Of a stretch of DNA of 57,283 bases, positions 1 through 57,283 are shown one piece after another. The notes under the pieces are model-generated. The model worked only from the letters and a program-made list of their open reading frames with translations, made no database searches and was not told where the DNA came from. Source of the stretch: Sulfurimonas sp. (GTDB lineage Bacteria > Campylobacterota > Campylobacteria > Campylobacterales > Sulfurimonadaceae); assembly GCA_027448805.1 (NCBI GenBank), contig DAIDMU010000051.1, positions 1 to 57,283 on the forward strand, read 5' to 3'. Every line of letters starts with the position of its first letter. The first letter of the stretch is position 1. The translations under genes and the position numbers were made by a program.

Positions 1-778
1 TCTCTGTTTGTTGATTTTAAAAATGGTATATCCATTAAAAAATATATCAAAAATTATTAGAAAGTTTGGAGACGGAGAGTACAACTTAAGAATCAAGACA
101 AGCAACAAAGATGAGATAGGCGATGTTGCAAAAACATTTAATTCTATGGCATCAAATATTGGGGATTTGATAATATCGAGGCAGAGACTGCTCCGTGATA
201 TCGGGCATGAGCTAAAAACTCCAATCTCCAAATCAAAAATAGCTCTAGAGATGATTGAGGATGGCAAATATAAAAAAATACTGAGTAAAGCGTTTTCTCA
301 AATCGATGAGATGGTTAATGAGCTCTTATACATAGAAAAATTGAGTTCAAATCAAAATAGATTAAATATCGAGACATTTAGTTCTGAAACACTTGTCGGA
401 GAGGCGCTCTCAAGACTTTTTATAGAGGATGAATCCCTTGTAAACATCTCTATAAACTCCAGTTTTGAAATCAAAGGAGATCTGAACTATCTCGCAATAG
501 CCCTAAAAAATTTAATAGACAATGGACTTAAATATGGAACTACAAAACCAGTTTATCTGCTTATTGATGATAGAAAGATATACATAAAAAGTACAGGAGA
601 GCCTCTTGATAAACCGCTTGAGTACTATTGTGAAGCTTTTACGCAGGGAGATAACTCCAGAAATCAGGCCGGATATGGTTTGGGACTTAGCTTGGTACAA
701 AGAGTGGCATATAAGCACAACTATATATTTTCATATTATCACGAGAGCGGTTTTAATATTTTTGTTTTAGAGATGTAA
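1..778 (+). CDS. Two-component sensor histidine kinase, C-terminal part (gene enters from left edge)
   Basis: The reading frame is open to base 2 with no obvious start, so the N-terminal sensor part lies outside the window. The visible part begins at the end of a membrane segment and continues into a HAMP-like region (about residues 5-55 counted from base 8). A HisKA domain follows with the H box RDIGHELKTP (phospho-accepting His at about residue 67), then a HATPase_c domain with an N box (NLIDNGLKYG, about 168-177) and a G box (GYGLGLSLV, about 225). The protein would autophosphorylate with ATP and pass the phosphate to a response regulator, probably encoded just upstream. The compact layout resembles the ArsS-type kinases of Helicobacter and relatives, but the signal cannot be read from this fragment. 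It converges on recO with only a few bases between them. Confidence 0.9.
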   Translation, partial: LCLLILKMVYPLKNISKIIRKFGDGEYNLRIKTSNKDEIGDVAKTFNSMASNIGDLIISRQRLLRDIGHELKTPISKSKIALEMIEDGKYKKILSKAFSQIDEMVNELLYIEKLSSNQNRLNIETFSSETLVGEALSRLFIEDESLVNISINSSFEIKGDLNYLAIALKNLIDNGLKYGTTKPVYLLIDDRKIYIKSTGEPLDKPLEYYCEAFTQGDNSRNQAGYGLGLSLVQRVAYKHNYIFSYYHESGFNIFVLEM

Positions 779-783
779 ATTTT

Positions 784-1404
784 TCAGAGTCCTTCAAGAA
801 GAAGATACCAGAGCCTATCTATCTCCTCATCATTTAGAAATAGTGTCGTTTTATTTTTATACAGCTCAGTAATGGCATCCTTTTTTATGCTAAAAGTGTG
901 CGTACACTCTTTGTGAGTGGGCAAAAAGGCGCGAAGAAGCGAAATGTCATCTTCCACGATAGAGCCAGAACAGATAAAACACTCAAATTCAGTGTGTAAT
1001 CTGCCCTCATGCTCGAGTAGTTTTATGTATGACTCTATGGCAACTCTTTTTGGGTTTTGCTTATCCCAGTTCTGTGAAGCACTCTCTAATAGCTCAAAAT
1101 AAAAATCATCTAACTCCTCGGCATCTTTTAGATGTTTATAAAAAAGTGCACTGAAATCCTGCCATAGCCTCAAGAGTTTATAATCATTTATCCACTTATA
1201 TCCAATATGGATTACATCTTTTAGTCTTAATATGTTTGATTTAGAGGAGCTCTCTTTTTCGTAGTCAACTTTAAAGCCAAGATTTATTACTCCATGCCTC
1301 GCGCCGTAGAACCTATAAAGAGTATCTAAGCTTTCTCTTGATAGTATGGTAACTATTAAATCTTCATCTTTAACTCTGTTATGATTTAGAATGAAACCCT
1401 GCAT
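784..1404 (-). CDS. recO: DNA repair protein RecO (epsilonproteobacterial type)
   Basis: A 206-residue protein starting MQGFILNHNRVKDED, the typical RecO opening in which an OB-fold domain carries the conserved glycine-containing first strand. The OB fold occupies roughly residues 1-80 and a helical domain follows. Three cysteines (CFIC at about 142-145 and one in THKEC at about 166) are what remains of the zinc-binding region seen in many RecO proteins. RecO binds single-stranded DNA and, with RecR, loads RecA at gaps. It is shorter than E. coli RecO (about 240 aa), as is usual in Campylobacterota. It is divergent from gltB, with about 176 bases between the two starts. Similarity is weak at the sequence level, so the call rests on the start motif, the domain layout and length. 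Confidence 0.75.
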   Translation of the reverse strand: MQGFILNHNRVKDEDLIVTILSRESLDTLYRFYGARHGVINLGFKVDYEKESSSKSNILRLKDVIHIGYKWINDYKLLRLWQDFSALFYKHLKDAEELDDFYFELLESASQNWDKQNPKRVAIESYIKLLEHEGRLHTEFECFICSGSIVEDDISLLRAFLPTHKECTHTFSIKKDAITELYKNKTTLFLNDEEIDRLWYLLLEGL

Positions 1405-1484
1405 CGACCGCTTCTTTTATACACATATTTTATTTTTAATAAGAAAATTATCTTGATATTATATTTTTTTAAACCTTTGAATTG

Positions 1485-1490
1485 TATAAT
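1485..1490 (+). promoter_or_regulatory. Candidate -10 box (TATAAT) for gltB
   Basis: A consensus TATAAT about 90 bases before the gltB start, in the divergent recO-gltB spacer. No convincing -35 at normal spacing is visible, which is common for housekeeping promoters in Campylobacterota. A second TATAAT-like string lies nearer the gene in the A/T-rich leader. Confidence 0.4.
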
Positions 1491-1580
1491 GCAACTCTTA
1501 TCTCTAAATAGACTAAGTTTGTTTAAAAAGAGATTAAATTTATAATAAATTTAGAAAAATTGCAAAGTTTAGGAGTTAGT

Positions 1581-4500
1581 ATGGTTGAATATCATGATTT
1601 GTTAAGGTCATTCAGAGATAATTGTGGTTTTGGGCTTGTAGCAAATATTAAAAATAGAGCATCACACAAAGTTCTTAACGACGCAATAACCGCATTAGAG
1701 AGAATGATGCACCGCGGTGCTGTAGCTGCTGATGGAAAAACGGGAGACGGAAGCGGTCTTCTTTTGTCTTTTCCTGAAGAGTTTCTTCGCAAAGAGGCTG
1801 CTAAAAACGGTATTGAACTGCCAAAACAGTTTGCTGTTGCATCGATTTTTACAAAAGATATCAATCACCTTGCTGTCGTAGAGGCAGTTTGTGCAAACAA
1901 TGATTTAAAAGTTGTCCTTCGCAGAGACGTTCCTGTCGATACGAATGCGCTTGGAGAGCAGGCTCTTGCATCACTGCCGCATATCGTTCAGCTATTCATA
2001 ACTCCTAATTCAATAATGGCTACAAATAGATTTGATGCGCTTTTATATCTGTCTCGCAAAGAGAGCGAGCATAAATTGGTAGATGATAGAAACTTTTACA
2101 TAGCTTCAATGAGCTCAAAAGTTCTCTCATATAAAGGGCTAATCATGCCTACTCATATAAAAGAGTTTTACAAAGACCTAAATGATGAAGATTTTAAAAT
2201 ATCATTTTCACTGTTTCATCAAAGATTTTCAACAAATACGCTTCCTGAGTGGAAGTTGGCTCAACCGTTTCGTGCAGTTGCGCACAACGGCGAGATTAAC
2301 TCTGTTGAGGGGAATCGTTTTAATGTTGAGATAAAATCCGAATCAATCAAGAGTGATGTTTTCACAGATGAAGAGATACAGAGGATATTGCCGATTTTAC
2401 AGCCAAGATCATCAGACAGTGCTTCGGCCGACAACTTTTTCGAATTTCTTTTAGTAAACGGTATGGATTTCTTTAAAGCTGTTCGCGCTGTAATTCCGGC
2501 TGCCTGGCAAAACGCTCCGCATATGGACCCGGAACTACGCGCATTTTATGAGTTTCAATCAACTGTTTTTGAAGCTTGGGACGGACCTGCCGCATTTTCA
2601 GTGACTGATGGCCGTTATATCGGCTGTGTACTGGATAGAAACGGTCTTCGTCCATCAAAATATATAATAACAAAAGATGACAACCTATTAATCGCCAGCG
2701 AATATGGCGTTGTAGATATAGCAGAAGAGGATATCAAAGAGAGAGGCCGTCTGCAGTCGGGTGAGATGCTAGGACTGGATCTTAAATATGGAAAAATATT
2801 AAAAAACAGCGAAATAAATGATTATTTGAAGAGTTCAAACCCATATATGGAGTGGTTAAACGAGCATATGATATATCTTCAGGAGCATGTTGCAGAACAG
2901 TACATGTCAGCTTCTGAATATGATAAAGATGAGCTTATTGCAAGACAAAGATATTTTAACGTTACTCATGAGGTTATAGAGCAGGTTATTGAGCCTATGA
3001 TTATTGAGGGAAAAGAGGCTGTCGGATCAATGGGTGACGATACTCCGCTGGCTGCATTTTCAAACAAGCAGAGAGCATTTTCAGATTTCTTCAAACAAAA
3101 ATTTGCACAGGTTACAAACCCTCCTATCGACCCGATAAGAGAAAAAGTTGTAATGAGTCTAAATACTGGTTTTGGAGAGGTTCATAATATACTGGATGAA
3201 GTCCCGTTTCATGCTCATCGCCTAAAATCAAATTCGCCGATAATTACGAGTGAAAAGCTAAAAGTATTAAAATCATTCGGAGACAGAAAATCACCAAGTT
3301 ATCAATCTTTTTATTGCAATAAAACTTTCTCAACCGCATATGAAGCAGATTTAAAAAAATCATTGGACTCTTTAGTAGAGACGGTGATAGATTCCGTAAA
3401 AAATGACGGTACAAGAATCGTAATCTTGGATGATTATGAGTTTAGTAAAAAAAATAAGATAATTCCTATGGCTATGGCTGTTGGCCGCTTAAACATAGCG
3501 CTATCAAAAGCCAATATCCGACACCTTGTGTCTATGGTTGCAGTTACGGGAGAGGTTATGGACCCTCACAGTGCCGCAGTGCTTATAGGTTACGGTGCAA
3601 ATGCGATACATCCTAAGCTTTTGGCAGAGACGGTAATTGAGCATACAAAGAGATCACATGCGGTTACGATAAACTGCAATGAAGCTTTAAAATATGTTCA
3701 CGGTGCCCTAAATGCAGGAATTTTAAAAATAATGTCAAAAATGGGAATTTCTACCATTGCATCATATAGAAATGCAGGTCTGTTTGATATCATTGGATTA
3801 AATCGTGAAATAGTTAAAGAGTGTTTTGCCACTTCAAACTCTGCACTGAGCGGTCTTAATTATGAAGATATTGACAAAAAGCTTACAAAATATCATAAAG
3901 AAGCGTTTGATAATAATGGGTTTAACAAAATTTTTCCTCTTAACATCGGCGGATACTATAAGTTTTATACGGGACAGGAGCACCATGATTTCGGTCCGGA
4001 AGTAATCCATGCAATTCACGCAACGGCAGAGAGCGGAAGTAAAAAAGATTATGATAAATTAAAAGATTTGGTAAACAAAAGAGGTCTTAAATTTATTCGT
4101 GATTTCTTTGAGATAAAATCTGACAGAAAACCTATCAACATATCTGAGGTTGAACCAAAAGAGGCTATCTTTAAAAGATTTGCATCAGCGGCTATGAGTC
4201 TTGGTTCAATCAGCCCAGAAGCGCATGAGACTATAGCTATGGCTATGAACAGAATCGGGGCTCAATCAAACTCAGGAGAGGGCGGAGAGGATAGTGAGCG
4301 TTTTGGGACTGACAGAAACTCTAAAATTAAACAGGTCGCAAGTGGTCGTTTTGGCGTAACACCTGCATATCTTCGCTCTGCGGAGGAGATTCAGATTAAA
4401 GTTGCTCAGGGTGCAAAACCGGGAGAGGGCGGACAGCTTCCGGGGCATAAAGTTTCGCCGCTTATCGGCAAACTGCGCCATACGATACCGGGTGTAACTC

Positions 4501-6020
4501 TTATTTCACCGCCGCCGCACCATGATATCTACTCAATTGAGGATTTGGCGCAGCTTATTTTTGATGTTAAGCAGGTAAACCCAAAAGCCAAAGTTGCGGT
4601 TAAACTTGTATCAACAATCGGAGTCGGAACGATTGCAGCCGGTGTTGCAAAAGCGTATGCCGATAAGATTATTATCTCAGGCGGCGACGGCGGAACCGGT
4701 GCAGCGCCTCTGACATCGATAAAATTTGCAGGAAATCCTTGGGAACTGGGGCTTAGCGAAGCGCATAACGCTTTAAAAGCCAACAACCTAAGAGGACTTG
4801 TAGAGGTTCAAGCAGACGGCGGTCTAAAATCTGGACTTGATGTTGTAAAAGCTGCACTCTTAGGTGCTGAAAGCTACGCATTTGGTACCGGAGTTCTGAC
4901 AATCGTAGGCTGTAAAATGCTTCGTATCTGCCATGTAAATAAATGTACCGTTGGTATTGCTACTCAAAACGAGATGCTTCGCCAAGAGTTCTTTAAAGGG
5001 CATGTTGACCAGCTTATAAACTATTTTACTCTTATGGCAGAAGATGTTCGCTCAATTATGGCTGAGCTTGGTTTTAAGACAATGGAAGAGATGATAGGAA
5101 GAAGCGATATCTTAAAGGTTGTGGATGACAAGTTTGCTCAAAAATTTGATTTTAGCTCAGTTCTTCATCAAGAAAAAGGCGTAAATACATGTCAACAAAA
5201 ATCAAACCACCCTTTTGATGACAATGCTTTTGAAAAAGATATTCTGCAAGAGGCTATGAGCACGATTAAACATCCTGAACATCCTGTAAGAATCAGCAGA
5301 AAAATAACCAATATTAATAGAAGTTTTGGAGCGCTAATAAGCGGAGAAATAGCTGAATATTACGGCGATAAAGGGTTGCATGCAGATACCATAAGAATAA
5401 ATTTAACAGGTATTTCAGGTCAAGCACTCGGCGCGTTTTTAATCCCAGGTGTATCTATTTACCTGAGCGGCGTTGCAAATGACTACATCGGTAAAGGTAT
5501 GCATGGAGGCAAAATTATTGTTACTTCTGAAAATGAAGGCGAAAAGTTCGCTGCAGGAGGAAATACATGTCTTTACGGAGCTACCGGCGGAAAGCTTTAT
5601 ATATCAGGAAGCGTAGGCGAGAGATTTGCCGTGCGTAACTCGGGAGCACTCGCAATAGTTGAAGGAACGGGCGATAATGCCTGCGAATATATGACCGGAG
5701 GTGTTGTAGTTATTCTTGGTCGTACAGGAATCAACTTTGGCGCAGGAATGACGGGCGGAATCAGTTTTGTATATGACAAAGAGCACAGTTTTATTGAAAA
5801 TGTAAATCGTGAACTGGTTGAGTCTATCCGTATAGACACGGATGATGGGGATGAGGCTAGACACTATCTAAAAAAACTTTTAAAAGATTATTTGGTGGAA
5901 ACAGGAAGCAAAAAAGCAAAAGCGCTGCTTGACAATTTTAGAGTAGAGGTTAGAAACTTCTGGCTTGTAAAACCTAAAAACTTAACTAAATTACCTATGA
6001 ATTTAGAGATCGGAGATTAA
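1581..6020 (+). CDS. gltB: Glutamate synthase, large (alpha) subunit
   Basis: A 1479-residue protein that transfers the glutamine amide to 2-oxoglutarate to give two glutamates. The ATG at 1581 is chosen over a TTG at 1560 because AGGAG sits at 1571-1575. The start leaves a 14-residue propeptide before Cys15 (NCGFGL), which becomes the N-terminal nucleophile of the class II amidotransferase domain (about 15-420). A central domain follows, then the FMN-binding synthase barrel (about 870-1230, with GGDGGTGA). Three cysteines at 1111, 1117 and 1122 (C-x5-C-x4-C) are in place for the 3Fe-4S cluster. The C-terminal glycine-rich GXGXG helix domain covers the last 250 residues or so. Length and all key residues match functional GltB. 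gltD follows after two bases, so the two are co-transcribed. Confidence 0.97.
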   Translation: MVEYHDLLRSFRDNCGFGLVANIKNRASHKVLNDAITALERMMHRGAVAADGKTGDGSGLLLSFPEEFLRKEAAKNGIELPKQFAVASIFTKDINHLAVVEAVCANNDLKVVLRRDVPVDTNALGEQALASLPHIVQLFITPNSIMATNRFDALLYLSRKESEHKLVDDRNFYIASMSSKVLSYKGLIMPTHIKEFYKDLNDEDFKISFSLFHQRFSTNTLPEWKLAQPFRAVAHNGEINSVEGNRFNVEIKSESIKSDVFTDEEIQRILPILQPRSSDSASADNFFEFLLVNGMDFFKAVRAVIPAAWQNAPHMDPELRAFYEFQSTVFEAWDGPAAFSVTDGRYIGCVLDRNGLRPSKYIITKDDNLLIASEYGVVDIAEEDIKERGRLQSGEMLGLDLKYGKILKNSEINDYLKSSNPYMEWLNEHMIYLQEHVAEQYMSASEYDKDELIARQRYFNVTHEVIEQVIEPMIIEGKEAVGSMGDDTPLAAFSNKQRAFSDFFKQKFAQVTNPPIDPIREKVVMSLNTGFGEVHNILDEVPFHAHRLKSNSPIITSEKLKVLKSFGDRKSPSYQSFYCNKTFSTAYEADLKKSLDSLVETVIDSVKNDGTRIVILDDYEFSKKNKIIPMAMAVGRLNIALSKANIRHLVSMVAVTGEVMDPHSAAVLIGYGANAIHPKLLAETVIEHTKRSHAVTINCNEALKYVHGALNAGILKIMSKMGISTIASYRNAGLFDIIGLNREIVKECFATSNSALSGLNYEDIDKKLTKYHKEAFDNNGFNKIFPLNIGGYYKFYTGQEHHDFGPEVIHAIHATAESGSKKDYDKLKDLVNKRGLKFIRDFFEIKSDRKPINISEVEPKEAIFKRFASAAMSLGSISPEAHETIAMAMNRIGAQSNSGEGGEDSERFGTDRNSKIKQVASGRFGVTPAYLRSAEEIQIKVAQGAKPGEGGQLPGHKVSPLIGKLRHTIPGVTLISPPPHHDIYSIEDLAQLIFDVKQVNPKAKVAVKLVSTIGVGTIAAGVAKAYADKIIISGGDGGTGAAPLTSIKFAGNPWELGLSEAHNALKANNLRGLVEVQADGGLKSGLDVVKAALLGAESYAFGTGVLTIVGCKMLRICHVNKCTVGIATQNEMLRQEFFKGHVDQLINYFTLMAEDVRSIMAELGFKTMEEMIGRSDILKVVDDKFAQKFDFSSVLHQEKGVNTCQQKSNHPFDDNAFEKDILQEAMSTIKHPEHPVRISRKITNINRSFGALISGEIAEYYGDKGLHADTIRINLTGISGQALGAFLIPGVSIYLSGVANDYIGKGMHGGKIIVTSENEGEKFAAGGNTCLYGATGGKLYISGSVGERFAVRNSGALAIVEGTGDNACEYMTGGVVVILGRTGINFGAGMTGGISFVYDKEHSFIENVNRELVESIRIDTDDGDEARHYLKKLLKDYLVETGSKKAKALLDNFRVEVRNFWLVKPKNLTKLPMNLEIGD

Positions 6021-6022
6021 TC

Positions 6023-7408
6023 ATGAGAGAATATTTAACAATTGACAGAATAGAAGCAAGAAAAAGATTAGTCGTTGAGAGAACAAAAGATTTTGGGGAA
6101 ATTTACGAAGTTTTTGATAAGAGTGAAGCAGCAACTCAAAGTGAGAGATGTATTCAGTGCGGAGACCCCTTTTGTCTAAATAAGTGCCCGCTTCACAACT
6201 ATGTTCCGCAGTGGCTAAAAGCTGTGAGCGAAAAGGATTTGGAGTTTGCGTTTAAGTTATCAAATGAGCCTTCCCCGTTTCCTGAAGTTATGGGTAGAGT
6301 TTGCCCTCATGAGAAGTTATGTGAGGGAGATTGTACGCTAAATGACGGTCACGGAGCTATAACAATAGGTTCCGTAGAGACATATATTACGGAAGAGGGA
6401 TTTAAGGCAGGTTTTAAACCTGATTTTCCTGGAATAACAACAGATAAAAAAGTAGCAGTTATAGGAAGCGGACCGGCAGGACTATCTGCCGCAACCTACC
6501 TTCTACGCTCAGGAATTGCTGTTACAATGTATGAGAGAAGTGACAGAGCAGGCGGACTTTTAACCTATGGAATACCTAACTTTAAGTTAGACAAAAAAAT
6601 AGTTGAGCGCCGTATAAAGTTTCTTCTAGAGGCTGGAATGGAGCTAGTTCTTAACTGCGAAGTGGGCAAGGATATAACTTTTGAAGAGATTGCTGACAAA
6701 CATGACGCTATGTTTATCGGTGTTGGTGCAACAAAAGCTAAAAATGCCTCTATTAACGGCGAAAAAGCAAGCAATGTTTATAAGGCAATGGACTATTTAA
6801 CGGCAATACAGAGAAAGAATTTTAAAACTACCTATGATAAAAAGTTTGATTTTAAAGATAAAAATGTAGTTGTCATCGGCGGTGGAGATACCGCTATGGA
6901 CTGCCTAAGAACCGCAAAAAGAGATGGAGCAAAATCTGTAACATGTCTTTACCGTCGTGATGCACACAATATGCCTGGAAGTCAAAAAGAGTATAAAAAT
7001 GCTATGGAAGAGGGTGTTGATTTTACATTTTTTGTCTCTCCTAAGCAGATTATTTTAAACGACAAGGGCGATGCAATTGCCGTTGAAGTTGTCAAAACAA
7101 TTCTTGGCGTAAAAGATGAGAGCGGGCGTCAAAAAATGGAAGAGATAAAAGGGAGTGAGTTTAGAGTAAATGCCGATGCTATTATTTTGTCTCTGGGTTT
7201 TGATCCTGAAGTTCCGTCATTTTTGGCTGAAAATGGCATTGAAACAAACAAATGGGGCGGAATTATCATCAACGAAGAGACTCATGAGACGACAACATCC
7301 GGAATTTACGCCGGCGGAGATTGTTACAGAGGCGCGGACCTAGTTGTAACGGCGGCATATGACGGCCGTGAAGCAGCAAGAAGCATAGTGAAATCTCTTC
7401 TAAAATAA
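6023..7408 (+). CDS. gltD: Glutamate synthase, small (beta) subunit
   Basis: A 461-residue flavoprotein that takes electrons from NADPH and passes them to GltB. The N-terminal region has two cysteine groups for 4Fe-4S clusters (C43, C46, C51, C55 and C94, C100, C104). The FAD-binding GSGPAG motif is at 147-152 and a second dinucleotide motif (GGGDTAMD) lies near 290-297. The closing GIYAGGD segment contacts FAD in this family. Length is close to E. coli GltD (472). It starts two bases after gltB, so both subunits are made from one message. NADPH specificity is inferred from the family. Confidence 0.96.
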   Translation: MREYLTIDRIEARKRLVVERTKDFGEIYEVFDKSEAATQSERCIQCGDPFCLNKCPLHNYVPQWLKAVSEKDLEFAFKLSNEPSPFPEVMGRVCPHEKLCEGDCTLNDGHGAITIGSVETYITEEGFKAGFKPDFPGITTDKKVAVIGSGPAGLSAATYLLRSGIAVTMYERSDRAGGLLTYGIPNFKLDKKIVERRIKFLLEAGMELVLNCEVGKDITFEEIADKHDAMFIGVGATKAKNASINGEKASNVYKAMDYLTAIQRKNFKTTYDKKFDFKDKNVVVIGGGDTAMDCLRTAKRDGAKSVTCLYRRDAHNMPGSQKEYKNAMEEGVDFTFFVSPKQIILNDKGDAIAVEVVKTILGVKDESGRQKMEEIKGSEFRVNADAIILSLGFDPEVPSFLAENGIETNKWGGIIINEETHETTTSGIYAGGDCYRGADLVVTAAYDGREAARSIVKSLLK

Positions 7409-7420
7409 GAATAATATATT

Positions 7421-7449
7421 TTCTACATGTAGATTATCTGCGTGTAGAA
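7421..7449. promoter_or_regulatory. Near-perfect hairpin between gltD and accD
   Basis: TTCTACATGTAGA (7421-7433) and TCTGCGTGTAGAA (7437-7449) pair over 13 bases with two G:U wobbles and a three-base loop. No T run follows on the + strand, so it is not a classical intrinsic terminator for gltD. It could end transcription weakly, protect the gltBD 3' end, or act as a DNA operator, since its left arm contains the palindrome TACATGTA also found near other promoters here. Confidence 0.45.
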
Positions 7450-7493
7450 AAGCCTACCTCAACTAATAATTAAAAAATAAAGTATAAATTTGA

Positions 7494-7499
7494 TATAAT
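7494..7499 (+). promoter_or_regulatory. Candidate -10 box for the accD-thiE-rlmH run
   Basis: TGATATAAT, an extended -10, about 30 bases before the accD start codon. No clear -35 is present. An AAAAGG ribosome binding site lies at 7516-7521, between this box and the TTG start. Confidence 0.45.
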
Positions 7500-7528
7500 T
7501 CGCCTCATTATATATAAAAGGATAATTT

Positions 7529-8380
7529 TTGAACCTATTAAGCATTTTTTCCAGAAATACAGCTACAGATAAAAATCAACCGGTTAAAAGCGAGGCTCCT
7601 GCCCACTGGGTGAAGTGCAAATCTTGCCAATCTCTTATGTACTACAAAGAGGTTGAAAATCAAAAGCATGTCTGTCCCAAGTGTGGCTACCATATTAGAA
7701 TAGGCGTAAAAGAGAGAATTGAACTTTTGGCTGATGAGGGTACTTTTGTAGAGTATGACAGCAATTTAAAACCGGTAGATCCTTTGAAATTTGTAGATAA
7801 AATTTCATATAAGCAGAGACTTGAAGAGGCGCATGCAAAAACAGGCAAGACTTCATCAGTTGTAAGCGGTGAGTGCAAAATGAACGGTGTCAGCGCTCAG
7901 ATTGTTATATTTGACTTCGCGTTTATGGGTGGCTCTTTAGGTTCCGTAGAGGGTGAAAAAATTGTTCGTGCAGTAAATCGTGCAATAGAGAAAAAGCAGG
8001 GCCTAATCATACTAAGTGCGAGCGGCGGCGCAAGAATGCAGGAGAGTACTTTCTCGCTTCTTCAGATGAGCAAAACCTCTGCAGCCTTGGCAAAACTCTC
8101 AAAGCACAATCTTTTATATATTTCAGTTCTTACCGATCCTACAATGGGCGGGGTAAGTGCCTCATTTGCAACTCTAGGCGACATAATCATAGCTGAACCA
8201 GGCGCTCTGGTAGGCTTTGCAGGTCAGAGGGTTATAGAGCAGACAATAGGCTCTGCTCTTCCGGATGGCTTTCAGCGAGCCGAATTTTTGCTTGAAAAAG
8301 GTTCTATTGATATGATTGTAAATAGAAATGACCTTAAAAAAACACTCTCAGACCTGCTAACGCTTCTTAAAGTTGCATAA
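7529..8380 (+). CDS. accD: Acetyl-CoA carboxylase carboxyltransferase subunit beta
   Basis: A 283-residue protein that, with AccA, moves the carboxyl group from biotin on AccB to acetyl-CoA, the first step of fatty acid synthesis. The N-terminal zinc ribbon is complete (C30, C33, C49, C52). The crotonase-fold carboxyltransferase domain follows (about 60-280) with the oxyanion-forming glycine pairs in [10 protein letters not shown] and TMGGVSAS. The start is TTG at 7529, supported by AAAAGG eight bases upstream; no ATG is better placed. The thiE ATG overlaps its final base, so translation is coupled. Confidence 0.97.
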
Positions 8381-8943
8381 TGCGGCTTTACGCGCTTTGT
8401 GATCAAGACCTTTTGGATAAAAAAGGTCTCTCCATTGAAGACTTTATCGAAATAGCCAAGCAAAAAAATGCGGAGATTATTCAGTACCGAAACAAAAATG
8501 CGGATGTCGCATTTATAAAACAGCAGCTTATAAAAATCAGAAGGCTGTATGACGGTTTTTTAGTTGTAAACGATGCTTATGAGCTTGTAGAGTTTTGTGA
8601 CGGTGTCCATGTCGGACAGGATGATTTAAGAGCCATAGATAAAGATATATTTAAAGCTGTAAAAATTCTTAGAGAAGTTATAAAAAAAGAGAAACTCCTT
8701 GGCATCTCTACGCACAATAAAGAGGAAGTTTTGCAGGCAAACTTGATGGATATAAACTATATAGGTTTAGGAGCATATAGAGATACAAATACGAAGGGTG
8801 ATATATCAACGATTATCGGTGAAAAACTAGATGATATCGCCTCTCTCTCTAAACATTTTGTTGCTGCAATCGGCGGAGTAAAAGAGAGTGACAAATTTGT
8901 ACATGTAACTTATCATGCAATCGGAAGTGGACTTCTTAAGTGA
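8380..8943 (+). CDS. thiE: Thiamine-phosphate synthase family protein
   Basis: A 187-residue TIM-barrel protein of the ThiE/TenI family. ThiE joins the thiazole phosphate and the pyrimidine pyrophosphate to make thiamine monophosphate. Family motifs are present in order: QYRNK (phosphate-binding Arg and Lys), [20 protein letters not shown] after YIGLGAYRD, and AIGG near the end. The protein is a little shorter than typical ThiE (about 210 aa), mainly at the C-terminus, where the usual VSAI-like stretch is replaced by GSGLL. The active-site set is good enough to favour a real ThiE over a TenI-like regulator. It lies between accD and rlmH with overlapping ends, away from other thiamine genes. 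Confidence 0.8.
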
Positions 8944-9398
8944 ATATAGAAATTATCTCAATAGCAAAAAAAGAGCGTTCAATTTATGACCCTCTCTATA
9001 AAGAGCTGCAAATGATGATTTCTCGCTTTGCAAAAGTTGAAGATATAGAACTTTTTAACAAAGATGTAACAAAAGCACACACTATCTCACCGGAAGCCTC
9101 TCAAGCGGCTTATACAAAACTTTTTGAGCCGCATATATCTAAAGGTTTTAACGTTATATTGCATCCAGATGGAAAAATAGTTGACAGTTATGAATTTAGT
9201 AAGCTATTAGATGGTAAAATTGCGATTAAATTTTTCATAGGCGGAGCTTACGGCTTTGAAGAAAGCTTTTTAAAAAGAGGCGATTCTGTTATAAGTTTAG
9301 GAAATATTACTATGAGTCATAAGATTGCAAAAGCTGTATTGCTAGAGCAGATTTATAGAGGTTTTTCAATTTTAAGCAACCACCCATATCATAAATAA
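8940..9398 (+). CDS. rlmH: 23S rRNA pseudouridine-1915 N3-methyltransferase RlmH
   Basis: A 152-residue SPOUT-class methyltransferase that modifies the pseudouridine at position 1915 in helix 69 of 23S rRNA, using S-adenosylmethionine. The trefoil-knot motifs are clear: [11 protein letters not shown] (about 98-108) and the C-terminal block with [17 protein letters not shown] ending in HPYHK, which matches the conserved RlmH tail. Length matches the family (about 155). The GTG start at 8940 overlaps the thiE stop by four bases, a classic coupled arrangement. Confidence 0.96.
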
Positions 9399-9407
9399 GG
9401 AAAGTAA

Positions 9408-9758
9408 GTGCAAGATAGCGAGTTAAAATACTTTAAAGAGATACTTGAGAGTAGAAAAGAACAAATTATTAAAAATATCAAAGGTGTGAATGAGGAGCTA
9501 AATCAGTTGAGTTCAATGGAACTAAACGATGAAGGTGACCACGCATCTGTTGATAACAGCTCAATGGTAGAGAGTGCTATTGTGCAGCAGCAAGAGCAAG
9601 AACTAAGAGAAATTAATGTGACATTGGGAAAAATAGTAACGGGTGATTATGGGATATGTGAAATGTGTGAAGACCCGATAGGTTTTCAAAGACTAAAAGT
9701 TAAGCCACACGCGATATACTGCATTGATTGTAGAGAAATTGTAGAAAAGTCTAGATAA
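9408..9758 (+). CDS. dksA: DksA/TraR-family zinc finger protein
   Basis: A 116-residue DksA-like protein with an N-terminal helical hairpin and a C-terminal four-cysteine zinc finger (C84, C87, C105, C108; C-x2-C-x17-C-x2-C). DksA binds the secondary channel of RNA polymerase and modulates rRNA and stress promoters with ppGpp. An acidic pair near the coiled-coil tip (DEGDHAS, about 41-47) fits the active loop. It is shorter than E. coli DksA (151), as is usual in Campylobacterota. The GTG start is supported by AAGGAAA at 9397-9403. It follows rlmH after nine bases and is probably co-transcribed with it. Confidence 0.88.
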   Translation: MQDSELKYFKEILESRKEQIIKNIKGVNEELNQLSSMELNDEGDHASVDNSSMVESAIVQQQEQELREINVTLGKIVTGDYGICEMCEDPIGFQRLKVKPHAIYCIDCREIVEKSR

Positions 9759-9767
9759 GGAGCGGTT

Positions 9768-10784
9768 ATGCATATTAAAAAATACACGATAGCAGCATTA
9801 ATATTGATTATAATAGTTGGCTGGTACGTTTTCGCATATATTACTAAAGAGAGCATGAGTATTGAGTTTTTTGGCATGACACTGCCATCACTATCTATAG
9901 CTATATTAGCTGTAATCCCTATGATAATATTATATATAGCAAGTGTTCTGCATATGTCATTTTATTCGATTTTAGGTGCTCTAAAGCTTCGCAAGCATGA
10001 AAAAGATTATGAAAAAATTGTTGATGCTATAGTGGATGCCTATCTAGGCAAAGAAAATCGTTCCAACTCATTTAAAACAGAGAAGTATAAGCTTTTAGGT
10101 TTTCTTGTTGATAATGCTACAATTTTTCCTGCAGAGGGGCTTAACTCGGTAGTTGATAATAAAAAAATAAATAATGTTCTTGCTTTAATCAATGGTATTA
10201 AAAATGGGGATGTTGTTGATTTGAGAAAATATTCTTTGCCATCATCAAATACGCTTGTTATCCAAAATGAGAGAAATAGGTATAAAAAAGGCACCATCAG
10301 CGCAGAAGATATTTTAAACGGTCATGCTAAATATCATATAAGTTTACGTAAAGAAGTTTATGTTGATTTTGTTAAAAAAGCGCCGCTTTATCTTATAGAA
10401 AAATATAAAGATGCAATGAGCAAAGAAGCACTTTTTGAAATTTTATCTAGAATTAATGCAGATACAAACACTCTGGTTGTATCAAATGAGTCACTAATAT
10501 CTCTCTTTAAAGATTTGAAACTAACTACGGATGACTATATAGAGGCATCAAAAAAATTATCTAAATCAATGCTTCCAGAGCAGAGAATTAAACTGTTTGA
10601 AACGTTGAGCAATGAAAATGAGATTGTAGTAGACGCGTATCTGTTTACTCTATTTGATTTGGAGATGTTGGCGCCTGCAAAAGAGATATTAGATATTTCG
10701 CAGCCGGAAGAGTATGCACATTTTAAAGCGTATAGTTCATTAAGAGAGTGCGGCAAACACTTTGACATCAATCTTTTTATATAG
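9768..10784 (+). CDS. Conserved membrane protein of unknown function
   Basis: A 338-residue protein with two hydrophobic helices near the N-terminus (about 7-25 and 40-62) joined by a short loop, followed by about 270 mostly soluble, helix-rich residues rich in Lys and Glu. This suggests an inner-membrane anchor with a large cytoplasmic domain. I recognise no catalytic motif or named domain. It starts nine bases after the dksA-like gene behind AAGGAG and ends eight bases before dusB, so it sits inside a tight housekeeping operon, which suggests a conserved but uncharacterised role. Confidence 0.8.
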   Translation: MHIKKYTIAALILIIIVGWYVFAYITKESMSIEFFGMTLPSLSIAILAVIPMIILYIASVLHMSFYSILGALKLRKHEKDYEKIVDAIVDAYLGKENRSNSFKTEKYKLLGFLVDNATIFPAEGLNSVVDNKKINNVLALINGIKNGDVVDLRKYSLPSSNTLVIQNERNRYKKGTISAEDILNGHAKYHISLRKEVYVDFVKKAPLYLIEKYKDAMSKEALFEILSRINADTNTLVVSNESLISLFKDLKLTTDDYIEASKKLSKSMLPEQRIKLFETLSNENEIVVDAYLFTLFDLEMLAPAKEILDISQPEEYAHFKAYSSLRECGKHFDINLFI

Positions 10785-10792
10785 CTTATGAA

Positions 10793-11749
10793 ATGATTGA
10801 AAAAAAACTATCCTTTGACGAGCCTATCTATGTCTTAGCTCCGCTTGCAGGTTTTACAGACCTGCCGTTTAGAAGTGTTGTTAAGAAATTTGGAGCTGAT
10901 TTGACGGTGAGCGAAATGCTTAGTTCAAATGCTTTGGTTCACGGCTCGCAAAAAACTTTCAGTATGATAGAAAAAAGTCCGAATGAGGACCCGTATTCTG
11001 TTCAAATTGCCGGTGCAGAGGTAGATGTTATAAAACGTGCGGTTGAAATTTTAAACGAACAAGATGGCATAGATGTAATAGACCTTAACTGCGGTTGTCC
11101 AGTGCCAAAAGTGGTAGGACACGGAAGCGGAAGCTCACTGCTTTTAAATTTGCCTCTGATGGGCGATATTATAAGAACTATCAAAGATACATCAAATAAA
11201 AATTTAACAAGTGTAAAGATAAGACTTGGTTTTGAGAAGAAAAATCATATAGAAATAGCAAAAATTGTTGAGGACAGCGGAGCAGATTTTTTGGCAGTTC
11301 ATGGAAGAACTCGTGCAGGAAAATTTAAAGCAGCAGTCGATTATGATGCAATAGCCGAGATAAAACAAGCTATAAAAATTCCTGTAATTGCAAACGGGGA
11401 TATCGACTCATATGAAAAGGCAAAGTGGGTTTTAGAGCACACGGGCGCAGATGGAGTGATGATAGGACGCGGGGCTGTTGGTGCTCCTTGGATTTTTCAT
11501 CAACTTAAATCCGGAACTAAAAATATTGACAAAAATATTAAGCATGATATAATCTTGGAACATTTTGACAAGATGATGGAATTTTACGGTCCTCATGGCG
11601 TAGTTATGTTTAGAAAGCACACACACACTTACTCTAAAGGCTATAAGGGCGCTTCTGCACTTAGAGACAGTGTAAATAGGATAGTAGATCCAAAAGAGTA
11701 TCGTGCCACATTAGATGATTTTTTTAGTAATAGTGAGATAGTTTGTTAA
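10793..11749 (+). CDS. dusB: tRNA-dihydrouridine synthase (DusB family)
   Basis: A 318-residue FMN-dependent oxidoreductase that reduces specific uridines in the tRNA D-loop to dihydrouridine with NADPH. Family motifs are LAPLAGFTDLPFR (15-27), DLNCGCPVPK (97-106, catalytic Cys102) and the HGRTRAG and GVMIGRGA phosphate-binding segments. Length fits DusB (about 320). The start could also be an ATG five bases upstream, but that one is out of frame, so 10793 stands. The next gene overlaps its end by seven bases. Which uridines are modified cannot be read from sequence. Confidence 0.93.
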   Translation: MIEKKLSFDEPIYVLAPLAGFTDLPFRSVVKKFGADLTVSEMLSSNALVHGSQKTFSMIEKSPNEDPYSVQIAGAEVDVIKRAVEILNEQDGIDVIDLNCGCPVPKVVGHGSGSSLLLNLPLMGDIIRTIKDTSNKNLTSVKIRLGFEKKNHIEIAKIVEDSGADFLAVHGRTRAGKFKAAVDYDAIAEIKQAIKIPVIANGDIDSYEKAKWVLEHTGADGVMIGRGAVGAPWIFHQLKSGTKNIDKNIKHDIILEHFDKMMEFYGPHGVVMFRKHTHTYSKGYKGASALRDSVNRIVDPKEYRATLDDFFSNSEIVC

Positions 11750-12885
11750 AAATAAGTAAATTAATAAAAACATTAGATGAGAGTGATATAGGTGATAATC
11801 TACTGCACTATGACTATAATGTAAAATATTTATTATCCCTCATTAGAAAAGGCATCAGCCAAGAAGACCAGCATTTTTTGAGTTCATACCGCTCTTTTGA
11901 GGGTGAAGTATTTGAAAATTTTGTTTATGAAAAACTTTTGATATATGCGTCAGAAAATGATAATATAGAAAAGTTTGTCTTAAAAGGTTTCCATCAAGAC
12001 AAAATTAAATCACATGCAAATACGCTCTCCATAAGTGAAAAACAGCAGATTGTTTATAGAACGAAAAGCAGAGAAATCAGTGAATTTGACGCCATGTTTA
12101 TTACAAAAGACAAAGAGCTCTATTTTGTAGAGATGACTCTTGTAAAATCTGTGCTAAAACTTAGAAAAAGACTCAGAAAGAAAAAGGCACTGCTGGAGAT
12201 AATCTTTCCAAATTATGAGATTAAAGCCCTTATTATTTTAAATGAAGGCGCAACCGGTGTCAGGCAGTTGCCGCCATACTGTACAGTTTGGATTACTGAG
12301 GAGTTCTCGGCTAAAGGTGTTCTCGACTATATCGTTGATACCGATGCCAGAAAACTTATGCCAAAAAAGAGAATTAAATCTGACAAGATGATAGAAGCGC
12401 ATGCTCTAAAGTTATATCCGTTTAGATACTACAATACAATTTCATGGATTACCAAAACAATAAGAAGTAATAAAAAATATATTTTAGATATGAATTTTTT
12501 AATGAGTGAAAAAGTTCAAAGATATCATGATTTATATAACAAATTTTATATCGGTTATGTAGATGCAGCCGAAGTAAGGGACGAGTTAAACCTTGATAAA
12601 AGCTATAAAGATGACCACCGTGTTATAGTAGCAATCGAGAAGAAGCACTCAGATGAGATAACTCTGACATACTATGTACAGCAGACGCGCAAAATTTTAT
12701 ATCTATTCTCTTATGATGATAATAATAAGATTGTAAGAGAAAAAAAAGACCCATACGGCATAACTATAACAGAGGTTTACCATATAAGCAAGATGATGGA
12801 TGAGAAGTGTAAGCTAAATGCGTCAAACCTGGCTATGATTAAAAAACTTTTAGAAGAGAGAACTGCTGCTCAGATAGATGCCTAA
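11743..12885 (+). CDS. Unknown protein with a PD-(D/E)XK-nuclease-like motif
   Basis: A 380-residue soluble protein with a TTG start overlapping dusB. I do not recognise the family. The first half contains a pattern like the restriction-endonuclease fold: an acidic helix (FEGEVFENF, about 52-60), then EFDAMF with Asp116, then after a short turn YFVEMT with Glu130. In active PD-(D/E)XK enzymes the last motif is E-x-K; here the position is Thr132, although Lys135 follows, so activity is doubtful. A run of basic residues (LRKRLRKKK, about 140-148) could bind nucleic acid. The C-terminal half has no clear motif. It converges on the fliO-like gene, overlapping by four bases. Confidence 0.75.
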   Translation: MLKISKLIKTLDESDIGDNLLHYDYNVKYLLSLIRKGISQEDQHFLSSYRSFEGEVFENFVYEKLLIYASENDNIEKFVLKGFHQDKIKSHANTLSISEKQQIVYRTKSREISEFDAMFITKDKELYFVEMTLVKSVLKLRKRLRKKKALLEIIFPNYEIKALIILNEGATGVRQLPPYCTVWITEEFSAKGVLDYIVDTDARKLMPKKRIKSDKMIEAHALKLYPFRYYNTISWITKTIRSNKKYILDMNFLMSEKVQRYHDLYNKFYIGYVDAAEVRDELNLDKSYKDDHRVIVAIEKKHSDEITLTYYVQQTRKILYLFSYDDNNKIVREKKDPYGITITEVYHISKMMDEKCKLNASNLAMIKKLLEERTAAQIDA

Positions 12886-13781
12886 GCCTCGTACAAGATA
12901 GAAGCTGCCTTCTCTTTGTATGAGCGTAATGACTCTTTATATTTGTTATCTTCATTTAAAAAATTCTCAAGCTCTTTATGCCTATTTTGTAAAATAGAGT
13001 TAAAATCATCTTCCGTTGATGGTCTGTTTTCGGTAAACTTATCAAGCAGTATATTGCTCTTGCCCATAAGAACAAGATAGCTCTGCTCACCAAAATCAAG
13101 CATAACAACGCTATTTTCACCATTTAAAGATTTTTGAAATCTTATGGTAACGTTATTTGTGCTTGCCGTTGCCGTTGCAGTTGTCTGCGAGGCTGCCTCG
13201 CTTTGCATCTCTTTGTTCTCTTTAAATAACCAAGAAGGTTGAGTTTGTCTGCTTTTAGGCGCTGAAACTCTCTTTTTAATATAAAAGAGTATTGCTATTC
13301 CCAAAATCAATATTGTTAAAACAACATAGTAGCTCTGAGATAAATCGTCACCTTTTTTTGTCGGAAGAGCATCTAAAGATTCATCCTCTATCTCTTTTGG
13401 CTGTGTGGCATTTGCATTTGAGAGCACGTTTGTAGTAAATCTCAGTCTCAATCCATAGGCGTCTGATGTTTTTGAAGCTTGCAGGCTGACAGAAGGCGGT
13501 ACCTCGGCAACCACTTGAGTATAGTTATCCATCGGTGTAATAGAGATAGCTTTTATATATTTTGATGAAAGTTGTTTTACCTTTGATGATTCGATTGAAG
13601 CATTTTGAAGCTTTATGGTAATGGTTGAGTTGCTTATATTTTGTTTGATAACACCATCGTATGGAGTGTCAAACGTTATCATAACATCTACTCTGTCTGT
13701 TCTGTCATAGATGTTGTAACTTAATATCTTTGAAGCATATAAAGAAAAAGGAATTATAAAAAGGAGTAATAATTTAATCAT
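12882..13781 (-). CDS. fliO: FliO-like flagellar export protein with an extra periplasmic domain
   Basis: A 299-residue protein. An N-terminal signal sequence (about 1-16) is followed by a periplasmic beta-rich region (about 17-115) that resembles AMIN-type domains. A single membrane helix follows (about 148-168), then a basic stretch and a C-terminal domain (about 205-260) with the FliO-like pattern VVMLDFGEQSYLVLMG. FliO helps assemble the flagellar type III export gate. E. coli FliO is only about 120 aa and lacks the large periplasmic part; the long form is typical of Campylobacterota. The start overlaps the fliN stop by four bases. The flagellar context supports the call, but FliO is weakly conserved. 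Confidence 0.7.
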   Translation of the reverse strand: MIKLLLLFIIPFSLYASKILSYNIYDRTDRVDVMITFDTPYDGVIKQNISNSTITIKLQNASIESSKVKQLSSKYIKAISITPMDNYTQVVAEVPPSVSLQASKTSDAYGLRLRFTTNVLSNANATQPKEIEDESLDALPTKKGDDLSQSYYVVLTILILGIAILFYIKKRVSAPKSRQTQPSWLFKENKEMQSEAASQTTATATASTNNVTIRFQKSLNGENSVVMLDFGEQSYLVLMGKSNILLDKFTENRPSTEDDFNSILQNRHKELENFLNEDNKYKESLRSYKEKAASILYEA

Positions 13782-14116
13782 AGTTTCTCTTTGGAGAGGT
13801 GATATAAAACAGCGCTTGAGTCTAGAATCTCATTAATACGAATTGCAAGATTTTTTTCATAAACCATAACTTCACCTTTTCCTAAAATACGGCCGTTTAC
13901 GTAGGATTCAACACTCTCGCCTGCCGGTTTTTTTAGATCTATAATAGAGCCTTTTGTTAGTTTTAGAATTTCGCCTACGGTCAGTTCTGTTTCGCCTAAG
14001 TCAGACACAAATTCTACTTCCATATCTAACAATCCAGAGTAATCCATCCATGAGAGTTCCGTCTCCGAATCAAAGATTGTCTCTTTGGCACCATAAGTAT
14101 GTCTCTTCTTTTTCAA
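13778..14116 (-). CDS. fliN: Flagellar motor switch protein FliN
   Basis: A 112-residue protein consisting almost entirely of a SpoA (FliN C-terminal) domain: DMEVEFVSDLGETELTVGEI, then LKKPAGESVESYVNGRI and the GEVMVYEKNLAIRI strand. FliN forms the lower C-ring of the motor with FliM and helps dock export substrates and CheY-P. The start is TTG at 14116; the upstream gene ends on the adjoining base. Length is normal for FliN. It lies in a three-gene minus-strand operon with a CheX-like gene and a fliO-like gene. Confidence 0.9.
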   Translation of the reverse strand: MKKKRHTYGAKETIFDSETELSWMDYSGLLDMEVEFVSDLGETELTVGEILKLTKGSIIDLKKPAGESVESYVNGRILGKGEVMVYEKNLAIRINEILDSSAVLYHLSKEKL

Positions 14117-14539
14117 CTATAGTTCCTTGATGGCAATAATCATCTCATCATTTCCAACTTTTAAAACTTTTGCCTGGTCATATGCAAAATCAAAGTTGTC
14201 AATCTTCTCAAAATGCGGAGTAGACATCGTATATGCGTACTCGTCCGCTGTCCCTGCAAGCACTTTGGCGCTTCCTACTATCAAGTTTGTAGTCTCAAGC
14301 ATCATGTCAATCAAAGTATCTTCATCACTCACATCTTCTTCTAGCAGAAGAGTTGAAATTCTTTGAGCAAAACTCGGTGTAGCACCAATATAAACCCTAT
14401 GTTTTTTGCCGTTTAGAGTTTCTATGTCAATGTAAGCAATAAGCGTTCTCATTTTAGTTATATTATCAACAATCTCATGCGGTGCTCTAATCTGATGGAT
14501 ACAAAAATTTTTAGAAGCTTCTATTATTATGTTTAACAT
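14117..14539 (-). CDS. CheX-like chemotaxis/motor protein
   Basis: A 140-residue protein whose fold pattern resembles the CheX/CheC/FliY phosphatase group: an alpha-beta core with RVYIGATPSFAQRISTLLL and a helix with MMLETTNLIVGSAKVLAG, in which the E-x2-N of the CheX active site (E-T-T-N) can be seen at about residues 86-89. Such proteins dephosphorylate CheY-P. It is the first gene of the minus-strand operon before fliN, an order also found in Campylobacter. The alternative is a detached FliY N-terminal domain. Catalytic activity is inferred from the motif only. Confidence 0.65.
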   Translation of the reverse strand: MLNIIIEASKNFCIHQIRAPHEIVDNITKMRTLIAYIDIETLNGKKHRVYIGATPSFAQRISTLLLEEDVSDEDTLIDMMLETTNLIVGSAKVLAGTADEYAYTMSTPHFEKIDNFDFAYDQAKVLKVGNDEMIIAIKEL

Positions 14540-14560
14540 TCTTTAGCCCTTGTTTAGGTG

Positions 14561-14566
14561 ATTATA
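14561..14566 (-). promoter_or_regulatory. Candidate -10 box for cheX-like/fliN/fliO operon
   Basis: TATAAT on the minus strand, about 22 bases before the ATG of the cheX-like gene. No clear -35, and no sigma-54 (GG-N10-GC) or obvious sigma-28 signature was seen, so these motor genes may be under the housekeeping sigma factor. Confidence 0.4.
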
Positions 14567-14610
14567 CTTTATTGAATCTCAAAGTAAAATTAAACTCTAC
14601 TTTATGATGA

Positions 14611-14616
14611 TATAAT
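14611..14616 (+). promoter_or_regulatory. Candidate -10 box for the TSUP permease gene
   Basis: TATAAT about 21 bases before the ATG at 14637, within the divergent spacer. No recognisable -35 or strong ribosome binding site accompanies it. Confidence 0.4.
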
Positions 14617-14636
14617 TCGAAAAAAAGTTTTTAATA

Positions 14637-15368
14637 ATGATTGAGTTGATTTTTTTAGGTGCCGGTGTCGGTACATTGTCCGGTTTTTTTGGAATTGGTG
14701 GCGGAACCATACTTGTTCCAGCACTTATGTTGCTTGGGCATCAGATAAAAGATGCTATAGGTATCTCTGTAATCCAGATGGTTTTTAGTTCTGTTTATGG
14801 CAGTTATTTAAATAGAAAAAATAAAACCTTAGATGTTCCGATGGGTCTTGTTATTGGAACGGGCGGGTTTATCGGTGCGTTATCCAGCGGATTTATAGTA
14901 TCAAACATTGATGACAAAACGCTAGAGGTTATTTTTTTAACTTTTGCCATTTTCGCACTAAGCAGGCTTTTCTTTAAAACAAAAGTAGAAAAAGTAGAAA
15001 AGAATGTAAACAGAGTTATACTATTTTTAATAGGCGTGGTTCTGGGTGTGCTTGGTATGATAATCGGGGTTGGCGGCAGCATACTTTTGGTTCCGATTTT
15101 GGTTGGATTTTTACATGTAGATCTTAAAAAAGCCATATCGGCAGGTCTGTTTTTTGTTGTTTTTTCATCAATTTCCGGTCTTATTTCCCACTCTCTAAGC
15201 AGAGAGATAGATTTTCAAAGCGGAATAATAATAGGTTTGGCATCGTTAGTCGGGGTATATGTCGGAATTCACTTTAAAAATAGAGTTGATACGGTATTGC
15301 AAAAAAAATTATTATTAGGTTTTTATCTTTTAATAGTAATATATTTAACAAAAAGAATATTTTTTTAG
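14637..15368 (+). CDS. TSUP (TauE/SafE) family membrane permease
   Basis: A 243-residue integral membrane protein with about seven or eight hydrophobic helices and the two repeated glycine-rich motifs of the TSUP family: GFFGIGGGTILVPAL near 16-31 and GMIIGVGGSILLVPIL near 138-153. TSUP proteins export or import sulfite, sulfonates, thiosulfate or other sulfur and organic anions. A sulfur-compound substrate would suit a sulfur-oxidising host, but this is inference. It stands alone upstream of uvrA, 16 bases before it, and may be co-transcribed. Confidence 0.88.
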   Translation: MIELIFLGAGVGTLSGFFGIGGGTILVPALMLLGHQIKDAIGISVIQMVFSSVYGSYLNRKNKTLDVPMGLVIGTGGFIGALSSGFIVSNIDDKTLEVIFLTFAIFALSRLFFKTKVEKVEKNVNRVILFLIGVVLGVLGMIIGVGGSILLVPILVGFLHVDLKKAISAGLFFVVFSSISGLISHSLSREIDFQSGIIIGLASLVGVYVGIHFKNRVDTVLQKKLLLGFYLLIVIYLTKRIFF

Positions 15369-15384
15369 AGGGAACTAGTCATAA

Positions 15385-18222
15385 ATGAAAAATAGAGATG
15401 TAATTAAAATAACGGGTGCCAGAGAGAACAACTTAAAAAATATATCGCTTGAAATTCCAAAAAACCAGCTTGTAGTCTTTACTGGACTAAGCGGAAGCGG
15501 AAAATCGACACTGGCGTTTGACACCCTTTATGCAGAGGGGCAGAGGCGCTATATGGAGTCATTGTCATCATATGCAAGACAGTTTCTTGACCGTGTCGGC
15601 AAGCCTGATGTTGACAAAATCGAGGGGCTTACTCCAGCAATCGCGATTGATCAAAAAACAACAAGTAAAAATCCACGCTCAACGGTCGGTACAATAACGG
15701 AGATATATGACTACTTAAGACTTCTCTATGCACGTGTGGGCATACAGCATTGCCATAAGTGCAACAAAGAGATTTCGCAGATGAGTGTTTCGGATATAAT
15801 CGGCGAGGTTGCAAAACTTCCTGAGGGGGCAAAACTTGTTCTTATGGCTCCAATCGTCAATGAAAAAAAAGGCGCATACGCCGATGTCTTAGAGTCTCTC
15901 GTACACAAAGGCTATGTCCGTGCGATGATAGACGGCGTAATGGTCAGACTTGACGAAGAGATAGAGCTTAGCAAGACTAAAAAACACACCATAAAAGTTG
16001 TAATAGACAGGGTTGTCGTAAACGAGCAAAACAGAGAGCGCATCGCGGCGGACGTTGAAAAGGCGCTAAAAGAGAGTTACGGCGAGCTTGAGATTGATAT
16101 TTTGAATCACGAAGAGTTGGGACTGAAGCGCTCAAGCATTCATTACAGTGAGCATAATGCCTGTTTTGACTGTAAAGTCAGTTTTGACCCGCTTGAACCG
16201 CTCTCTTTCTCTTTTAACTCTCCAAAAGGCGCGTGCAGAGAGTGTGACGGACTTGGTCTTCGCTATGCACTTGATCAGGATAAGATAATAGATATTGACC
16301 TCTCCGTCGAGAAGGGGGCTGTAAAAATTATCTATGGCTTCAACAAGGGCTACTACTTTACATTTTTAAAAGGCTTTTGCGAGCAAAACAAGATAGATGT
16401 GACTATCCCTTACTCTGAATTGCCGGATTATCAGAAAAAAGCGATTTTACACGGAGGCATAGACGAAGTGAGTTTTCTTTGGAAAAACCACGAAGTAAAG
16501 AGAATTTGGCCTGGAATAATCAAGATTGCTTATGACATGTTCAAGGATGAAAAAGAGCTCTCCGACTACATGAGCGAGAAGGTTTGCAGTGTCTGCGGCG
16601 GACACAGGCTAAAAAGAGAGTCTCTTGCGGTAAAGGTCTCAAGCAAGGCAATTGCAGATATTTTAGACATGCCAATCTCTAAAAGTTATGAGTGGTTTGA
16701 GAATAAAAATAATTTCAACCACTTCAAAGCACAAAGTGCGCAGATATCGGCACCTATTTTAAATGAGATAAGAGAGAGGCTCTACTTCTTGTTTGATGTC
16801 GGTCTTGGTTACATAACACTTGGTCGTGATGCAAGAACCATAAGCGGAGGCGAGGCTCAGAGAATCCGCATCGCTTCACAAATCGGCAGCGGTTTGACGG
16901 GCGTCTTATATGTTTTGGATGAGCCTAGCATAGGACTTCACGAGAGAGATACGCTAAAGCTAATCCGCACACTTAGAAGCCTTCAGGAGAAGGGAAACAG
17001 CGTTATAGTCGTTGAGCATGACAAAGAGACGATAGAAAATGCCGATTTTATCGTAGATATCGGAGAGGGTGCCGGAAAGTTTGGCGGAGAGGTTGTTTTT
17101 GCAGGAACTCTGGACAAGCTGAAAAAGGCAAAAACTCTCACTGCGGACTACCTTTACGGACGCAAGAAGATAGAGTATTTTTACAGAAGAACGCAAGAGA
17201 AATATATAGAGATAAAAAATGTTACATTAAATAATATTAACAATCTTAGTGCAAGAATTCCTCTTAATAATTTTGTATGTATAACAGGAGTGAGCGGAAG
17301 CGGAAAGAGCTCACTGATGCTTCAAACTCTCCTTCCCACAGCCAGAGAGCTCTTAAACCATGCCAGAAAAGTAAATAAAGTGGCGGGTGTAGAGATAAAC
17401 GGGCTTGAGAATGTAGATAAAGTAATCTACCTAGACCAAAGCCCTATCGGGCGCACACCACGCTCAAACCCTGCAACATACACGGGTGTAATGGATGAGA
17501 TAAGAAATCTCTTTGCACAGACAAAAGAGTCGCAGATAAGAGGCTATACAAGCTCAAGATTTAGCTTTAACGTTAACGGCGGAAGATGCGAAAAGTGTCA
17601 AGGCGAGGGCGAAAACAAGATAGAGATGCACTTCTTGCCGGACATCATGGTCAAGTGTGATACTTGTAAGGGCACACGCTACAACCAGCAGACTCTGGAA
17701 GTTTTTTACAAGGGCAAAAATATATCAGACGTGCTAAATATGAGCGTTGAGGAGGCTTACGAGTTTTTCAGACCGATACCAAAGATAAATCAGATACTCT
17801 CAACCCTTGTTGATGTAGGTCTTGGCTATATAACTCTCGGTCAAAATGCAGTGACGCTCTCGGGCGGCGAGGCTCAAAGAATCAAGCTAAGCAAAGAGCT
17901 CAGCCGTAAAGATACCGGCAAAACACTATATATACTCGATGAGCCGACAACCGGACTTCATTTTGCGGATGTGGATAGATTGACCGGGGTTCTTCACAAG
18001 TTTGTAGAGCTTGGAAACTCGGTTCTTATCATCGAACATAATCTTGATATGATAAAAAATGCCGACTATGTTATAGATATGGGTCCAGAGGGCGGAAGCG
18101 GCGGCGGTCTGATTATAGCTGAGGGAAGCCCTGAAAAGGTGGCAGATGAGCATAAAAAAACTGGCAGTTACACAGGCGAGTATCTTGCAAAAGAGCTCGC
18201 GCTTCATGATAAAGGGAAATAA
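15385..18222 (+). CDS. uvrA: UvrABC system protein A
   Basis: A 945-residue excision-repair ATPase that finds helix-distorting lesions and loads UvrB. It has two ABC modules: Walker A GLSGSGKST at 34-42 with signature SGGEAQRIRIA near 488, and a second Walker A GVSGSGKSS near 635 with signature SGGEAQRIKLS near 830. Zinc-binding cysteine pairs are present in both halves (CHKC near 123, CFDC and CREC near 255-285, CEKC near 735 and CDTC about 28 residues later). Length matches E. coli UvrA (940). The selD ATG overlaps its stop by one base. Confidence 0.97.
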   Translation: MKNRDVIKITGARENNLKNISLEIPKNQLVVFTGLSGSGKSTLAFDTLYAEGQRRYMESLSSYARQFLDRVGKPDVDKIEGLTPAIAIDQKTTSKNPRSTVGTITEIYDYLRLLYARVGIQHCHKCNKEISQMSVSDIIGEVAKLPEGAKLVLMAPIVNEKKGAYADVLESLVHKGYVRAMIDGVMVRLDEEIELSKTKKHTIKVVIDRVVVNEQNRERIAADVEKALKESYGELEIDILNHEELGLKRSSIHYSEHNACFDCKVSFDPLEPLSFSFNSPKGACRECDGLGLRYALDQDKIIDIDLSVEKGAVKIIYGFNKGYYFTFLKGFCEQNKIDVTIPYSELPDYQKKAILHGGIDEVSFLWKNHEVKRIWPGIIKIAYDMFKDEKELSDYMSEKVCSVCGGHRLKRESLAVKVSSKAIADILDMPISKSYEWFENKNNFNHFKAQSAQISAPILNEIRERLYFLFDVGLGYITLGRDARTISGGEAQRIRIASQIGSGLTGVLYVLDEPSIGLHERDTLKLIRTLRSLQEKGNSVIVVEHDKETIENADFIVDIGEGAGKFGGEVVFAGTLDKLKKAKTLTADYLYGRKKIEYFYRRTQEKYIEIKNVTLNNINNLSARIPLNNFVCITGVSGSGKSSLMLQTLLPTARELLNHARKVNKVAGVEINGLENVDKVIYLDQSPIGRTPRSNPATYTGVMDEIRNLFAQTKESQIRGYTSSRFSFNVNGGRCEKCQGEGENKIEMHFLPDIMVKCDTCKGTRYNQQTLEVFYKGKNISDVLNMSVEEAYEFFRPIPKINQILSTLVDVGLGYITLGQNAVTLSGGEAQRIKLSKELSRKDTGKTLYILDEPTTGLHFADVDRLTGVLHKFVELGNSVLIIEHNLDMIKNADYVIDMGPEGGSGGGLIIAEGSPEKVADEHKKTGSYTGEYLAKELALHDKGK

Positions 18223-19253
18223 TGCAAAATATAAAACTAACCGAATATAGCCACGGAGCTGGATGCGGATGTAAAATCTCTCCAATGTTGTTAGACGAGA
18301 TACTAAAAAGCACTGCGCAGCAGCCTTTCTATTCACAGCTTCTTGTCGGGAATGAGCATAAAGACGATGCGGCAGCGTTTGATTTGCAAAACGGCACATC
18401 CGTTCTCTCAACGACAGATTTTTTTATGCCGATTGTTGATGACCCTTTTACTTTCGGACGAATTGCAGCGACAAACGCACTTAGTGACATTTATGCCATG
18501 GGCGGGCGTCCTCTCATGGCAATATCTATCTTCGGATGGCCGATTGAGAAGCTCTCCTCCGATGTGGCTCGCCAAGTGATAGAAGGAGGCCGTGCGGCAT
18601 GCGAAGATGCAGGAATTCCTCTTGCGGGCGGACACTCCATAGACTCGCCTGAGCCGATTTTCGGGCTTGCAGTGACGGGAATAGTCGATAACAAGCATCT
18701 TATGAAAAACTCTATGGCACAGAAGGATTGTCTTATATTTTTGACAAAGCCCATCGGTATAGGCATACTCACAACCGCGCAAAAGCAAAAAAAGATAGAA
18801 GAGGGCGATATTGATGTGGCGATTGAGGCGATGACAACGCTCAATAAAATCGGTGCAACCTTCGCAACATTAGAGAGTGTCGTGACTATGACTGATATTA
18901 CAGGATTTGGTCTTTTGGGGCATTTAAGCGAAGTGTGCGAGGCAAGCGAGATTAGCGCAAACGTATGGTTTGAGAAAGTGCCGCTTCTGCCAAATGTGGA
19001 AAAATACAGGACTCTAGGATGCATACCCGGCGGTTCTCGCAAAAACTTTATGAGCTACGGTCATAAAATCTCTCAAATGACAGAACAACAAAGAGAGATA
19101 CTCTGCGATGCCCAGACATCAGGGGGACTTCTTGTTTTTGTCAAAAAAGATGCTCTTGATGAGTTTTATGATGCAATGCGCCAAGCAGGTTTCACACTTG
19201 AGGCGATTGGCGAGACGGCGGCGCGCAGTAAACATCTGGTAGAGGTTTTGTAG
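18222..19253 (+). CDS. selD: Selenide, water dikinase (selenophosphate synthase)
   Basis: A 343-residue enzyme that makes selenophosphate from selenide and ATP. The N-terminal catalytic motif GAGCGCK carries Cys15, Cys17 and Lys18; the position that is selenocysteine in some organisms is encoded here by an ordinary cysteine codon. Metal- and ATP-binding blocks such as STTDFFMPIVDDP, ATNALSDIYAMGG and GGHSIDSPEP follow in order. It is directly joined to uvrA upstream and to mnmH downstream with no spacer, so its selenophosphate is at least used for tRNA 2-selenouridine. No selA, selB or tRNA-Sec gene is in the window. Confidence 0.96.
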   Translation: MQNIKLTEYSHGAGCGCKISPMLLDEILKSTAQQPFYSQLLVGNEHKDDAAAFDLQNGTSVLSTTDFFMPIVDDPFTFGRIAATNALSDIYAMGGRPLMAISIFGWPIEKLSSDVARQVIEGGRAACEDAGIPLAGGHSIDSPEPIFGLAVTGIVDNKHLMKNSMAQKDCLIFLTKPIGIGILTTAQKQKKIEEGDIDVAIEAMTTLNKIGATFATLESVVTMTDITGFGLLGHLSEVCEASEISANVWFEKVPLLPNVEKYRTLGCIPGGSRKNFMSYGHKISQMTEQQREILCDAQTSGGLLVFVKKDALDEFYDAMRQAGFTLEAIGETAARSKHLVEVL

Positions 19254-20348
19254 GTGTCAGAACTCTTTGATGATTTTAAGTCGATTGTCTTAAACAAAAC
19301 TCCGCTTATAGACGTACGTGCGCCGGTTGAGTTTAAAAAAGGGGCATTTCAAAATGCGGTAAATCTTCCTATAATGAGTGATGAAGAGAGGCATGAAGTA
19401 GGGATTTGCTACAAAAACAAGGGAAATGCGAAGGCAATAGAACTCGGACACGAACTGGTAAGCGGTGCTATAAAAGAGCAGCGTATACAAGCGTGGCTTG
19501 ATTTTATGGATGCAAATCCTTCCGCGCTTCTCTACTGTTTTAGAGGTGGACAGCGCTCCAAAATATCACAAGAGTGGCTTCGTCAGAGCGGCAAAGAGAT
19601 AGTGCGTCTAAAGGGCGGATATAAGGCGTTTAGAAACTATTTGATGAGAGAGCTTGAGCATTCCCATCAGCACTTTAAGCCTATAATCCTTGGCGGACGA
19701 ACAGGTTCAGGCAAAACTATACAATTAAAAGAGATGCCAAACGCAATAGACCTTGAAGGACTTGCAAACCACAGAGGCTCATCTTTTGGTCAAAAAATTA
19801 CTCCGCAAACCTCGCAGATAAATTTTGAAAACAATCTGACATATGGGTTGATTCAAAAGATTGAAGAGGGGTTTAAACATCTTGTTTTTGAGGACGAGGG
19901 AAGACATATCGGCAATGTTTTTATGCCGGATAGTTTTATATCTGCAATGTCCGAGGCTCCCCTTGTTATTCTTGAGACGCCGATAGATGAGAGAATAGAG
20001 ATAACGCTAAACGAGTATGTCATCGAAGCGCAAAAAATGTATGAGTGCGCGGGTTTTGAGGACATTTTAGGCGCATGGCAAGAGAGTATACAAGGCGCCA
20101 TGAACAGGATACAAAGACGGCTTGGAAATAAGAGACATGAAGAGCTGTGCAGTATTTTTGAAACTGCGGTAGAAGAGCAGAAGAAAAACGGCTCGTTTGA
20201 TAGATACAAAGAGTGGGTGGAGTACCTTTTAAGAGAGTATTACGATCCGATGTATGATTATCAGATACAGAAGCGTTCAGAGAAGGTTGTGTTTCGCGGA
20301 GGAGCCGCGGAGGTTTTGGAGTACGTGTCAAAATTTAATTATAAATAG
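19254..20348 (+). CDS. mnmH: tRNA 2-selenouridine synthase
   Basis: A 364-residue protein (also called SelU or YbbB) that replaces the sulfur of 2-thiouridine at the tRNA wobble position with selenium from selenophosphate. The N-terminal rhodanese domain (about 10-125) has the catalytic loop YCFRGGQRS with Cys95. The C-terminal P-loop domain has Walker [10 protein letters not shown] at 147-155. Length matches E. coli MnmH (364). It begins with GTG immediately after the selD stop, so the pair is translationally coupled. It ends just before a hairpin at 20349-20368. Confidence 0.95.
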
Positions 20349-20368
20349 TTATAAGAGCACTCTTATAA
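20349..20368. terminator. Hairpin between convergent mnmH and ychJ-like genes
   Basis: TTATAAGAG (20349-20357) and CTCTTATAA (20360-20368) form a perfect inverted repeat with a two-base centre. It lies at the junction of convergent genes, where a bidirectional terminator is expected, but there is no long T run on either side and the stem is A/T-rich, so strength is doubtful. Confidence 0.4.
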
Positions 20369-20806
20369 GGCTCCGCAGCACTTTTTGTATTTTTTTCCGC
20401 TTTGGCACGGGCATGGAAAGTTACGCTCAATTTTAGTGTTGTACATTTTTCCGTCACTGTATAACCAAACCCCATCTTCATAGATAAAATTGCTCTTCTC
20501 ATGCTGAACTTTCACACCGCCTGCATCTCTGTAATAAGCTTTGAATTCAACCACATTTTTTTCTACATGTACAATTTCAAGACCAAGCCATGCGACGCTT
20601 TTGGAATACTCTTCTATAAGCTCCAAATCATCCTCGTATCTGTTCTCTTTTGCGGTTGTTTTTACAATATAGCCGCCATCTCCAAGCACATAGGCGCTGT
20701 ATCTGCTTCTCATAAGTTCTAGTGCCGTAGATGGAGATGAAACGCCGCTTAGATATGGTTCGCAACACTCGCTAAACTCTTTTTTGCTGTTGCAATAACA
20801 CTGCAT
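20363..20806 (-). CDS. YchJ-like SEC-C motif protein
   Basis: A 147-residue protein of the YchJ (UPF0225) family. It has a cysteine-rich N-terminal motif (CYCNSKKEFSECCEPY, about 3-18) and a matching C-terminal SEC-C motif (CPCQSGKKYKKCCG, about 132-145), both zinc-binding in this type of protein. The middle part (about 20-125) is an NTF2-like domain with the family pattern ALELMRSRYSAYV. The function is not known; SEC-C motifs bind zinc and often mediate protein contacts. It stands alone, converging on mnmH and just downstream of the AEC transporter gene on the same strand. Confidence 0.85.
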   Translation of the reverse strand: MQCYCNSKKEFSECCEPYLSGVSSPSTALELMRSRYSAYVLGDGGYIVKTTAKENRYEDDLELIEEYSKSVAWLGLEIVHVEKNVVEFKAYYRDAGGVKVQHEKSNFIYEDGVWLYSDGKMYNTKIERNFPCPCQSGKKYKKCCGAL

Positions 20807-20822
20807 AAAGACTCTCTTTTAA

Positions 20823-21722
20823 TTAAATTATAAAATTATAGACAACCCATGTGGTAAAAAACGATAAAATAATTCCGTAGCCGACTATCGCAGAGCTCAA
20901 GCGCGGAGCAAGGCCCGCCATTGAAGCGACTGCCGCCGCTGTTATCATAGGTGCCATTGCCGCTTCCATAATGGATATAGCCGCCGCCTCAGAGTTCCAC
21001 GAAAAGATATAGCAAAGAGCAATCGCTACAAGAGGTGCCAGTATAAGTTTTATACCAAGAGCTATGCTAAAAGGTTTTAAGTCCTCTGACGGAAGCCTAA
21101 ATTTAAGTTGAAGACCAACAGCAACCAAGGCTAATGGAATTATCGTGTTGGCAAGAGAAGTTAGCACACCGTCTATTACCGGATGAAATGATGTGCCTAT
21201 GAAAAAAAGCGCGACAAGAAGAGCCAAAAATGGCGGAAAAGTTACTATCTTTAATGACAATGCCTTTATATCTACATTTTTTGAGCTTGAATAATAAGCT
21301 GCCACAAATGATCCATAAGTGGACAGCGCGATAAAAGAGCCTAGCTGGTCATACATTAAAAGATAGCCGAGTGCCTCTTCTCCAAAATAGGCTCGAATGA
21401 TAGGAATGCCTAAATAAGAGGTATTTCCTAAAACAGCCACAAGCATCAAAGCACCGGTAACCTCTTTTGTAAAGTTTAGCAGTTTAGAGAGATAAAAAAC
21501 AGCCAAAGCACTAACGCTCATAACAACCCAAGCGATAACAACCGGAATAATTACCTCGTAAGAGAGGCTCAGTTTTGGAATTTTAAGCAGCACCATAGAA
21601 GGAGCCGAGATATAGAGGATAAATTGGTTCAAAATAATAGGCGTATCTTTTGGGAAAACATTAATTCTGCTGATAATGTATCCGATTGAAATTGCTACAA
21701 ATATGAGTGCGAAATTTTCCAT
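20823..21722 (-). CDS. AEC-family (auxin efflux carrier type) permease
   Basis: A 299-residue membrane protein with about ten hydrophobic helices and the AEC/MleP-like layout of two five-helix halves, including the conserved GNTSYLGIPI segment near the middle. Members export or import small organic anions such as malate or malonate. The ATG at 21722 (MENFALIF) is preferred to an in-frame start at 21950 because the earlier part would overlap the divergent nitroreductase gene and is not membrane-like in the expected way. The substrate cannot be predicted. Confidence 0.88.
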   Translation of the reverse strand: MENFALIFVAISIGYIISRINVFPKDTPIILNQFILYISAPSMVLLKIPKLSLSYEVIIPVVIAWVVMSVSALAVFYLSKLLNFTKEVTGALMLVAVLGNTSYLGIPIIRAYFGEEALGYLLMYDQLGSFIALSTYGSFVAAYYSSSKNVDIKALSLKIVTFPPFLALLVALFFIGTSFHPVIDGVLTSLANTIIPLALVAVGLQLKFRLPSEDLKPFSIALGIKLILAPLVAIALCYIFSWNSEAAAISIMEAAMAPMITAAAVASMAGLAPRLSSAIVGYGIILSFFTTWVVYNFII

Positions 21723-21750
21723 AATTAACTTTGTTTTTTGATTGGAAGTA

Positions 21751-21756
21751 TATAAT
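21751..21756 (+). promoter_or_regulatory. Candidate -10 box for the nitroreductase gene
   Basis: TATAAT 33 bases before the ATG at 21790, with a good AGGAG ribosome binding site near 21778. The spacer is shared with the divergent AEC permease gene. Confidence 0.4.
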
Positions 21757-21789
21757 CTTTTTAATAAACTTTGACACAGGAGATGATTT

Positions 21790-22419
21790 ATGTATAAAAC
21801 ATTTAAAGAGGCGATGAGTTTTAGACATGCTTGCAAACTTTTTGACGAGACTAAGAAGATATCAGAGAGCAATATAAGAGAGATACTTGAAGCAGGGCGA
21901 AGGTCGCCATCATCATTTGGCATGGAGCCGTGGAAGTTTTTGGTTATCACTAATGAGGAGCTAAAGGCTAAGATTAGACCTTTTTGCTGGAATCAGCCGC
22001 AAATAACATCTTGTTCCCACTTAGTTGTAGTTTTGGCTGCGATAGAGAGCGTAAAAGTAGAATCAGGCATACCGGCAAAGAGGTTTTTGCGCCGTGAAAT
22101 GCCAAAAGAGAAGTTTGACTTTTATATGGATTTGTATGCAAAACACCTTCAAAATACTCTTGAGTCTGATGAAAACATACTCTGTTGGACAGCAAGACAG
22201 ACTTATATCGCTGCGGCAAACATGATGACAAGTGCTGCAACTCTAAGCATCGACAGCTGCCCTATTGAGGGGCTTGAGAAGGAGAATGTAGAGAGAGTTT
22301 TAAATCTTGATACTAAAAAATATCAACTCTCTTTGGTACTCCCTTTTGGATACAGGGCGCTCGAGCAGTCTTCACAGTTAAGGTTAAGTTTTGATGAAGT
22401 TGTAGAGTTTATAAATTAG
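21790..22419 (+). CDS. Nitroreductase-family NAD(P)H oxidoreductase
   Basis: A 209-residue flavoprotein of the nitroreductase superfamily. Typical features are the FMN-binding SFRHACKLFD at the N-terminus, GRRSPSSFGMEPWKFLV (about 37-53) and the C-terminal LVLPFGYR segment. Such enzymes reduce nitro compounds, quinones or flavins with NAD(P)H. An AGGAG site precedes the ATG. It is divergent from the AEC permease and overlaps the convergent EEP gene by four bases. The physiological substrate is unknown. Confidence 0.9.
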   Translation: MYKTFKEAMSFRHACKLFDETKKISESNIREILEAGRRSPSSFGMEPWKFLVITNEELKAKIRPFCWNQPQITSCSHLVVVLAAIESVKVESGIPAKRFLRREMPKEKFDFYMDLYAKHLQNTLESDENILCWTARQTYIAAANMMTSAATLSIDSCPIEGLEKENVERVLNLDTKKYQLSLVLPFGYRALEQSSQLRLSFDEVVEFIN

Positions 22420-23147
22420 CGTCTGAATTTTGCAATAATCGGGTTGTGGTCAGATATTTTTTTGCTGTCTATGACGGTTGAGAATGTCAGTTCCAAACCT
22501 CTGTAAAAGATATAATCAAGCGAGTTTGAAAAAATCTTTTTTATATCTTTTTCGCTATCAAACTCAACTTTTTTTAACTCCAAATCATCGCTGAATTCGT
22601 TTAGATATTGAACTCTTTTTATATTCCATGTGTTGAAATCTCCCGCAACTATCATAGCTCCGTCGTGTGATTTGATGCTCATGTGTATATTGTTTAGCTC
22701 GTTTTTAAAATCACTGTTGTGCACAAAGTTTATGGCGTGCAGATTTACTATAAGAAGTGTCTCTTCATCCGAGATTTTATGGTGCGTAAGGAGCGAAATC
22801 TTGTGTGTGGCACATCGCAGTTCGCGTTTTTTCGTAAGCAGAGAGAGCTCATTGTGGCATGATGTTTTAAAAGCGCTTAAAACACCGAAGACGTGCTTTT
22901 TTGTCTCAATATTCGGCGATAAAATATAGGAGTAGTCGTGGAGCTCAAGCTCATGCGAGAGGCTTTTTTTTACCTCTTGCAGAAGCAAAATATCCAAATC
23001 GTACTTTTTTATAAGCGTATTTACAAAATCTTTGTAAGAGCTTTTAAGTGAGAGTTTTGCGACGTTCCAGCAAAGAACAGAAAACTCGCTGCTAAGCTTG
23101 CTCTCCTGATGTTTTAATGATTTTACAAAACTGTTTGGTTTAAACAT
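22416..23147 (-). CDS. Endonuclease/exonuclease/phosphatase (EEP) family protein
   Basis: A 243-residue protein with the EEP superfamily motifs in order: CWNVAK (about 27-32), LLQEVK (metal-binding Glu), VNLHAINF, VAGDFNTW (catalytic Asp and Asn), LDYIFYRG, and the closing SDHNPIIA (catalytic His). This fold cleaves phosphodiester or phosphomonoester bonds in DNA, RNA, lipids or inositols, and the exact substrate is not evident. It starts 15 bases after cardiolipin synthase on the same strand, so the two are probably co-transcribed. The same pairing of cls-type and EEP genes occurs elsewhere in bacteria and hints at a membrane or phospholipid role, but this is inference. Confidence 0.88.
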   Translation of the reverse strand: MFKPNSFVKSLKHQESKLSSEFSVLCWNVAKLSLKSSYKDFVNTLIKKYDLDILLLQEVKKSLSHELELHDYSYILSPNIETKKHVFGVLSAFKTSCHNELSLLTKKRELRCATHKISLLTHHKISDEETLLIVNLHAINFVHNSDFKNELNNIHMSIKSHDGAMIVAGDFNTWNIKRVQYLNEFSDDLELKKVEFDSEKDIKKIFSNSLDYIFYRGLELTFSTVIDSKKISDHNPIIAKFRR

Positions 23148-23162
23148 TTTATGACTTTGCCA

Positions 23163-24560
23163 TTAAAGCTGCGGCGCCATTATCCGCATAAGATTTTCAA
23201 AAATTCTCTTCGAGTCAGACACATTTTTTGTTCCAAAAGAGGAGTTTGCTATAAGTCTATCCGTCCATTCCTCTATCTCTTTTATAATCTTCTGGGAGTA
23301 GACAAAGAGAGCCACCTCGTAGTTTAAAAAGAGGCTTCTGTTGTCAAAGTTTACACTTCCAAGCACAACGCTTTTGTCATCAAAAAGTATAGCTTTTGCA
23401 TGAAGCATCGCTCCGTTGTAGAGATGGATTTTTATTCCCGCCTCTTCAAGTTCCCTCATGTACGAGCTTCTGACAAGATTTACTATTGTATGGTTTGCCT
23501 CTTTTGGCGTAATCAGTCTTACATCCACTCCTTTGTGATGAGCGATGATGAGTGCTTCAATGAGAGAGTTGTTTGGGATGAAATAGGGGGTGATAATATA
23601 AATCCGCTCTTTTGCGCCGTATATCGCAGAGAGAAGCGCTTCATAGAGAGCATCTCTCTCCATATCAGGTCCTGATGGAACTACTTGGAGATATATATCG
23701 CCATCTGAGACTTTTTTCTCTTTGGCAAACCTCAGTTTCTCATCTGAAGCGTAGAACCAATCCGAGGCAAATATTTCAAAATATTGCTCTACGGATGATC
23801 CCTCAATGAGAAACATAATATCTTCCCATCTTTTTTTGCTATAAGTCGGTCCTATGTACTCATTTGAGAGATTTGCTCCTCCGCTTATAACTTTTTCATT
23901 GTCAAAAATATAGATTTTTCTGTGATTTCTTAGGTTTATGTAGTTTCTAAATGGCATATGAAATATCGGCATGAAGAACTTTATCTCTGCGCCCGCTTTT
24001 TTTAGCTCTCTAAATCTATGTTGAGATAGATATAGAATAATGGAACCTAAAGAGTCTATGAGTATCTTTACCTCTAAACCCTCTTTTGCTTTTTTTATCA
24101 AGGCCTTTACAATCTCTTTTGTTACTTTGTCATACTCAAATATATAGGTGCTTATGTAGATTGAACTCTTGGCTTTTTCTATGCACTCCATAAATGCCTC
24201 ATACGCTTTTGTAGAGTCTGTATATATCTCAAAGTGCATATTTGGACTTGCGTCGGCTATTTTATAGTTTCTTAAAACTCTGTCTATATTGTTTTGTATA
24301 TTTTGGTCTGTTGGTTTGTTTTTAAGCTTTAGGGAACTCTTTTTGTATCTGTTTTTTCTTTTTCTCAGTCCGATTACGAAGTAGAGCGGAACAGAGATGT
24401 ATGGGATTAGAATAATGGAGAGAAGCCAAGCGATGATGGCGCTAGGCGAGCGTCTATGGTAGAGCATGTGAATAAGTATGGTAACGATTAAAAGACCGCC
24501 AAAAATTATTAAACCGTGGTACAGATATATATTTTGCGTGCTGCTTATCTCTTCATTCAT
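23163..24560 (-). CDS. cls: Cardiolipin synthase (bacterial PLD type)
   Basis: A 465-residue membrane-anchored phospholipase D family enzyme. Two N-terminal hydrophobic helices (about 10-30 and 38-62) are followed by two PLD domains with HKD motifs NHRKIYIFD (near 217) and LHAKAILFD (near 390), each with the His, Lys and Asp. It condenses two phosphatidylglycerols to cardiolipin and glycerol. Length matches ClsA (about 480). A minus-strand TATAAT lies at 24567-24572, only seven bases before the ATG, which is too close for a normal leader; the real promoter may lie further upstream, beyond the hairpin cluster at 24594-24677. Confidence 0.93.
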   Translation of the reverse strand: MNEEISSTQNIYLYHGLIIFGGLLIVTILIHMLYHRRSPSAIIAWLLSIILIPYISVPLYFVIGLRKRKNRYKKSSLKLKNKPTDQNIQNNIDRVLRNYKIADASPNMHFEIYTDSTKAYEAFMECIEKAKSSIYISTYIFEYDKVTKEIVKALIKKAKEGLEVKILIDSLGSIILYLSQHRFRELKKAGAEIKFFMPIFHMPFRNYINLRNHRKIYIFDNEKVISGGANLSNEYIGPTYSKKRWEDIMFLIEGSSVEQYFEIFASDWFYASDEKLRFAKEKKVSDGDIYLQVVPSGPDMERDALYEALLSAIYGAKERIYIITPYFIPNNSLIEALIIAHHKGVDVRLITPKEANHTIVNLVRSSYMRELEEAGIKIHLYNGAMLHAKAILFDDKSVVLGSVNFDNRSLFLNYEVALFVYSQKIIKEIEEWTDRLIANSSFGTKNVSDSKRIFENLMRIMAPQL

Positions 24561-24593
24561 TGGAAAATTATATCATCTTTCATTCATTTTACG

Positions 24594-24677
24594 CACTAAA
24601 ACGAACTCGTCCGTTTTAGTGGCAAGGACAATTGTGTCCCTTGCAACCCCCTAAAGCTACGAAAAATAAGTTTTTCG
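24594..24677. other. Three consecutive hairpins in the cls-ppaC spacer
   Basis: Three inverted repeats stand one after another. First, CACTAAAACG (24594-24603) with CGTTTTAGTG (24612-24621), 10 perfect pairs. Second, GCAAGGACA (24622-24630) with TGTCCCTTGC (24635-24644), 9 pairs with one bulged C. Third, CGAAAAA (24660-24666) with TTTTTCG (24671-24677), 7 pairs. The first two are directly adjacent. The block lies upstream of the ppaC -10 box and would be in a long cls leader if cls is transcribed from beyond it. It may be a dispersed REP-like repeat, a structured leader or tandem terminators. I recognise no known riboswitch class. Confidence 0.5.
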
Positions 24678-24723
24678 AGATTGATAGAATATTTTACAAA
24701 CTATTTTTGTTAACACTCTTTGG

Positions 24724-24729
24724 TATAAT
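24724..24729 (+). promoter_or_regulatory. Candidate extended -10 for ppaC
   Basis: TTGGTATAAT, a TG-type extended -10, 25 bases before the ppaC ATG at 24755. No good -35 at standard distance. Confidence 0.45.
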
Positions 24730-24754
24730 TACGAAAAATTTAAAGGCTATTGAC

Positions 24755-25672
24755 ATGTCAACATATATTTTTGGTCACACAAATCCGGACTCCGACTCCA
24801 TAGTAGGGGCTATCTCTTTAACATATTTGAAAAACAAGCTTGGTGAAGATTGCTGTGCTACGCGTCAAGGCGATATCTCGCCTGAGACAGAGTTTATTTT
24901 AAATAGATTTGGCGCACAAGCACCTGAACTTAAAACATCTTACTCAGGCGAAAATGTTTATCTGGTTGATTTTTCAGACCTTGCTCAAGCCCCAAAAGAT
25001 ATAAAAGAGGCAACTATTTTAGGTATAGTTGATCACCATAAGCTAGGCGACATTACGACGGACACACCTCTTGAGTGCTGGATTCGTCCGATAGGGTGTT
25101 CAAATACCGTAATAAAAGAGATGTATGACTATCATAAAGTTGCCATTCCAAAAGATATAGCGGGAATGATGATGTGCGCGATTTTGAGCGATACGGTGAT
25201 ATTTAAATCTCCTACATGTACAAAAGTTGACACAAAAGCTGTAAAAGAGTTGGCTGAAATTTGCGGCATTGAAGATTACAAGGCTCTTGCAATGGAGATG
25301 TTCATCGCAAAATCTGCCGTTGAGGGTGCAAGTGCTCGCAACTTAAACACAAGAGACTACAAAGCGTTTGATATGAACGGAACAAAAGTAGGCATAGGCC
25401 AGCTTGAGATGGTTGATATTTCAGTGCTTGAGAGCAGAATAAACGAACTGTTTGAAGATATGAAGCTTATGAAGCAAGAGGATGGGCTTCACACAATAAT
25501 AATCCTTTTAACGGACATTATGAAAGAGGGCTCTCAGTTATTGGTAATAAGTGATGATTTAAGCAAGGTTGAGAGCGCGTTTAAGATTAAAATCCAGAAC
25601 AACCAAGCGTGGCTGGATGGAGTTTTAAGCCGTAAAAAGCAGGTTATCCCTTTTCTTCAACCGCAATTTTAA
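24755..25672 (+). CDS. ppaC: Manganese-dependent inorganic pyrophosphatase (family II)
   Basis: A 305-residue DHH-family enzyme that hydrolyses pyrophosphate to two phosphates. Metal ligands are visible: His8, Asp12 and Asp14 in GHTNPDSDS, Asp75 in VDFSD, the DHH motif at 93-95, and Asp146 in ILSDT. The ATG at 24755 gives the typical short N-terminus of family II enzymes (about 309 aa in Bacillus); an in-frame start at 24632 would add 41 residues read through the hairpin cluster and the promoter, so it is rejected. The C-terminal DHHA2 domain covers about 190-305, including a conserved SRKKQ tail. A strong terminator follows. Confidence 0.95.
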   Translation: MSTYIFGHTNPDSDSIVGAISLTYLKNKLGEDCCATRQGDISPETEFILNRFGAQAPELKTSYSGENVYLVDFSDLAQAPKDIKEATILGIVDHHKLGDITTDTPLECWIRPIGCSNTVIKEMYDYHKVAIPKDIAGMMMCAILSDTVIFKSPTCTKVDTKAVKELAEICGIEDYKALAMEMFIAKSAVEGASARNLNTRDYKAFDMNGTKVGIGQLEMVDISVLESRINELFEDMKLMKQEDGLHTIIILLTDIMKEGSQLLVISDDLSKVESAFKIKIQNNQAWLDGVLSRKKQVIPFLQPQF

Positions 25673-25676
25673 TACT

Positions 25677-25709
25677 AAATATGCCGACTCGGCATATTTA
25701 TATTTTTTC
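25677..25709 (+). terminator. Intrinsic terminator after ppaC (possibly bidirectional)
   Basis: AAATATGCCG (25677-25686), loop ACT, CGGCATATTT (25690-25699): a perfect 10-base-pair stem followed by a T-rich run. It lies five bases after the ppaC stop and covers the end of the convergent antiporter gene. Confidence 0.85.
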
Positions 25710-26864
25710 TTCTTTTTTATAGGTCAAATGTATAATTAACTTCAGCAAACTCATAATTATTATTCCCGAGAGCATTCCCGCAACGATGAATGACAGGTAC
25801 TCATTTTGTGAAATTTGTTTTCCATTGTACGCAATAGTTGCAATAGCAATAAGAAAAGTAAGCGGCATAGAATCTCCAAGAGCCAGCAGAAAAGTTCCTT
25901 TAGCCCCCAAATAAGAGCTATACGCCGCAAAAGAGCTGACTGTTCTGACAAAAATCAATGCAAGTAAAATCAGCAGAGCATGGGTAATAACTTCAACAGA
26001 GAATATAAGATTTAAATCCAGAGTTGTACCGACATATATAAAAAACAGCGGAACTAAAAAGCCAAATCCTATCTTATGCAGGGTATGAGGGAGGTCAGTT
26101 TTATGTTCAAAAAAGTTTGCTATAAATATTCCGGCAAAGAAGGCTCCCAAAACCATATCGATGTTAAAAAAATTCATAATTGAAGTAAGAATAATAAAAA
26201 GAGCAACACTTATTCGTATGCTTTGAACTTTAGAGTCATCATCAGGCATAATCATTTTTTTAAGCTCAGGATACCACCAAAAAATCAAATTAACAAACTT
26301 AAATGAGTAATAAATAGCAACTAAAACCCCAAAGAAAACAAGTATGTGCAGATACAACTCTATATTCAGCCCATGACGAATATAAGATTCAAAGACTACA
26401 ATTGCCGAAATACTTATAATCTCCCCGATAACACCGACAATAAGAACTACCTCAAGCCATTTATGCTTTTTGCCGTGTTCATTTATAAGCGCCATTATCA
26501 TTCCAAGTGAAACAATGGGAATAGCAACAATATAAACAGGACTTAAGTTAAAGATTAGATAGAGCAAAAAAGAGAGCGTGTAAAGCGTTGTAAAGTAGAT
26601 GATTGCTTTATTTAAAAGATTATTTTTATGTTGTGTATATTTTTTTAAATCTATCTCAAGTCCTGCTAAAAACATAAGATAAAAAAATCCTATTTTTGCT
26701 ATCTGCGCAAATATATTATTTCCTAAATCAATAAAACCAACCCACACCGCAAGAGAGCCTAAAAGTATCTCTACGACAACAACAGGCAAGCGGCTAATCT
26801 GAGAAATTACCGGAGATGAGATTAGCAGCAGTGCTAGTTTTGTAAAAAGTATATAGTTTTCCAT
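25698..26864 (-). CDS. Cation/proton antiporter (CPA2 family)
   Basis: A 388-residue membrane protein with about twelve hydrophobic helices and the Na+/H+ exchanger fold of the CPA2 group (KefB/NapA-like). Early helices include VVVEILLGSLAVW and FLMFLAGLEIDLK-like sequence (FYLMFLAGLEID), a hallmark of this family, and GAFFAGIFIANF lies in the middle. There is no C-terminal TrkA-N regulatory domain, so it is the short form. It exchanges Na+ or K+ for protons; the ion cannot be read from sequence. ATG at 26864 is used; a TTG codon directly before it is an alternative. It converges on ppaC. Confidence 0.88.
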   Translation of the reverse strand: MENYILFTKLALLLISSPVISQISRLPVVVVEILLGSLAVWVGFIDLGNNIFAQIAKIGFFYLMFLAGLEIDLKKYTQHKNNLLNKAIIYFTTLYTLSFLLYLIFNLSPVYIVAIPIVSLGMIMALINEHGKKHKWLEVVLIVGVIGEIISISAIVVFESYIRHGLNIELYLHILVFFGVLVAIYYSFKFVNLIFWWYPELKKMIMPDDDSKVQSIRISVALFIILTSIMNFFNIDMVLGAFFAGIFIANFFEHKTDLPHTLHKIGFGFLVPLFFIYVGTTLDLNLIFSVEVITHALLILLALIFVRTVSSFAAYSSYLGAKGTFLLALGDSMPLTFLIAIATIAYNGKQISQNEYLSFIVAGMLSGIIIMSLLKLIIHLTYKKEEKI

Positions 26865-26987
26865 CAATTTCCAGATAATTTTTTCAGATTGTACTATAAA
26901 GATGCTTATATGCTAAAGTTCAAAAGCAACGCAACAATCTTTAAATTTAAATTTATTTAGTATTATTATACAAGTAAAAGATAAAAA

Positions 26988-27007
26988 TATAATTTTTACA
27001 TGTAAAA
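26988..27007 (+). promoter_or_regulatory. Promoter -10 box plus palindromic operator-like site before the radical SAM gene
   Basis: TATAAT (26988-26993) is followed directly by the perfect 14-base palindrome TTTTACATGTAAAA (26994-27007). The palindrome would cover the transcription start and touches the AAAAGG ribosome binding site of the gene at 27017. Its core TACATGTA also occurs in two other upstream regions here. Confidence 0.45.
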
Positions 27008-27016
27008 GGCTGAATT

Positions 27017-28792
27017 ATGAGCAGAAGAAGCAAAACTAAAGACCAAAAAAGAGATAAGGTCACATTTACATCTAGAGACTTTCTTCCTACTACGAGAGAG
27101 GAGATGGACGCTAGGGGCTGGGAGCAGTGCGACATTATTTTGGTTAGCGGTGATGCATATATTGATTCGCCTTTTATAGGCGTTGCAATGGTTGGCAGAA
27201 TGTTAGAGAGAATGGGTTATCGTGTCGGAATGATAGGTCAGCCAGATATCAACAGCGATGTTGATATTAAGCGTCTTGGGGAGCCTCGTCTTTACTGGGG
27301 AGTGAGCGGCGGAAGCGTTGACAGCATGGTTTCAAACTATACGGCAACAAAAAGATTTAGAAATACAGACGACTATACTCCAGGCGGAAAAAACGACAAA
27401 AGACCCGACCGCGCGCTAAGTGTTTACTGTAATCTCATCAGAAGATATTTTAAAAATACAGTTCCGCTTGTTTTAGGCGGTATTGAGGCGAGTTTGAGAA
27501 GAGTTACCCACTATGACTACTGGGCAGATAGACTGAAAAAGCCGATTCTTTTTGATGCAAAGGCGGATATTCTAGTTTATGGAATGGGCGAAATAGCGCT
27601 GGAACAGCTCACTAGAGCTTTGGATGACGGCAGAGATTATACAGACATAAGGGGACTTTGTTATATCTCAAAAGAGCCTAAGTACGAGTATATACAGCTC
27701 CCTTCACATCAAGAGTGTCTGGATGATAAAGAGAGGTATATAGACCTTTTTGACGACTTTTATGACAACAACGACCCAATAAGCGCAAAAGGTTTATGCC
27801 AGCCTGTAGATAGCCGTTTTCTAATCCAAAATCCGCCGTGTGACTATCTTAACCAAGCCGAGATGGACGCCAACTCAAACCTTCCGTTTACAAGAGAGCT
27901 TCATCCATACTACGCAAAAGATGGGAAAGTGAAATGTTTGGAGACCATAAAATTCTCAATTATGACGCATCACGGCTGTTGGGGAGAGTGCAACTTCTGC
28001 GCAATCGGAGTTCATCAAGGAAGGACAATACGAACAAGAACTGAGGAGAATATTTTAGAAGAAGCGAGAGATTTTAACAAATACAAGGACTATAAGGGAA
28101 TCATCTCTGATGTCGGCGGACCGACCGCCAATATGTACGGATATGAGTGTGACAAGAAACTAAAAAAAGGCACATGCGATGACATCAGATGTGTGGATGC
28201 AGACAGACTTTGCAAAGTTATGCATGTTGACCATAGCAGAAATATAAACCTGCTCAGAAAAATCAGAGAAGTTGAGGGTGTCAGAAAGGCGTTTATTGCT
28301 TCCGGTGTGCGATATGATTTGATTACAGCGGATAAAAAACATGGATACTCATACCTAAAAGAGATGGTGCAGCACCATATATCTGGACAGCTTAAAGTCG
28401 CCCCAGAACATACACAGCAGCATGTCCTTGAGCTTATGGGCAAGCCGGGAAAAGAGACTTTGGTTGATTTTAAAAAAATGTATGACCAGCTAAACAAGGA
28501 AGAGGGTAAAAACCAGTTTTTAACCTACTATCTTATCGCCGCTCATCCAGGGTGTGAAGAGAAAGATATGCATGAATTAAAGAGGTTTACAACCGAGGAG
28601 CTAAAGATGAACCCAGAGCAGGCTCAAGTCTTTACTCCGACACCGGGAACATACTCGGCGGTGATGTACTATACCGAGATGGACCCAAAAACACGCAAAA
28701 AAATATTTGTCGAAAAAGATACAAAAAGAAAAGAGAAGCAAAAGAGAATAGTTGTAGAAAAGGACTGTTTTAAGAGCGGGTTTGCATCGTAA
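27017..28792 (+). CDS. YgiQ-family radical SAM protein
   Basis: A 591-residue protein of the UPF0313/YgiQ family. The N-terminal third has the B12-binding-like region (GDAYIDSPFIGVAMVGRML). The radical SAM core carries the cluster motif GCWGECNFC with Cys321, Cys325 and Cys328 (C-x3-C-x2-C). The C-terminal region includes FTPTPGTYS typical of this family. These enzymes bind a 4Fe-4S cluster and S-adenosylmethionine; the reaction is not known. YgiQ proteins in E. coli are longer (about 740), with the difference mainly at the C-terminus. It stands alone behind a promoter with a palindrome. Confidence 0.93.
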   Translation: MSRRSKTKDQKRDKVTFTSRDFLPTTREEMDARGWEQCDIILVSGDAYIDSPFIGVAMVGRMLERMGYRVGMIGQPDINSDVDIKRLGEPRLYWGVSGGSVDSMVSNYTATKRFRNTDDYTPGGKNDKRPDRALSVYCNLIRRYFKNTVPLVLGGIEASLRRVTHYDYWADRLKKPILFDAKADILVYGMGEIALEQLTRALDDGRDYTDIRGLCYISKEPKYEYIQLPSHQECLDDKERYIDLFDDFYDNNDPISAKGLCQPVDSRFLIQNPPCDYLNQAEMDANSNLPFTRELHPYYAKDGKVKCLETIKFSIMTHHGCWGECNFCAIGVHQGRTIRTRTEENILEEARDFNKYKDYKGIISDVGGPTANMYGYECDKKLKKGTCDDIRCVDADRLCKVMHVDHSRNINLLRKIREVEGVRKAFIASGVRYDLITADKKHGYSYLKEMVQHHISGQLKVAPEHTQQHVLELMGKPGKETLVDFKKMYDQLNKEEGKNQFLTYYLIAAHPGCEEKDMHELKRFTTEELKMNPEQAQVFTPTPGTYSAVMYYTEMDPKTRKKIFVEKDTKRKEKQKRIVVEKDCFKSGFAS

Positions 28793-28898
28793 ATATACAT
28801 GCATCCAGATTTACTGCAAAAAATGTTCCAACTATTACATTGTTTTCAGTTTTAATACTCTACAATATACAAAAATATTGGATTACGAGTATTAATTA

Positions 28899-29147
28899 AT
28901 GAGAGTAGACAAGTTTCTAAATGCAATAAACATAACAAAGAGACGCTCAGTTTCGCAGGATATGATAGAGAGCGGCGTAGTTCTGGTAAACGGCGTTGTT
29001 GCAAAAGCCAGCAAGAATGTAGAAGTAGGGACTGTTATAACAATCAACTATCTTGAGTCGGTAAAAAAGTACAAAGTGCTTAAAATTCCGAGTGCAAAAT
29101 CAACGCCAAAAAGTTTGCAAAGTGAGTATATAGAGGAGATTTCATGA
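28899..29147 (+). CDS. S4-domain RNA-binding protein
   Basis: An 82-residue protein that is essentially one S4 domain: MRVDKFLNAINITKRRSVSQ, then the ESGVVLVNGVVAKASKNVEVG loop, like Hsp15/RqcP proteins. S4 domains bind structured RNA; Hsp15 and RqcP act on stalled 50S subunits carrying peptidyl-tRNA. Whether this one has that role is inference. It is the first gene of a run with trpD, tsaE, lptB and rpoN, and its end overlaps the trpD start by four bases. About 106 bases before it hold no gene; a TACAATAT string near 28860 could be a -10. Confidence 0.88.
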   Translation: MRVDKFLNAINITKRRSVSQDMIESGVVLVNGVVAKASKNVEVGTVITINYLESVKKYKVLKIPSAKSTPKSLQSEYIEEIS

Positions 29148-30130
29148 ATTATGAAGAGGCAAAGAGGTCATTTACCTCACTCTTTAAGCATGAGATGAAT
29201 GATGCGCAGATGAGAGAGTTTTTACTAAGCGTAAAGCTTGATGAGAGCACAAATACTCAAACCATTGCCGCCGCTGCCGAAGTTATGCGCTCTTTTGCAA
29301 TTTTGCTTCCTATATCTAACTATTTACGCTCAAAGGTGGTTGATATTGTCGGCACTGGCGGAGATAAAATAGGAAGCTTTAACATCTCTTCAACTGTTGC
29401 CATATTGGCTGCATCATGCGGAAGCATGGTGGCAAAACACGGCAGCCGTTCCGTTACTTCAAAATCAGGAAGCGCAGATATGTTTGAGGAGCTTGGTGTT
29501 AGGCTAGATTTGGATATCGAAAAGAGTGCGAGACTTTTGGAGGAGTCCGGTTTTACTTTTATGTTTGCGCAAAATCATCATCCTGCTATGAAGTTTATTA
29601 TGCCGGTTAGAAAAACAATACCGGACAAGACAATTTTCAATATTTTGGGTCCGCTTACAAATCCGGCAGTAGCAAAAAAATCTCTTCTTGGAGTTTTTAA
29701 CAAAGCGTTTGTGCCAAAAATGGCAGAGGCTCTGCGTATTAACGGGGCTGTTTCAACTATGGTTGTAAGCTCTGAAGAGGGAATGGATGAGATAAGTATA
29801 AGCGATATTACTTACGCTTCCAGGCTCAAAGACGGTGTTGTTGATGAGTTTATCATCGACCCGCAAGAGTATGGAATAAGAAGAGCTCCTCTAAAGGCTA
29901 TTGTAGGCGGAGATGCTAAGGAGAATGCGCAGATATTATATAACATTTTTGATGGCAAATCTACAGATGCACAGAGAGATATTGTACTTGTAAACGCGGC
30001 TTCTGCTTTAATGGTTGATGGTCTGGCTCGTGATATCCAAGACGGATTGGAGATAGCGCAAATGGCTCTAAAAACACGAAAAGCCAAAGAAAAGCTAAAA
30101 CAAATCATTGAAATATCAAATAAATTATGA
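29144..30130 (+). CDS. trpD: Anthranilate phosphoribosyltransferase
   Basis: A 328-residue enzyme that joins anthranilate to PRPP in tryptophan synthesis. Signature motifs are GTGGD at 70-74, NISST at 80-84 and KHGSRSVTSKSGSAD at 98-112, which bind PRPP and metal, plus NILGPLTNPA near 170. Length is normal for the stand-alone form (about 335). It overlaps the S4 gene start and the tsaE start by four bases each. Other trp genes are not in the window, so the pathway genes are dispersed. Confidence 0.96.
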   Translation: MNYEEAKRSFTSLFKHEMNDAQMREFLLSVKLDESTNTQTIAAAAEVMRSFAILLPISNYLRSKVVDIVGTGGDKIGSFNISSTVAILAASCGSMVAKHGSRSVTSKSGSADMFEELGVRLDLDIEKSARLLEESGFTFMFAQNHHPAMKFIMPVRKTIPDKTIFNILGPLTNPAVAKKSLLGVFNKAFVPKMAEALRINGAVSTMVVSSEEGMDEISISDITYASRLKDGVVDEFIIDPQEYGIRRAPLKAIVGGDAKENAQILYNIFDGKSTDAQRDIVLVNAASALMVDGLARDIQDGLEIAQMALKTRKAKEKLKQIIEISNKL

Positions 30131-30540
30131 AAAAGTTTATGCTTAGTCTTGATGAAATTGATGTTCTAGTCCAATATGTTGCCAAAAATTTCAGCAACGG
30201 AGTGATTGTTTTGCGGGGAGATTTGGCAGCTGGAAAAACTACTTTCGTAAAAAAAATGGTTAAATTTTTAGGCGTAGAGGAAGAGGTGACTTCGCCGACA
30301 TTTTCACTTCAGCACTGCTATGGAGATAAAATTTTTCATTATGACATGTACAATCACGGACTGGAGCATTTTATCTCTTTAGGGATGTTGGAAGAGCTGG
30401 AGAGAGACGGGCTTCATTTTGTGGAGTGGGGAGATGATGAGTTGGTAAAAATTTTGAATTCGGCTGAGATAAAGACCATGGTAATTGACATAGAGAAAAT
30501 ATCTGAGAACAAAAGAGAGTATAAAATATGCACATATTAA
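30127..30540 (+). CDS. tsaE: tRNA threonylcarbamoyladenosine biosynthesis ATPase TsaE
   Basis: A 137-residue P-loop protein with Walker A GDLAAGKTT at 31-39, the switch motif TSPTFS near 55-60 and the YDMYN segment that follows. With TsaB and TsaD it makes the t6A modification on tRNAs reading ANN codons. Length is close to the family (about 150). It overlaps trpD by four bases and lptB by 13 bases, so expression is tightly linked. Confidence 0.93.
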   Translation: MKKFMLSLDEIDVLVQYVAKNFSNGVIVLRGDLAAGKTTFVKKMVKFLGVEEEVTSPTFSLQHCYGDKIFHYDMYNHGLEHFISLGMLEELERDGLHFVEWGDDELVKILNSAEIKTMVIDIEKISENKREYKICTY

Positions 30541-31250
30541 AAGCGGTAGATTTAAAGAAAAAAATAAAAGATTTAGAGATAGTAAAAGGGATGAGCCTAG
30601 AGGTTAGAAGCGGCGAAGTAGTCGGACTTTTAGGACCAAACGGAGCCGGTAAAACAACGACTTTTTATATGATTTGCGGGCTTGTTGAAGCAAGCGGCGG
30701 AGAGGTCTTTTTTGATGATGAAAATCTCTCTGGAAAACCGCTTCACCAACGAGCACTCAAGGGAATTGGCTATCTTCCGCAAGAGGCGTCTATATTTAAG
30801 GATTTGAGCGTAGAGGACAATCTTCTTATTGCCGCAGAGGTAAAAATAAAAGATAAAGATGCGCAAGAGAAGAGGATTTTGGAGCTTCTTGATATGTTCA
30901 ACATCGAGCCAATCCGTTACCGTAAAGGCGTGAGCCTGAGCGGCGGAGAGAGACGCCGTGTCGAGATAGCCAGAGCTTTGGTAAATGAGCCTAAATTTCT
31001 GCTTCTTGATGAGCCATTTGCGGGAGTTGACCCGATAGCGGTTATGGACATTCAGACGGTCATAAAACAGCTGGTCTCTTATGGAATCGGCGTACTTATT
31101 ACAGACCATAATGTTAGAGAGACTTTGGCGGTGTGCGACAGAGCGTACGTTATAAAATCAGGTTCACTGTTGGCAAGCGGCACAAGCGAAGAGATAGGAC
31201 AAAATCCTGATGTGCGCAAATACTACCTTGGCGAGGAGTTTAAGCTCTAA
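30528..31250 (+). CDS. lptB: LPS export ABC transporter ATP-binding protein LptB
   Basis: A 240-residue ABC ATPase with Walker A GPNGAGKTT at 36-44, the Q-loop in YLPQEASIF, signature LSGGERRRVEIA near 137-148, Walker B LLLDEPFAG and the switch His in ITDHN. The YLPQEASIF and RRRVEIARAL sequences are characteristic of LptB. It powers extraction of lipopolysaccharide from the inner membrane with LptF, LptG and LptC. It sits directly before rpoN, as in many proteobacteria. It starts inside the end of tsaE. Confidence 0.95.
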   Translation: MHILKAVDLKKKIKDLEIVKGMSLEVRSGEVVGLLGPNGAGKTTTFYMICGLVEASGGEVFFDDENLSGKPLHQRALKGIGYLPQEASIFKDLSVEDNLLIAAEVKIKDKDAQEKRILELLDMFNIEPIRYRKGVSLSGGERRRVEIARALVNEPKFLLLDEPFAGVDPIAVMDIQTVIKQLVSYGIGVLITDHNVRETLAVCDRAYVIKSGSLLASGTSEEIGQNPDVRKYYLGEEFKL

Positions 31251-31264
31251 GGGCTTAAGGAAGC

Positions 31265-32533
31265 ATGGCAGCACTAAGGCAAACGCAAGGCGTTGAAAAT
31301 AAGCACAAACTCTCAAATACTCTGCGTAACTGGCTGCCTATTTTACACTCTAGTCTAAGCGATTTGGGCGAGGCTATGTCCCCGTTTATAGAGGGAAATC
31401 CGGTTGTTGAAGTAACTTCCGGATTTGAGGAGAGTTTTGAGAAGTTTCTTCCGAAAAAAATCATAAGCAGTTCGGTAAGCAACACGAGAACTGAGCAGAT
31501 AGAGGCTTTAACTATTGCATATCGCTCTTTATTTGATGTTTTGGACGAACAGATAGGCGCTCCTCTTTTCCCGACTCCGCTCTCGCAAAAAATTGCCTCT
31601 TTTGTTGTCGCAAATCTTGATGAAAACGGCTATTATGAGGGAGAGAGTGAAGCTTTTTGTATTAAAGAAAACATTAGTATCTCGGAATTTGAAAAAATCC
31701 GCCTCAGATTTGCACATATTGAACCGGTAGGCATTGCCGCAAAGAATCTCGCCGAGTCATTTCTGTTTCAGCTTGAGAGCTCAGATATAAGCGATAAGGC
31801 TTACTCTTTGGCAATAAAAGTGATAGAGGATATGGAAAATATTTACGCCTACTCTGACGAGGCGGATTTTCCGGAAGTCATGCGGGTTTTAGGTACATTT
31901 AAAAACCCTCCAGCTATCGAGTATCAGGAGGAGTCTTCGCAGGTTGTTCCTGATTTGATGATATTTTTCAATGATGACGACTCAATCGAGGTAAAACTCA
32001 ATGACGCATACTATCCTACAATAAACATTGACACAAACTACGGCGTAGAGCATGAGTATATCTCCCAAAAAATCAAAGAGGCAAAAAGCCTTGTTGATGC
32101 GCTAGATATGCGCAAAGCGACACTTTACAAAGTCGGGCTTATGATAGTCGAGTATCAGTATGAGTTCTTTACGGGCGGCGCAATTATGCCTCTTACACTT
32201 AAAACTTTAGCCGATGAGTTTGGACACAATCCCTCAACCATCTCAAGAGCCATCGCAAACAAATATATAGCCTGCAACAGAGGCGTATTTGCCATGAAAG
32301 AGTTCTTTACCACCGCCATAGACGAGGATGTCTCAAATGCGGCAATAAAAGAGTTCGTGGTAAATCTTGTAAAAAACGAGAACAGAAAAAAGCCGCTAAG
32401 TGACATGAAACTCCTAGAGCTTATACAAGACAAATTCAAAGTCCAGATGGTAAGACGCACCATTGCAAAGTACAGAAAACAGTTAAACATAGCAGGTTCA
32501 AGTGAAAGAAAAAAACTCTACCATCTGCATTGA
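31265..32533 (+). CDS. rpoN: RNA polymerase sigma-54 factor
   Basis: A 422-residue sigma-54. Region I is at the N-terminus (about 1-45, with the activator-responsive LRQTQ and leucine-rich helix leading to EGNPVVEV), the core-binding region covers about 70-250, and the DNA-binding part ends with the RpoN box VRRTIAKYRKQLNI near 399-412. Sigma-54 directs flagellar hook and basal-body genes in Campylobacterota and needs an activator such as FlgR. Length is slightly shorter than in enterobacteria (477), as in Campylobacter. It follows lptB after 14 bases. It is the last gene of the conserved run before the accessory insert. Confidence 0.95.
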   Translation: MAALRQTQGVENKHKLSNTLRNWLPILHSSLSDLGEAMSPFIEGNPVVEVTSGFEESFEKFLPKKIISSSVSNTRTEQIEALTIAYRSLFDVLDEQIGAPLFPTPLSQKIASFVVANLDENGYYEGESEAFCIKENISISEFEKIRLRFAHIEPVGIAAKNLAESFLFQLESSDISDKAYSLAIKVIEDMENIYAYSDEADFPEVMRVLGTFKNPPAIEYQEESSQVVPDLMIFFNDDDSIEVKLNDAYYPTINIDTNYGVEHEYISQKIKEAKSLVDALDMRKATLYKVGLMIVEYQYEFFTGGAIMPLTLKTLADEFGHNPSTISRAIANKYIACNRGVFAMKEFFTTAIDEDVSNAAIKEFVVNLVKNENRKKPLSDMKLLELIQDKFKVQMVRRTIAKYRKQLNIAGSSERKKLYHLH

Positions 32534-32595
32534 AGATAGATGAGATTGCTTCTTTAGAATGCGTGAAGAGATGAGAAAAAAGGAGTGGAAAGAAA

Positions 32596-34002
32596 ATGAT
32601 ACTAAAACATTCTGCAATAGAGATTAATGAAGGCGATATTTTTAAAAATGATAAGTTAGATAGGGAGGATTCAATTCGTGATTTGTCATCTTTGATTGCA
32701 TCAACGACAAATTATTTTGTTTTGAGTATTAATGCTGATTGGGGATCTGGGAAAACTACCTTTGTTAAGCTTTGGCAAACATATTTAAAAAAAGAGAAAG
32801 CAATCAACAGCATTTATTTTAGTGCATGGGAGGATGATTTTTCCAAAGAACCGTTAATATCTATTTTGGGAGAAATAAAAAAATATATTGATGATAATTT
32901 TAAGGATGATCCAGAAAAAGCGAAGATTTTTAATGAAGTAAAAACATTTGGTTACAAAGTTTTAAAACGTGGTGTACCTGCGGTTTTAAAAGGTATCACA
33001 GGCGGTATTGTTGATTTTGACAAGGGGCTTGAAGATGCAATGGGTGCCATTGCTGAGTCTGCTGCAAAAGAGCTGATTGACAACTATTCGAAAGATAAAG
33101 AAATAACTCAAAAATTTAAAGAATCAATCAAAGAGTTGTTGTCAAAAATCGATGGTTCAAAACCTTTTGTCATTTTTATTGACGAATTGGACAGATGCCG
33201 ACCTCTTTATGCTATCGAGTTGCTAGAAAGAATTAAACATATCTTCGGGATAGATGGCTTGATTTTTGTTCTTTCTATTGATACTAAACAATTATCTGAA
33301 TCCATTAAGTCACAATATGGAAACATCGATGCTACTAGTTATCTGAGACGATTTATTGATATGGAATATAAATTAAATAATCCAAGTGTTGATAAATTTT
33401 GTGCTTATTTATATCGTGATGTATACCAATTACATACTATTCTCAAGGAAAAACAAATTACAAAAAAGTCTACTGCTGAAGATGATGAGTTGGCAATGTT
33501 AAAGTATTTGGCTAAGTCTTTGGACTTGAGCTTGAGAGAAATAGAGCAAATTTTTATCCAACTAAGGATTGTTTTTAAAACGATAGAGCCAAGAATAATT
33601 GAGCTACATTTTAGGATAATTGTTTTACTGATTGTTATGAAGATGAAATTTTCTCAACAATATGAACTGCTTAAAAAGAACAATATAAAAGAGCAAGATG
33701 TCACTGATTTATTGATTGTGAAAAACCAAGACAGTGAAGCAAGTTTAATATTGCGAACAATCATTAAAGCAGTTGTTTTGGCAACTGGAAAATCAGACAG
33801 TGAATTAAATCAAATAGTAAATAAACAAAAAGATATTTTAAACAATCTTCCTGATGGTATAGAAAAGACAGAAAAAAGGTACTTAATTAATATGCTGGAA
33901 CATGATCCTAGTAATTTTCGCGAATACCGATTAAACAAAGCAATTAAAACAGTTATAGATAAGATTGAGTTTGTAGATAGATTTAATTTTGAGAGTATTT
34001 AA
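32596..34002 (+). CDS. KAP-family P-loop NTPase
   Basis: A 468-residue protein with Walker A DWGSGKTT (about 48-55) and a Walker B block FVIFIDELDRCRP at 191-203, which is the KAP NTPase signature, followed by FVLSIDTKQL (about 224-233). KAP proteins are often membrane-associated, but this one shows no convincing membrane helices; the insert between the two motifs (about 100-185) is soluble and helical. KAP NTPases are found in phage-defence and plasmid-maintenance loci, though the role of most is unknown. The DNA is visibly more A/T-rich than the rpoN operon. It begins after an AAAAAAGGAG site 62 bases beyond rpoN. Confidence 0.88.
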   Translation: MILKHSAIEINEGDIFKNDKLDREDSIRDLSSLIASTTNYFVLSINADWGSGKTTFVKLWQTYLKKEKAINSIYFSAWEDDFSKEPLISILGEIKKYIDDNFKDDPEKAKIFNEVKTFGYKVLKRGVPAVLKGITGGIVDFDKGLEDAMGAIAESAAKELIDNYSKDKEITQKFKESIKELLSKIDGSKPFVIFIDELDRCRPLYAIELLERIKHIFGIDGLIFVLSIDTKQLSESIKSQYGNIDATSYLRRFIDMEYKLNNPSVDKFCAYLYRDVYQLHTILKEKQITKKSTAEDDELAMLKYLAKSLDLSLREIEQIFIQLRIVFKTIEPRIIELHFRIIVLLIVMKMKFSQQYELLKKNNIKEQDVTDLLIVKNQDSEASLILRTIIKAVVLATGKSDSELNQIVNKQKDILNNLPDGIEKTEKRYLINMLEHDPSNFREYRLNKAIKTVIDKIEFVDRFNFESI

Positions 34003-34097
34003 TGACAAACCAACCACCAACACCACACCATCCGAGAGCTTGCTGTGAAGCTAGGTTGTGACTTGGCAGAGCTTTTTTACAGTAAAGCTAAAAATAA
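34002..34097 (+). pseudogene. Short coding-like remnant between the KAP and RhuM genes
   Basis: In the 163-base spacer, the frame from about 34011 to 34112 reads HHTIRELAVKLGCDLAELF and on to a stop, with no good start codon. The text looks like part of a helix-rich protein, perhaps a helix-turn-helix. The ATG at 34002 opens a different frame that stops after 19 codons. This may be the scar of a gene lost from the insert, or chance. Confidence 0.25.
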
Positions 34098-34180
34098 AAA
34101 TATTTCAAAATGACATATTTTTTAATTAAAATAAATAATTTTAGTATGATGGATAAAATCAACACTTGGAACTCTCAACT

Positions 34181-35053
34181 ATGGACAAGCTAAATAAATC
34201 AGATATGGTTATCTATAACGACGGTGAATTAGAACTTAATGTTTCAGTTACTGGGGATACTCTTTGGCTTACTCAAAAACAGCTAGGTGAACTGTTTAAT
34301 GTTGAATCTCACAATATTACTTATCATATTCAGAATATTTACAAACAAAAAGAGCTTGAAAAAAATCCAACTACTCAAAAAATTAGAGTAGTTCAAAAAG
34401 AGGGAAAAAGGGAAGTAGAAAGAGATGTTGACCATTATAATCTCGATATGATAATCTCCATTGGGTATAGAGTAAATTCTATTACTGCTACAAAATTTAG
34501 GCAGTGGGCGACATCCGTACTAAAAAGCTATATCAACGACGGTTATGTGATTAATTCCGAAAAAATCACAAACCAAAGATTTAAAGAGCTTGAAAATGAT
34601 GTAGTGCTTTTAAAATCAAAAGTAGAAAATATTTCAAATTCACTTGAAAATAACTCTCTCAAACCAAGTAAGGGGATATTTTTCGATGGACAAACATGCG
34701 ATGCTTATAATTTTATCAATGATTTGTTTCGTAGTGCAAAAAGTGAAGTAGTTTTGATTGACAACTACATAGACGATACTGTTTTTACACTCTTTAGCAA
34801 ATATCTGAACTTAAGAATAAAAATCTATACGCAAACTATCTCAAAACAGCTGCGCCTTGACTATCAAAAGTACAGTTCACAATATAAAAACATAGAGTTA
34901 AAAGAGTTTAAAAACGCTCACGATAGGTTCCTTATCATAGATGAAAAAGAGATATATCATATCGGAGCAAGTCTCAAAGATTTGGGTAAAAAGTGGTTTG
35001 CATTTTCTAAGTTTGAGATGGAAGCTTTAGATATTTTAGGGAGATTAAAATAA
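34181..35053 (+). CDS. RhuM-like protein fused to a PLD-like C-terminal domain
   Basis: A 290-residue protein from the ATG at 34181 (a TTG at 34166 is an alternative). The N-terminal part (about 9-125) is the RhuM/virulence-protein domain, with LWLTQKQLGELFNV (a winged-helix-like start), DHYNLDMIISIGYRVNS and KFRQWATSVLKSYI. A coiled segment follows (about 130-160). The C-terminal part (about 165-285) looks like a single phospholipase-D-like domain: SEVVLIDNYID, then HDRFLIID at 247-254, an H-x6-D remnant of the HKD motif without the lysine at the usual place. RhuM proteins occur in mobile and pathogenicity islands with unknown role. It follows the KAP gene and is probably part of the same accessory insert. 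Confidence 0.85.
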   Translation: MDKLNKSDMVIYNDGELELNVSVTGDTLWLTQKQLGELFNVESHNITYHIQNIYKQKELEKNPTTQKIRVVQKEGKREVERDVDHYNLDMIISIGYRVNSITATKFRQWATSVLKSYINDGYVINSEKITNQRFKELENDVVLLKSKVENISNSLENNSLKPSKGIFFDGQTCDAYNFINDLFRSAKSEVVLIDNYIDDTVFTLFSKYLNLRIKIYTQTISKQLRLDYQKYSSQYKNIELKEFKNAHDRFLIIDEKEIYHIGASLKDLGKKWFAFSKFEMEALDILGRLK

Positions 35054-35073
35054 ATTATGAAAAGGTTTGATAA

Positions 35074-35832
35074 GTGAGTGACATAAATATAAAACAACTG
35101 CTAGATTTAGAAGTCGCCAAACGCAACTGTGAGGGCGAGGTTTGTGAAGAGCGGCTAGACCCCATTATGGTTGCACACAAGTATAAAGACCCGACCATCT
35201 CGCTTATATGTGCACTTTTTGCCTACGGAAATGTAAAACAGATAGTGAAGTTTTTAAACTCTCTTGATTTTTCGCTTCTGCAAAAAAGTGACGATGAGAT
35301 AAGAGAGGGATTGAAAAACCACTACTACAGATTTCAAAAAAGCGAGGATGTCATCGCTCTTTTTATCGCTTTAAAACGCTTAGGCGAAAAAAGCACACTT
35401 GAAGAGGTTTTTAAAAGCGGATATGAGAAAAACAGAAGCGCAGTTGAGGGGATAAACTCTCTTATAAAAACTCTTCAAGAACTCTACCCCTACGAGAGCA
35501 TGGGTTATAACTTTCTAATCTCTCAAGTAACACTAAAAACAAAGGGAGCGGGGGCTCTTAAGCGCTGGATGATGTACCTTAGGTGGATGGTAAGGAGTGA
35601 CAATATCGACATGGGTTTATGGAACGGTGTAGATAGGAGCGACCTTATAATTCCTCTTGATACCCACACTTTTAACGTCTCAAAAAAAATTGGACTTTTG
35701 GATAGAAAAAGTTATGATTTGGAAGCAGCGATAGAACTTACATCCAAACTAAAAGAGTTTGATAAAAATGACCCGCTAAAGTACGATTTTGCACTCTACC
35801 GCATCGGTCAGGAGAAGCTATCGCTGGTGTGA
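35074..35832 (+). CDS. TIGR02757 family protein
   Basis: A 252-residue soluble protein. The layout matches the TIGR02757 family: an N-terminal helical region with DPISLIC-like sequence (DPTISLICALFAYGN), GAGALKRWMMYLRWMVR near 160-175 and the LIIPLDTHTFNVSKKIGLL segment near 190-208. These features resemble helix-hairpin-helix DNA glycosylase folds, but no function has been shown that I know of. The start is GTG at 35074 after AAAAGG. It converges on the MFS gene, overlapping by 25 bases. It appears to be part of the core genome beyond the insert. Confidence 0.88.
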   Translation: MSDINIKQLLDLEVAKRNCEGEVCEERLDPIMVAHKYKDPTISLICALFAYGNVKQIVKFLNSLDFSLLQKSDDEIREGLKNHYYRFQKSEDVIALFIALKRLGEKSTLEEVFKSGYEKNRSAVEGINSLIKTLQELYPYESMGYNFLISQVTLKTKGAGALKRWMMYLRWMVRSDNIDMGLWNGVDRSDLIIPLDTHTFNVSKKIGLLDRKSYDLEAAIELTSKLKEFDKNDPLKYDFALYRIGQEKLSLV

Positions 35833-36992
35833 GATAATTTCTCTCTCATCACAAAAAGAGCAGCTGCCAAAACAATGGCAGATATTGAAGCACCAACAAA
35901 TAAAATAGTACTTCCGTAGCCGTCCCATATCCATCCTGCCACACTTAAAGATATCAGTGTTGCAATGCCTACCGAAGTGTAGTAAACTCCATATGCTGTG
36001 GCTTTTAAATCATACGGAGCGGTGTCTGAGATGATGGCTTTAGCCAAAGAGTTAAAACCACCCGCAAAAAATCCATATACCGCAAATCCGATCCAAACCC
36101 CAAGAGTGCTTCCGCTAGACATCGCTATTGCTCCCAAGCCAAAAGCCAGATAGACAAAAGAGAGCAGAGCTGCTTTGCCAAATTTGTCGGCAAGTTTGCC
36201 TATGGGGATTGCAAAGAGAGCCTGCGTGAGATTGTACAGAGCGTATGCAAGAGGTATGACTGCAAGGGCGATTCCGTTCTCGCCCGCTTTTAAAATCATA
36301 AACGCGTAGTTCATCGCAAAGAGGCTAAAGAGTGTCTGAAATCCTACAAGATAGTAAAACTGCGCAGGCAGTGCGCTGGGGCGAAAACGTCTTGAGGGAG
36401 AGGGCGTAAACGGTACATCCGTGATTATAAAGATGAGAATCGCCATTGATATAATGCCGGGAATAATGCTAAGTGCGAAAATGGTACGAAACGACTCTTC
36501 GCTCTCTCCCAGCCACCACAAAAGAGCAAATGCGCTCAGTGAGCCTACCAGCGCGCCGGCACCGTCCATCATCTTGTGAAAACCAAATACAAAACCGCTT
36601 GAGCCTTTTGGCGTAGAGGCGCTGATAAGAGCATCTCTTGGGGCAACGCGAATGCCTTTGGCAAGTCTGTCTCCTACGCGGATAGTCATAATCATAGCCG
36701 CACTTTGGGCAAAAAATGCAAGAGGTTTTATAAGATTTGAGAGACCGTAGCCAAATACGACTATCGGCTTTCTTCGTCCGAGTCTGTCCGAGTAGAAGCC
36801 TGAGAGTGCTATTAAAAGAGCTACAGAGAGTTCTGCAAATCCTTCTATAATGCCGATTTGTGTTTTTGTGGCATGTAAAAAACGCTCCAAAAAAATAGGA
36901 AGCAGAGGAAGAATCATCTCCGTTGAGAAATCCGTAAAAAAGCTGTTAGCTCCGAGTCCGACTATGTTTTTGTTCAGTGGCGGCTTTTTCAT
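35808..36992 (-). CDS. MFS transporter
   Basis: A 394-residue major facilitator protein with about twelve hydrophobic helices. The loop motif between helices 2 and 3, GFYSDRLGRRKPIV (about 62-75), and the matching IGKLADKFGKAALL in the second half identify the family. The N-terminal NSFFTDFSTEMILPLLPIF resembles drug or metabolite exporters often found near unrelated genes. Substrate unknown. A minus-strand TATAAT is at 37024-37029 and AAGAGAG precedes the ATG. It overlaps the TIGR02757 gene at their 3' ends. Confidence 0.92.
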   Translation of the reverse strand: MKKPPLNKNIVGLGANSFFTDFSTEMILPLLPIFLERFLHATKTQIGIIEGFAELSVALLIALSGFYSDRLGRRKPIVVFGYGLSNLIKPLAFFAQSAAMIMTIRVGDRLAKGIRVAPRDALISASTPKGSSGFVFGFHKMMDGAGALVGSLSAFALLWWLGESEESFRTIFALSIIPGIISMAILIFIITDVPFTPSPSRRFRPSALPAQFYYLVGFQTLFSLFAMNYAFMILKAGENGIALAVIPLAYALYNLTQALFAIPIGKLADKFGKAALLSFVYLAFGLGAIAMSSGSTLGVWIGFAVYGFFAGGFNSLAKAIISDTAPYDLKATAYGVYYTSVGIATLISLSVAGWIWDGYGSTILFVGASISAIVLAAALFVMREKLSHTSDSFS

Positions 36993-37023
36993 ACTCTCTT
37001 TTGCACAGTTTAAATTTTTTACT

Positions 37024-37029
37024 ATTATA
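37024..37029 (-). promoter_or_regulatory. Candidate -10 box for the MFS gene
   Basis: TATAAT on the minus strand, 31 bases upstream of the MFS ATG, within the divergent spacer. Confidence 0.4.
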
Positions 37030-37060
37030 CAAAAATTATCAAGAGGTTGATAATGGCTAT

Positions 37061-37088
37061 TTGGGGATTAGTTTGCTATAATCCCTAA
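37061..37088 (+). promoter_or_regulatory. Inverted repeat over the -10 of the CoA-binding protein gene
   Basis: TTGGGGATTA (37061-37070) and TAATCCCTAA (37079-37088) match in inverted orientation at nine of ten positions with eight bases between. The TATAAT at 37077-37082 overlaps the right arm, so a protein bound here would block or reposition RNA polymerase. AAAGGA follows near 37099 before the ATG at 37112. Confidence 0.45.
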
Positions 37089-37111
37089 CTATTTTTTTAA
37101 AGGATACTCTG

Positions 37112-37549
37112 ATGGAGTGCGAATTCCCGACAATAAACTCAAACAAACAAGAGATAAGAGAAATTTTTGATACAACCAAGACAATAGCTGTTTTGGGGCT
37201 CTCTCCCGATGAGAGCAAGCCTAGCCACAGAGTGGCAAAATATCTTCAGGCACAGGGCTTTAAGATAGTTCCCGTTTATCCGAAAGAGGAGACAATCCTT
37301 GGTGAGAAGGTTTACCGCTCGCTTGCAGAGATTCCTTTTGCCGTTGATATGGTAGATATATTTAGAAAGCCAAAAGAGTTGGATAATGTGGCGGATGCCT
37401 GCATAGCGCGCGGCGATGTAAAGGTGTTCTGGGCTCAAAAAGAGATAGTAAACAATGAAGCGGCGGCTCGTGCTAAAGCTGCAGGTATGAGAGTTGTCCA
37501 AAATATGTGTACGATGGTAGAGCATCGTAATTTAGAAGAGGAGCTGTAG
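37112..37549 (+). CDS. CoA-binding (YccU-like) protein
   Basis: A 145-residue Rossmann-fold protein of the CoA_binding_2 group: TIAVLGLSPDESKPSHRVAK (about 23-42), then VPVYPKEETILGEKVYRSL and VDMVDIFRKP. These match small stand-alone CoA-binding proteins such as YccU. No enzymatic domain is attached, so a role in CoA-linked metabolism or protein acylation is possible but unproven. Its promoter carries an inverted repeat. It ends directly before the ilvA start, so the two are co-transcribed. Confidence 0.9.
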   Translation: MECEFPTINSNKQEIREIFDTTKTIAVLGLSPDESKPSHRVAKYLQAQGFKIVPVYPKEETILGEKVYRSLAEIPFAVDMVDIFRKPKELDNVADACIARGDVKVFWAQKEIVNNEAAARAKAAGMRVVQNMCTMVEHRNLEEEL

Positions 37550-38752
37550 TTGTTTGATGTAAAAAAAATATATGAAGCAAAAGAGCGCATAAAAGGCGTA
37601 GTAGTCGATACGCCGCTCTCATACGCGCCGCATCTTAGCCAAATTTCCGGATGTGAAGTTTACTTAAAAAAAGAGAACCTTCAGGTAACAGGCGCATTTA
37701 AAATCAGAGGCGCGTACAATAAAATCGCAACGCTTGAGGGTGCGCAAAAAGCTTGCGGAGTTGTGGCGGCAAGTGCCGGAAACCACGCTCAGGGAGTTGC
37801 ACTATCTGCTTCAAAGTTCGGTATAAAAGCTGTAATAGTCATGCCGGAGTCAACACCTCTTACAAAGGTTAACGGCGTTAAGAATTACGGCGCAGAGGTT
37901 ATTTTGCATGGCGCAAACTATGACGAGGCTTATGCTTACGCAAAATCATACGGCGAGAAAAATTCGCTTACTTTTGTTCACCCTTTTGAAGATGATGAAG
38001 TCATTGCAGGTCAAGGCACTCTGGCGTTAGATATACTTGAAGGCTGCAAAGATTTGGATGCGGTTATTATCCCTGTGGGCGGCGGAGGGCTTATCTCCGG
38101 CATGGCATGCGCTATCAAAAATATAAATCCTAAAATAGAGGTTATCGGCGTAGGCGCAAAAGGCGCTCCCGCTCTTAAAAACTCGTTCGACCTTAAAACT
38201 GCCGTGGACAGCCTTAGTGTCAGAACAATCGCAGACGGTATAGCTGTTCGCGACACATCACCCATAACTCTGGGTTATATGCTAGAGACGGTAGACAGAT
38301 TTATAAGCGTTGACGATGAAGAGATAGCAAGTGCGATTCTGTTTTTGCTGGAGAAGCAAAAACTTGTTGTCGAGGGTGCCGGTGCCGTAGGCGTTGCTGC
38401 GCTTTTGCATGACAAACTAGAGCATTTAAAGGGCAAAAAAGTAGCCGTAGTTCTTAGCGGCGGAAATATGGATGTGACGCTGCTCTCCGTCATAATAGAG
38501 AAAGGTTTGCTAAAATCAGGCAGAAAGATGAAACTGACTGTAACGTTGGTTGACAAACCCGGCTCTTTGATGCGTTTTACACAAATACTGCAAGAGTTAA
38601 ATGCAAATATTGTCCACATTGCGTATGACAGAACCTCCATCTCGCTTGATTACGGCGATGCAAACGTAACAGTGCATGTAGAGACTAAGGGCGAAGAGCA
38701 TCAGCAAATTATTCATAGAGTGTTAAAAGAAGAAAATTACATAAGAGATTAA
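37550..38752 (+). CDS. ilvA: Threonine ammonia-lyase (threonine deaminase)
   Basis: A 400-residue PLP enzyme that converts threonine to 2-oxobutanoate for isoleucine synthesis. The PLP lysine is Lys51 in GAFKIRGAYN, the phosphate-binding glycines are in PVGGGGLISG near 175, and SAGNHAQGVA near 78-87 is the substrate loop. The C-terminal 75 residues form one ACT-like domain (KLTVTLVDKPGSLMRFTQIL), as in the shorter class of threonine deaminases. The start is TTG, one base after the stop of the CoA-binding gene. Biosynthetic function fits the nearby ilvBN genes. Confidence 0.94.
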   Translation: MFDVKKIYEAKERIKGVVVDTPLSYAPHLSQISGCEVYLKKENLQVTGAFKIRGAYNKIATLEGAQKACGVVAASAGNHAQGVALSASKFGIKAVIVMPESTPLTKVNGVKNYGAEVILHGANYDEAYAYAKSYGEKNSLTFVHPFEDDEVIAGQGTLALDILEGCKDLDAVIIPVGGGGLISGMACAIKNINPKIEVIGVGAKGAPALKNSFDLKTAVDSLSVRTIADGIAVRDTSPITLGYMLETVDRFISVDDEEIASAILFLLEKQKLVVEGAGAVGVAALLHDKLEHLKGKKVAVVLSGGNMDVTLLSVIIEKGLLKSGRKMKLTVTLVDKPGSLMRFTQILQELNANIVHIAYDRTSISLDYGDANVTVHVETKGEEHQQIIHRVLKEENYIRD

Positions 38753-38759
38753 GCAGATA

Positions 38760-40886
38760 ATGAACCCAACAAAGAGAAGTAATTTTGATGAAGCGATTAT
38801 ATATACGCAAATTTTAAACAGCAAAACACTTTTAGTTGTTGATGCTTTTACAACCATAAGATATCTAGATATTGAGACTCTCTTGGTTGAAGATGAGTCA
38901 AGGATGAATATTTTGCATCCAAGATACTCCACAAAAGTTATCTCTTTTAGCTCAAATGGCAAATATTTTGCTTCAATAAGTCAGGACGCAAAAGATTCAA
39001 AACTTTTTGAGACTAAAAGTAAAGAAGTTATTGCAACTGTAAACAGACATCAGGGCGAAGTCTCCTGTGTCGGCATTGACCCAAAAAATAAATATATGTT
39101 TTCATGCGGTGATGACGGTATGACATACGGAGTCGATATAAACACGGCTCAGCTCGCCTTTACCCTTCCAAGACATATTGACTCCGTAAACGACATAGCT
39201 TTTAGCAGTGACGGAAATTTTGTCGCAACAGCAAGCTATGACAAAAACATCTCCATATACAATCTCTCAATAATGGCGCCGAAGTGCAAGCTAAAAGCAC
39301 ACTCCGCTCCCGTGATGAAATTACAGTTTTTGGATAAAAACAGACTTTTTAGTGTTGATAAAAAGAGCAGCGCAATAATTTGGGATTTAAAAAGTTCAAA
39401 AGTGATAAGCAGACTGCAGGGAGTACACGACGAAATTACACAAACTGCCATCGGGCATGAGAGTACATTCCTTTTTTTGGGTACAAAACTAGGATATATT
39501 TTAGTTTATGATTTAAACAGCTATGAGTTAATATCTAGAAGATACATAAAACTAAGCAGTGCGGTTACTGCTCTGAATTTTGATGAAGCGGCTAAAGAGC
39601 TCATTATCGGTACGGACAGCGGAGATCTCTTTTTTTACAATATTTTTGAGAATGAAGAACATTTTACAGAGCTGTTTAAAGAGAAAAAATATAGTTTTAT
39701 GCAGAGCTGCATAGAGGAGAACCCTCTGCTTAAATACACAAAAACATCTAAAGTATTTGATCTGCTGTGGGATAAAACACTCCAGAAGGCAAAAGAGTTT
39801 CTTGAAAATAGCGACAAGAAGAGCGCAGAAAAATTGTTTGAAAATTTTATTGTAATTACTGCCAAAAAACAGATTATGCAAAAATTGATTCAAGAGTATG
39901 CTGAGTATGATAAGTTTCTAATGTTTATAAAAAACAGAAAAATCGCCCTTGCCTACGGTTTGGCAAATATCCATCCATTTTATAAAGAGACAAAAGTTTA
40001 TAAAGCTATGGAGGCGGAGTGGAAAAAAACATTTGCACTTGCAAAAACGTATCTTCTTGACCCAAAACAGAGCCACAAAGCCCAAGAGATTTTAATGCCA
40101 TACAGAGGAATAAGTGAAAAAACTGTGCTTATCCAACAGCTGGTACAAAATGTACATGTTTATAAAAGATTTAGAGATTCTCTTGGGCAAAAAGAGTTTA
40201 AATTGTCATTTGAGCTTGTTAAACAGAACCCATTTTTAAAAGAGTATCCTGAGTATAAAGAGCTGATAAAATATTCAGATTCGTTGTATATGAAAGCCCA
40301 AACACTGCTCGGTAACGGCGATACTCACTCGGCAATAAAAATTTTTCGTGCTTTGCTTGATTTTGATGATTTCAAGGATGAGGCAAAAGAGATTATTCTA
40401 GACATAGAAAACAGACATAAATTTTTTAACGCAATAGAATCTGGAGAGACTATTTTAGCCTACAATCTTTTAGATATCTCTCCAATCCTGCGAGACAGTG
40501 AAGATGGCAAAAGACTTCAAGAGCAGTGGATAAGTGATATCAAAAAGGCTTCAGAATACGCCTCTTGCGCTGATATATCAGGAATTAAAACAGTTTTAGA
40601 AAAGTATCTAAAAATAAAATCAAAAAATATGGATATAGCCGCTGTTTTGTCGCTCTGCTATATAGCCCAGCTGAACAAAGCTCTCAAAGAAAACAGAGAA
40701 CAAAAAATCATAGAAAACGGAATAAAAAACTATCTTTTGTATTATGGATTGACTGAAGAAATTAGGGATTTTTTTGTAATATTTCAAGCGGAGTATCCAG
40801 AGACAAAACTCAATATAGAGTCGCAAATATATGGCTCTATGGGCAGCTGGCGACCATCAATGATGGTTAGTTCAATATTAGACTGA
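38760..40886 (+). CDS. WD40-repeat protein with long helical C-terminal part
   Basis: A 708-residue soluble protein without a signal peptide. The first 300 residues or so contain about six or seven WD-like repeats, the clearest being HIDSVNDIAFSSDGNFVATAS and AHSAPVMKLQF, forming a probable beta-propeller. The remaining 400 residues are alpha-helical and resemble tetratricopeptide-like or solenoid repeats (several ENPLLKYTK, QNPFLKEYP and SPILRDSED units about 70-80 residues apart). I do not recognise a characterised homologue. It follows ilvA after seven bases. A scaffold role is inferred from the architecture only. Confidence 0.85.
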   Translation: MNPTKRSNFDEAIIYTQILNSKTLLVVDAFTTIRYLDIETLLVEDESRMNILHPRYSTKVISFSSNGKYFASISQDAKDSKLFETKSKEVIATVNRHQGEVSCVGIDPKNKYMFSCGDDGMTYGVDINTAQLAFTLPRHIDSVNDIAFSSDGNFVATASYDKNISIYNLSIMAPKCKLKAHSAPVMKLQFLDKNRLFSVDKKSSAIIWDLKSSKVISRLQGVHDEITQTAIGHESTFLFLGTKLGYILVYDLNSYELISRRYIKLSSAVTALNFDEAAKELIIGTDSGDLFFYNIFENEEHFTELFKEKKYSFMQSCIEENPLLKYTKTSKVFDLLWDKTLQKAKEFLENSDKKSAEKLFENFIVITAKKQIMQKLIQEYAEYDKFLMFIKNRKIALAYGLANIHPFYKETKVYKAMEAEWKKTFALAKTYLLDPKQSHKAQEILMPYRGISEKTVLIQQLVQNVHVYKRFRDSLGQKEFKLSFELVKQNPFLKEYPEYKELIKYSDSLYMKAQTLLGNGDTHSAIKIFRALLDFDDFKDEAKEIILDIENRHKFFNAIESGETILAYNLLDISPILRDSEDGKRLQEQWISDIKKASEYASCADISGIKTVLEKYLKIKSKNMDIAAVLSLCYIAQLNKALKENREQKIIENGIKNYLLYYGLTEEIRDFFVIFQAEYPETKLNIESQIYGSMGSWRPSMMVSSILD

Positions 40887-40907
40887 AAAACTACATCAAC
40901 ATTTAAC

Positions 40908-40935
40908 TTGCAATATAGCTCATTTTATATATAAT
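40908..40935 (+). promoter_or_regulatory. Sigma-70-type promoter for ilvB-ilvN-lpxD
   Basis: TTGCAA (40908-40913) and TATAAT (40930-40935) separated by 16 bases, 31 bases before the ilvB ATG. This is the best -35/-10 pair in the window. The leader is short and holds no attenuator-like hairpin or leader peptide. Confidence 0.6.
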
Positions 40936-40965
40936 TGGCGAATTTTTTATAAGAGGAGACTTTTC

Positions 40966-42663
40966 ATGCAGATAAGTGGCGCACAGATGGTCATTGAAGC
41001 TTTAATTGCAGAAGGGGTGGACACAATATTTGGCTACCCTGGCGGAGCAATTATGAATGTCTACGATGAGATTTATAAACAAAATAACTTCGAACATATT
41101 TTAACTAGACATGAACAAGCTGCTGTGCATGCCGCTGAGGGCTACTCAAAAGCGAGCGGAAAAGTAGGCGTTGCAATGATAACAAGCGGCCCCGGTTTTA
41201 CAAATGCGGTAACAGGTATCGCTGACGCTTACATGGACTCTATCCCTCTGGTTGTAATTAGCGGTCAGGTTCCTATGAGTCTAATCGGAACTGATGCATT
41301 TCAAGAGATTGATGCGGTCGGAATAAGCCGTTCTTGTACTAAACACAACTATCTTGTAACTGACGCCAAAGATTTGGCACGAGTGCTAAAAGAGGCGTTT
41401 TATATCGCTTCGAGCGGTCGTCCCGGTCCCGTACATGTTGATATTCCAAAAGACGTAACTGCACAGATTGCGGAGTTTGACTACTCTGTTGAGCTGCAGT
41501 TGGAGACATATAAACCTCACACAAAAGGCAATCCTCGTCAGATTAAAAAGGCGATGGAGGCTATTGCAAAAGCGAAAAGACCTCTTTTTTATCTAGGCGG
41601 CGGTATAGTAAACTCAAATGCGGCCTATGAAGTTAGAGAATTGGTTCGCAAAACCGGAATTCCTGCAGTTGAGACGTTTATGGCAAGGGGTGTTTTAAGT
41701 CATGACGACGATTTGTTAATCTCTATGCTTGGTATGCACGGAAGCTATGCGGCAAATATGGCCATGAGTGAGACAGATTTGGTTATCGGTTTGGGTGTAA
41801 GGTTTGATGACCGTGTAACCGGAAAACTATCTGAATTTGCAAAAAATGCAGGAGTTATACATGTCGATATTGACCCGGCCAGTATCTCTAAGCTTGTAAA
41901 TGCCGATTATCCAATAGTAGGCGATATTAAAAATGTTGTAAACGAGATGCTTGAACAATCATCGCTGGTAAATCCTGCAAAATACTCATCTTGGAGAGAG
42001 AGTATCAGAAATTTCGACGAGCTTCATCCGCTAACGTATCATGAAGATACCGACAGATTGAAACCTCAGTGGGTTATAGAGAGGGTAGGCGAACTTTTGG
42101 GCGATAGCGCAAATATCTCCACCGACGTTGGACAGCACCAGATGTGGGCAGCGCAGTTCTACCCGTTTTCTCGTCCAAGACAGTGGATAAGTTCAGGCGG
42201 ACTTGGAACTATGGGCTTTGGTTTTCCGGCGGCAATCGGTGTAAAGGCAGCTTCTCCGGAAAAGATAAGTATAAATTTTACGGGAGACGGTTCGATTCTT
42301 ATGAATTGTCAGGAGCTGATGACTGCGGTCGAGAGAAAACTGCCTGTAATTAACATTATTTTGAACAATAATTACCTTGGAATGGTTCGTCAGTGGCAAA
42401 CTCTCTTTTATGACAAACGCCACAGCGAGACCGATTTGAGCGTTCAGCCTGATTTTGTAAAACTTGCAGAAGCCTTTGGCGGTATCGGTTACAGAGTAAA
42501 CACCAAAGAGGAGTTTGATGCCGCGCTAAAAGATGCGGTAGAGAAGAATATCGTTGCATTTATAGAGGTTATTATAGAGAGATTGGAAAATGTTATGCCG
42601 ATGGTTCCATCAGGCGGTTCGCTGTTTAACATGATGTTACTAGAGAAGAAGGAGAAAAAATAA
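40966..42663 (+). CDS. ilvB: Acetolactate synthase, large (catalytic) subunit
   Basis: A 565-residue thiamine-diphosphate enzyme, first common step of valine, leucine and isoleucine synthesis. The catalytic glutamate is Glu50 in TRHEQAA, the FAD- and substrate-side region includes DDRVTGKL, and the ThDP-binding motif starts at GDGSILMNCQELMTA near 443. Length matches AHAS large subunits (about 570). AGAGGAG precedes the ATG. The ilvN ATG overlaps its stop by one base. Confidence 0.96.
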   Translation: MQISGAQMVIEALIAEGVDTIFGYPGGAIMNVYDEIYKQNNFEHILTRHEQAAVHAAEGYSKASGKVGVAMITSGPGFTNAVTGIADAYMDSIPLVVISGQVPMSLIGTDAFQEIDAVGISRSCTKHNYLVTDAKDLARVLKEAFYIASSGRPGPVHVDIPKDVTAQIAEFDYSVELQLETYKPHTKGNPRQIKKAMEAIAKAKRPLFYLGGGIVNSNAAYEVRELVRKTGIPAVETFMARGVLSHDDDLLISMLGMHGSYAANMAMSETDLVIGLGVRFDDRVTGKLSEFAKNAGVIHVDIDPASISKLVNADYPIVGDIKNVVNEMLEQSSLVNPAKYSSWRESIRNFDELHPLTYHEDTDRLKPQWVIERVGELLGDSANISTDVGQHQMWAAQFYPFSRPRQWISSGGLGTMGFGFPAAIGVKAASPEKISINFTGDGSILMNCQELMTAVERKLPVINIILNNNYLGMVRQWQTLFYDKRHSETDLSVQPDFVKLAEAFGGIGYRVNTKEEFDAALKDAVEKNIVAFIEVIIERLENVMPMVPSGGSLFNMMLLEKKEKK

Positions 42664-43139
42664 TGCAAGATGAAAACGCAAGAAGAGTTATCTCTGTTAT
42701 AGTGGTAAACGAAGCAAGTGTGTTATCTCGTATTACCGACCTTTTTTCAGGCCGCGGGTATAACATCACATCGCTTACCGTTGCTCCGATTCCAGATAGT
42801 AGATACGCAAGGCTTACGATTGTAACTTCAGGCTCAATAAGAGTTATAGAGCAGATTACAAAGCAGCTTCATAAGCTTATACCGGTTTTAAAGGTGTATG
42901 AGCATGCTGATTTGGTAGAAAAAGAGATTGCACTTATCAAATTTCCTATCTCTGAGAATATTACGGATATCGCAACTCTATGCGCCGCATATAACGGCAA
43001 GATTTCAAACGTCGGAGAGAATGTTATCATCGCCATGGTTGCAGACGAGCCAAAAAGAATTGATAACTTTTTAAAAATTATAAATAAATACAATCCAAAA
43101 GAGATTGTAAGAAGCGGTGCCGTTGCACTAGAGAGATAA
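42663..43139 (+). CDS. ilvN: Acetolactate synthase, small (regulatory) subunit
   Basis: A 158-residue protein with an N-terminal ACT domain (about 8-80: [24 protein letters not shown]) and a C-terminal regulatory domain. It activates IlvB and gives valine feedback inhibition. Length is typical of IlvH/IlvN (about 160). It overlaps ilvB by one base and is followed by lpxD after four bases, an arrangement also known from Campylobacter. Confidence 0.96.
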
Positions 43140-43143
43140 GGCG

Positions 43144-44094
43144 ATGCTTTTTAGCAGTGTTGCATCACACCTTAAACTCGCATTTGTCGGTGAAGATTTA
43201 GAGATTGACTCTATGAATGAGTTAAATCTCTCTTCATCCTCGCAATTATCATTTGGGGTTCATAAAAAGTACTCTTCAGAGCTGTCTCTATCTAAAGCAA
43301 AAGCTTTTTTAATAACAAATACTTTAGTAGAACATCTTCCTAAGGACTCCTCATATATCATCTGTGAAGATGTCTCTGTTTCAATGGCACAAATAACAAA
43401 ACTTTTTAACAAAAAACCAATAGACAGAGAGCTTTTATTGCCAAAAGTAGGTTCCAACAGCTACATAGATTCTATGGCAAAAGTTGAAAACGGTGCGGTA
43501 ATAGGCTCAAACGTAACGATTATGGCTGGTGCTTACATCGGCACAAATGTGCAGATAGGCGACGACACTATCATCTATCCAAACGTGACTATTTATAGAG
43601 ATTGTTTGATTGGCAGAGAGTGTATTATTCACGCTGGAACGGTTATCGGAGCTGACGGATTTGGCTTTTCTCACACAAAAACAGGCGAACATGTCAAAAT
43701 TTATCAAAACGGAAATGTTATCATAGAAGACGATGTGGAGATTGGTGCCAACTGTGCAATAGACAAGGCAGTTTTTAACTCTACTATAATCAGAAAAGGC
43801 ACAAAACTGGATAATTTTATACATATTGCCCATAACTGCGATGTTGGCGAGTATTGTATATTTGTTGCTCAAACAGGGGTGGGCGGCTCGACAAAACTGG
43901 GACGTAACTGTGTTGTAAGCGGGCAGAGCGCTTTTAGTGACCATCTGAGCATTGCTCCGTTTTCCACATTTACCGCCAGAAGCGGAGTAACAAAAAGCAT
44001 AACAGAGAGCGGCGGTGTTTACAGCGGATTTCCGCTTATGAACCATAGGGATTGGAAGAGAGTTCAAGCAAAAATTGGGAAGCTAAACGACTAG
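43144..44094 (+). CDS. lpxD: UDP-3-O-acylglucosamine N-acyltransferase, first copy
   Basis: A 316-residue left-handed beta-helix acyltransferase that adds the second acyl chain to UDP-3-O-acyl-glucosamine in lipid A synthesis. The N-terminal uridine-binding domain covers about 1-100 and hexapeptide repeats cover about 105-270. The catalytic histidine is expected at His230 in HIAHNC. Its C-terminus ends with [17 protein letters not shown], typical of LpxD. It is the upstream one of two tandem lpxD genes; its N-terminal domain is less like standard LpxD than that of the second copy. It sits directly behind ilvN. Confidence 0.92.
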
Positions 44095-44104
44095 GAGTTA
44101 AATT

Positions 44105-45058
44105 ATGGATTTAAAAGAAATATCAAAAATAATAAATAGTGATTTTGACGGTATCAGCTTTAATATAACCAAGATGAATACCTTAAGGGATGCCTCAAAG
44201 AGTGAAATATCCTTTGTAGCGAACTCAAAATATATAAAAGAGATAGAGAGCTCTAACGCAGGTGCGATAATAGTCGATAAACAGACAAAAGAGTTCGTTC
44301 CAAATGGCTGCGTCGCTCTGGTGGTTGATAATCCTTACTTGGAGATGGCAACACTCTCAAAATATTTTGCTCCACCGATTGAAGATGACTCTCTTGCTGA
44401 ACCCGTAATAGGCGAGGGCAGCAGTGTCTCGCCAAAAGCAGAGATTGCAAAAGGTGCAGTGATAGGTAAAAACTGCACTATTATGGCGCATGTTTATATA
44501 GGTGCAAATGCAGTGGTAGGCGATAACACTGTAATATATCCGAGCGTAACAATATATAGAGATTGCAAAGTCGGAAGCGATTGTATAATACATGCAAATA
44601 CGACAATCGGCAGTGACGGTTTTGGTTTTGCAACAAACAAGCTGGGCGAGCATAGAAAAATTTATCAAAACGGCAATGTTGTAGTAGAGGATAATGTAGA
44701 AATTGGAAGTAGTACTACCATAGACAGGGCAGTTTTTGGAACCACGCTTATAAAATATGGTGTCAGAATAGACAACCTTGTTCAAGTAGGGCACAACTGT
44801 ATCATAGGCGAGCACTCAGTCCTTGTTGCTCAATCCGGCATTTCAGGCTCAACTACGATGGGAAGAAATGTGGTAATGGGCGGACAGAGCGCAACGGCAG
44901 GACATCTCAGCATCGCTCCTTTTACGACCATGGCTGCAAGAAGCGGGGTCACAAAGAGTATCAGTCAAAGCGGAATGACTTTTGCGGGATTTCCGCTGAT
45001 GGAACACAAATTATGGCTAAAACTTCAGGGTAAAATAGCTAGACTAATAAAACAATAA
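44105..45058 (+). CDS. lpxD: UDP-3-O-acylglucosamine N-acyltransferase, second copy
   Basis: A 317-residue LpxD, collinear with the gene just before it. The N-terminal domain has the family pattern EISFVANSKYIKEIESSNAGA (shortened here: SFVANSKYIKEIESS, about 37-51). The hexapeptide helix covers about 105-270, and His230 in VGHNC is the expected catalytic base. It ends with GFPLMEHKLWLKLQGKI. It starts ten bases after the first copy. With its more standard N-terminus it is the likelier housekeeping enzyme; the two copies may differ in acyl-chain choice or be used at different times, but that is inference. Confidence 0.93.
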   Translation: MDLKEISKIINSDFDGISFNITKMNTLRDASKSEISFVANSKYIKEIESSNAGAIIVDKQTKEFVPNGCVALVVDNPYLEMATLSKYFAPPIEDDSLAEPVIGEGSSVSPKAEIAKGAVIGKNCTIMAHVYIGANAVVGDNTVIYPSVTIYRDCKVGSDCIIHANTTIGSDGFGFATNKLGEHRKIYQNGNVVVEDNVEIGSSTTIDRAVFGTTLIKYGVRIDNLVQVGHNCIIGEHSVLVAQSGISGSTTMGRNVVMGGQSATAGHLSIAPFTTMAARSGVTKSISQSGMTFAGFPLMEHKLWLKLQGKIARLIKQ

Positions 45059-45077
45059 ATATAGACAAAGGATTTAC

Positions 45078-45281
45078 ATGTTAAAAACAATAGCGCTAAA
45101 CGGAACAAAAAAAGGGGTTATTTCTATAACAAAGATAGATGAGCCTTACGGCAAGGGAAGCCATAGTGTCGCTAGTATCGGAATATCTTTGGCAGGAAAC
45201 GCAGGCGAGCCTGAGTGGAAAGTTCATATCCCATTAGAGAATTTAGATGAAGTTATAGAGGCTCTAAGAGAGCTAAAATAG
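45078..45281 (+). CDS. Small conserved-looking protein of unknown function
   Basis: A 67-residue soluble protein with an AAAGGA site before its ATG. It has a beta-rich first part (TIALNGTKKGVISITKI), a glycine-rich turn region and a closing helix (PLENLDEVIEALRELK). I recognise no family. It sits 19 bases after the second lpxD and 23 bases before the tamA-like gene on the same strand, so it is probably part of the same envelope operon. The good ribosome binding site and the amphipathic pattern support a real gene. Confidence 0.75.
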   Translation: MLKTIALNGTKKGVISITKIDEPYGKGSHSVASIGISLAGNAGEPEWKVHIPLENLDEVIEALRELK

Positions 45282-45304
45282 CTGCTTCTTGAATTGGAGT
45301 TTAG

Positions 45305-46999
45305 TTGAAGAAAAAGTTTTTAATATATCTTTTGTTTTCAACGCTTCTTTATGCAGATAAACTCGAGCTTCTGTTTGAGGGCAATGTTAAAGTAAGCTCC
45401 AGTGAGCTTTACAGCTCGCTTGATTTGTATGATCCCTCATTTTATGAATTTTATATAAAAAATCCCTCCATAGAACCAGAAACCATCGATTTAATCACGC
45501 AAACAATCAAAGATTATTACAAAACAAAGGGTTTTTTCCATACGGATATAATCTATTTTAAAAATGATAAATCTATCACTATAAAAATAGAAGAAAAATC
45601 CCCGATAATAGTCAAAAATATATCAAATCTTTCAGATTTGGATGTAAGCCAAAATATACCTTTTAAAGTCGGTGATATTTTTGATGCAACCAAATTTACC
45701 CAAAGCAAAAATGAGATAAGAGTTCTTTATGCAAAGAGTGGTTTTTGTAACGCCACTATTGATACCAAAGCGTGGGTTGATGCAGAGTTAAACGAAGCCT
45801 ATCTGAAGTATGAATCTGCTAAAAATAAAAAGTGTTATTTCGGTAAAGTGGAAGTAAATTCGCCTAAAGATATAGATGAAGAGATTATAAAATCAATTTT
45901 GTATATAGAAGAGAATGAGCCTTTTTCCGTAAATAAGATAAGTGGAAGTTACGAGGAACTCTACTCTTACGAGGGGATTTCTAAAGCTCTTATAGATACG
46001 AATGTTGTTAAAGAGAATATTGCCGATGTCAATGTGGATGTGATTCAAAACGAGAAACCGCTAAGGTTTGAGTTTGGTGTAGGCGCAAGCAGTGATGAGG
46101 GCGCTATGGTTTCAATGGGCATTCTGAATAGAAATTTTTTAGGAAATTTAAAAACATTAAGTTTAAAAACAAGAGTTGCGCAGATAAAGCAAAATGTAAA
46201 ATTGAATTTCGATATGCCGCTAACGAACAAAAACTTTACCGGCTTTGAAACAGGTTATGAAAATGAGATATTTGAGGGTTTTAAAGAGTATAAGTTTTTT
46301 TCCAGCATCTATTTGAAGCAAAAAAAATCTGCCCATATCTTTAAAGAGAGTATTGTTTTTGATAAAATAAATACCTACGACAGCAGCGATGAGACACTCT
46401 TTCCCACAACTCATCTTTTTGTAATATCTCCAAAACTAGAGTACAACTATGATGCAAGAGATAAGATTTTAGATCCTACGCAGGGCTATTTTATAAACGG
46501 CGAAGCTATCGGTTCGTTAAAGGGCGAACTCTCAGACGCAACTTACTATAAACTAAAGGCAAGCGGCGGATATATTCATAGTTTAGAGAAGAGTATTGTT
46601 GCAATTAAGGGAACATACGGAGTTTTAAAGCTTCTTGATGGTGCAATTCCTACATCCTACCGCTTTTTTGCAGGAGGAATGAACAGCAATCGTGGATACG
46701 GTTATAGAGAGTTGGGCACCACAAATGCTCTCGGCGACCCGATAGGTTTTAACTCAGTTTTAGAACTCACAGCCGAGCTGAGATTTAAGATTTACGGTGA
46801 TTTCAGAGGTGCTGTTTTTAGTGACAACACCTATATCGGGGACAGCAATACTCCTGATTATGGTCATGGGTATCACAGTGCGGGATTCGGGTTTCGTTAC
46901 ATGACGCCCATTGGTCCAATCGCAATTGATTTTGGCTTTGATGTTGAGAATCCTACGAAGCAGTATGCCGTGCACTTTCATATCGGAGAGCTGTTCTGA
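45305..46999 (+). CDS. tamA: Omp85-family outer membrane protein, TamA-like
   Basis: A 564-residue outer membrane protein. The TTG start after GGAG gives a signal peptide (about 1-18, LLFSTLLYA). Three POTRA-like domains cover roughly 19-250 and an Omp85 beta-barrel the rest, with FLGNLKTLSLKTR at the barrel start and the RFFAGGMNSNRGYGYRELG substrate-lock motif near 456-474. It ends in the aromatic VHFHIGELF. Length is close to E. coli TamA (577) and well below BamA (810), and the next gene is tamB-like, so TamA is preferred. The pair inserts certain proteins or moves lipids to the outer membrane. Confidence 0.88.
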   Translation: MKKKFLIYLLFSTLLYADKLELLFEGNVKVSSSELYSSLDLYDPSFYEFYIKNPSIEPETIDLITQTIKDYYKTKGFFHTDIIYFKNDKSITIKIEEKSPIIVKNISNLSDLDVSQNIPFKVGDIFDATKFTQSKNEIRVLYAKSGFCNATIDTKAWVDAELNEAYLKYESAKNKKCYFGKVEVNSPKDIDEEIIKSILYIEENEPFSVNKISGSYEELYSYEGISKALIDTNVVKENIADVNVDVIQNEKPLRFEFGVGASSDEGAMVSMGILNRNFLGNLKTLSLKTRVAQIKQNVKLNFDMPLTNKNFTGFETGYENEIFEGFKEYKFFSSIYLKQKKSAHIFKESIVFDKINTYDSSDETLFPTTHLFVISPKLEYNYDARDKILDPTQGYFINGEAIGSLKGELSDATYYKLKASGGYIHSLEKSIVAIKGTYGVLKLLDGAIPTSYRFFAGGMNSNRGYGYRELGTTNALGDPIGFNSVLELTAELRFKIYGDFRGAVFSDNTYIGDSNTPDYGHGYHSAGFGFRYMTPIGPIAIDFGFDVENPTKQYAVHFHIGELF

Positions 47000-49629
47000 T
47001 GAAGAAAATATACTTTTTTCTTCAACTTGGCACAAAATTTCTTCTGCTTATATCTTTAGTATTTGTTTTTATATTTTTTCAAAAAGATGTTGCCCCTTTT
47101 TTGGCAAAAAAATATTTAAAAGAGCTCTCTGTCGAGTACTCATCACTAGAGGGCACCCTGTTTAACGGTGTTGAGATTAAAGATTTTAGATATAAAGAGA
47201 GCATCAGAGCTAAAAAACTAAACATCAGCTATAGCCTCCTGTCACTTATAAGACCTACGCCGAGGATTGCTTCACTAAACGCCGAGGGAGTTTTTATAGA
47301 TTTAGATAAGCTCTTGGATTTAGAGGCATCATCAAACATCGCATTTAATATATCAGATATTGAGCTAAGAGACGCGATTTTAGTTTACAAGGACCAGAGA
47401 GCCAATTTTGACTTTAGCGGCTCAAACCTCAGTTATAGAGATGTTGTTGATGTTGAGAAGATATATCTAAAATTAAACTCAAAATATGGCGACTTGGAGC
47501 TAAGCGGAGAGGTTAAGGCAAATGAACTAAAGGCAAAATCATCTTTGTTAGTCTCTGATGAGACACTTGGCAAGTATGTGGGCTTTTTAACCTATTTGCC
47601 GCAGAGATTGGCGGTTGACGTGGATATAAACTCTAAAGAGGTAAATCTAAAAACAGATTTTAAAAGTATTTTTTTCAATGATGTGCCAAAGCTCGCTCTT
47701 GAAGATGTTAAGCTTGATTTTTCTTATAGCATAGATAAAGAAAATTTCATGCTCAAAACAGACTATAAAGCCAAATATGAGGAGTATGAAGCAGCAGTTA
47801 AGCAGAGCGCTTTTGTAGATAAAAATAATAAAGCAACCTCAGATATAAAAGCAGAGATTATAAACGAGAAGAACCGACTTCCGTTTGATGAGTTTGCCAT
47901 AAAAGTTGATTATGAGAACAATGTTACAAAAGCTCTCTTTAGCGCAAAAGAGATATCTCTAAATCTTCTGACTCAGGATTTCAAAAACTTCTTACTGGGC
48001 GGAGACACCATCTATGCAAAGTTTGATGCAGAGATATTAAAAGATGTTGATGAAACTCACATGCGAGCAAAAATTTACCCAAAAGATGAGTTTTTAAAAT
48101 ATAAAAACTACAATCTTAAAAGATTCTCTAAGGTTGATGTTTATGCCTATGAAAAAAATAAGAATGTTCATTTATCACTAAATTCGGACATACTATCTTT
48201 AGTTTTATCTGGTGATGAAGCAAAAGTAAAAGGTTCTCTTGATTTAGGCTCTGCCCATTTTGATTTTGACTCGGATATAGAGAACAAAACGGCCAGAGTA
48301 GCAACAAAGATAGCCTCAGTAAATGCATTTCTAAAAGAGGTTGACGTGAAGCCGTTAAATGCTTTTTTTGATGCGAAAATAGCCGCAAAAACAGATATAG
48401 CTTTTAAAGACGCTTTGGAGGTGTATTCAAAAGTTGAGATGCCGACATACACGTTAAGAGTTGATTCAAATAGAGTCTTTTCAGGTTTGGACAACTCGTT
48501 TGAATTTTTTTACAAAAATAACGAGATAACGTTGAAAAAGTATAACATAGGTGCACTAGAGCGTAGAATCTACTCAGACAGAACATCTAAAATTGTGTTC
48601 AATTCCGATTCGAACATTGAGTTTAGAGAGTTTTGGGTATATGACAACGTGCTTCTAAAAGGTTTGGTTAAAACAGCGGATATGAGCGCCGATTTTTCGA
48701 TTAAAAGCAATAATTTTCATTATAAGTCAAAAGATGCAAATGTAACTTTAAAGGTCGATTTGACGGCAAAAATCGAAGCTGACGGAAAACAACATGTTGA
48801 TGGCGAGCTGAAAATTTTAGATGGCTTGGTTACGTATGAGCCAAAAAAAGATTATACGATTACCGATGAAGATATTATAATTATTCAAGATCTAAAAGAG
48901 CAAGAGGGGCAAAAAAATAGAGAGATAAATATACATGTAACATCTATAAAACCCATAAATTACAAGGCAAAAGAGATATCAGCTACCTTTGTTCCGGATT
49001 TAATACTCTACCAAGAGATTGGCTCTTATCTTCAAATATTCGGTGCTTTGAGTATAAAAAACGGTGATGTAAACATTAGAGATAAAAATTTTGAGCTTAA
49101 GGAGAGTGAAGTTTATCTTAACGGCGGCAAAGAGATAAACCCATACCTAAACCTGAATCTGCATTTTTATACGATTGATAATATAGAAATTGAGGTTTAT
49201 ATAACAAATAGACTCGATTCACCGGTTATTATTCTCTCCTCAAAACCTGCTATGAGCCAAAACGACATACTCTCATATATACTTTTTGACGGCAGTGCTT
49301 CCTCTGTTTTTAACGCTACTTCAGACTCATCAAAAACATCCCTGAACACTATTTTGCTTGGTACAGGTCTGAAAAAAGTGCTCAACGAAACAACGGGCGT
49401 AAAAATTGATACTTTAAATATTTTGACAAACAAGGAGGGTACGTTAGGGTACGAAATAGGCACGCGTTTTAACAAAAAAATCCGTATTGTTTATAGAAAT
49501 GATGAGATTTCCAGTTTAATATTGCAGTATAGTTTAAACAGATCCCTAAGAATAGATGTGGACATAAAAGAGACCGGGCAGGGAGTCAGCATCATATATG
49601 TGAAAGATTTTGACATCAATATTCCGTAA
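46999..49629 (+). CDS. tamB: TamB-like translocation and assembly module protein
   Basis: An 876-residue protein with one N-terminal membrane helix (about 12-30) and a long beta-rich periplasmic part of AsmA/TamB type. The C-terminal DUF490 domain (about 560-876) includes NDILSYILFDGS and ends in VSIIYVKDFDINIP. Proteins of this family bridge inner and outer membrane as a beta-taco groove and carry phospholipids. It is shorter than E. coli TamB (1259). Its start overlaps the tamA stop by one base, so the two are coupled. No terminator hairpin was seen after it. Confidence 0.88.
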   Translation: MKKIYFFLQLGTKFLLLISLVFVFIFFQKDVAPFLAKKYLKELSVEYSSLEGTLFNGVEIKDFRYKESIRAKKLNISYSLLSLIRPTPRIASLNAEGVFIDLDKLLDLEASSNIAFNISDIELRDAILVYKDQRANFDFSGSNLSYRDVVDVEKIYLKLNSKYGDLELSGEVKANELKAKSSLLVSDETLGKYVGFLTYLPQRLAVDVDINSKEVNLKTDFKSIFFNDVPKLALEDVKLDFSYSIDKENFMLKTDYKAKYEEYEAAVKQSAFVDKNNKATSDIKAEIINEKNRLPFDEFAIKVDYENNVTKALFSAKEISLNLLTQDFKNFLLGGDTIYAKFDAEILKDVDETHMRAKIYPKDEFLKYKNYNLKRFSKVDVYAYEKNKNVHLSLNSDILSLVLSGDEAKVKGSLDLGSAHFDFDSDIENKTARVATKIASVNAFLKEVDVKPLNAFFDAKIAAKTDIAFKDALEVYSKVEMPTYTLRVDSNRVFSGLDNSFEFFYKNNEITLKKYNIGALERRIYSDRTSKIVFNSDSNIEFREFWVYDNVLLKGLVKTADMSADFSIKSNNFHYKSKDANVTLKVDLTAKIEADGKQHVDGELKILDGLVTYEPKKDYTITDEDIIIIQDLKEQEGQKNREINIHVTSIKPINYKAKEISATFVPDLILYQEIGSYLQIFGALSIKNGDVNIRDKNFELKESEVYLNGGKEINPYLNLNLHFYTIDNIEIEVYITNRLDSPVIILSSKPAMSQNDILSYILFDGSASSVFNATSDSSKTSLNTILLGTGLKKVLNETTGVKIDTLNILTNKEGTLGYEIGTRFNKKIRIVYRNDEISSLILQYSLNRSLRIDVDIKETGQGVSIIYVKDFDINIP

Positions 49630-49780
49630 CAACTTTAACAATTTAAATAAAATCTTTGTAATTTTATATCTTAAGTAATATTTAATGAAACTTTTTGAAA
49701 TTATTATGTATCCTACATGTATAAAATTTTATGTCTGTGATTTTATTTTTTGAAAATTTTTTTAAGAATGGAGAGAGAGC

Positions 49781-50374
49781 TTGAATTTCACTTTTTTAGA
49801 GGTTAAAGATAGTGAGCTGCTTGGAAAGGTGTTTGAGTTTCGTTACAAAATTCTCTTAGAAATCTATCCTGAGTACATAGAAGCATCAAACCTTTTGGAT
49901 AACAAAGAATATGACAAATATGACACTTATTCAACACATTTTGCAGGGATAGACAATGAGGGTGAAATTTGTGCAACAGTAAGGCTGATATACAATTCAC
50001 CGCTTGGGTATCCGACGGAAAATGGCATGATGTTTGATAGGAGCATGTTTGAGAGAGATAAGCTCGGAGAGATGTCAAGAATTTTTGTAGATGCAAAATA
50101 TAGAAATATAAAAACTACTATGGATATAATGGACGGACTTAAAAAACTTATGTACTCAAAAATGATGAAATTAGGTGTTGAATATACATACGGTTCACTT
50201 GAAGAGAGCTTTTTGAGGCTGCTTAGAATCTATAAAATAACATATATAACGATAGGTGAAAAACAAGAGCATAGGCCTTTTGGTTTTCGCTATCCGTCTG
50301 TTTTATACACGAAACAGTTGGGGGCAGATAATCCTCATATTACTGAGCAATGGGGGTCTCAGCATGAATTATAA
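49781..50374 (+). CDS. GNAT-fold protein resembling LuxI/FeeM acyl-signal synthases
   Basis: A 197-residue protein with a TTG start behind GGAGAG. The residue pattern follows that of acyl-homoserine-lactone synthases: Arg21 (EFRYKI), Asp45 and Asp48 (YDKYD), Arg68 (TVRLI), and Glu97 with Arg100 (GEMSRIFV). The conserved Trp of LuxI near 34 is not seen. The same pattern is shared by N-acyl amino acid synthases (FeeM type) and exosortase-associated acyltransferases, so the product could be an acyl-homoserine lactone, an N-acyl amino acid or another acyl compound made from acyl-ACP or acyl-CoA. No LuxR-type gene is nearby. Its stop lies 11 bases inside the TonB receptor gene, so the two are coupled. 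Confidence 0.7.
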   Translation: MNFTFLEVKDSELLGKVFEFRYKILLEIYPEYIEASNLLDNKEYDKYDTYSTHFAGIDNEGEICATVRLIYNSPLGYPTENGMMFDRSMFERDKLGEMSRIFVDAKYRNIKTTMDIMDGLKKLMYSKMMKLGVEYTYGSLEESFLRLLRIYKITYITIGEKQEHRPFGFRYPSVLYTKQLGADNPHITEQWGSQHEL

Positions 50375-52445
50375 TATTTTATATAACTCTAAACTTATTA
50401 GAATTATTTTGCCTTTGCTTACATGTTTAACAGGTTTAATCGCCCAAACCGATAATCTGATTGAGTCGATTTCCGGCGAAATGGAACACTTTAACAAAGT
50501 GGCAACTGCTACAAAGCAAAATGAGCACTATCAACCATATATCATCTCCGTGTTTCAAGGAAATGAACTTGAAAAACTCGGTATTTCAAACCTAAAAGAG
50601 GCACTGCTTTTAGTTCCCGGTGTTGATATGGCAACGGATAACTCAAATATTCAAACCCCTATATTTAGAGGTTCAAATCCTCTTGCATACGGTCAGTCAA
50701 AACTTTTTATAGACGGTATATCCGTCAATAATCTTTTTCTAGAAGCCTACTCAGAATATCTCTCCTTTCCTATTGAGATGATCAAACGCATAGAAGTTGT
50801 ACGAGGTCCTGGAAGCAAAATAGACGGCTTTAACGCCTATGCAGGCTCTATAAATGTCATAACATACGCAGAGGATTTTAAAGGGTTTGAGTCTGATGAT
50901 AAGCTTGTGTTTAAATATGGCTCATATGATTACAAAATGGGAGGTTTTTTCAAAACCTACAAAACAGATGATTTGAAGATATTTGTTGATTTTTTCTATC
51001 AAGAAGATGATAAAAAATTGCCCTCAGGTCCTGATGGCCTATCTCAAGGAGCGCTAAGTCTGCTTCCCGTGTTCGACAATAGAGCTTTATCTCAAACAGG
51101 TGATGCTCCCCTGTGGCTAAAAGAGTACTCGCTTGGAACAAATGTTGAGTATAAAGATTTTTCTCTCAAAGCGCGAATGTTAGAACATACGCAGGGAAGC
51201 GCATACGGTATAAATCTTGCACTTCCGCAAGAGAGCGACAGAGTGAAACTGCCAAGCTACTACCTTGATTTGGGATATGCCAAGAAGATTGGAGATTATG
51301 AAGTTAATATAAATGCAGGCATAAAATATGATGCCTTTGACTCATATTCCAAATTGGCTCCTGATGGTCTGAATTTTGGTGTTATATTTCAAGACGGAAT
51401 ATATGGAGAGCACTTTGCCGCACAGCAGACACTATATCAATCATCTTATCTTAAATACAGTGCAATTGACAAGCATCTCATTACAGCAGGTTATCGTCTT
51501 ATAAAAGAAGAGACCATAGATATGACATCAAAGCTCTCAAATAGAGCTACCGGTGATGTGGAACTTGTTGATTATACTGATACCTTGCCGTTTTTTGACA
51601 AAGATGCCAAGCGTAACACTTTTATATTCTCACTGCAGGATGAGTATCAATTCAGAGATAATATAAGCTTTATTTACGGCTTTAACTACGAGCAAACATC
51701 ATATAAAGATTCAGGTTTTGAGCCTAGGGTGTCAATGGTCTATCAGAGGGATGCAGAAAATATTTTTAAAACTATGTATAGCCGCTCACATAGGAACGCT
51801 TCATGGCAGGAGATGTTTACTATGAATAATCGTGCCAGAGTAGGCAGCACCGATTTAAATCCTGAAATAGTAGATGCCTTTGAAGTTGCATATATTAAGA
51901 AGTTTTCAGCCGATACATACCTACAAACTAATATTTTCTACTTGTTAAATAAAGACCAGATATATAACTCATCTGTTAACCCAGAGTATAGAAACGCGGT
52001 GGATACGGATATTTACGGCTTTGAACTTGAATACAAAGGAAACATATCATCAGTTGATGAGTTATATCTAAACTACTCCTATGTTGATGGCAAATCTTAC
52101 ACGCAAGACGAGGACAGAAGCGAATCAATTCCTAATGTTGCACATCATCTGGCTAAAGGGTACTATCTTTACAATCTAAACAGCGATTTATCACTCAGCA
52201 CTGTTGTTAAGTATGTCGGCGCTAAAGATAGAGTTTTTGGAGATACGCGTGAGAAAGTAAAAGCATACTCTACGGTTGATTCTTCACTCTACTACAAAGA
52301 TTCAAAATATAACTATTGCGCCACACTTAGTATAAAAAATATATTTAACACCAATGTTACATATCCGTCCCCGCCAAACACATATATACAGGATTATGCG
52401 CAAGAGGGCAGAACATTTCTAGTAACGCTAAAAAAAGAGTTTTAA
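50364..52445 (+). CDS. TonB-dependent outer membrane receptor
   Basis: A 693-residue receptor. The ATG at 50364, with GGGGGT upstream, gives a signal peptide (about 1-28) and is preferred to an in-frame start at 50256, which lies deep in the previous gene. The plug domain (about 45-165) shows LKEALLLVPGVDM, FRGSNPLAYGQSKLFIDGI and IEVVRGPGSKIDG. The rest is a beta-barrel ending with the aromatic FLVTLKKEF. No siderophore-, heme- or cobalamin-specific signature is visible, and no TonB, ExbB or ABC transporter gene is nearby. Because it is joined to an acyl-synthase-like gene and a YfiR-like gene, it may serve signalling more than uptake; this is inference. Confidence 0.92.
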   Translation: MNYNILYNSKLIRIILPLLTCLTGLIAQTDNLIESISGEMEHFNKVATATKQNEHYQPYIISVFQGNELEKLGISNLKEALLLVPGVDMATDNSNIQTPIFRGSNPLAYGQSKLFIDGISVNNLFLEAYSEYLSFPIEMIKRIEVVRGPGSKIDGFNAYAGSINVITYAEDFKGFESDDKLVFKYGSYDYKMGGFFKTYKTDDLKIFVDFFYQEDDKKLPSGPDGLSQGALSLLPVFDNRALSQTGDAPLWLKEYSLGTNVEYKDFSLKARMLEHTQGSAYGINLALPQESDRVKLPSYYLDLGYAKKIGDYEVNINAGIKYDAFDSYSKLAPDGLNFGVIFQDGIYGEHFAAQQTLYQSSYLKYSAIDKHLITAGYRLIKEETIDMTSKLSNRATGDVELVDYTDTLPFFDKDAKRNTFIFSLQDEYQFRDNISFIYGFNYEQTSYKDSGFEPRVSMVYQRDAENIFKTMYSRSHRNASWQEMFTMNNRARVGSTDLNPEIVDAFEVAYIKKFSADTYLQTNIFYLLNKDQIYNSSVNPEYRNAVDTDIYGFELEYKGNISSVDELYLNYSYVDGKSYTQDEDRSESIPNVAHHLAKGYYLYNLNSDLSLSTVVKYVGAKDRVFGDTREKVKAYSTVDSSLYYKDSKYNYCATLSIKNIFNTNVTYPSPPNTYIQDYAQEGRTFLVTLKKEF

Positions 52446-52990
52446 GTGAAAAAAATAGTTCTATTTTTTTCATTTTTGCAAGTTTTGCATACGGATATAA
52501 TTATGATGATTTATTGCTAAAGGCTCAAGCTTCAATATTTCCTAAAATTTTGCTTCTTGACAGAAAGATTGATGATAAGCTTATAGATGGCAAAATAGTT
52601 TATACAATTGTTTATGACAAAAGTGATTACTCTACTGCCAGACATGTAGGTGAATTTATAGATGCAAGCAATAAGGGGCACTTTGATAAATACATGTATA
52701 AAATTAATCTAGTAGAATTTTCTGATTTATCAAGCAGTACACACGCGTCAGTAATCTATGCACTTAATTCAGATAGAGATATTAAAAAAGTTGCGGATTT
52801 TGCCAGAGAAAAGGGAATTATTGCATTTTCATATGATGTTAAAAATTTAAAAGCTGGACTTTTGTTCTCCTTAGTGCTGGAGAAATCAACTGTTTTGTAT
52901 ATGAACAAAGAAAATTTATATATTCAAAAAATAGATTTTGTTGATTCACTACTGCGAATAGTAAAATTTATCGATAAAGACAATAGTTAA
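52446..52990 (+). CDS. YfiR-like (DUF4154) periplasmic protein, frameshifted in its signal peptide
   Basis: The mature part runs from about 52490 to 52990 (ASFAYGYNYDDLL, then IFPKILLLD, ending DFVDSLLRIVKFI) and fits the YfiR/DUF4154 pattern. YfiR-type proteins sit in the periplasm and repress a partner diguanylate cyclase. The expected signal peptide begins with GTG at 52446 (MKKIVLFFS), directly after the receptor stop, but in another frame; as written it stops after 24 codons. One added T in the run at 52464-52470, or one added A in the run at 52449-52455, would join the two parts. An internal TTG at 52514 could start a protein without a signal, which makes little sense for this family. 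Confidence 0.75.
52464..52470 (+). repeat. Seven-T homopolymer tract in the YfiR-like signal peptide
   Basis: Seven T bases between CTA and CATTTTTG. With eight T the GTG start at 52446 would be in frame with the rest of the protein; with seven it is not. A seven-A run at 52449-52455 lies just upstream and could have the same effect. Tracts of this kind in Campylobacterota are known sites of slipped-strand mispairing. Confidence 0.7.
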
Positions 52991-53113
52991 TTATATATTT
53001 AGCAATCAATGTCGCTTATAAATGCTAATATGTGAAGCAATAACATCGTAAATGTGATAAAATATACTTTATTAACCGGTATTTTAGATGTATACAAAGG
53101 TTGACTTTTACAT

Positions 53114-55057
53114 ATGAAAAATAAAATTATTAATTCTCTTTCTACAAAAATAGTTATATCTATCGGTGTCGTGTCGGTGCTTATAACTTTCGTTATTTTC
53201 AGTGTTTCTGAAAAAATAACTAAAGAGGCTTTTTATAATGTTGAGCTTGAAAAAGCTGATTTGATTGCAAAAACAATAGAGCCGTTGTTTGCTCTTAATA
53301 TATATCTTGATATGCCTGAGAATATAGCTCAACTCTCACAACAACTTATGGAAAACCAATATATTTTGTCTGTTAAAGTCCTAGACAGTAAAAATAAGAT
53401 AATTAACGAAATAGAGTCTAAAGAGTACCAAGAAGGTTTTGAAGAATCTTTTGTTGTTGAAAAAAACGTTAATCAGCCTAACTCTACAAAAAAGATTGGC
53501 ACATTGGTTATTGTTTATTCCAACAAGGGCTATAAAGAGCTGGTTAATAAATATACAAATATGACAATTCTTCTGCTTTTTGCCCTTGTTGTGCTGTTTA
53601 TACTATATGGTTTATACGTTAAAAAGCTTCTTTCTCCTCTTGTGAAAATTGCAAACTCGCTAAAGTACTACTCGCCTGACAAAGAGATGGATATTCCTTT
53701 TTTATCTCAAAATAATGAAATCGGGTTAATTTCAAATGCACTAAATAGCATGCAACAAAAAATTTCGCAATATTCTAAAAAACAGAAAAATATAAATCAT
53801 TACCTAGAAGAGAAGGTTAATGAGAAGACGCTAGAGCTTCGTGAACAGCTCTACATAGATACCTTGACCGGACTGCCAAATAGGTTTAGTATGTTTAATG
53901 ACATTATCGAGACAAAGGACGGTGCACTGTTAATTATAAATATAGATGATTTTAAAGAGATAAACGACTTCTTTGGGCATATTGCAGGAGATAATATATT
54001 AAAAAAGTTTTCAAATAGACTTAAAAATATGTTTAAAGGGAACGAATATATTAGATTAAAACGCCTATCCGGTGATGAGTTTGCTCTGCTGTTTGTACAA
54101 AAACCATCTCTAGAAAGTTTTATAAAGAGTGCCGAAAAATTAATTAGTGATGTAGAAAAGATGATTTTTCTTTATAAAAAAAATGAGATAAGCATAAGAG
54201 TAACAGTAGGCGGGGCATACCAGATAGATAGAGCTTTGGAAAAGGCTGACATAGCTCTAAAATCAGCAAAAAGACAACGAAAATCTTTTTTACTCTATGA
54301 TGAAAAGCTAAATATAGAAGAACAATATAAAGATAATATGGAATGGGTCAAAAAGCTTAAAAAAGCCATTGAGCAGGATATGATTGTTCCATATTTTCAG
54401 CCTATCTTTGACAATAAGTCAGAAGAAATCGCCAGCTATGAGTGTCTAATACGTTTAGTAGAGAGCAACGGAAATGTTGTCAGTCCATATCTATTTTTAA
54501 CAATTGCTAAAAAAAGCAGATTGTATAGCGAACTGACAAAAATTATGATTGAAAAAAGTTGTCAACATTTTGAGCATATCGATTATGATTTTTCGGTTAA
54601 TCTGTCGGTAGACGATATATTAGACAGAGATATGGTAAATTATATTAAGCAAAAAATCAAAGAACATAGTGTTGCAAATAAAATTATTTTTGAGATTTTA
54701 GAATCAGAGGGAATAGAAAACTATGAAGAGGTTTCACTTTTCATAAGCGATATGAAGAAGCTCGGCTGCAGAATTGCAATAGATGATTTTGGAAGCGGAT
54801 ATTCAAACTTTGAGCATCTTCTTAAACTTGACATCGATTATATAAAAATAGATGGTACCTTAATAAAAAATCTCGACAAAGATGCAAATGCACAGGTTGT
54901 TGTTGAAACAATAGTAGATTTTGCAAAAAGATTAAATATATTGACGGTGGCTGAATTTGTTCATAATGAAGCAGTTTTTATGAAAGTTAAAGAGCTTAAT
55001 GTAAATAGATCTCAAGGGTTTGCTCTAGGGATGCCGGAAGAAAATACGAAGAAATAA
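53114..55057 (+). CDS. Membrane GGDEF-EAL protein (c-di-GMP turnover)
   Basis: A 647-residue protein with a membrane helix (about 12-32), a periplasmic sensor region (about 33-150), a second membrane helix (about 154-173), a HAMP-like linker, a GGDEF domain (about 245-400) and an EAL domain (about 410-645). The GGDEF loop is SGDEF at 319-323, a variant that can still be active. The EAL motif is ECL (443-445); other phosphodiesterase residues are in place (NLSVDD, ILESEG, AIDDFGSGYS, IKIDG), so hydrolysis is possible. A periplasmic YfiR-like partner is encoded upstream, so the sensor domain probably answers to it. A 123-base spacer separates the two. Confidence 0.9.
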   Translation: MKNKIINSLSTKIVISIGVVSVLITFVIFSVSEKITKEAFYNVELEKADLIAKTIEPLFALNIYLDMPENIAQLSQQLMENQYILSVKVLDSKNKIINEIESKEYQEGFEESFVVEKNVNQPNSTKKIGTLVIVYSNKGYKELVNKYTNMTILLLFALVVLFILYGLYVKKLLSPLVKIANSLKYYSPDKEMDIPFLSQNNEIGLISNALNSMQQKISQYSKKQKNINHYLEEKVNEKTLELREQLYIDTLTGLPNRFSMFNDIIETKDGALLIINIDDFKEINDFFGHIAGDNILKKFSNRLKNMFKGNEYIRLKRLSGDEFALLFVQKPSLESFIKSAEKLISDVEKMIFLYKKNEISIRVTVGGAYQIDRALEKADIALKSAKRQRKSFLLYDEKLNIEEQYKDNMEWVKKLKKAIEQDMIVPYFQPIFDNKSEEIASYECLIRLVESNGNVVSPYLFLTIAKKSRLYSELTKIMIEKSCQHFEHIDYDFSVNLSVDDILDRDMVNYIKQKIKEHSVANKIIFEILESEGIENYEEVSLFISDMKKLGCRIAIDDFGSGYSNFEHLLKLDIDYIKIDGTLIKNLDKDANAQVVVETIVDFAKRLNILTVAEFVHNEAVFMKVKELNVNRSQGFALGMPEENTKK

Positions 55058-55110
55058 TTTTAAAATTTTTTAACTCCATGTGCTGTGGCACATAGAAGTC
55101 AAATAGCCTA

Positions 55111-56283
55111 TTATCTAGTTTTTAGCTCTTTTACAAACTCTTCAATTCTTTTAATGCCTGTACGGATGCTCTCTATGTCGGTAGCAAAGCTAAATCTTGC
55201 ATAACCTTCGCTTCCAAAACCAACACCAGGAACCAAAGCAACACCTTTTTTCTCCAAAAGTTCTTTACAAAACTTCATAGAGTCGTTAGATACTTTTTTG
55301 ATATTTATAAAGAGATAAAAAGCGCCGTCCGGCTTATAAACACTAAGTCCGTCAACTGCATTAATAAGTTTTACAGCCTCATCGCGGCGCTCTTTAAAAG
55401 CAACTCTCATCTTCTCGATATCTGCATCTGCATCTCCGTTTAAACCTACGATTGCAGCTTTTTGAGTGATAGAGTTAATGTTTGAAGTGCTTTGGCTTTG
55501 AAGTTTTTTAGTTGCTTGGATAATCTCGGTATTGTGAGCCGCCATATAACCAAATCTCCAGCCCGTCATTGCAACTGATTTGCTAAGACCGTTGATTGTA
55601 ATAGTTCTTTTGTACATGTCATCACTAACGGCTGCAGCAGAGGTAAACTCACCGTCATAGATAAGCTTTTCATACATCTCATCGCTTGCAACGATAACAT
55701 TGGTTCCTTCTAAAACTTTGCCAATAGCAGTTAATTCCGCTTTTGAGTAAACAGAACCTGTCGGATTTGACGGGCTTGTAAGAACTATCATCTTTGTTTT
55801 TGGAGTAAGAGCATTTTTTAGCTGCTGTGGAGTGATTTTAAATGAGCTCTCATCGTTTGTCTCAATCTCAACAACTGTTCCGCCATAGTAGAGAACCAGC
55901 TCAGGATATGTAACCCAGTAAGGAGAAGGGATTATAACTTCATCGCCCTTTTGGATTGTTGCCGCAAAAAGATTAAACAGAGAGTGCTTCGCGCCGTTAT
56001 TTGTAATAATCTGATTTGGAGCATATGTAAGATTGTTGTCTCTTTTTAGTTTGTTTGCTATAGCAGCTTTAAGGGCAGGGATGCCGTCAACAGGCGTATA
56101 TTTTGTAAACCCTTCATTGATGGCAGCAATAGCGGCATTTTTTATTACTTGAGGTGTGTCAAAGTCAGGTTCGCCCGCCGAGAAGCTAAGAATATCTTTG
56201 CCTTGTGCTTTTAGTTCGCCAGCAAGTGTAGAGATGGCAATTGTAATTGATTCAGATAGTGTGTTCACGCGATCTGTTAGCAT
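55111..56283 (-). CDS. aspB: Aspartate aminotransferase (class I, PLP-dependent)
   Basis: A 390-residue PLP enzyme. The PLP lysine is Lys235 in NGLSKSVAMTGWRFG, with the class I motifs NPTG at 173-176, Asp201 and Tyr204, and KYTPVDGIPAL near 61-71 typical of the Bacillus/Thermus-type AspB group. It makes aspartate from oxaloacetate and glutamate. ATG with AAAGGG upstream; a minus-strand TATAAT at 56311-56316 precedes it. It lies next to cysE, the order found in Campylobacter. Confidence 0.93.
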   Translation of the reverse strand: MLTDRVNTLSESITIAISTLAGELKAQGKDILSFSAGEPDFDTPQVIKNAAIAAINEGFTKYTPVDGIPALKAAIANKLKRDNNLTYAPNQIITNNGAKHSLFNLFAATIQKGDEVIIPSPYWVTYPELVLYYGGTVVEIETNDESSFKITPQQLKNALTPKTKMIVLTSPSNPTGSVYSKAELTAIGKVLEGTNVIVASDEMYEKLIYDGEFTSAAAVSDDMYKRTITINGLSKSVAMTGWRFGYMAAHNTEIIQATKKLQSQSTSNINSITQKAAIVGLNGDADADIEKMRVAFKERRDEAVKLINAVDGLSVYKPDGAFYLFINIKKVSNDSMKFCKELLEKKGVALVPGVGFGSEGYARFSFATDIESIRTGIKRIEEFVKELKTR

Positions 56284-56310
56284 GTTAACCCTTTATAAAA
56301 ATATTGCGGA

Positions 56311-56316
56311 ATTATA
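56311..56316 (-). promoter_or_regulatory. Candidate -10 box for the aspartate aminotransferase gene
   Basis: TATAAT on the minus strand, 27 bases before the ATG at 56283, with AAAGGG between them. It lies in the 88-base spacer after cysE, so the aminotransferase gene can be transcribed on its own. Confidence 0.45.
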
Positions 56317-56371
56317 CTAAAAAATCTTTAATTTTACGTGCAAATTGAGCAAAGTATATTTTATAAAAAAC

Positions 56372-57073
56372 TTAACTTTTCATTGCTCTAATGAATGATT
56401 CATAAATATTTTCAAGTTGAAGGTCTTGTTCTAGAAGTTCTTTGTTATCTTTAACCAAAATGTGCTCAAGCACAGCAACACGTTTAAGAAGATACTCAAA
56501 CATTTCTTTGTTAATGTCGGGAAGCATATTGTGCATAAGCGGCTCTTTACATCTCCCTTTTTCAATAACATGTGCAGGAATGCCGATAGCAGTAGCATTG
56601 TCGGGAACCTCTTTTACTACGACTGAGTTTGCGCCGATTTTGGCGTATTTGCCGATAGTAATATTTCCTAGAATCTTTGCTCCGGCACCAAGAACGGCAC
56701 CTTTTTTAACAGTAGGATGTCTTTTGCCGTGCGTTAAAGATACTCCCCCGAGAGTCACCCCTTGATATATTAAAACATCATCTTCTACAATGGCCGTTTG
56801 CCCGATAACAACTCCGGTGCCATGGTCGATGAAAACTCTTTTTCCGATTTTAGCGCCCGGATGAATATCTATATTTGTAAGAATTTGGGTCAAACCCATT
56901 ATGATTCTGGCCAAGCTTTTAAAATTAGATGCGTAGAGTCTGTGCGCAATCCTGTACCAAGCGACAGCCCAGACACCGGGATAATTAAATAGAAAATCAA
57001 GTTTGGAATTTAGTGCCGGATCGTTTTTATATGCGTTAGAAAAGTCTTCTTTGATTTCAGCATAAAGTCCCAA
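56372..57073 (-). CDS. cysE: Serine O-acetyltransferase
   Basis: A 233-residue enzyme that acetylates serine with acetyl-CoA for cysteine synthesis. The N-terminal helical part (about 1-65) leads into a left-handed beta-helix with DIHPGAKIGKRVFIDHGTGV; the catalytic His84 and Asp69 are in place. It has a longer C-terminal tail than the short epsilon type, possibly the arm that binds CysK. TTG start with AGGAG eight bases upstream. It begins just after the stop of the gene entering from the right edge. Confidence 0.95.
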   Translation of the reverse strand: MGLYAEIKEDFSNAYKNDPALNSKLDFLFNYPGVWAVAWYRIAHRLYASNFKSLARIIMGLTQILTNIDIHPGAKIGKRVFIDHGTGVVIGQTAIVEDDVLIYQGVTLGGVSLTHGKRHPTVKKGAVLGAGAKILGNITIGKYAKIGANSVVVKEVPDNATAIGIPAHVIEKGRCKEPLMHNMLPDINKEMFEYLLKRVAVLEHILVKDNKELLEQDLQLENIYESFIRAMKS

Positions 57074-57082
57074 GAACAGCTC

Positions 57083-57283
57083 CTAATTTGTAGTTCTTAA
57101 ATAACCGTTTTGTTGTAAAAACAGTTCCAATTTTGCAAGTGTATCATTTTTTTCTTGTTCTGTTATAAACATAGAGCAAGATAAATCATTTTTAAGTTTA
57201 CTCGAAACTGCGCTTGCATCATAACCGAGCGACTCAAGTATCTCTAAAATACTTTTTGATTCAACCGCATTTTTTATCTCATA
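57083..57283 (-). CDS. speA: 3' end of a gene entering from the right edge, probably arginine decarboxylase (speA)
   Basis: The minus-strand frame is open from base 57283 to a TAG at 57083-57085, giving 66 residues from YEIKNAVESK to LQQNGYLRTTN. It is helical, as the C-terminal bundle of biosynthetic arginine decarboxylase is, and the order speA-cysE-aspB is known from Campylobacter. The visible part is too short and too weakly conserved to be sure; the call rests mainly on gene order. Confidence 0.5.
   Translation of the reverse strand, partial: YEIKNAVESKSILEILESLGYDASAVSSKLKNDLSCSMFITEQEKNDTLAKLELFLQQNGYLRTTN

Follow-up and report, generated by a model that had tools for sequence, protein, structure and literature searches.

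The gene run and its conservation

The window, that is, the whole stretch of 57,283 nucleotides that was analysed, comes from a Sulfurimonas assembly of 1.86 Mb in 122 contigs. Four genes form a run on its + strand, namely, an acyl-synthase-like gene (NAT), a TonB-type receptor gene, a YfiR-like gene, and a GGDEF-EAL gene, and the features of this unit are the following.

49781..50374, + strand: NAT, a predicted LuxI/FeeM-fold N-acyltransferase of 197 aa with a TTG start (from the ORF, Pfam, fold, and conservation)
50364..52445, + strand: TonB-dependent-receptor-type outer-membrane protein of 693 aa with an ATG start (from the Plug domain, TonB-receptor models, and receptor tree)
52446..52990, + strand: gene for a YfiR-fold periplasmic protein, frameshifted in the assembly (from the fold match and orthologue DNA)
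52464..52470, + strand: T7 tract in the region coding for the signal peptide, one base short relative to intact orthologues (from comparison of orthologue DNA)
53114..55057, + strand: membrane GGDEF-EAL protein of 647 aa with a periplasmic region, a weak HAMP region, a degenerate GGDEF domain, and an intact EAL domain (from Pfam and the YfiN model)

An earlier note on this DNA had reported that the NAT ORF and the receptor gene overlap by 11 bases on the same strand and that the GGDEF-EAL gene follows the YfiR-like gene on that strand, and both were confirmed. On the 5' side of the unit there is a tamA/tamB-like pair that matches BamA/TamA- and TamB-type models with scores below the cut-offs, and on the 3' side there is, as read from its translation, an aminotransferase-like gene on the opposite strand. 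Elsewhere in the window, tandem lpxD-type genes at 43144-44094 and 44105-45058 score 327 and 350 bits, respectively, in the lipid_A_lpxD equivalog model, above its cut-off of 242.5, and such an adjacent pair may give rise to lipid A heterogeneity. A promoter scan was near chance (32 found against 26.4 expected) and a repeat scan gave nothing meaningful.

About 30 loci, spread over three or more families of Campylobacterota, show the order NAT, receptor, YfiR, and GGDEF-EAL, which excludes chance. The neighbourhood search thus found the four families of the cluster together in related genomes, and they form a conserved unit. When 99 genomes near the window were searched, NAT was found in 19, mostly of the same genus, and the neighbourhoods that were read carry all four genes with their order unchanged. 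A single contig scan returned only Sulfurimonas, the named close relatives are Sulfurimonas, and neither NAT nor YfiR had a tblastn match in the plasmid collection. In a class-wide sample of 397 genomes NAT is present in 33, two of these as fragments; the YfiR gene lies about 2.6 kb downstream of NAT on the same strand in 27 of the 33, the unit is split across contig ends in two (G438 and G449), and NAT is located elsewhere in four (G062, G359, G362, and G431). NAT is the first gene of the unit and is closely spaced to, or overlaps with, the receptor gene in nearly all members, and the gaps between the receptor and YfiR genes are mostly -4 to 0. The loci are at different chromosomal sites and the flanks vary, with housekeeping genes such as pepA or tamB among them. 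The GGDEF-EAL gene of genus g34 is turned round yet remains next to NAT, receptor, and YfiR, and thus the genes have stayed together through a rearrangement. Between NAT and the receptor, pairwise distances correlate with an r of 0.95, to which shared genome ancestry contributes. The four genes very likely work together. The YchF GTPase gene, which is downstream in several loci, and the PepA gene upstream were considered as extra members and rejected because they are housekeeping neighbours found in only part of the set.

The acyl-synthase-like enzyme

The earlier note had described NAT as a GNAT of the LuxI/FeeM pattern. In the profile search of 49781-50374 the only model that NAT passes is Pfam Acetyltransf_5 (PF13444) with 31.4 bits against a cut-off of 22.4. 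NAT falls below the cut-offs of LuxI (PF00765; 22.1 bits against 24, E 1.2e-4), of the FeeM N-acyl amino acid synthase (PF21926; 24.5 bits against 27), and of the PEP-CTERM/exosortase-associated acyltransferase TIGR03694 (61.7 bits against 111.95). The NAT set does not include weak matches to the NAT profile, below about 55 bits, whose frames are 258-313 aa long and which represent a different GNAT group. TIGR03694 is the best NCBIfam match of NAT and is seen in all 18 members of the alignment, as would be expected if NAT were part of a PEP-CTERM/exosortase-associated acyltransferase system. This is highly improbable, and the link was rejected because of the score of NAT in that model and because the exosortase (PF09721) is absent in 24 of the 25 genomes, the one that has it not being the genome of the window (87.9% complete).

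The AlphaFold model of NAT has a pLDDT of 94.5, and its nearest folds are the AHL synthases TofI, LasI, BjaI, and RpaI together with FeeM, with Z scores of 17.3-18.8. The match to TofI has a Z of 18.8 at 2.8 A over 176 residues, that to LasI a Z of 18.3 at 3.0 A over 186 residues, and that to FeeM a Z of 17.3, whereas SACOL1063 gives 16.1 and generic GNATs give about 13. LasI and RpaI are also among the top PDB matches of the NAT sequence profile. The overlay, which puts the NAT model closest to LuxI-type synthases and FeeM and not in an unrelated acetyltransferase family, supports NAT as a structural relative of the LuxI/FeeM acyl-synthases with fold scores above those of generic GNATs. Thus, in the earlier description the kinship in fold stands but full membership of the LuxI family does not, given the score below the LuxI cut-off and the missing LuxI Trp.

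Residues R21, D45, D48, E97, S99, R100, and R108 of NAT are invariant in 40-41 relatives and R68 is invariant among 18. The conserved residues of LuxI are R, F, W, D, D, R, E, and R. NAT retains R21, D45, D48, R68, E97, and R100 of this pattern, and several of these are catalytic positions of LuxI when NAT is aligned with LasI and RpaI. LasI Phe27 and Trp33 have no match in NAT in the profile alignment, the N-terminal Phe and Trp of LuxI apparently being replaced. Since these two residues are not kept, S-adenosylmethionine need not be the acceptor. The fold match to the LuxI family and the retained R, D, D, R, E, and R would suit true LuxI-type AHL quorum sensing in Sulfurimonas by way of an unrecognised receptor. 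We regard this as quite improbable because NAT is below the LuxI cut-off, because Phe and Trp are replaced in the LasI alignment, and because no LuxR-type receptor domain (PF03472) was found in the 25 genomes. NAT is kin of LuxI, and AHL synthase is only a candidate identity. The dN/dS of NAT in six close pairs is 0.06-0.20; NAT is under strong purifying selection and so the enzyme is maintained by selection.

It could also be proposed that NAT makes the precursor of a membrane aminolipid, an OlsB-like lyso-lipid, and that the other genes monitor the state of the envelope. Acetyltransf_5, the only model that NAT passes, is the OlsB family (PMC11631085), and OlsB models are matched at 1e-8 by some relatives of NAT. 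However, olsB and olsA are usually adjacent (PMC11631085) and the unit has no OlsA/PlsC-type O-acyltransferase, and the nearest folds of NAT are LuxI and FeeM, which makes this proposal unlikely.

An unlinked NAT overlaps a gene of the carboxyl-methyltransferase type (LCM-type, PF04072) in genomes G431 and G359 (loci L113 8755-10283 and L115 6957-8424). These two genomes belong to different families, their NATs group together with support of 99/90, and no PF04072 gene was found in the other genomes among the 25 examined. N-acyl amino acid methyl esters are known from Roseovarius but the genes of their synthases are not (PMC11580390). A PF04072-type methyltransferase beside an N-acyltransferase would possibly suit a pathway to such esters, and its position beside NAT gives a hint of an amino acid as the acceptor. 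The product of NAT is probably an N-acyl amine, putatively an N-acyl amino acid. In this respect NAT resembles the FeeM/NasY-type N-acyl amino acid synthases, with which it shares the fold, the N-terminal signature, and the probable transfer of an acyl group to an amine, for example, that of an amino acid. It differs from them in that it is below the FeeM cut-off, has no exosortase, and is linked instead to receptor, YfiR, and EAL genes, whereas a linkage with PEP-CTERM/exosortase loci is known for some FeeM/NasY-type synthases (Craig et al. 2011, as cited in PMC11631085).

The receptor, the YfiR-like protein, and the GGDEF-EAL protein

The receptor has a Plug domain (E 3.7e-15) and also scores in TonB-receptor models. 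It has no match in Pfam to an STN (FecA-type) signalling domain, and no TonB box is evident in the mature receptors; genes with a TonB_C domain are present in the genome of the window. In the N-terminus of the receptor, before the plug, there is a conserved segment, 'SIS..M..F..VAT.TKQNEHYQPYIIS' (window 50445-50545), that is also found in receptors without NAT and is a possible contact for YfiR. In the receptor tree a single clade of 42 rows, with support of 99, holds the receptors of the unit, apart from most of the NAT-less receptor-YfiR sets.

The earlier note had a YfiR-like gene that begins where the receptor gene stops. A GTG at 52446 does abut the receptor stop, but that frame ends after 24 codons and the body of YfiR is read in the -1 frame, from 52448, while the 158-aa ORF at 52514-52990 is without a signal peptide. 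When the DNA was compared among about 20 orthologues, the window turned out to lack one base at the T7 tract at 52464-52470. Nearly all of these orthologues have an intact signal-peptide frame and a start codon that directly follows or overlaps the receptor stop. The YfiR gene is therefore frameshifted in the assembly of the window, for which an error of sequencing or assembly and a real mutation or slippage are equally likely causes. One YfiR orthologue (L071 2722) has ATT at the start position where the others have ATG or GTG.

That the protein is YfiR-like was upheld by its fold. The model has a pLDDT of 88.7 and its best fold match is YfiR of Pseudomonas aeruginosa (Z 14.5 at 2.9 A over 143 residues, VIA-align), with one-lobe substrate-binding proteins close behind at a Z of about 13-14. 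The protein of the window has no match to Pfam DUF4154 (PF13689), which is matched by six of the 23 related proteins in the alignment, at best with 1e-9. The mature protein of the window has no cysteine and thus the disulphides of YfiR are absent. Pfam matches to SNaCT6, RepA_N, and GH97 were rejected, being below the cut-off and contradicted by the fold.

The EAL and GGDEF domains of the fourth protein were matched with E values of 3.1e-63 and 2.4e-23, respectively. The YfiN model NF007423 aligns with residues 11-373 at 124.7 bits (cut-off 325), and the EAL domain is additional to it. The GGDEF motif in the window is SGDEF, with no I-site; among 40 sequences GGDEF is canonical in four and the I-site is missing in all, while the eight catalytic residues of EAL are invariant in all 40. 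Since the EAL residues are invariant and GGDEF is eroded, the output is read as hydrolysis of c-di-GMP. The most likely output of the predicted EAL phosphodiesterase is the breakdown of c-di-GMP and the GGDEF domain is probably regulatory. The suggestion in the earlier note that the cluster sets c-di-GMP is thus kept, with its direction adjusted to degradation. In one locus (L104 9711-11660) the GGDEF-EAL gene is split into two ORFs and is probably frameshifted or decaying.

A candidate route from an acyl compound to c-di-GMP

Acyl-signal systems are known through cytoplasmic LuxR-type receptors or membrane histidine-kinase receptors. With no LuxR-type domain in the 25 genomes there is no usual cytoplasmic reader competing for this role in the present case. 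We propose, with a probability of roughly 0.4, that the unit is a complete quorum-sensing-like circuit of a hitherto unknown kind in which a self-made N-acyl amine, perceived outside the cell, acts through a TonB-type outer-membrane receptor and a YfiR-fold protein on a c-di-GMP phosphodiesterase, and that lineages which have lost the synthase retain the receptor as eavesdroppers. The mechanism that we infer, including the substrate and the product of NAT, release of the product, its sensing by the receptor, and the sign of control by YfiR, would be as follows. NAT would take a fatty acyl group from acyl-ACP or acyl-CoA and attach it to an amine acceptor, for which an amino acid is the most likely candidate, and the N-acyl compound would leave the cell. 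At the cell surface the TonB-type receptor would bind this compound, or a close analogue from neighbours, and its occupancy would alter the hold on, or the release of, the periplasmic YfiR-like protein. The latter would dock on the inner-membrane HAMP-GGDEF-EAL protein, at its periplasmic domain, and would control the EAL phosphodiesterase, so that c-di-GMP and the choice between the attached and the motile state would follow the ligand. There is about an even chance that the full circuit operates, with the receptor sensing the product of NAT and the signal reaching the EAL enzyme via the YfiR-like protein; the step in which the receptor senses NAT's own product is likewise one on which we see the odds as balanced.

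The relay part is modelled on YfiBNR, in which YfiR keeps a c-di-GMP enzyme of the membrane in check and a partner in the outer membrane sequesters YfiR (PMC3375315, PMC4655355). The unit and YfiBNR (TpbB) of P. aeruginosa both have an outer-membrane component, a periplasmic YfiR-fold protein, and, in the inner membrane, a c-di-GMP enzyme that has a periplasmic region and a HAMP region. However, beside YfiR the loci of the unit have a TonB-type barrel where YfiBNR has the OmpA-like lipoprotein YfiB, and the effector has an intact EAL with a degenerate GGDEF whereas that of YfiBNR is a diguanylate cyclase alone. The unit also adds an acyl-synthase-like gene, and its YfiR-like protein is without the conserved YfiR disulphide cysteines. 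Like LuxI/LuxR quorum sensing the unit has a LuxI-fold enzyme, encoded by the first gene of the locus, but NAT is below the LuxI cut-off and without the conserved Trp, there is no LuxR, and the candidate receptor is an outer-membrane barrel with a c-di-GMP output and not a transcription factor. As in the FecA/FpvA-type TonB transducers, a TonB-type receptor is coupled to signalling across the periplasm, but in place of an STN match and an anti-sigma/sigma pair the unit has a YfiR-fold protein and a c-di-GMP enzyme. Our literature search, which covered few subscription papers, found no paper in which an acyl-synthase is connected with a TonB-type receptor and c-di-GMP, and no acyl-signal system of Campylobacterota is described in the papers searched. 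In a survey of vent-shrimp symbionts the Epsilonproteobacteria had only luxS, and there was no luxI at all (PMC5362221). If the product of NAT is the ligand, the unit would be a route for sensing density or neighbours directly from the outer membrane to c-di-GMP.

Within the receptor clade NAT is decayed in G204 and G323, missing in G002 and in the second copy of G260, and unlinked in G431 and G359. In L125 (upstream of 7306) and in L123 (6874-7086) remnants of a decayed NAT lie directly 5' of intact receptor, YfiR, and EAL genes. Since the relay persists where NAT is decayed, absent, or unlinked, the receptor must have a use that does not depend on a synthase nearby. Such persistence would suit eavesdropping, but also an unrelated ligand, and by analogy resembles the LuxR solos. 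Sets of receptor, YfiR, and sensor without NAT occur in the same group of genomes, with a histidine kinase-response regulator, GGDEF alone, or PAS-GGDEF-EAL as the output, and NAT may therefore be an added function. Both the persistence of the relay after loss of NAT and these sets with other outputs suit an alternative in which the receptor-YfiR-EAL relay senses an environmental ligand such as a metal chelate, a lipid, or an oligosaccharide that does not come from NAT, while the co-induced NAT makes an acyl-amine as a response, for example, a surfactant, an acylated ligand, or a surface lipid. We consider this somewhat unlikely because NAT heads the unit close to or overlapping the receptor gene in nearly all members, and because it is carried by one receptor clade and evolves with it. 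With regard to the proposed quorum-sensing-like circuit, the natural synthase-minus lineages make the hypothesis directly testable, and the unit offers a concrete candidate source of ligand for the orphan receptor-YfiR-sensor sets. YfiR-fold proteins seem to serve different sensor outputs. The genome of the window itself has, on contig C69 (L048 4752-9819), a second receptor-YfiR set in which the receptor is divergent and a PAS histidine kinase-response regulator is downstream of YfiR.
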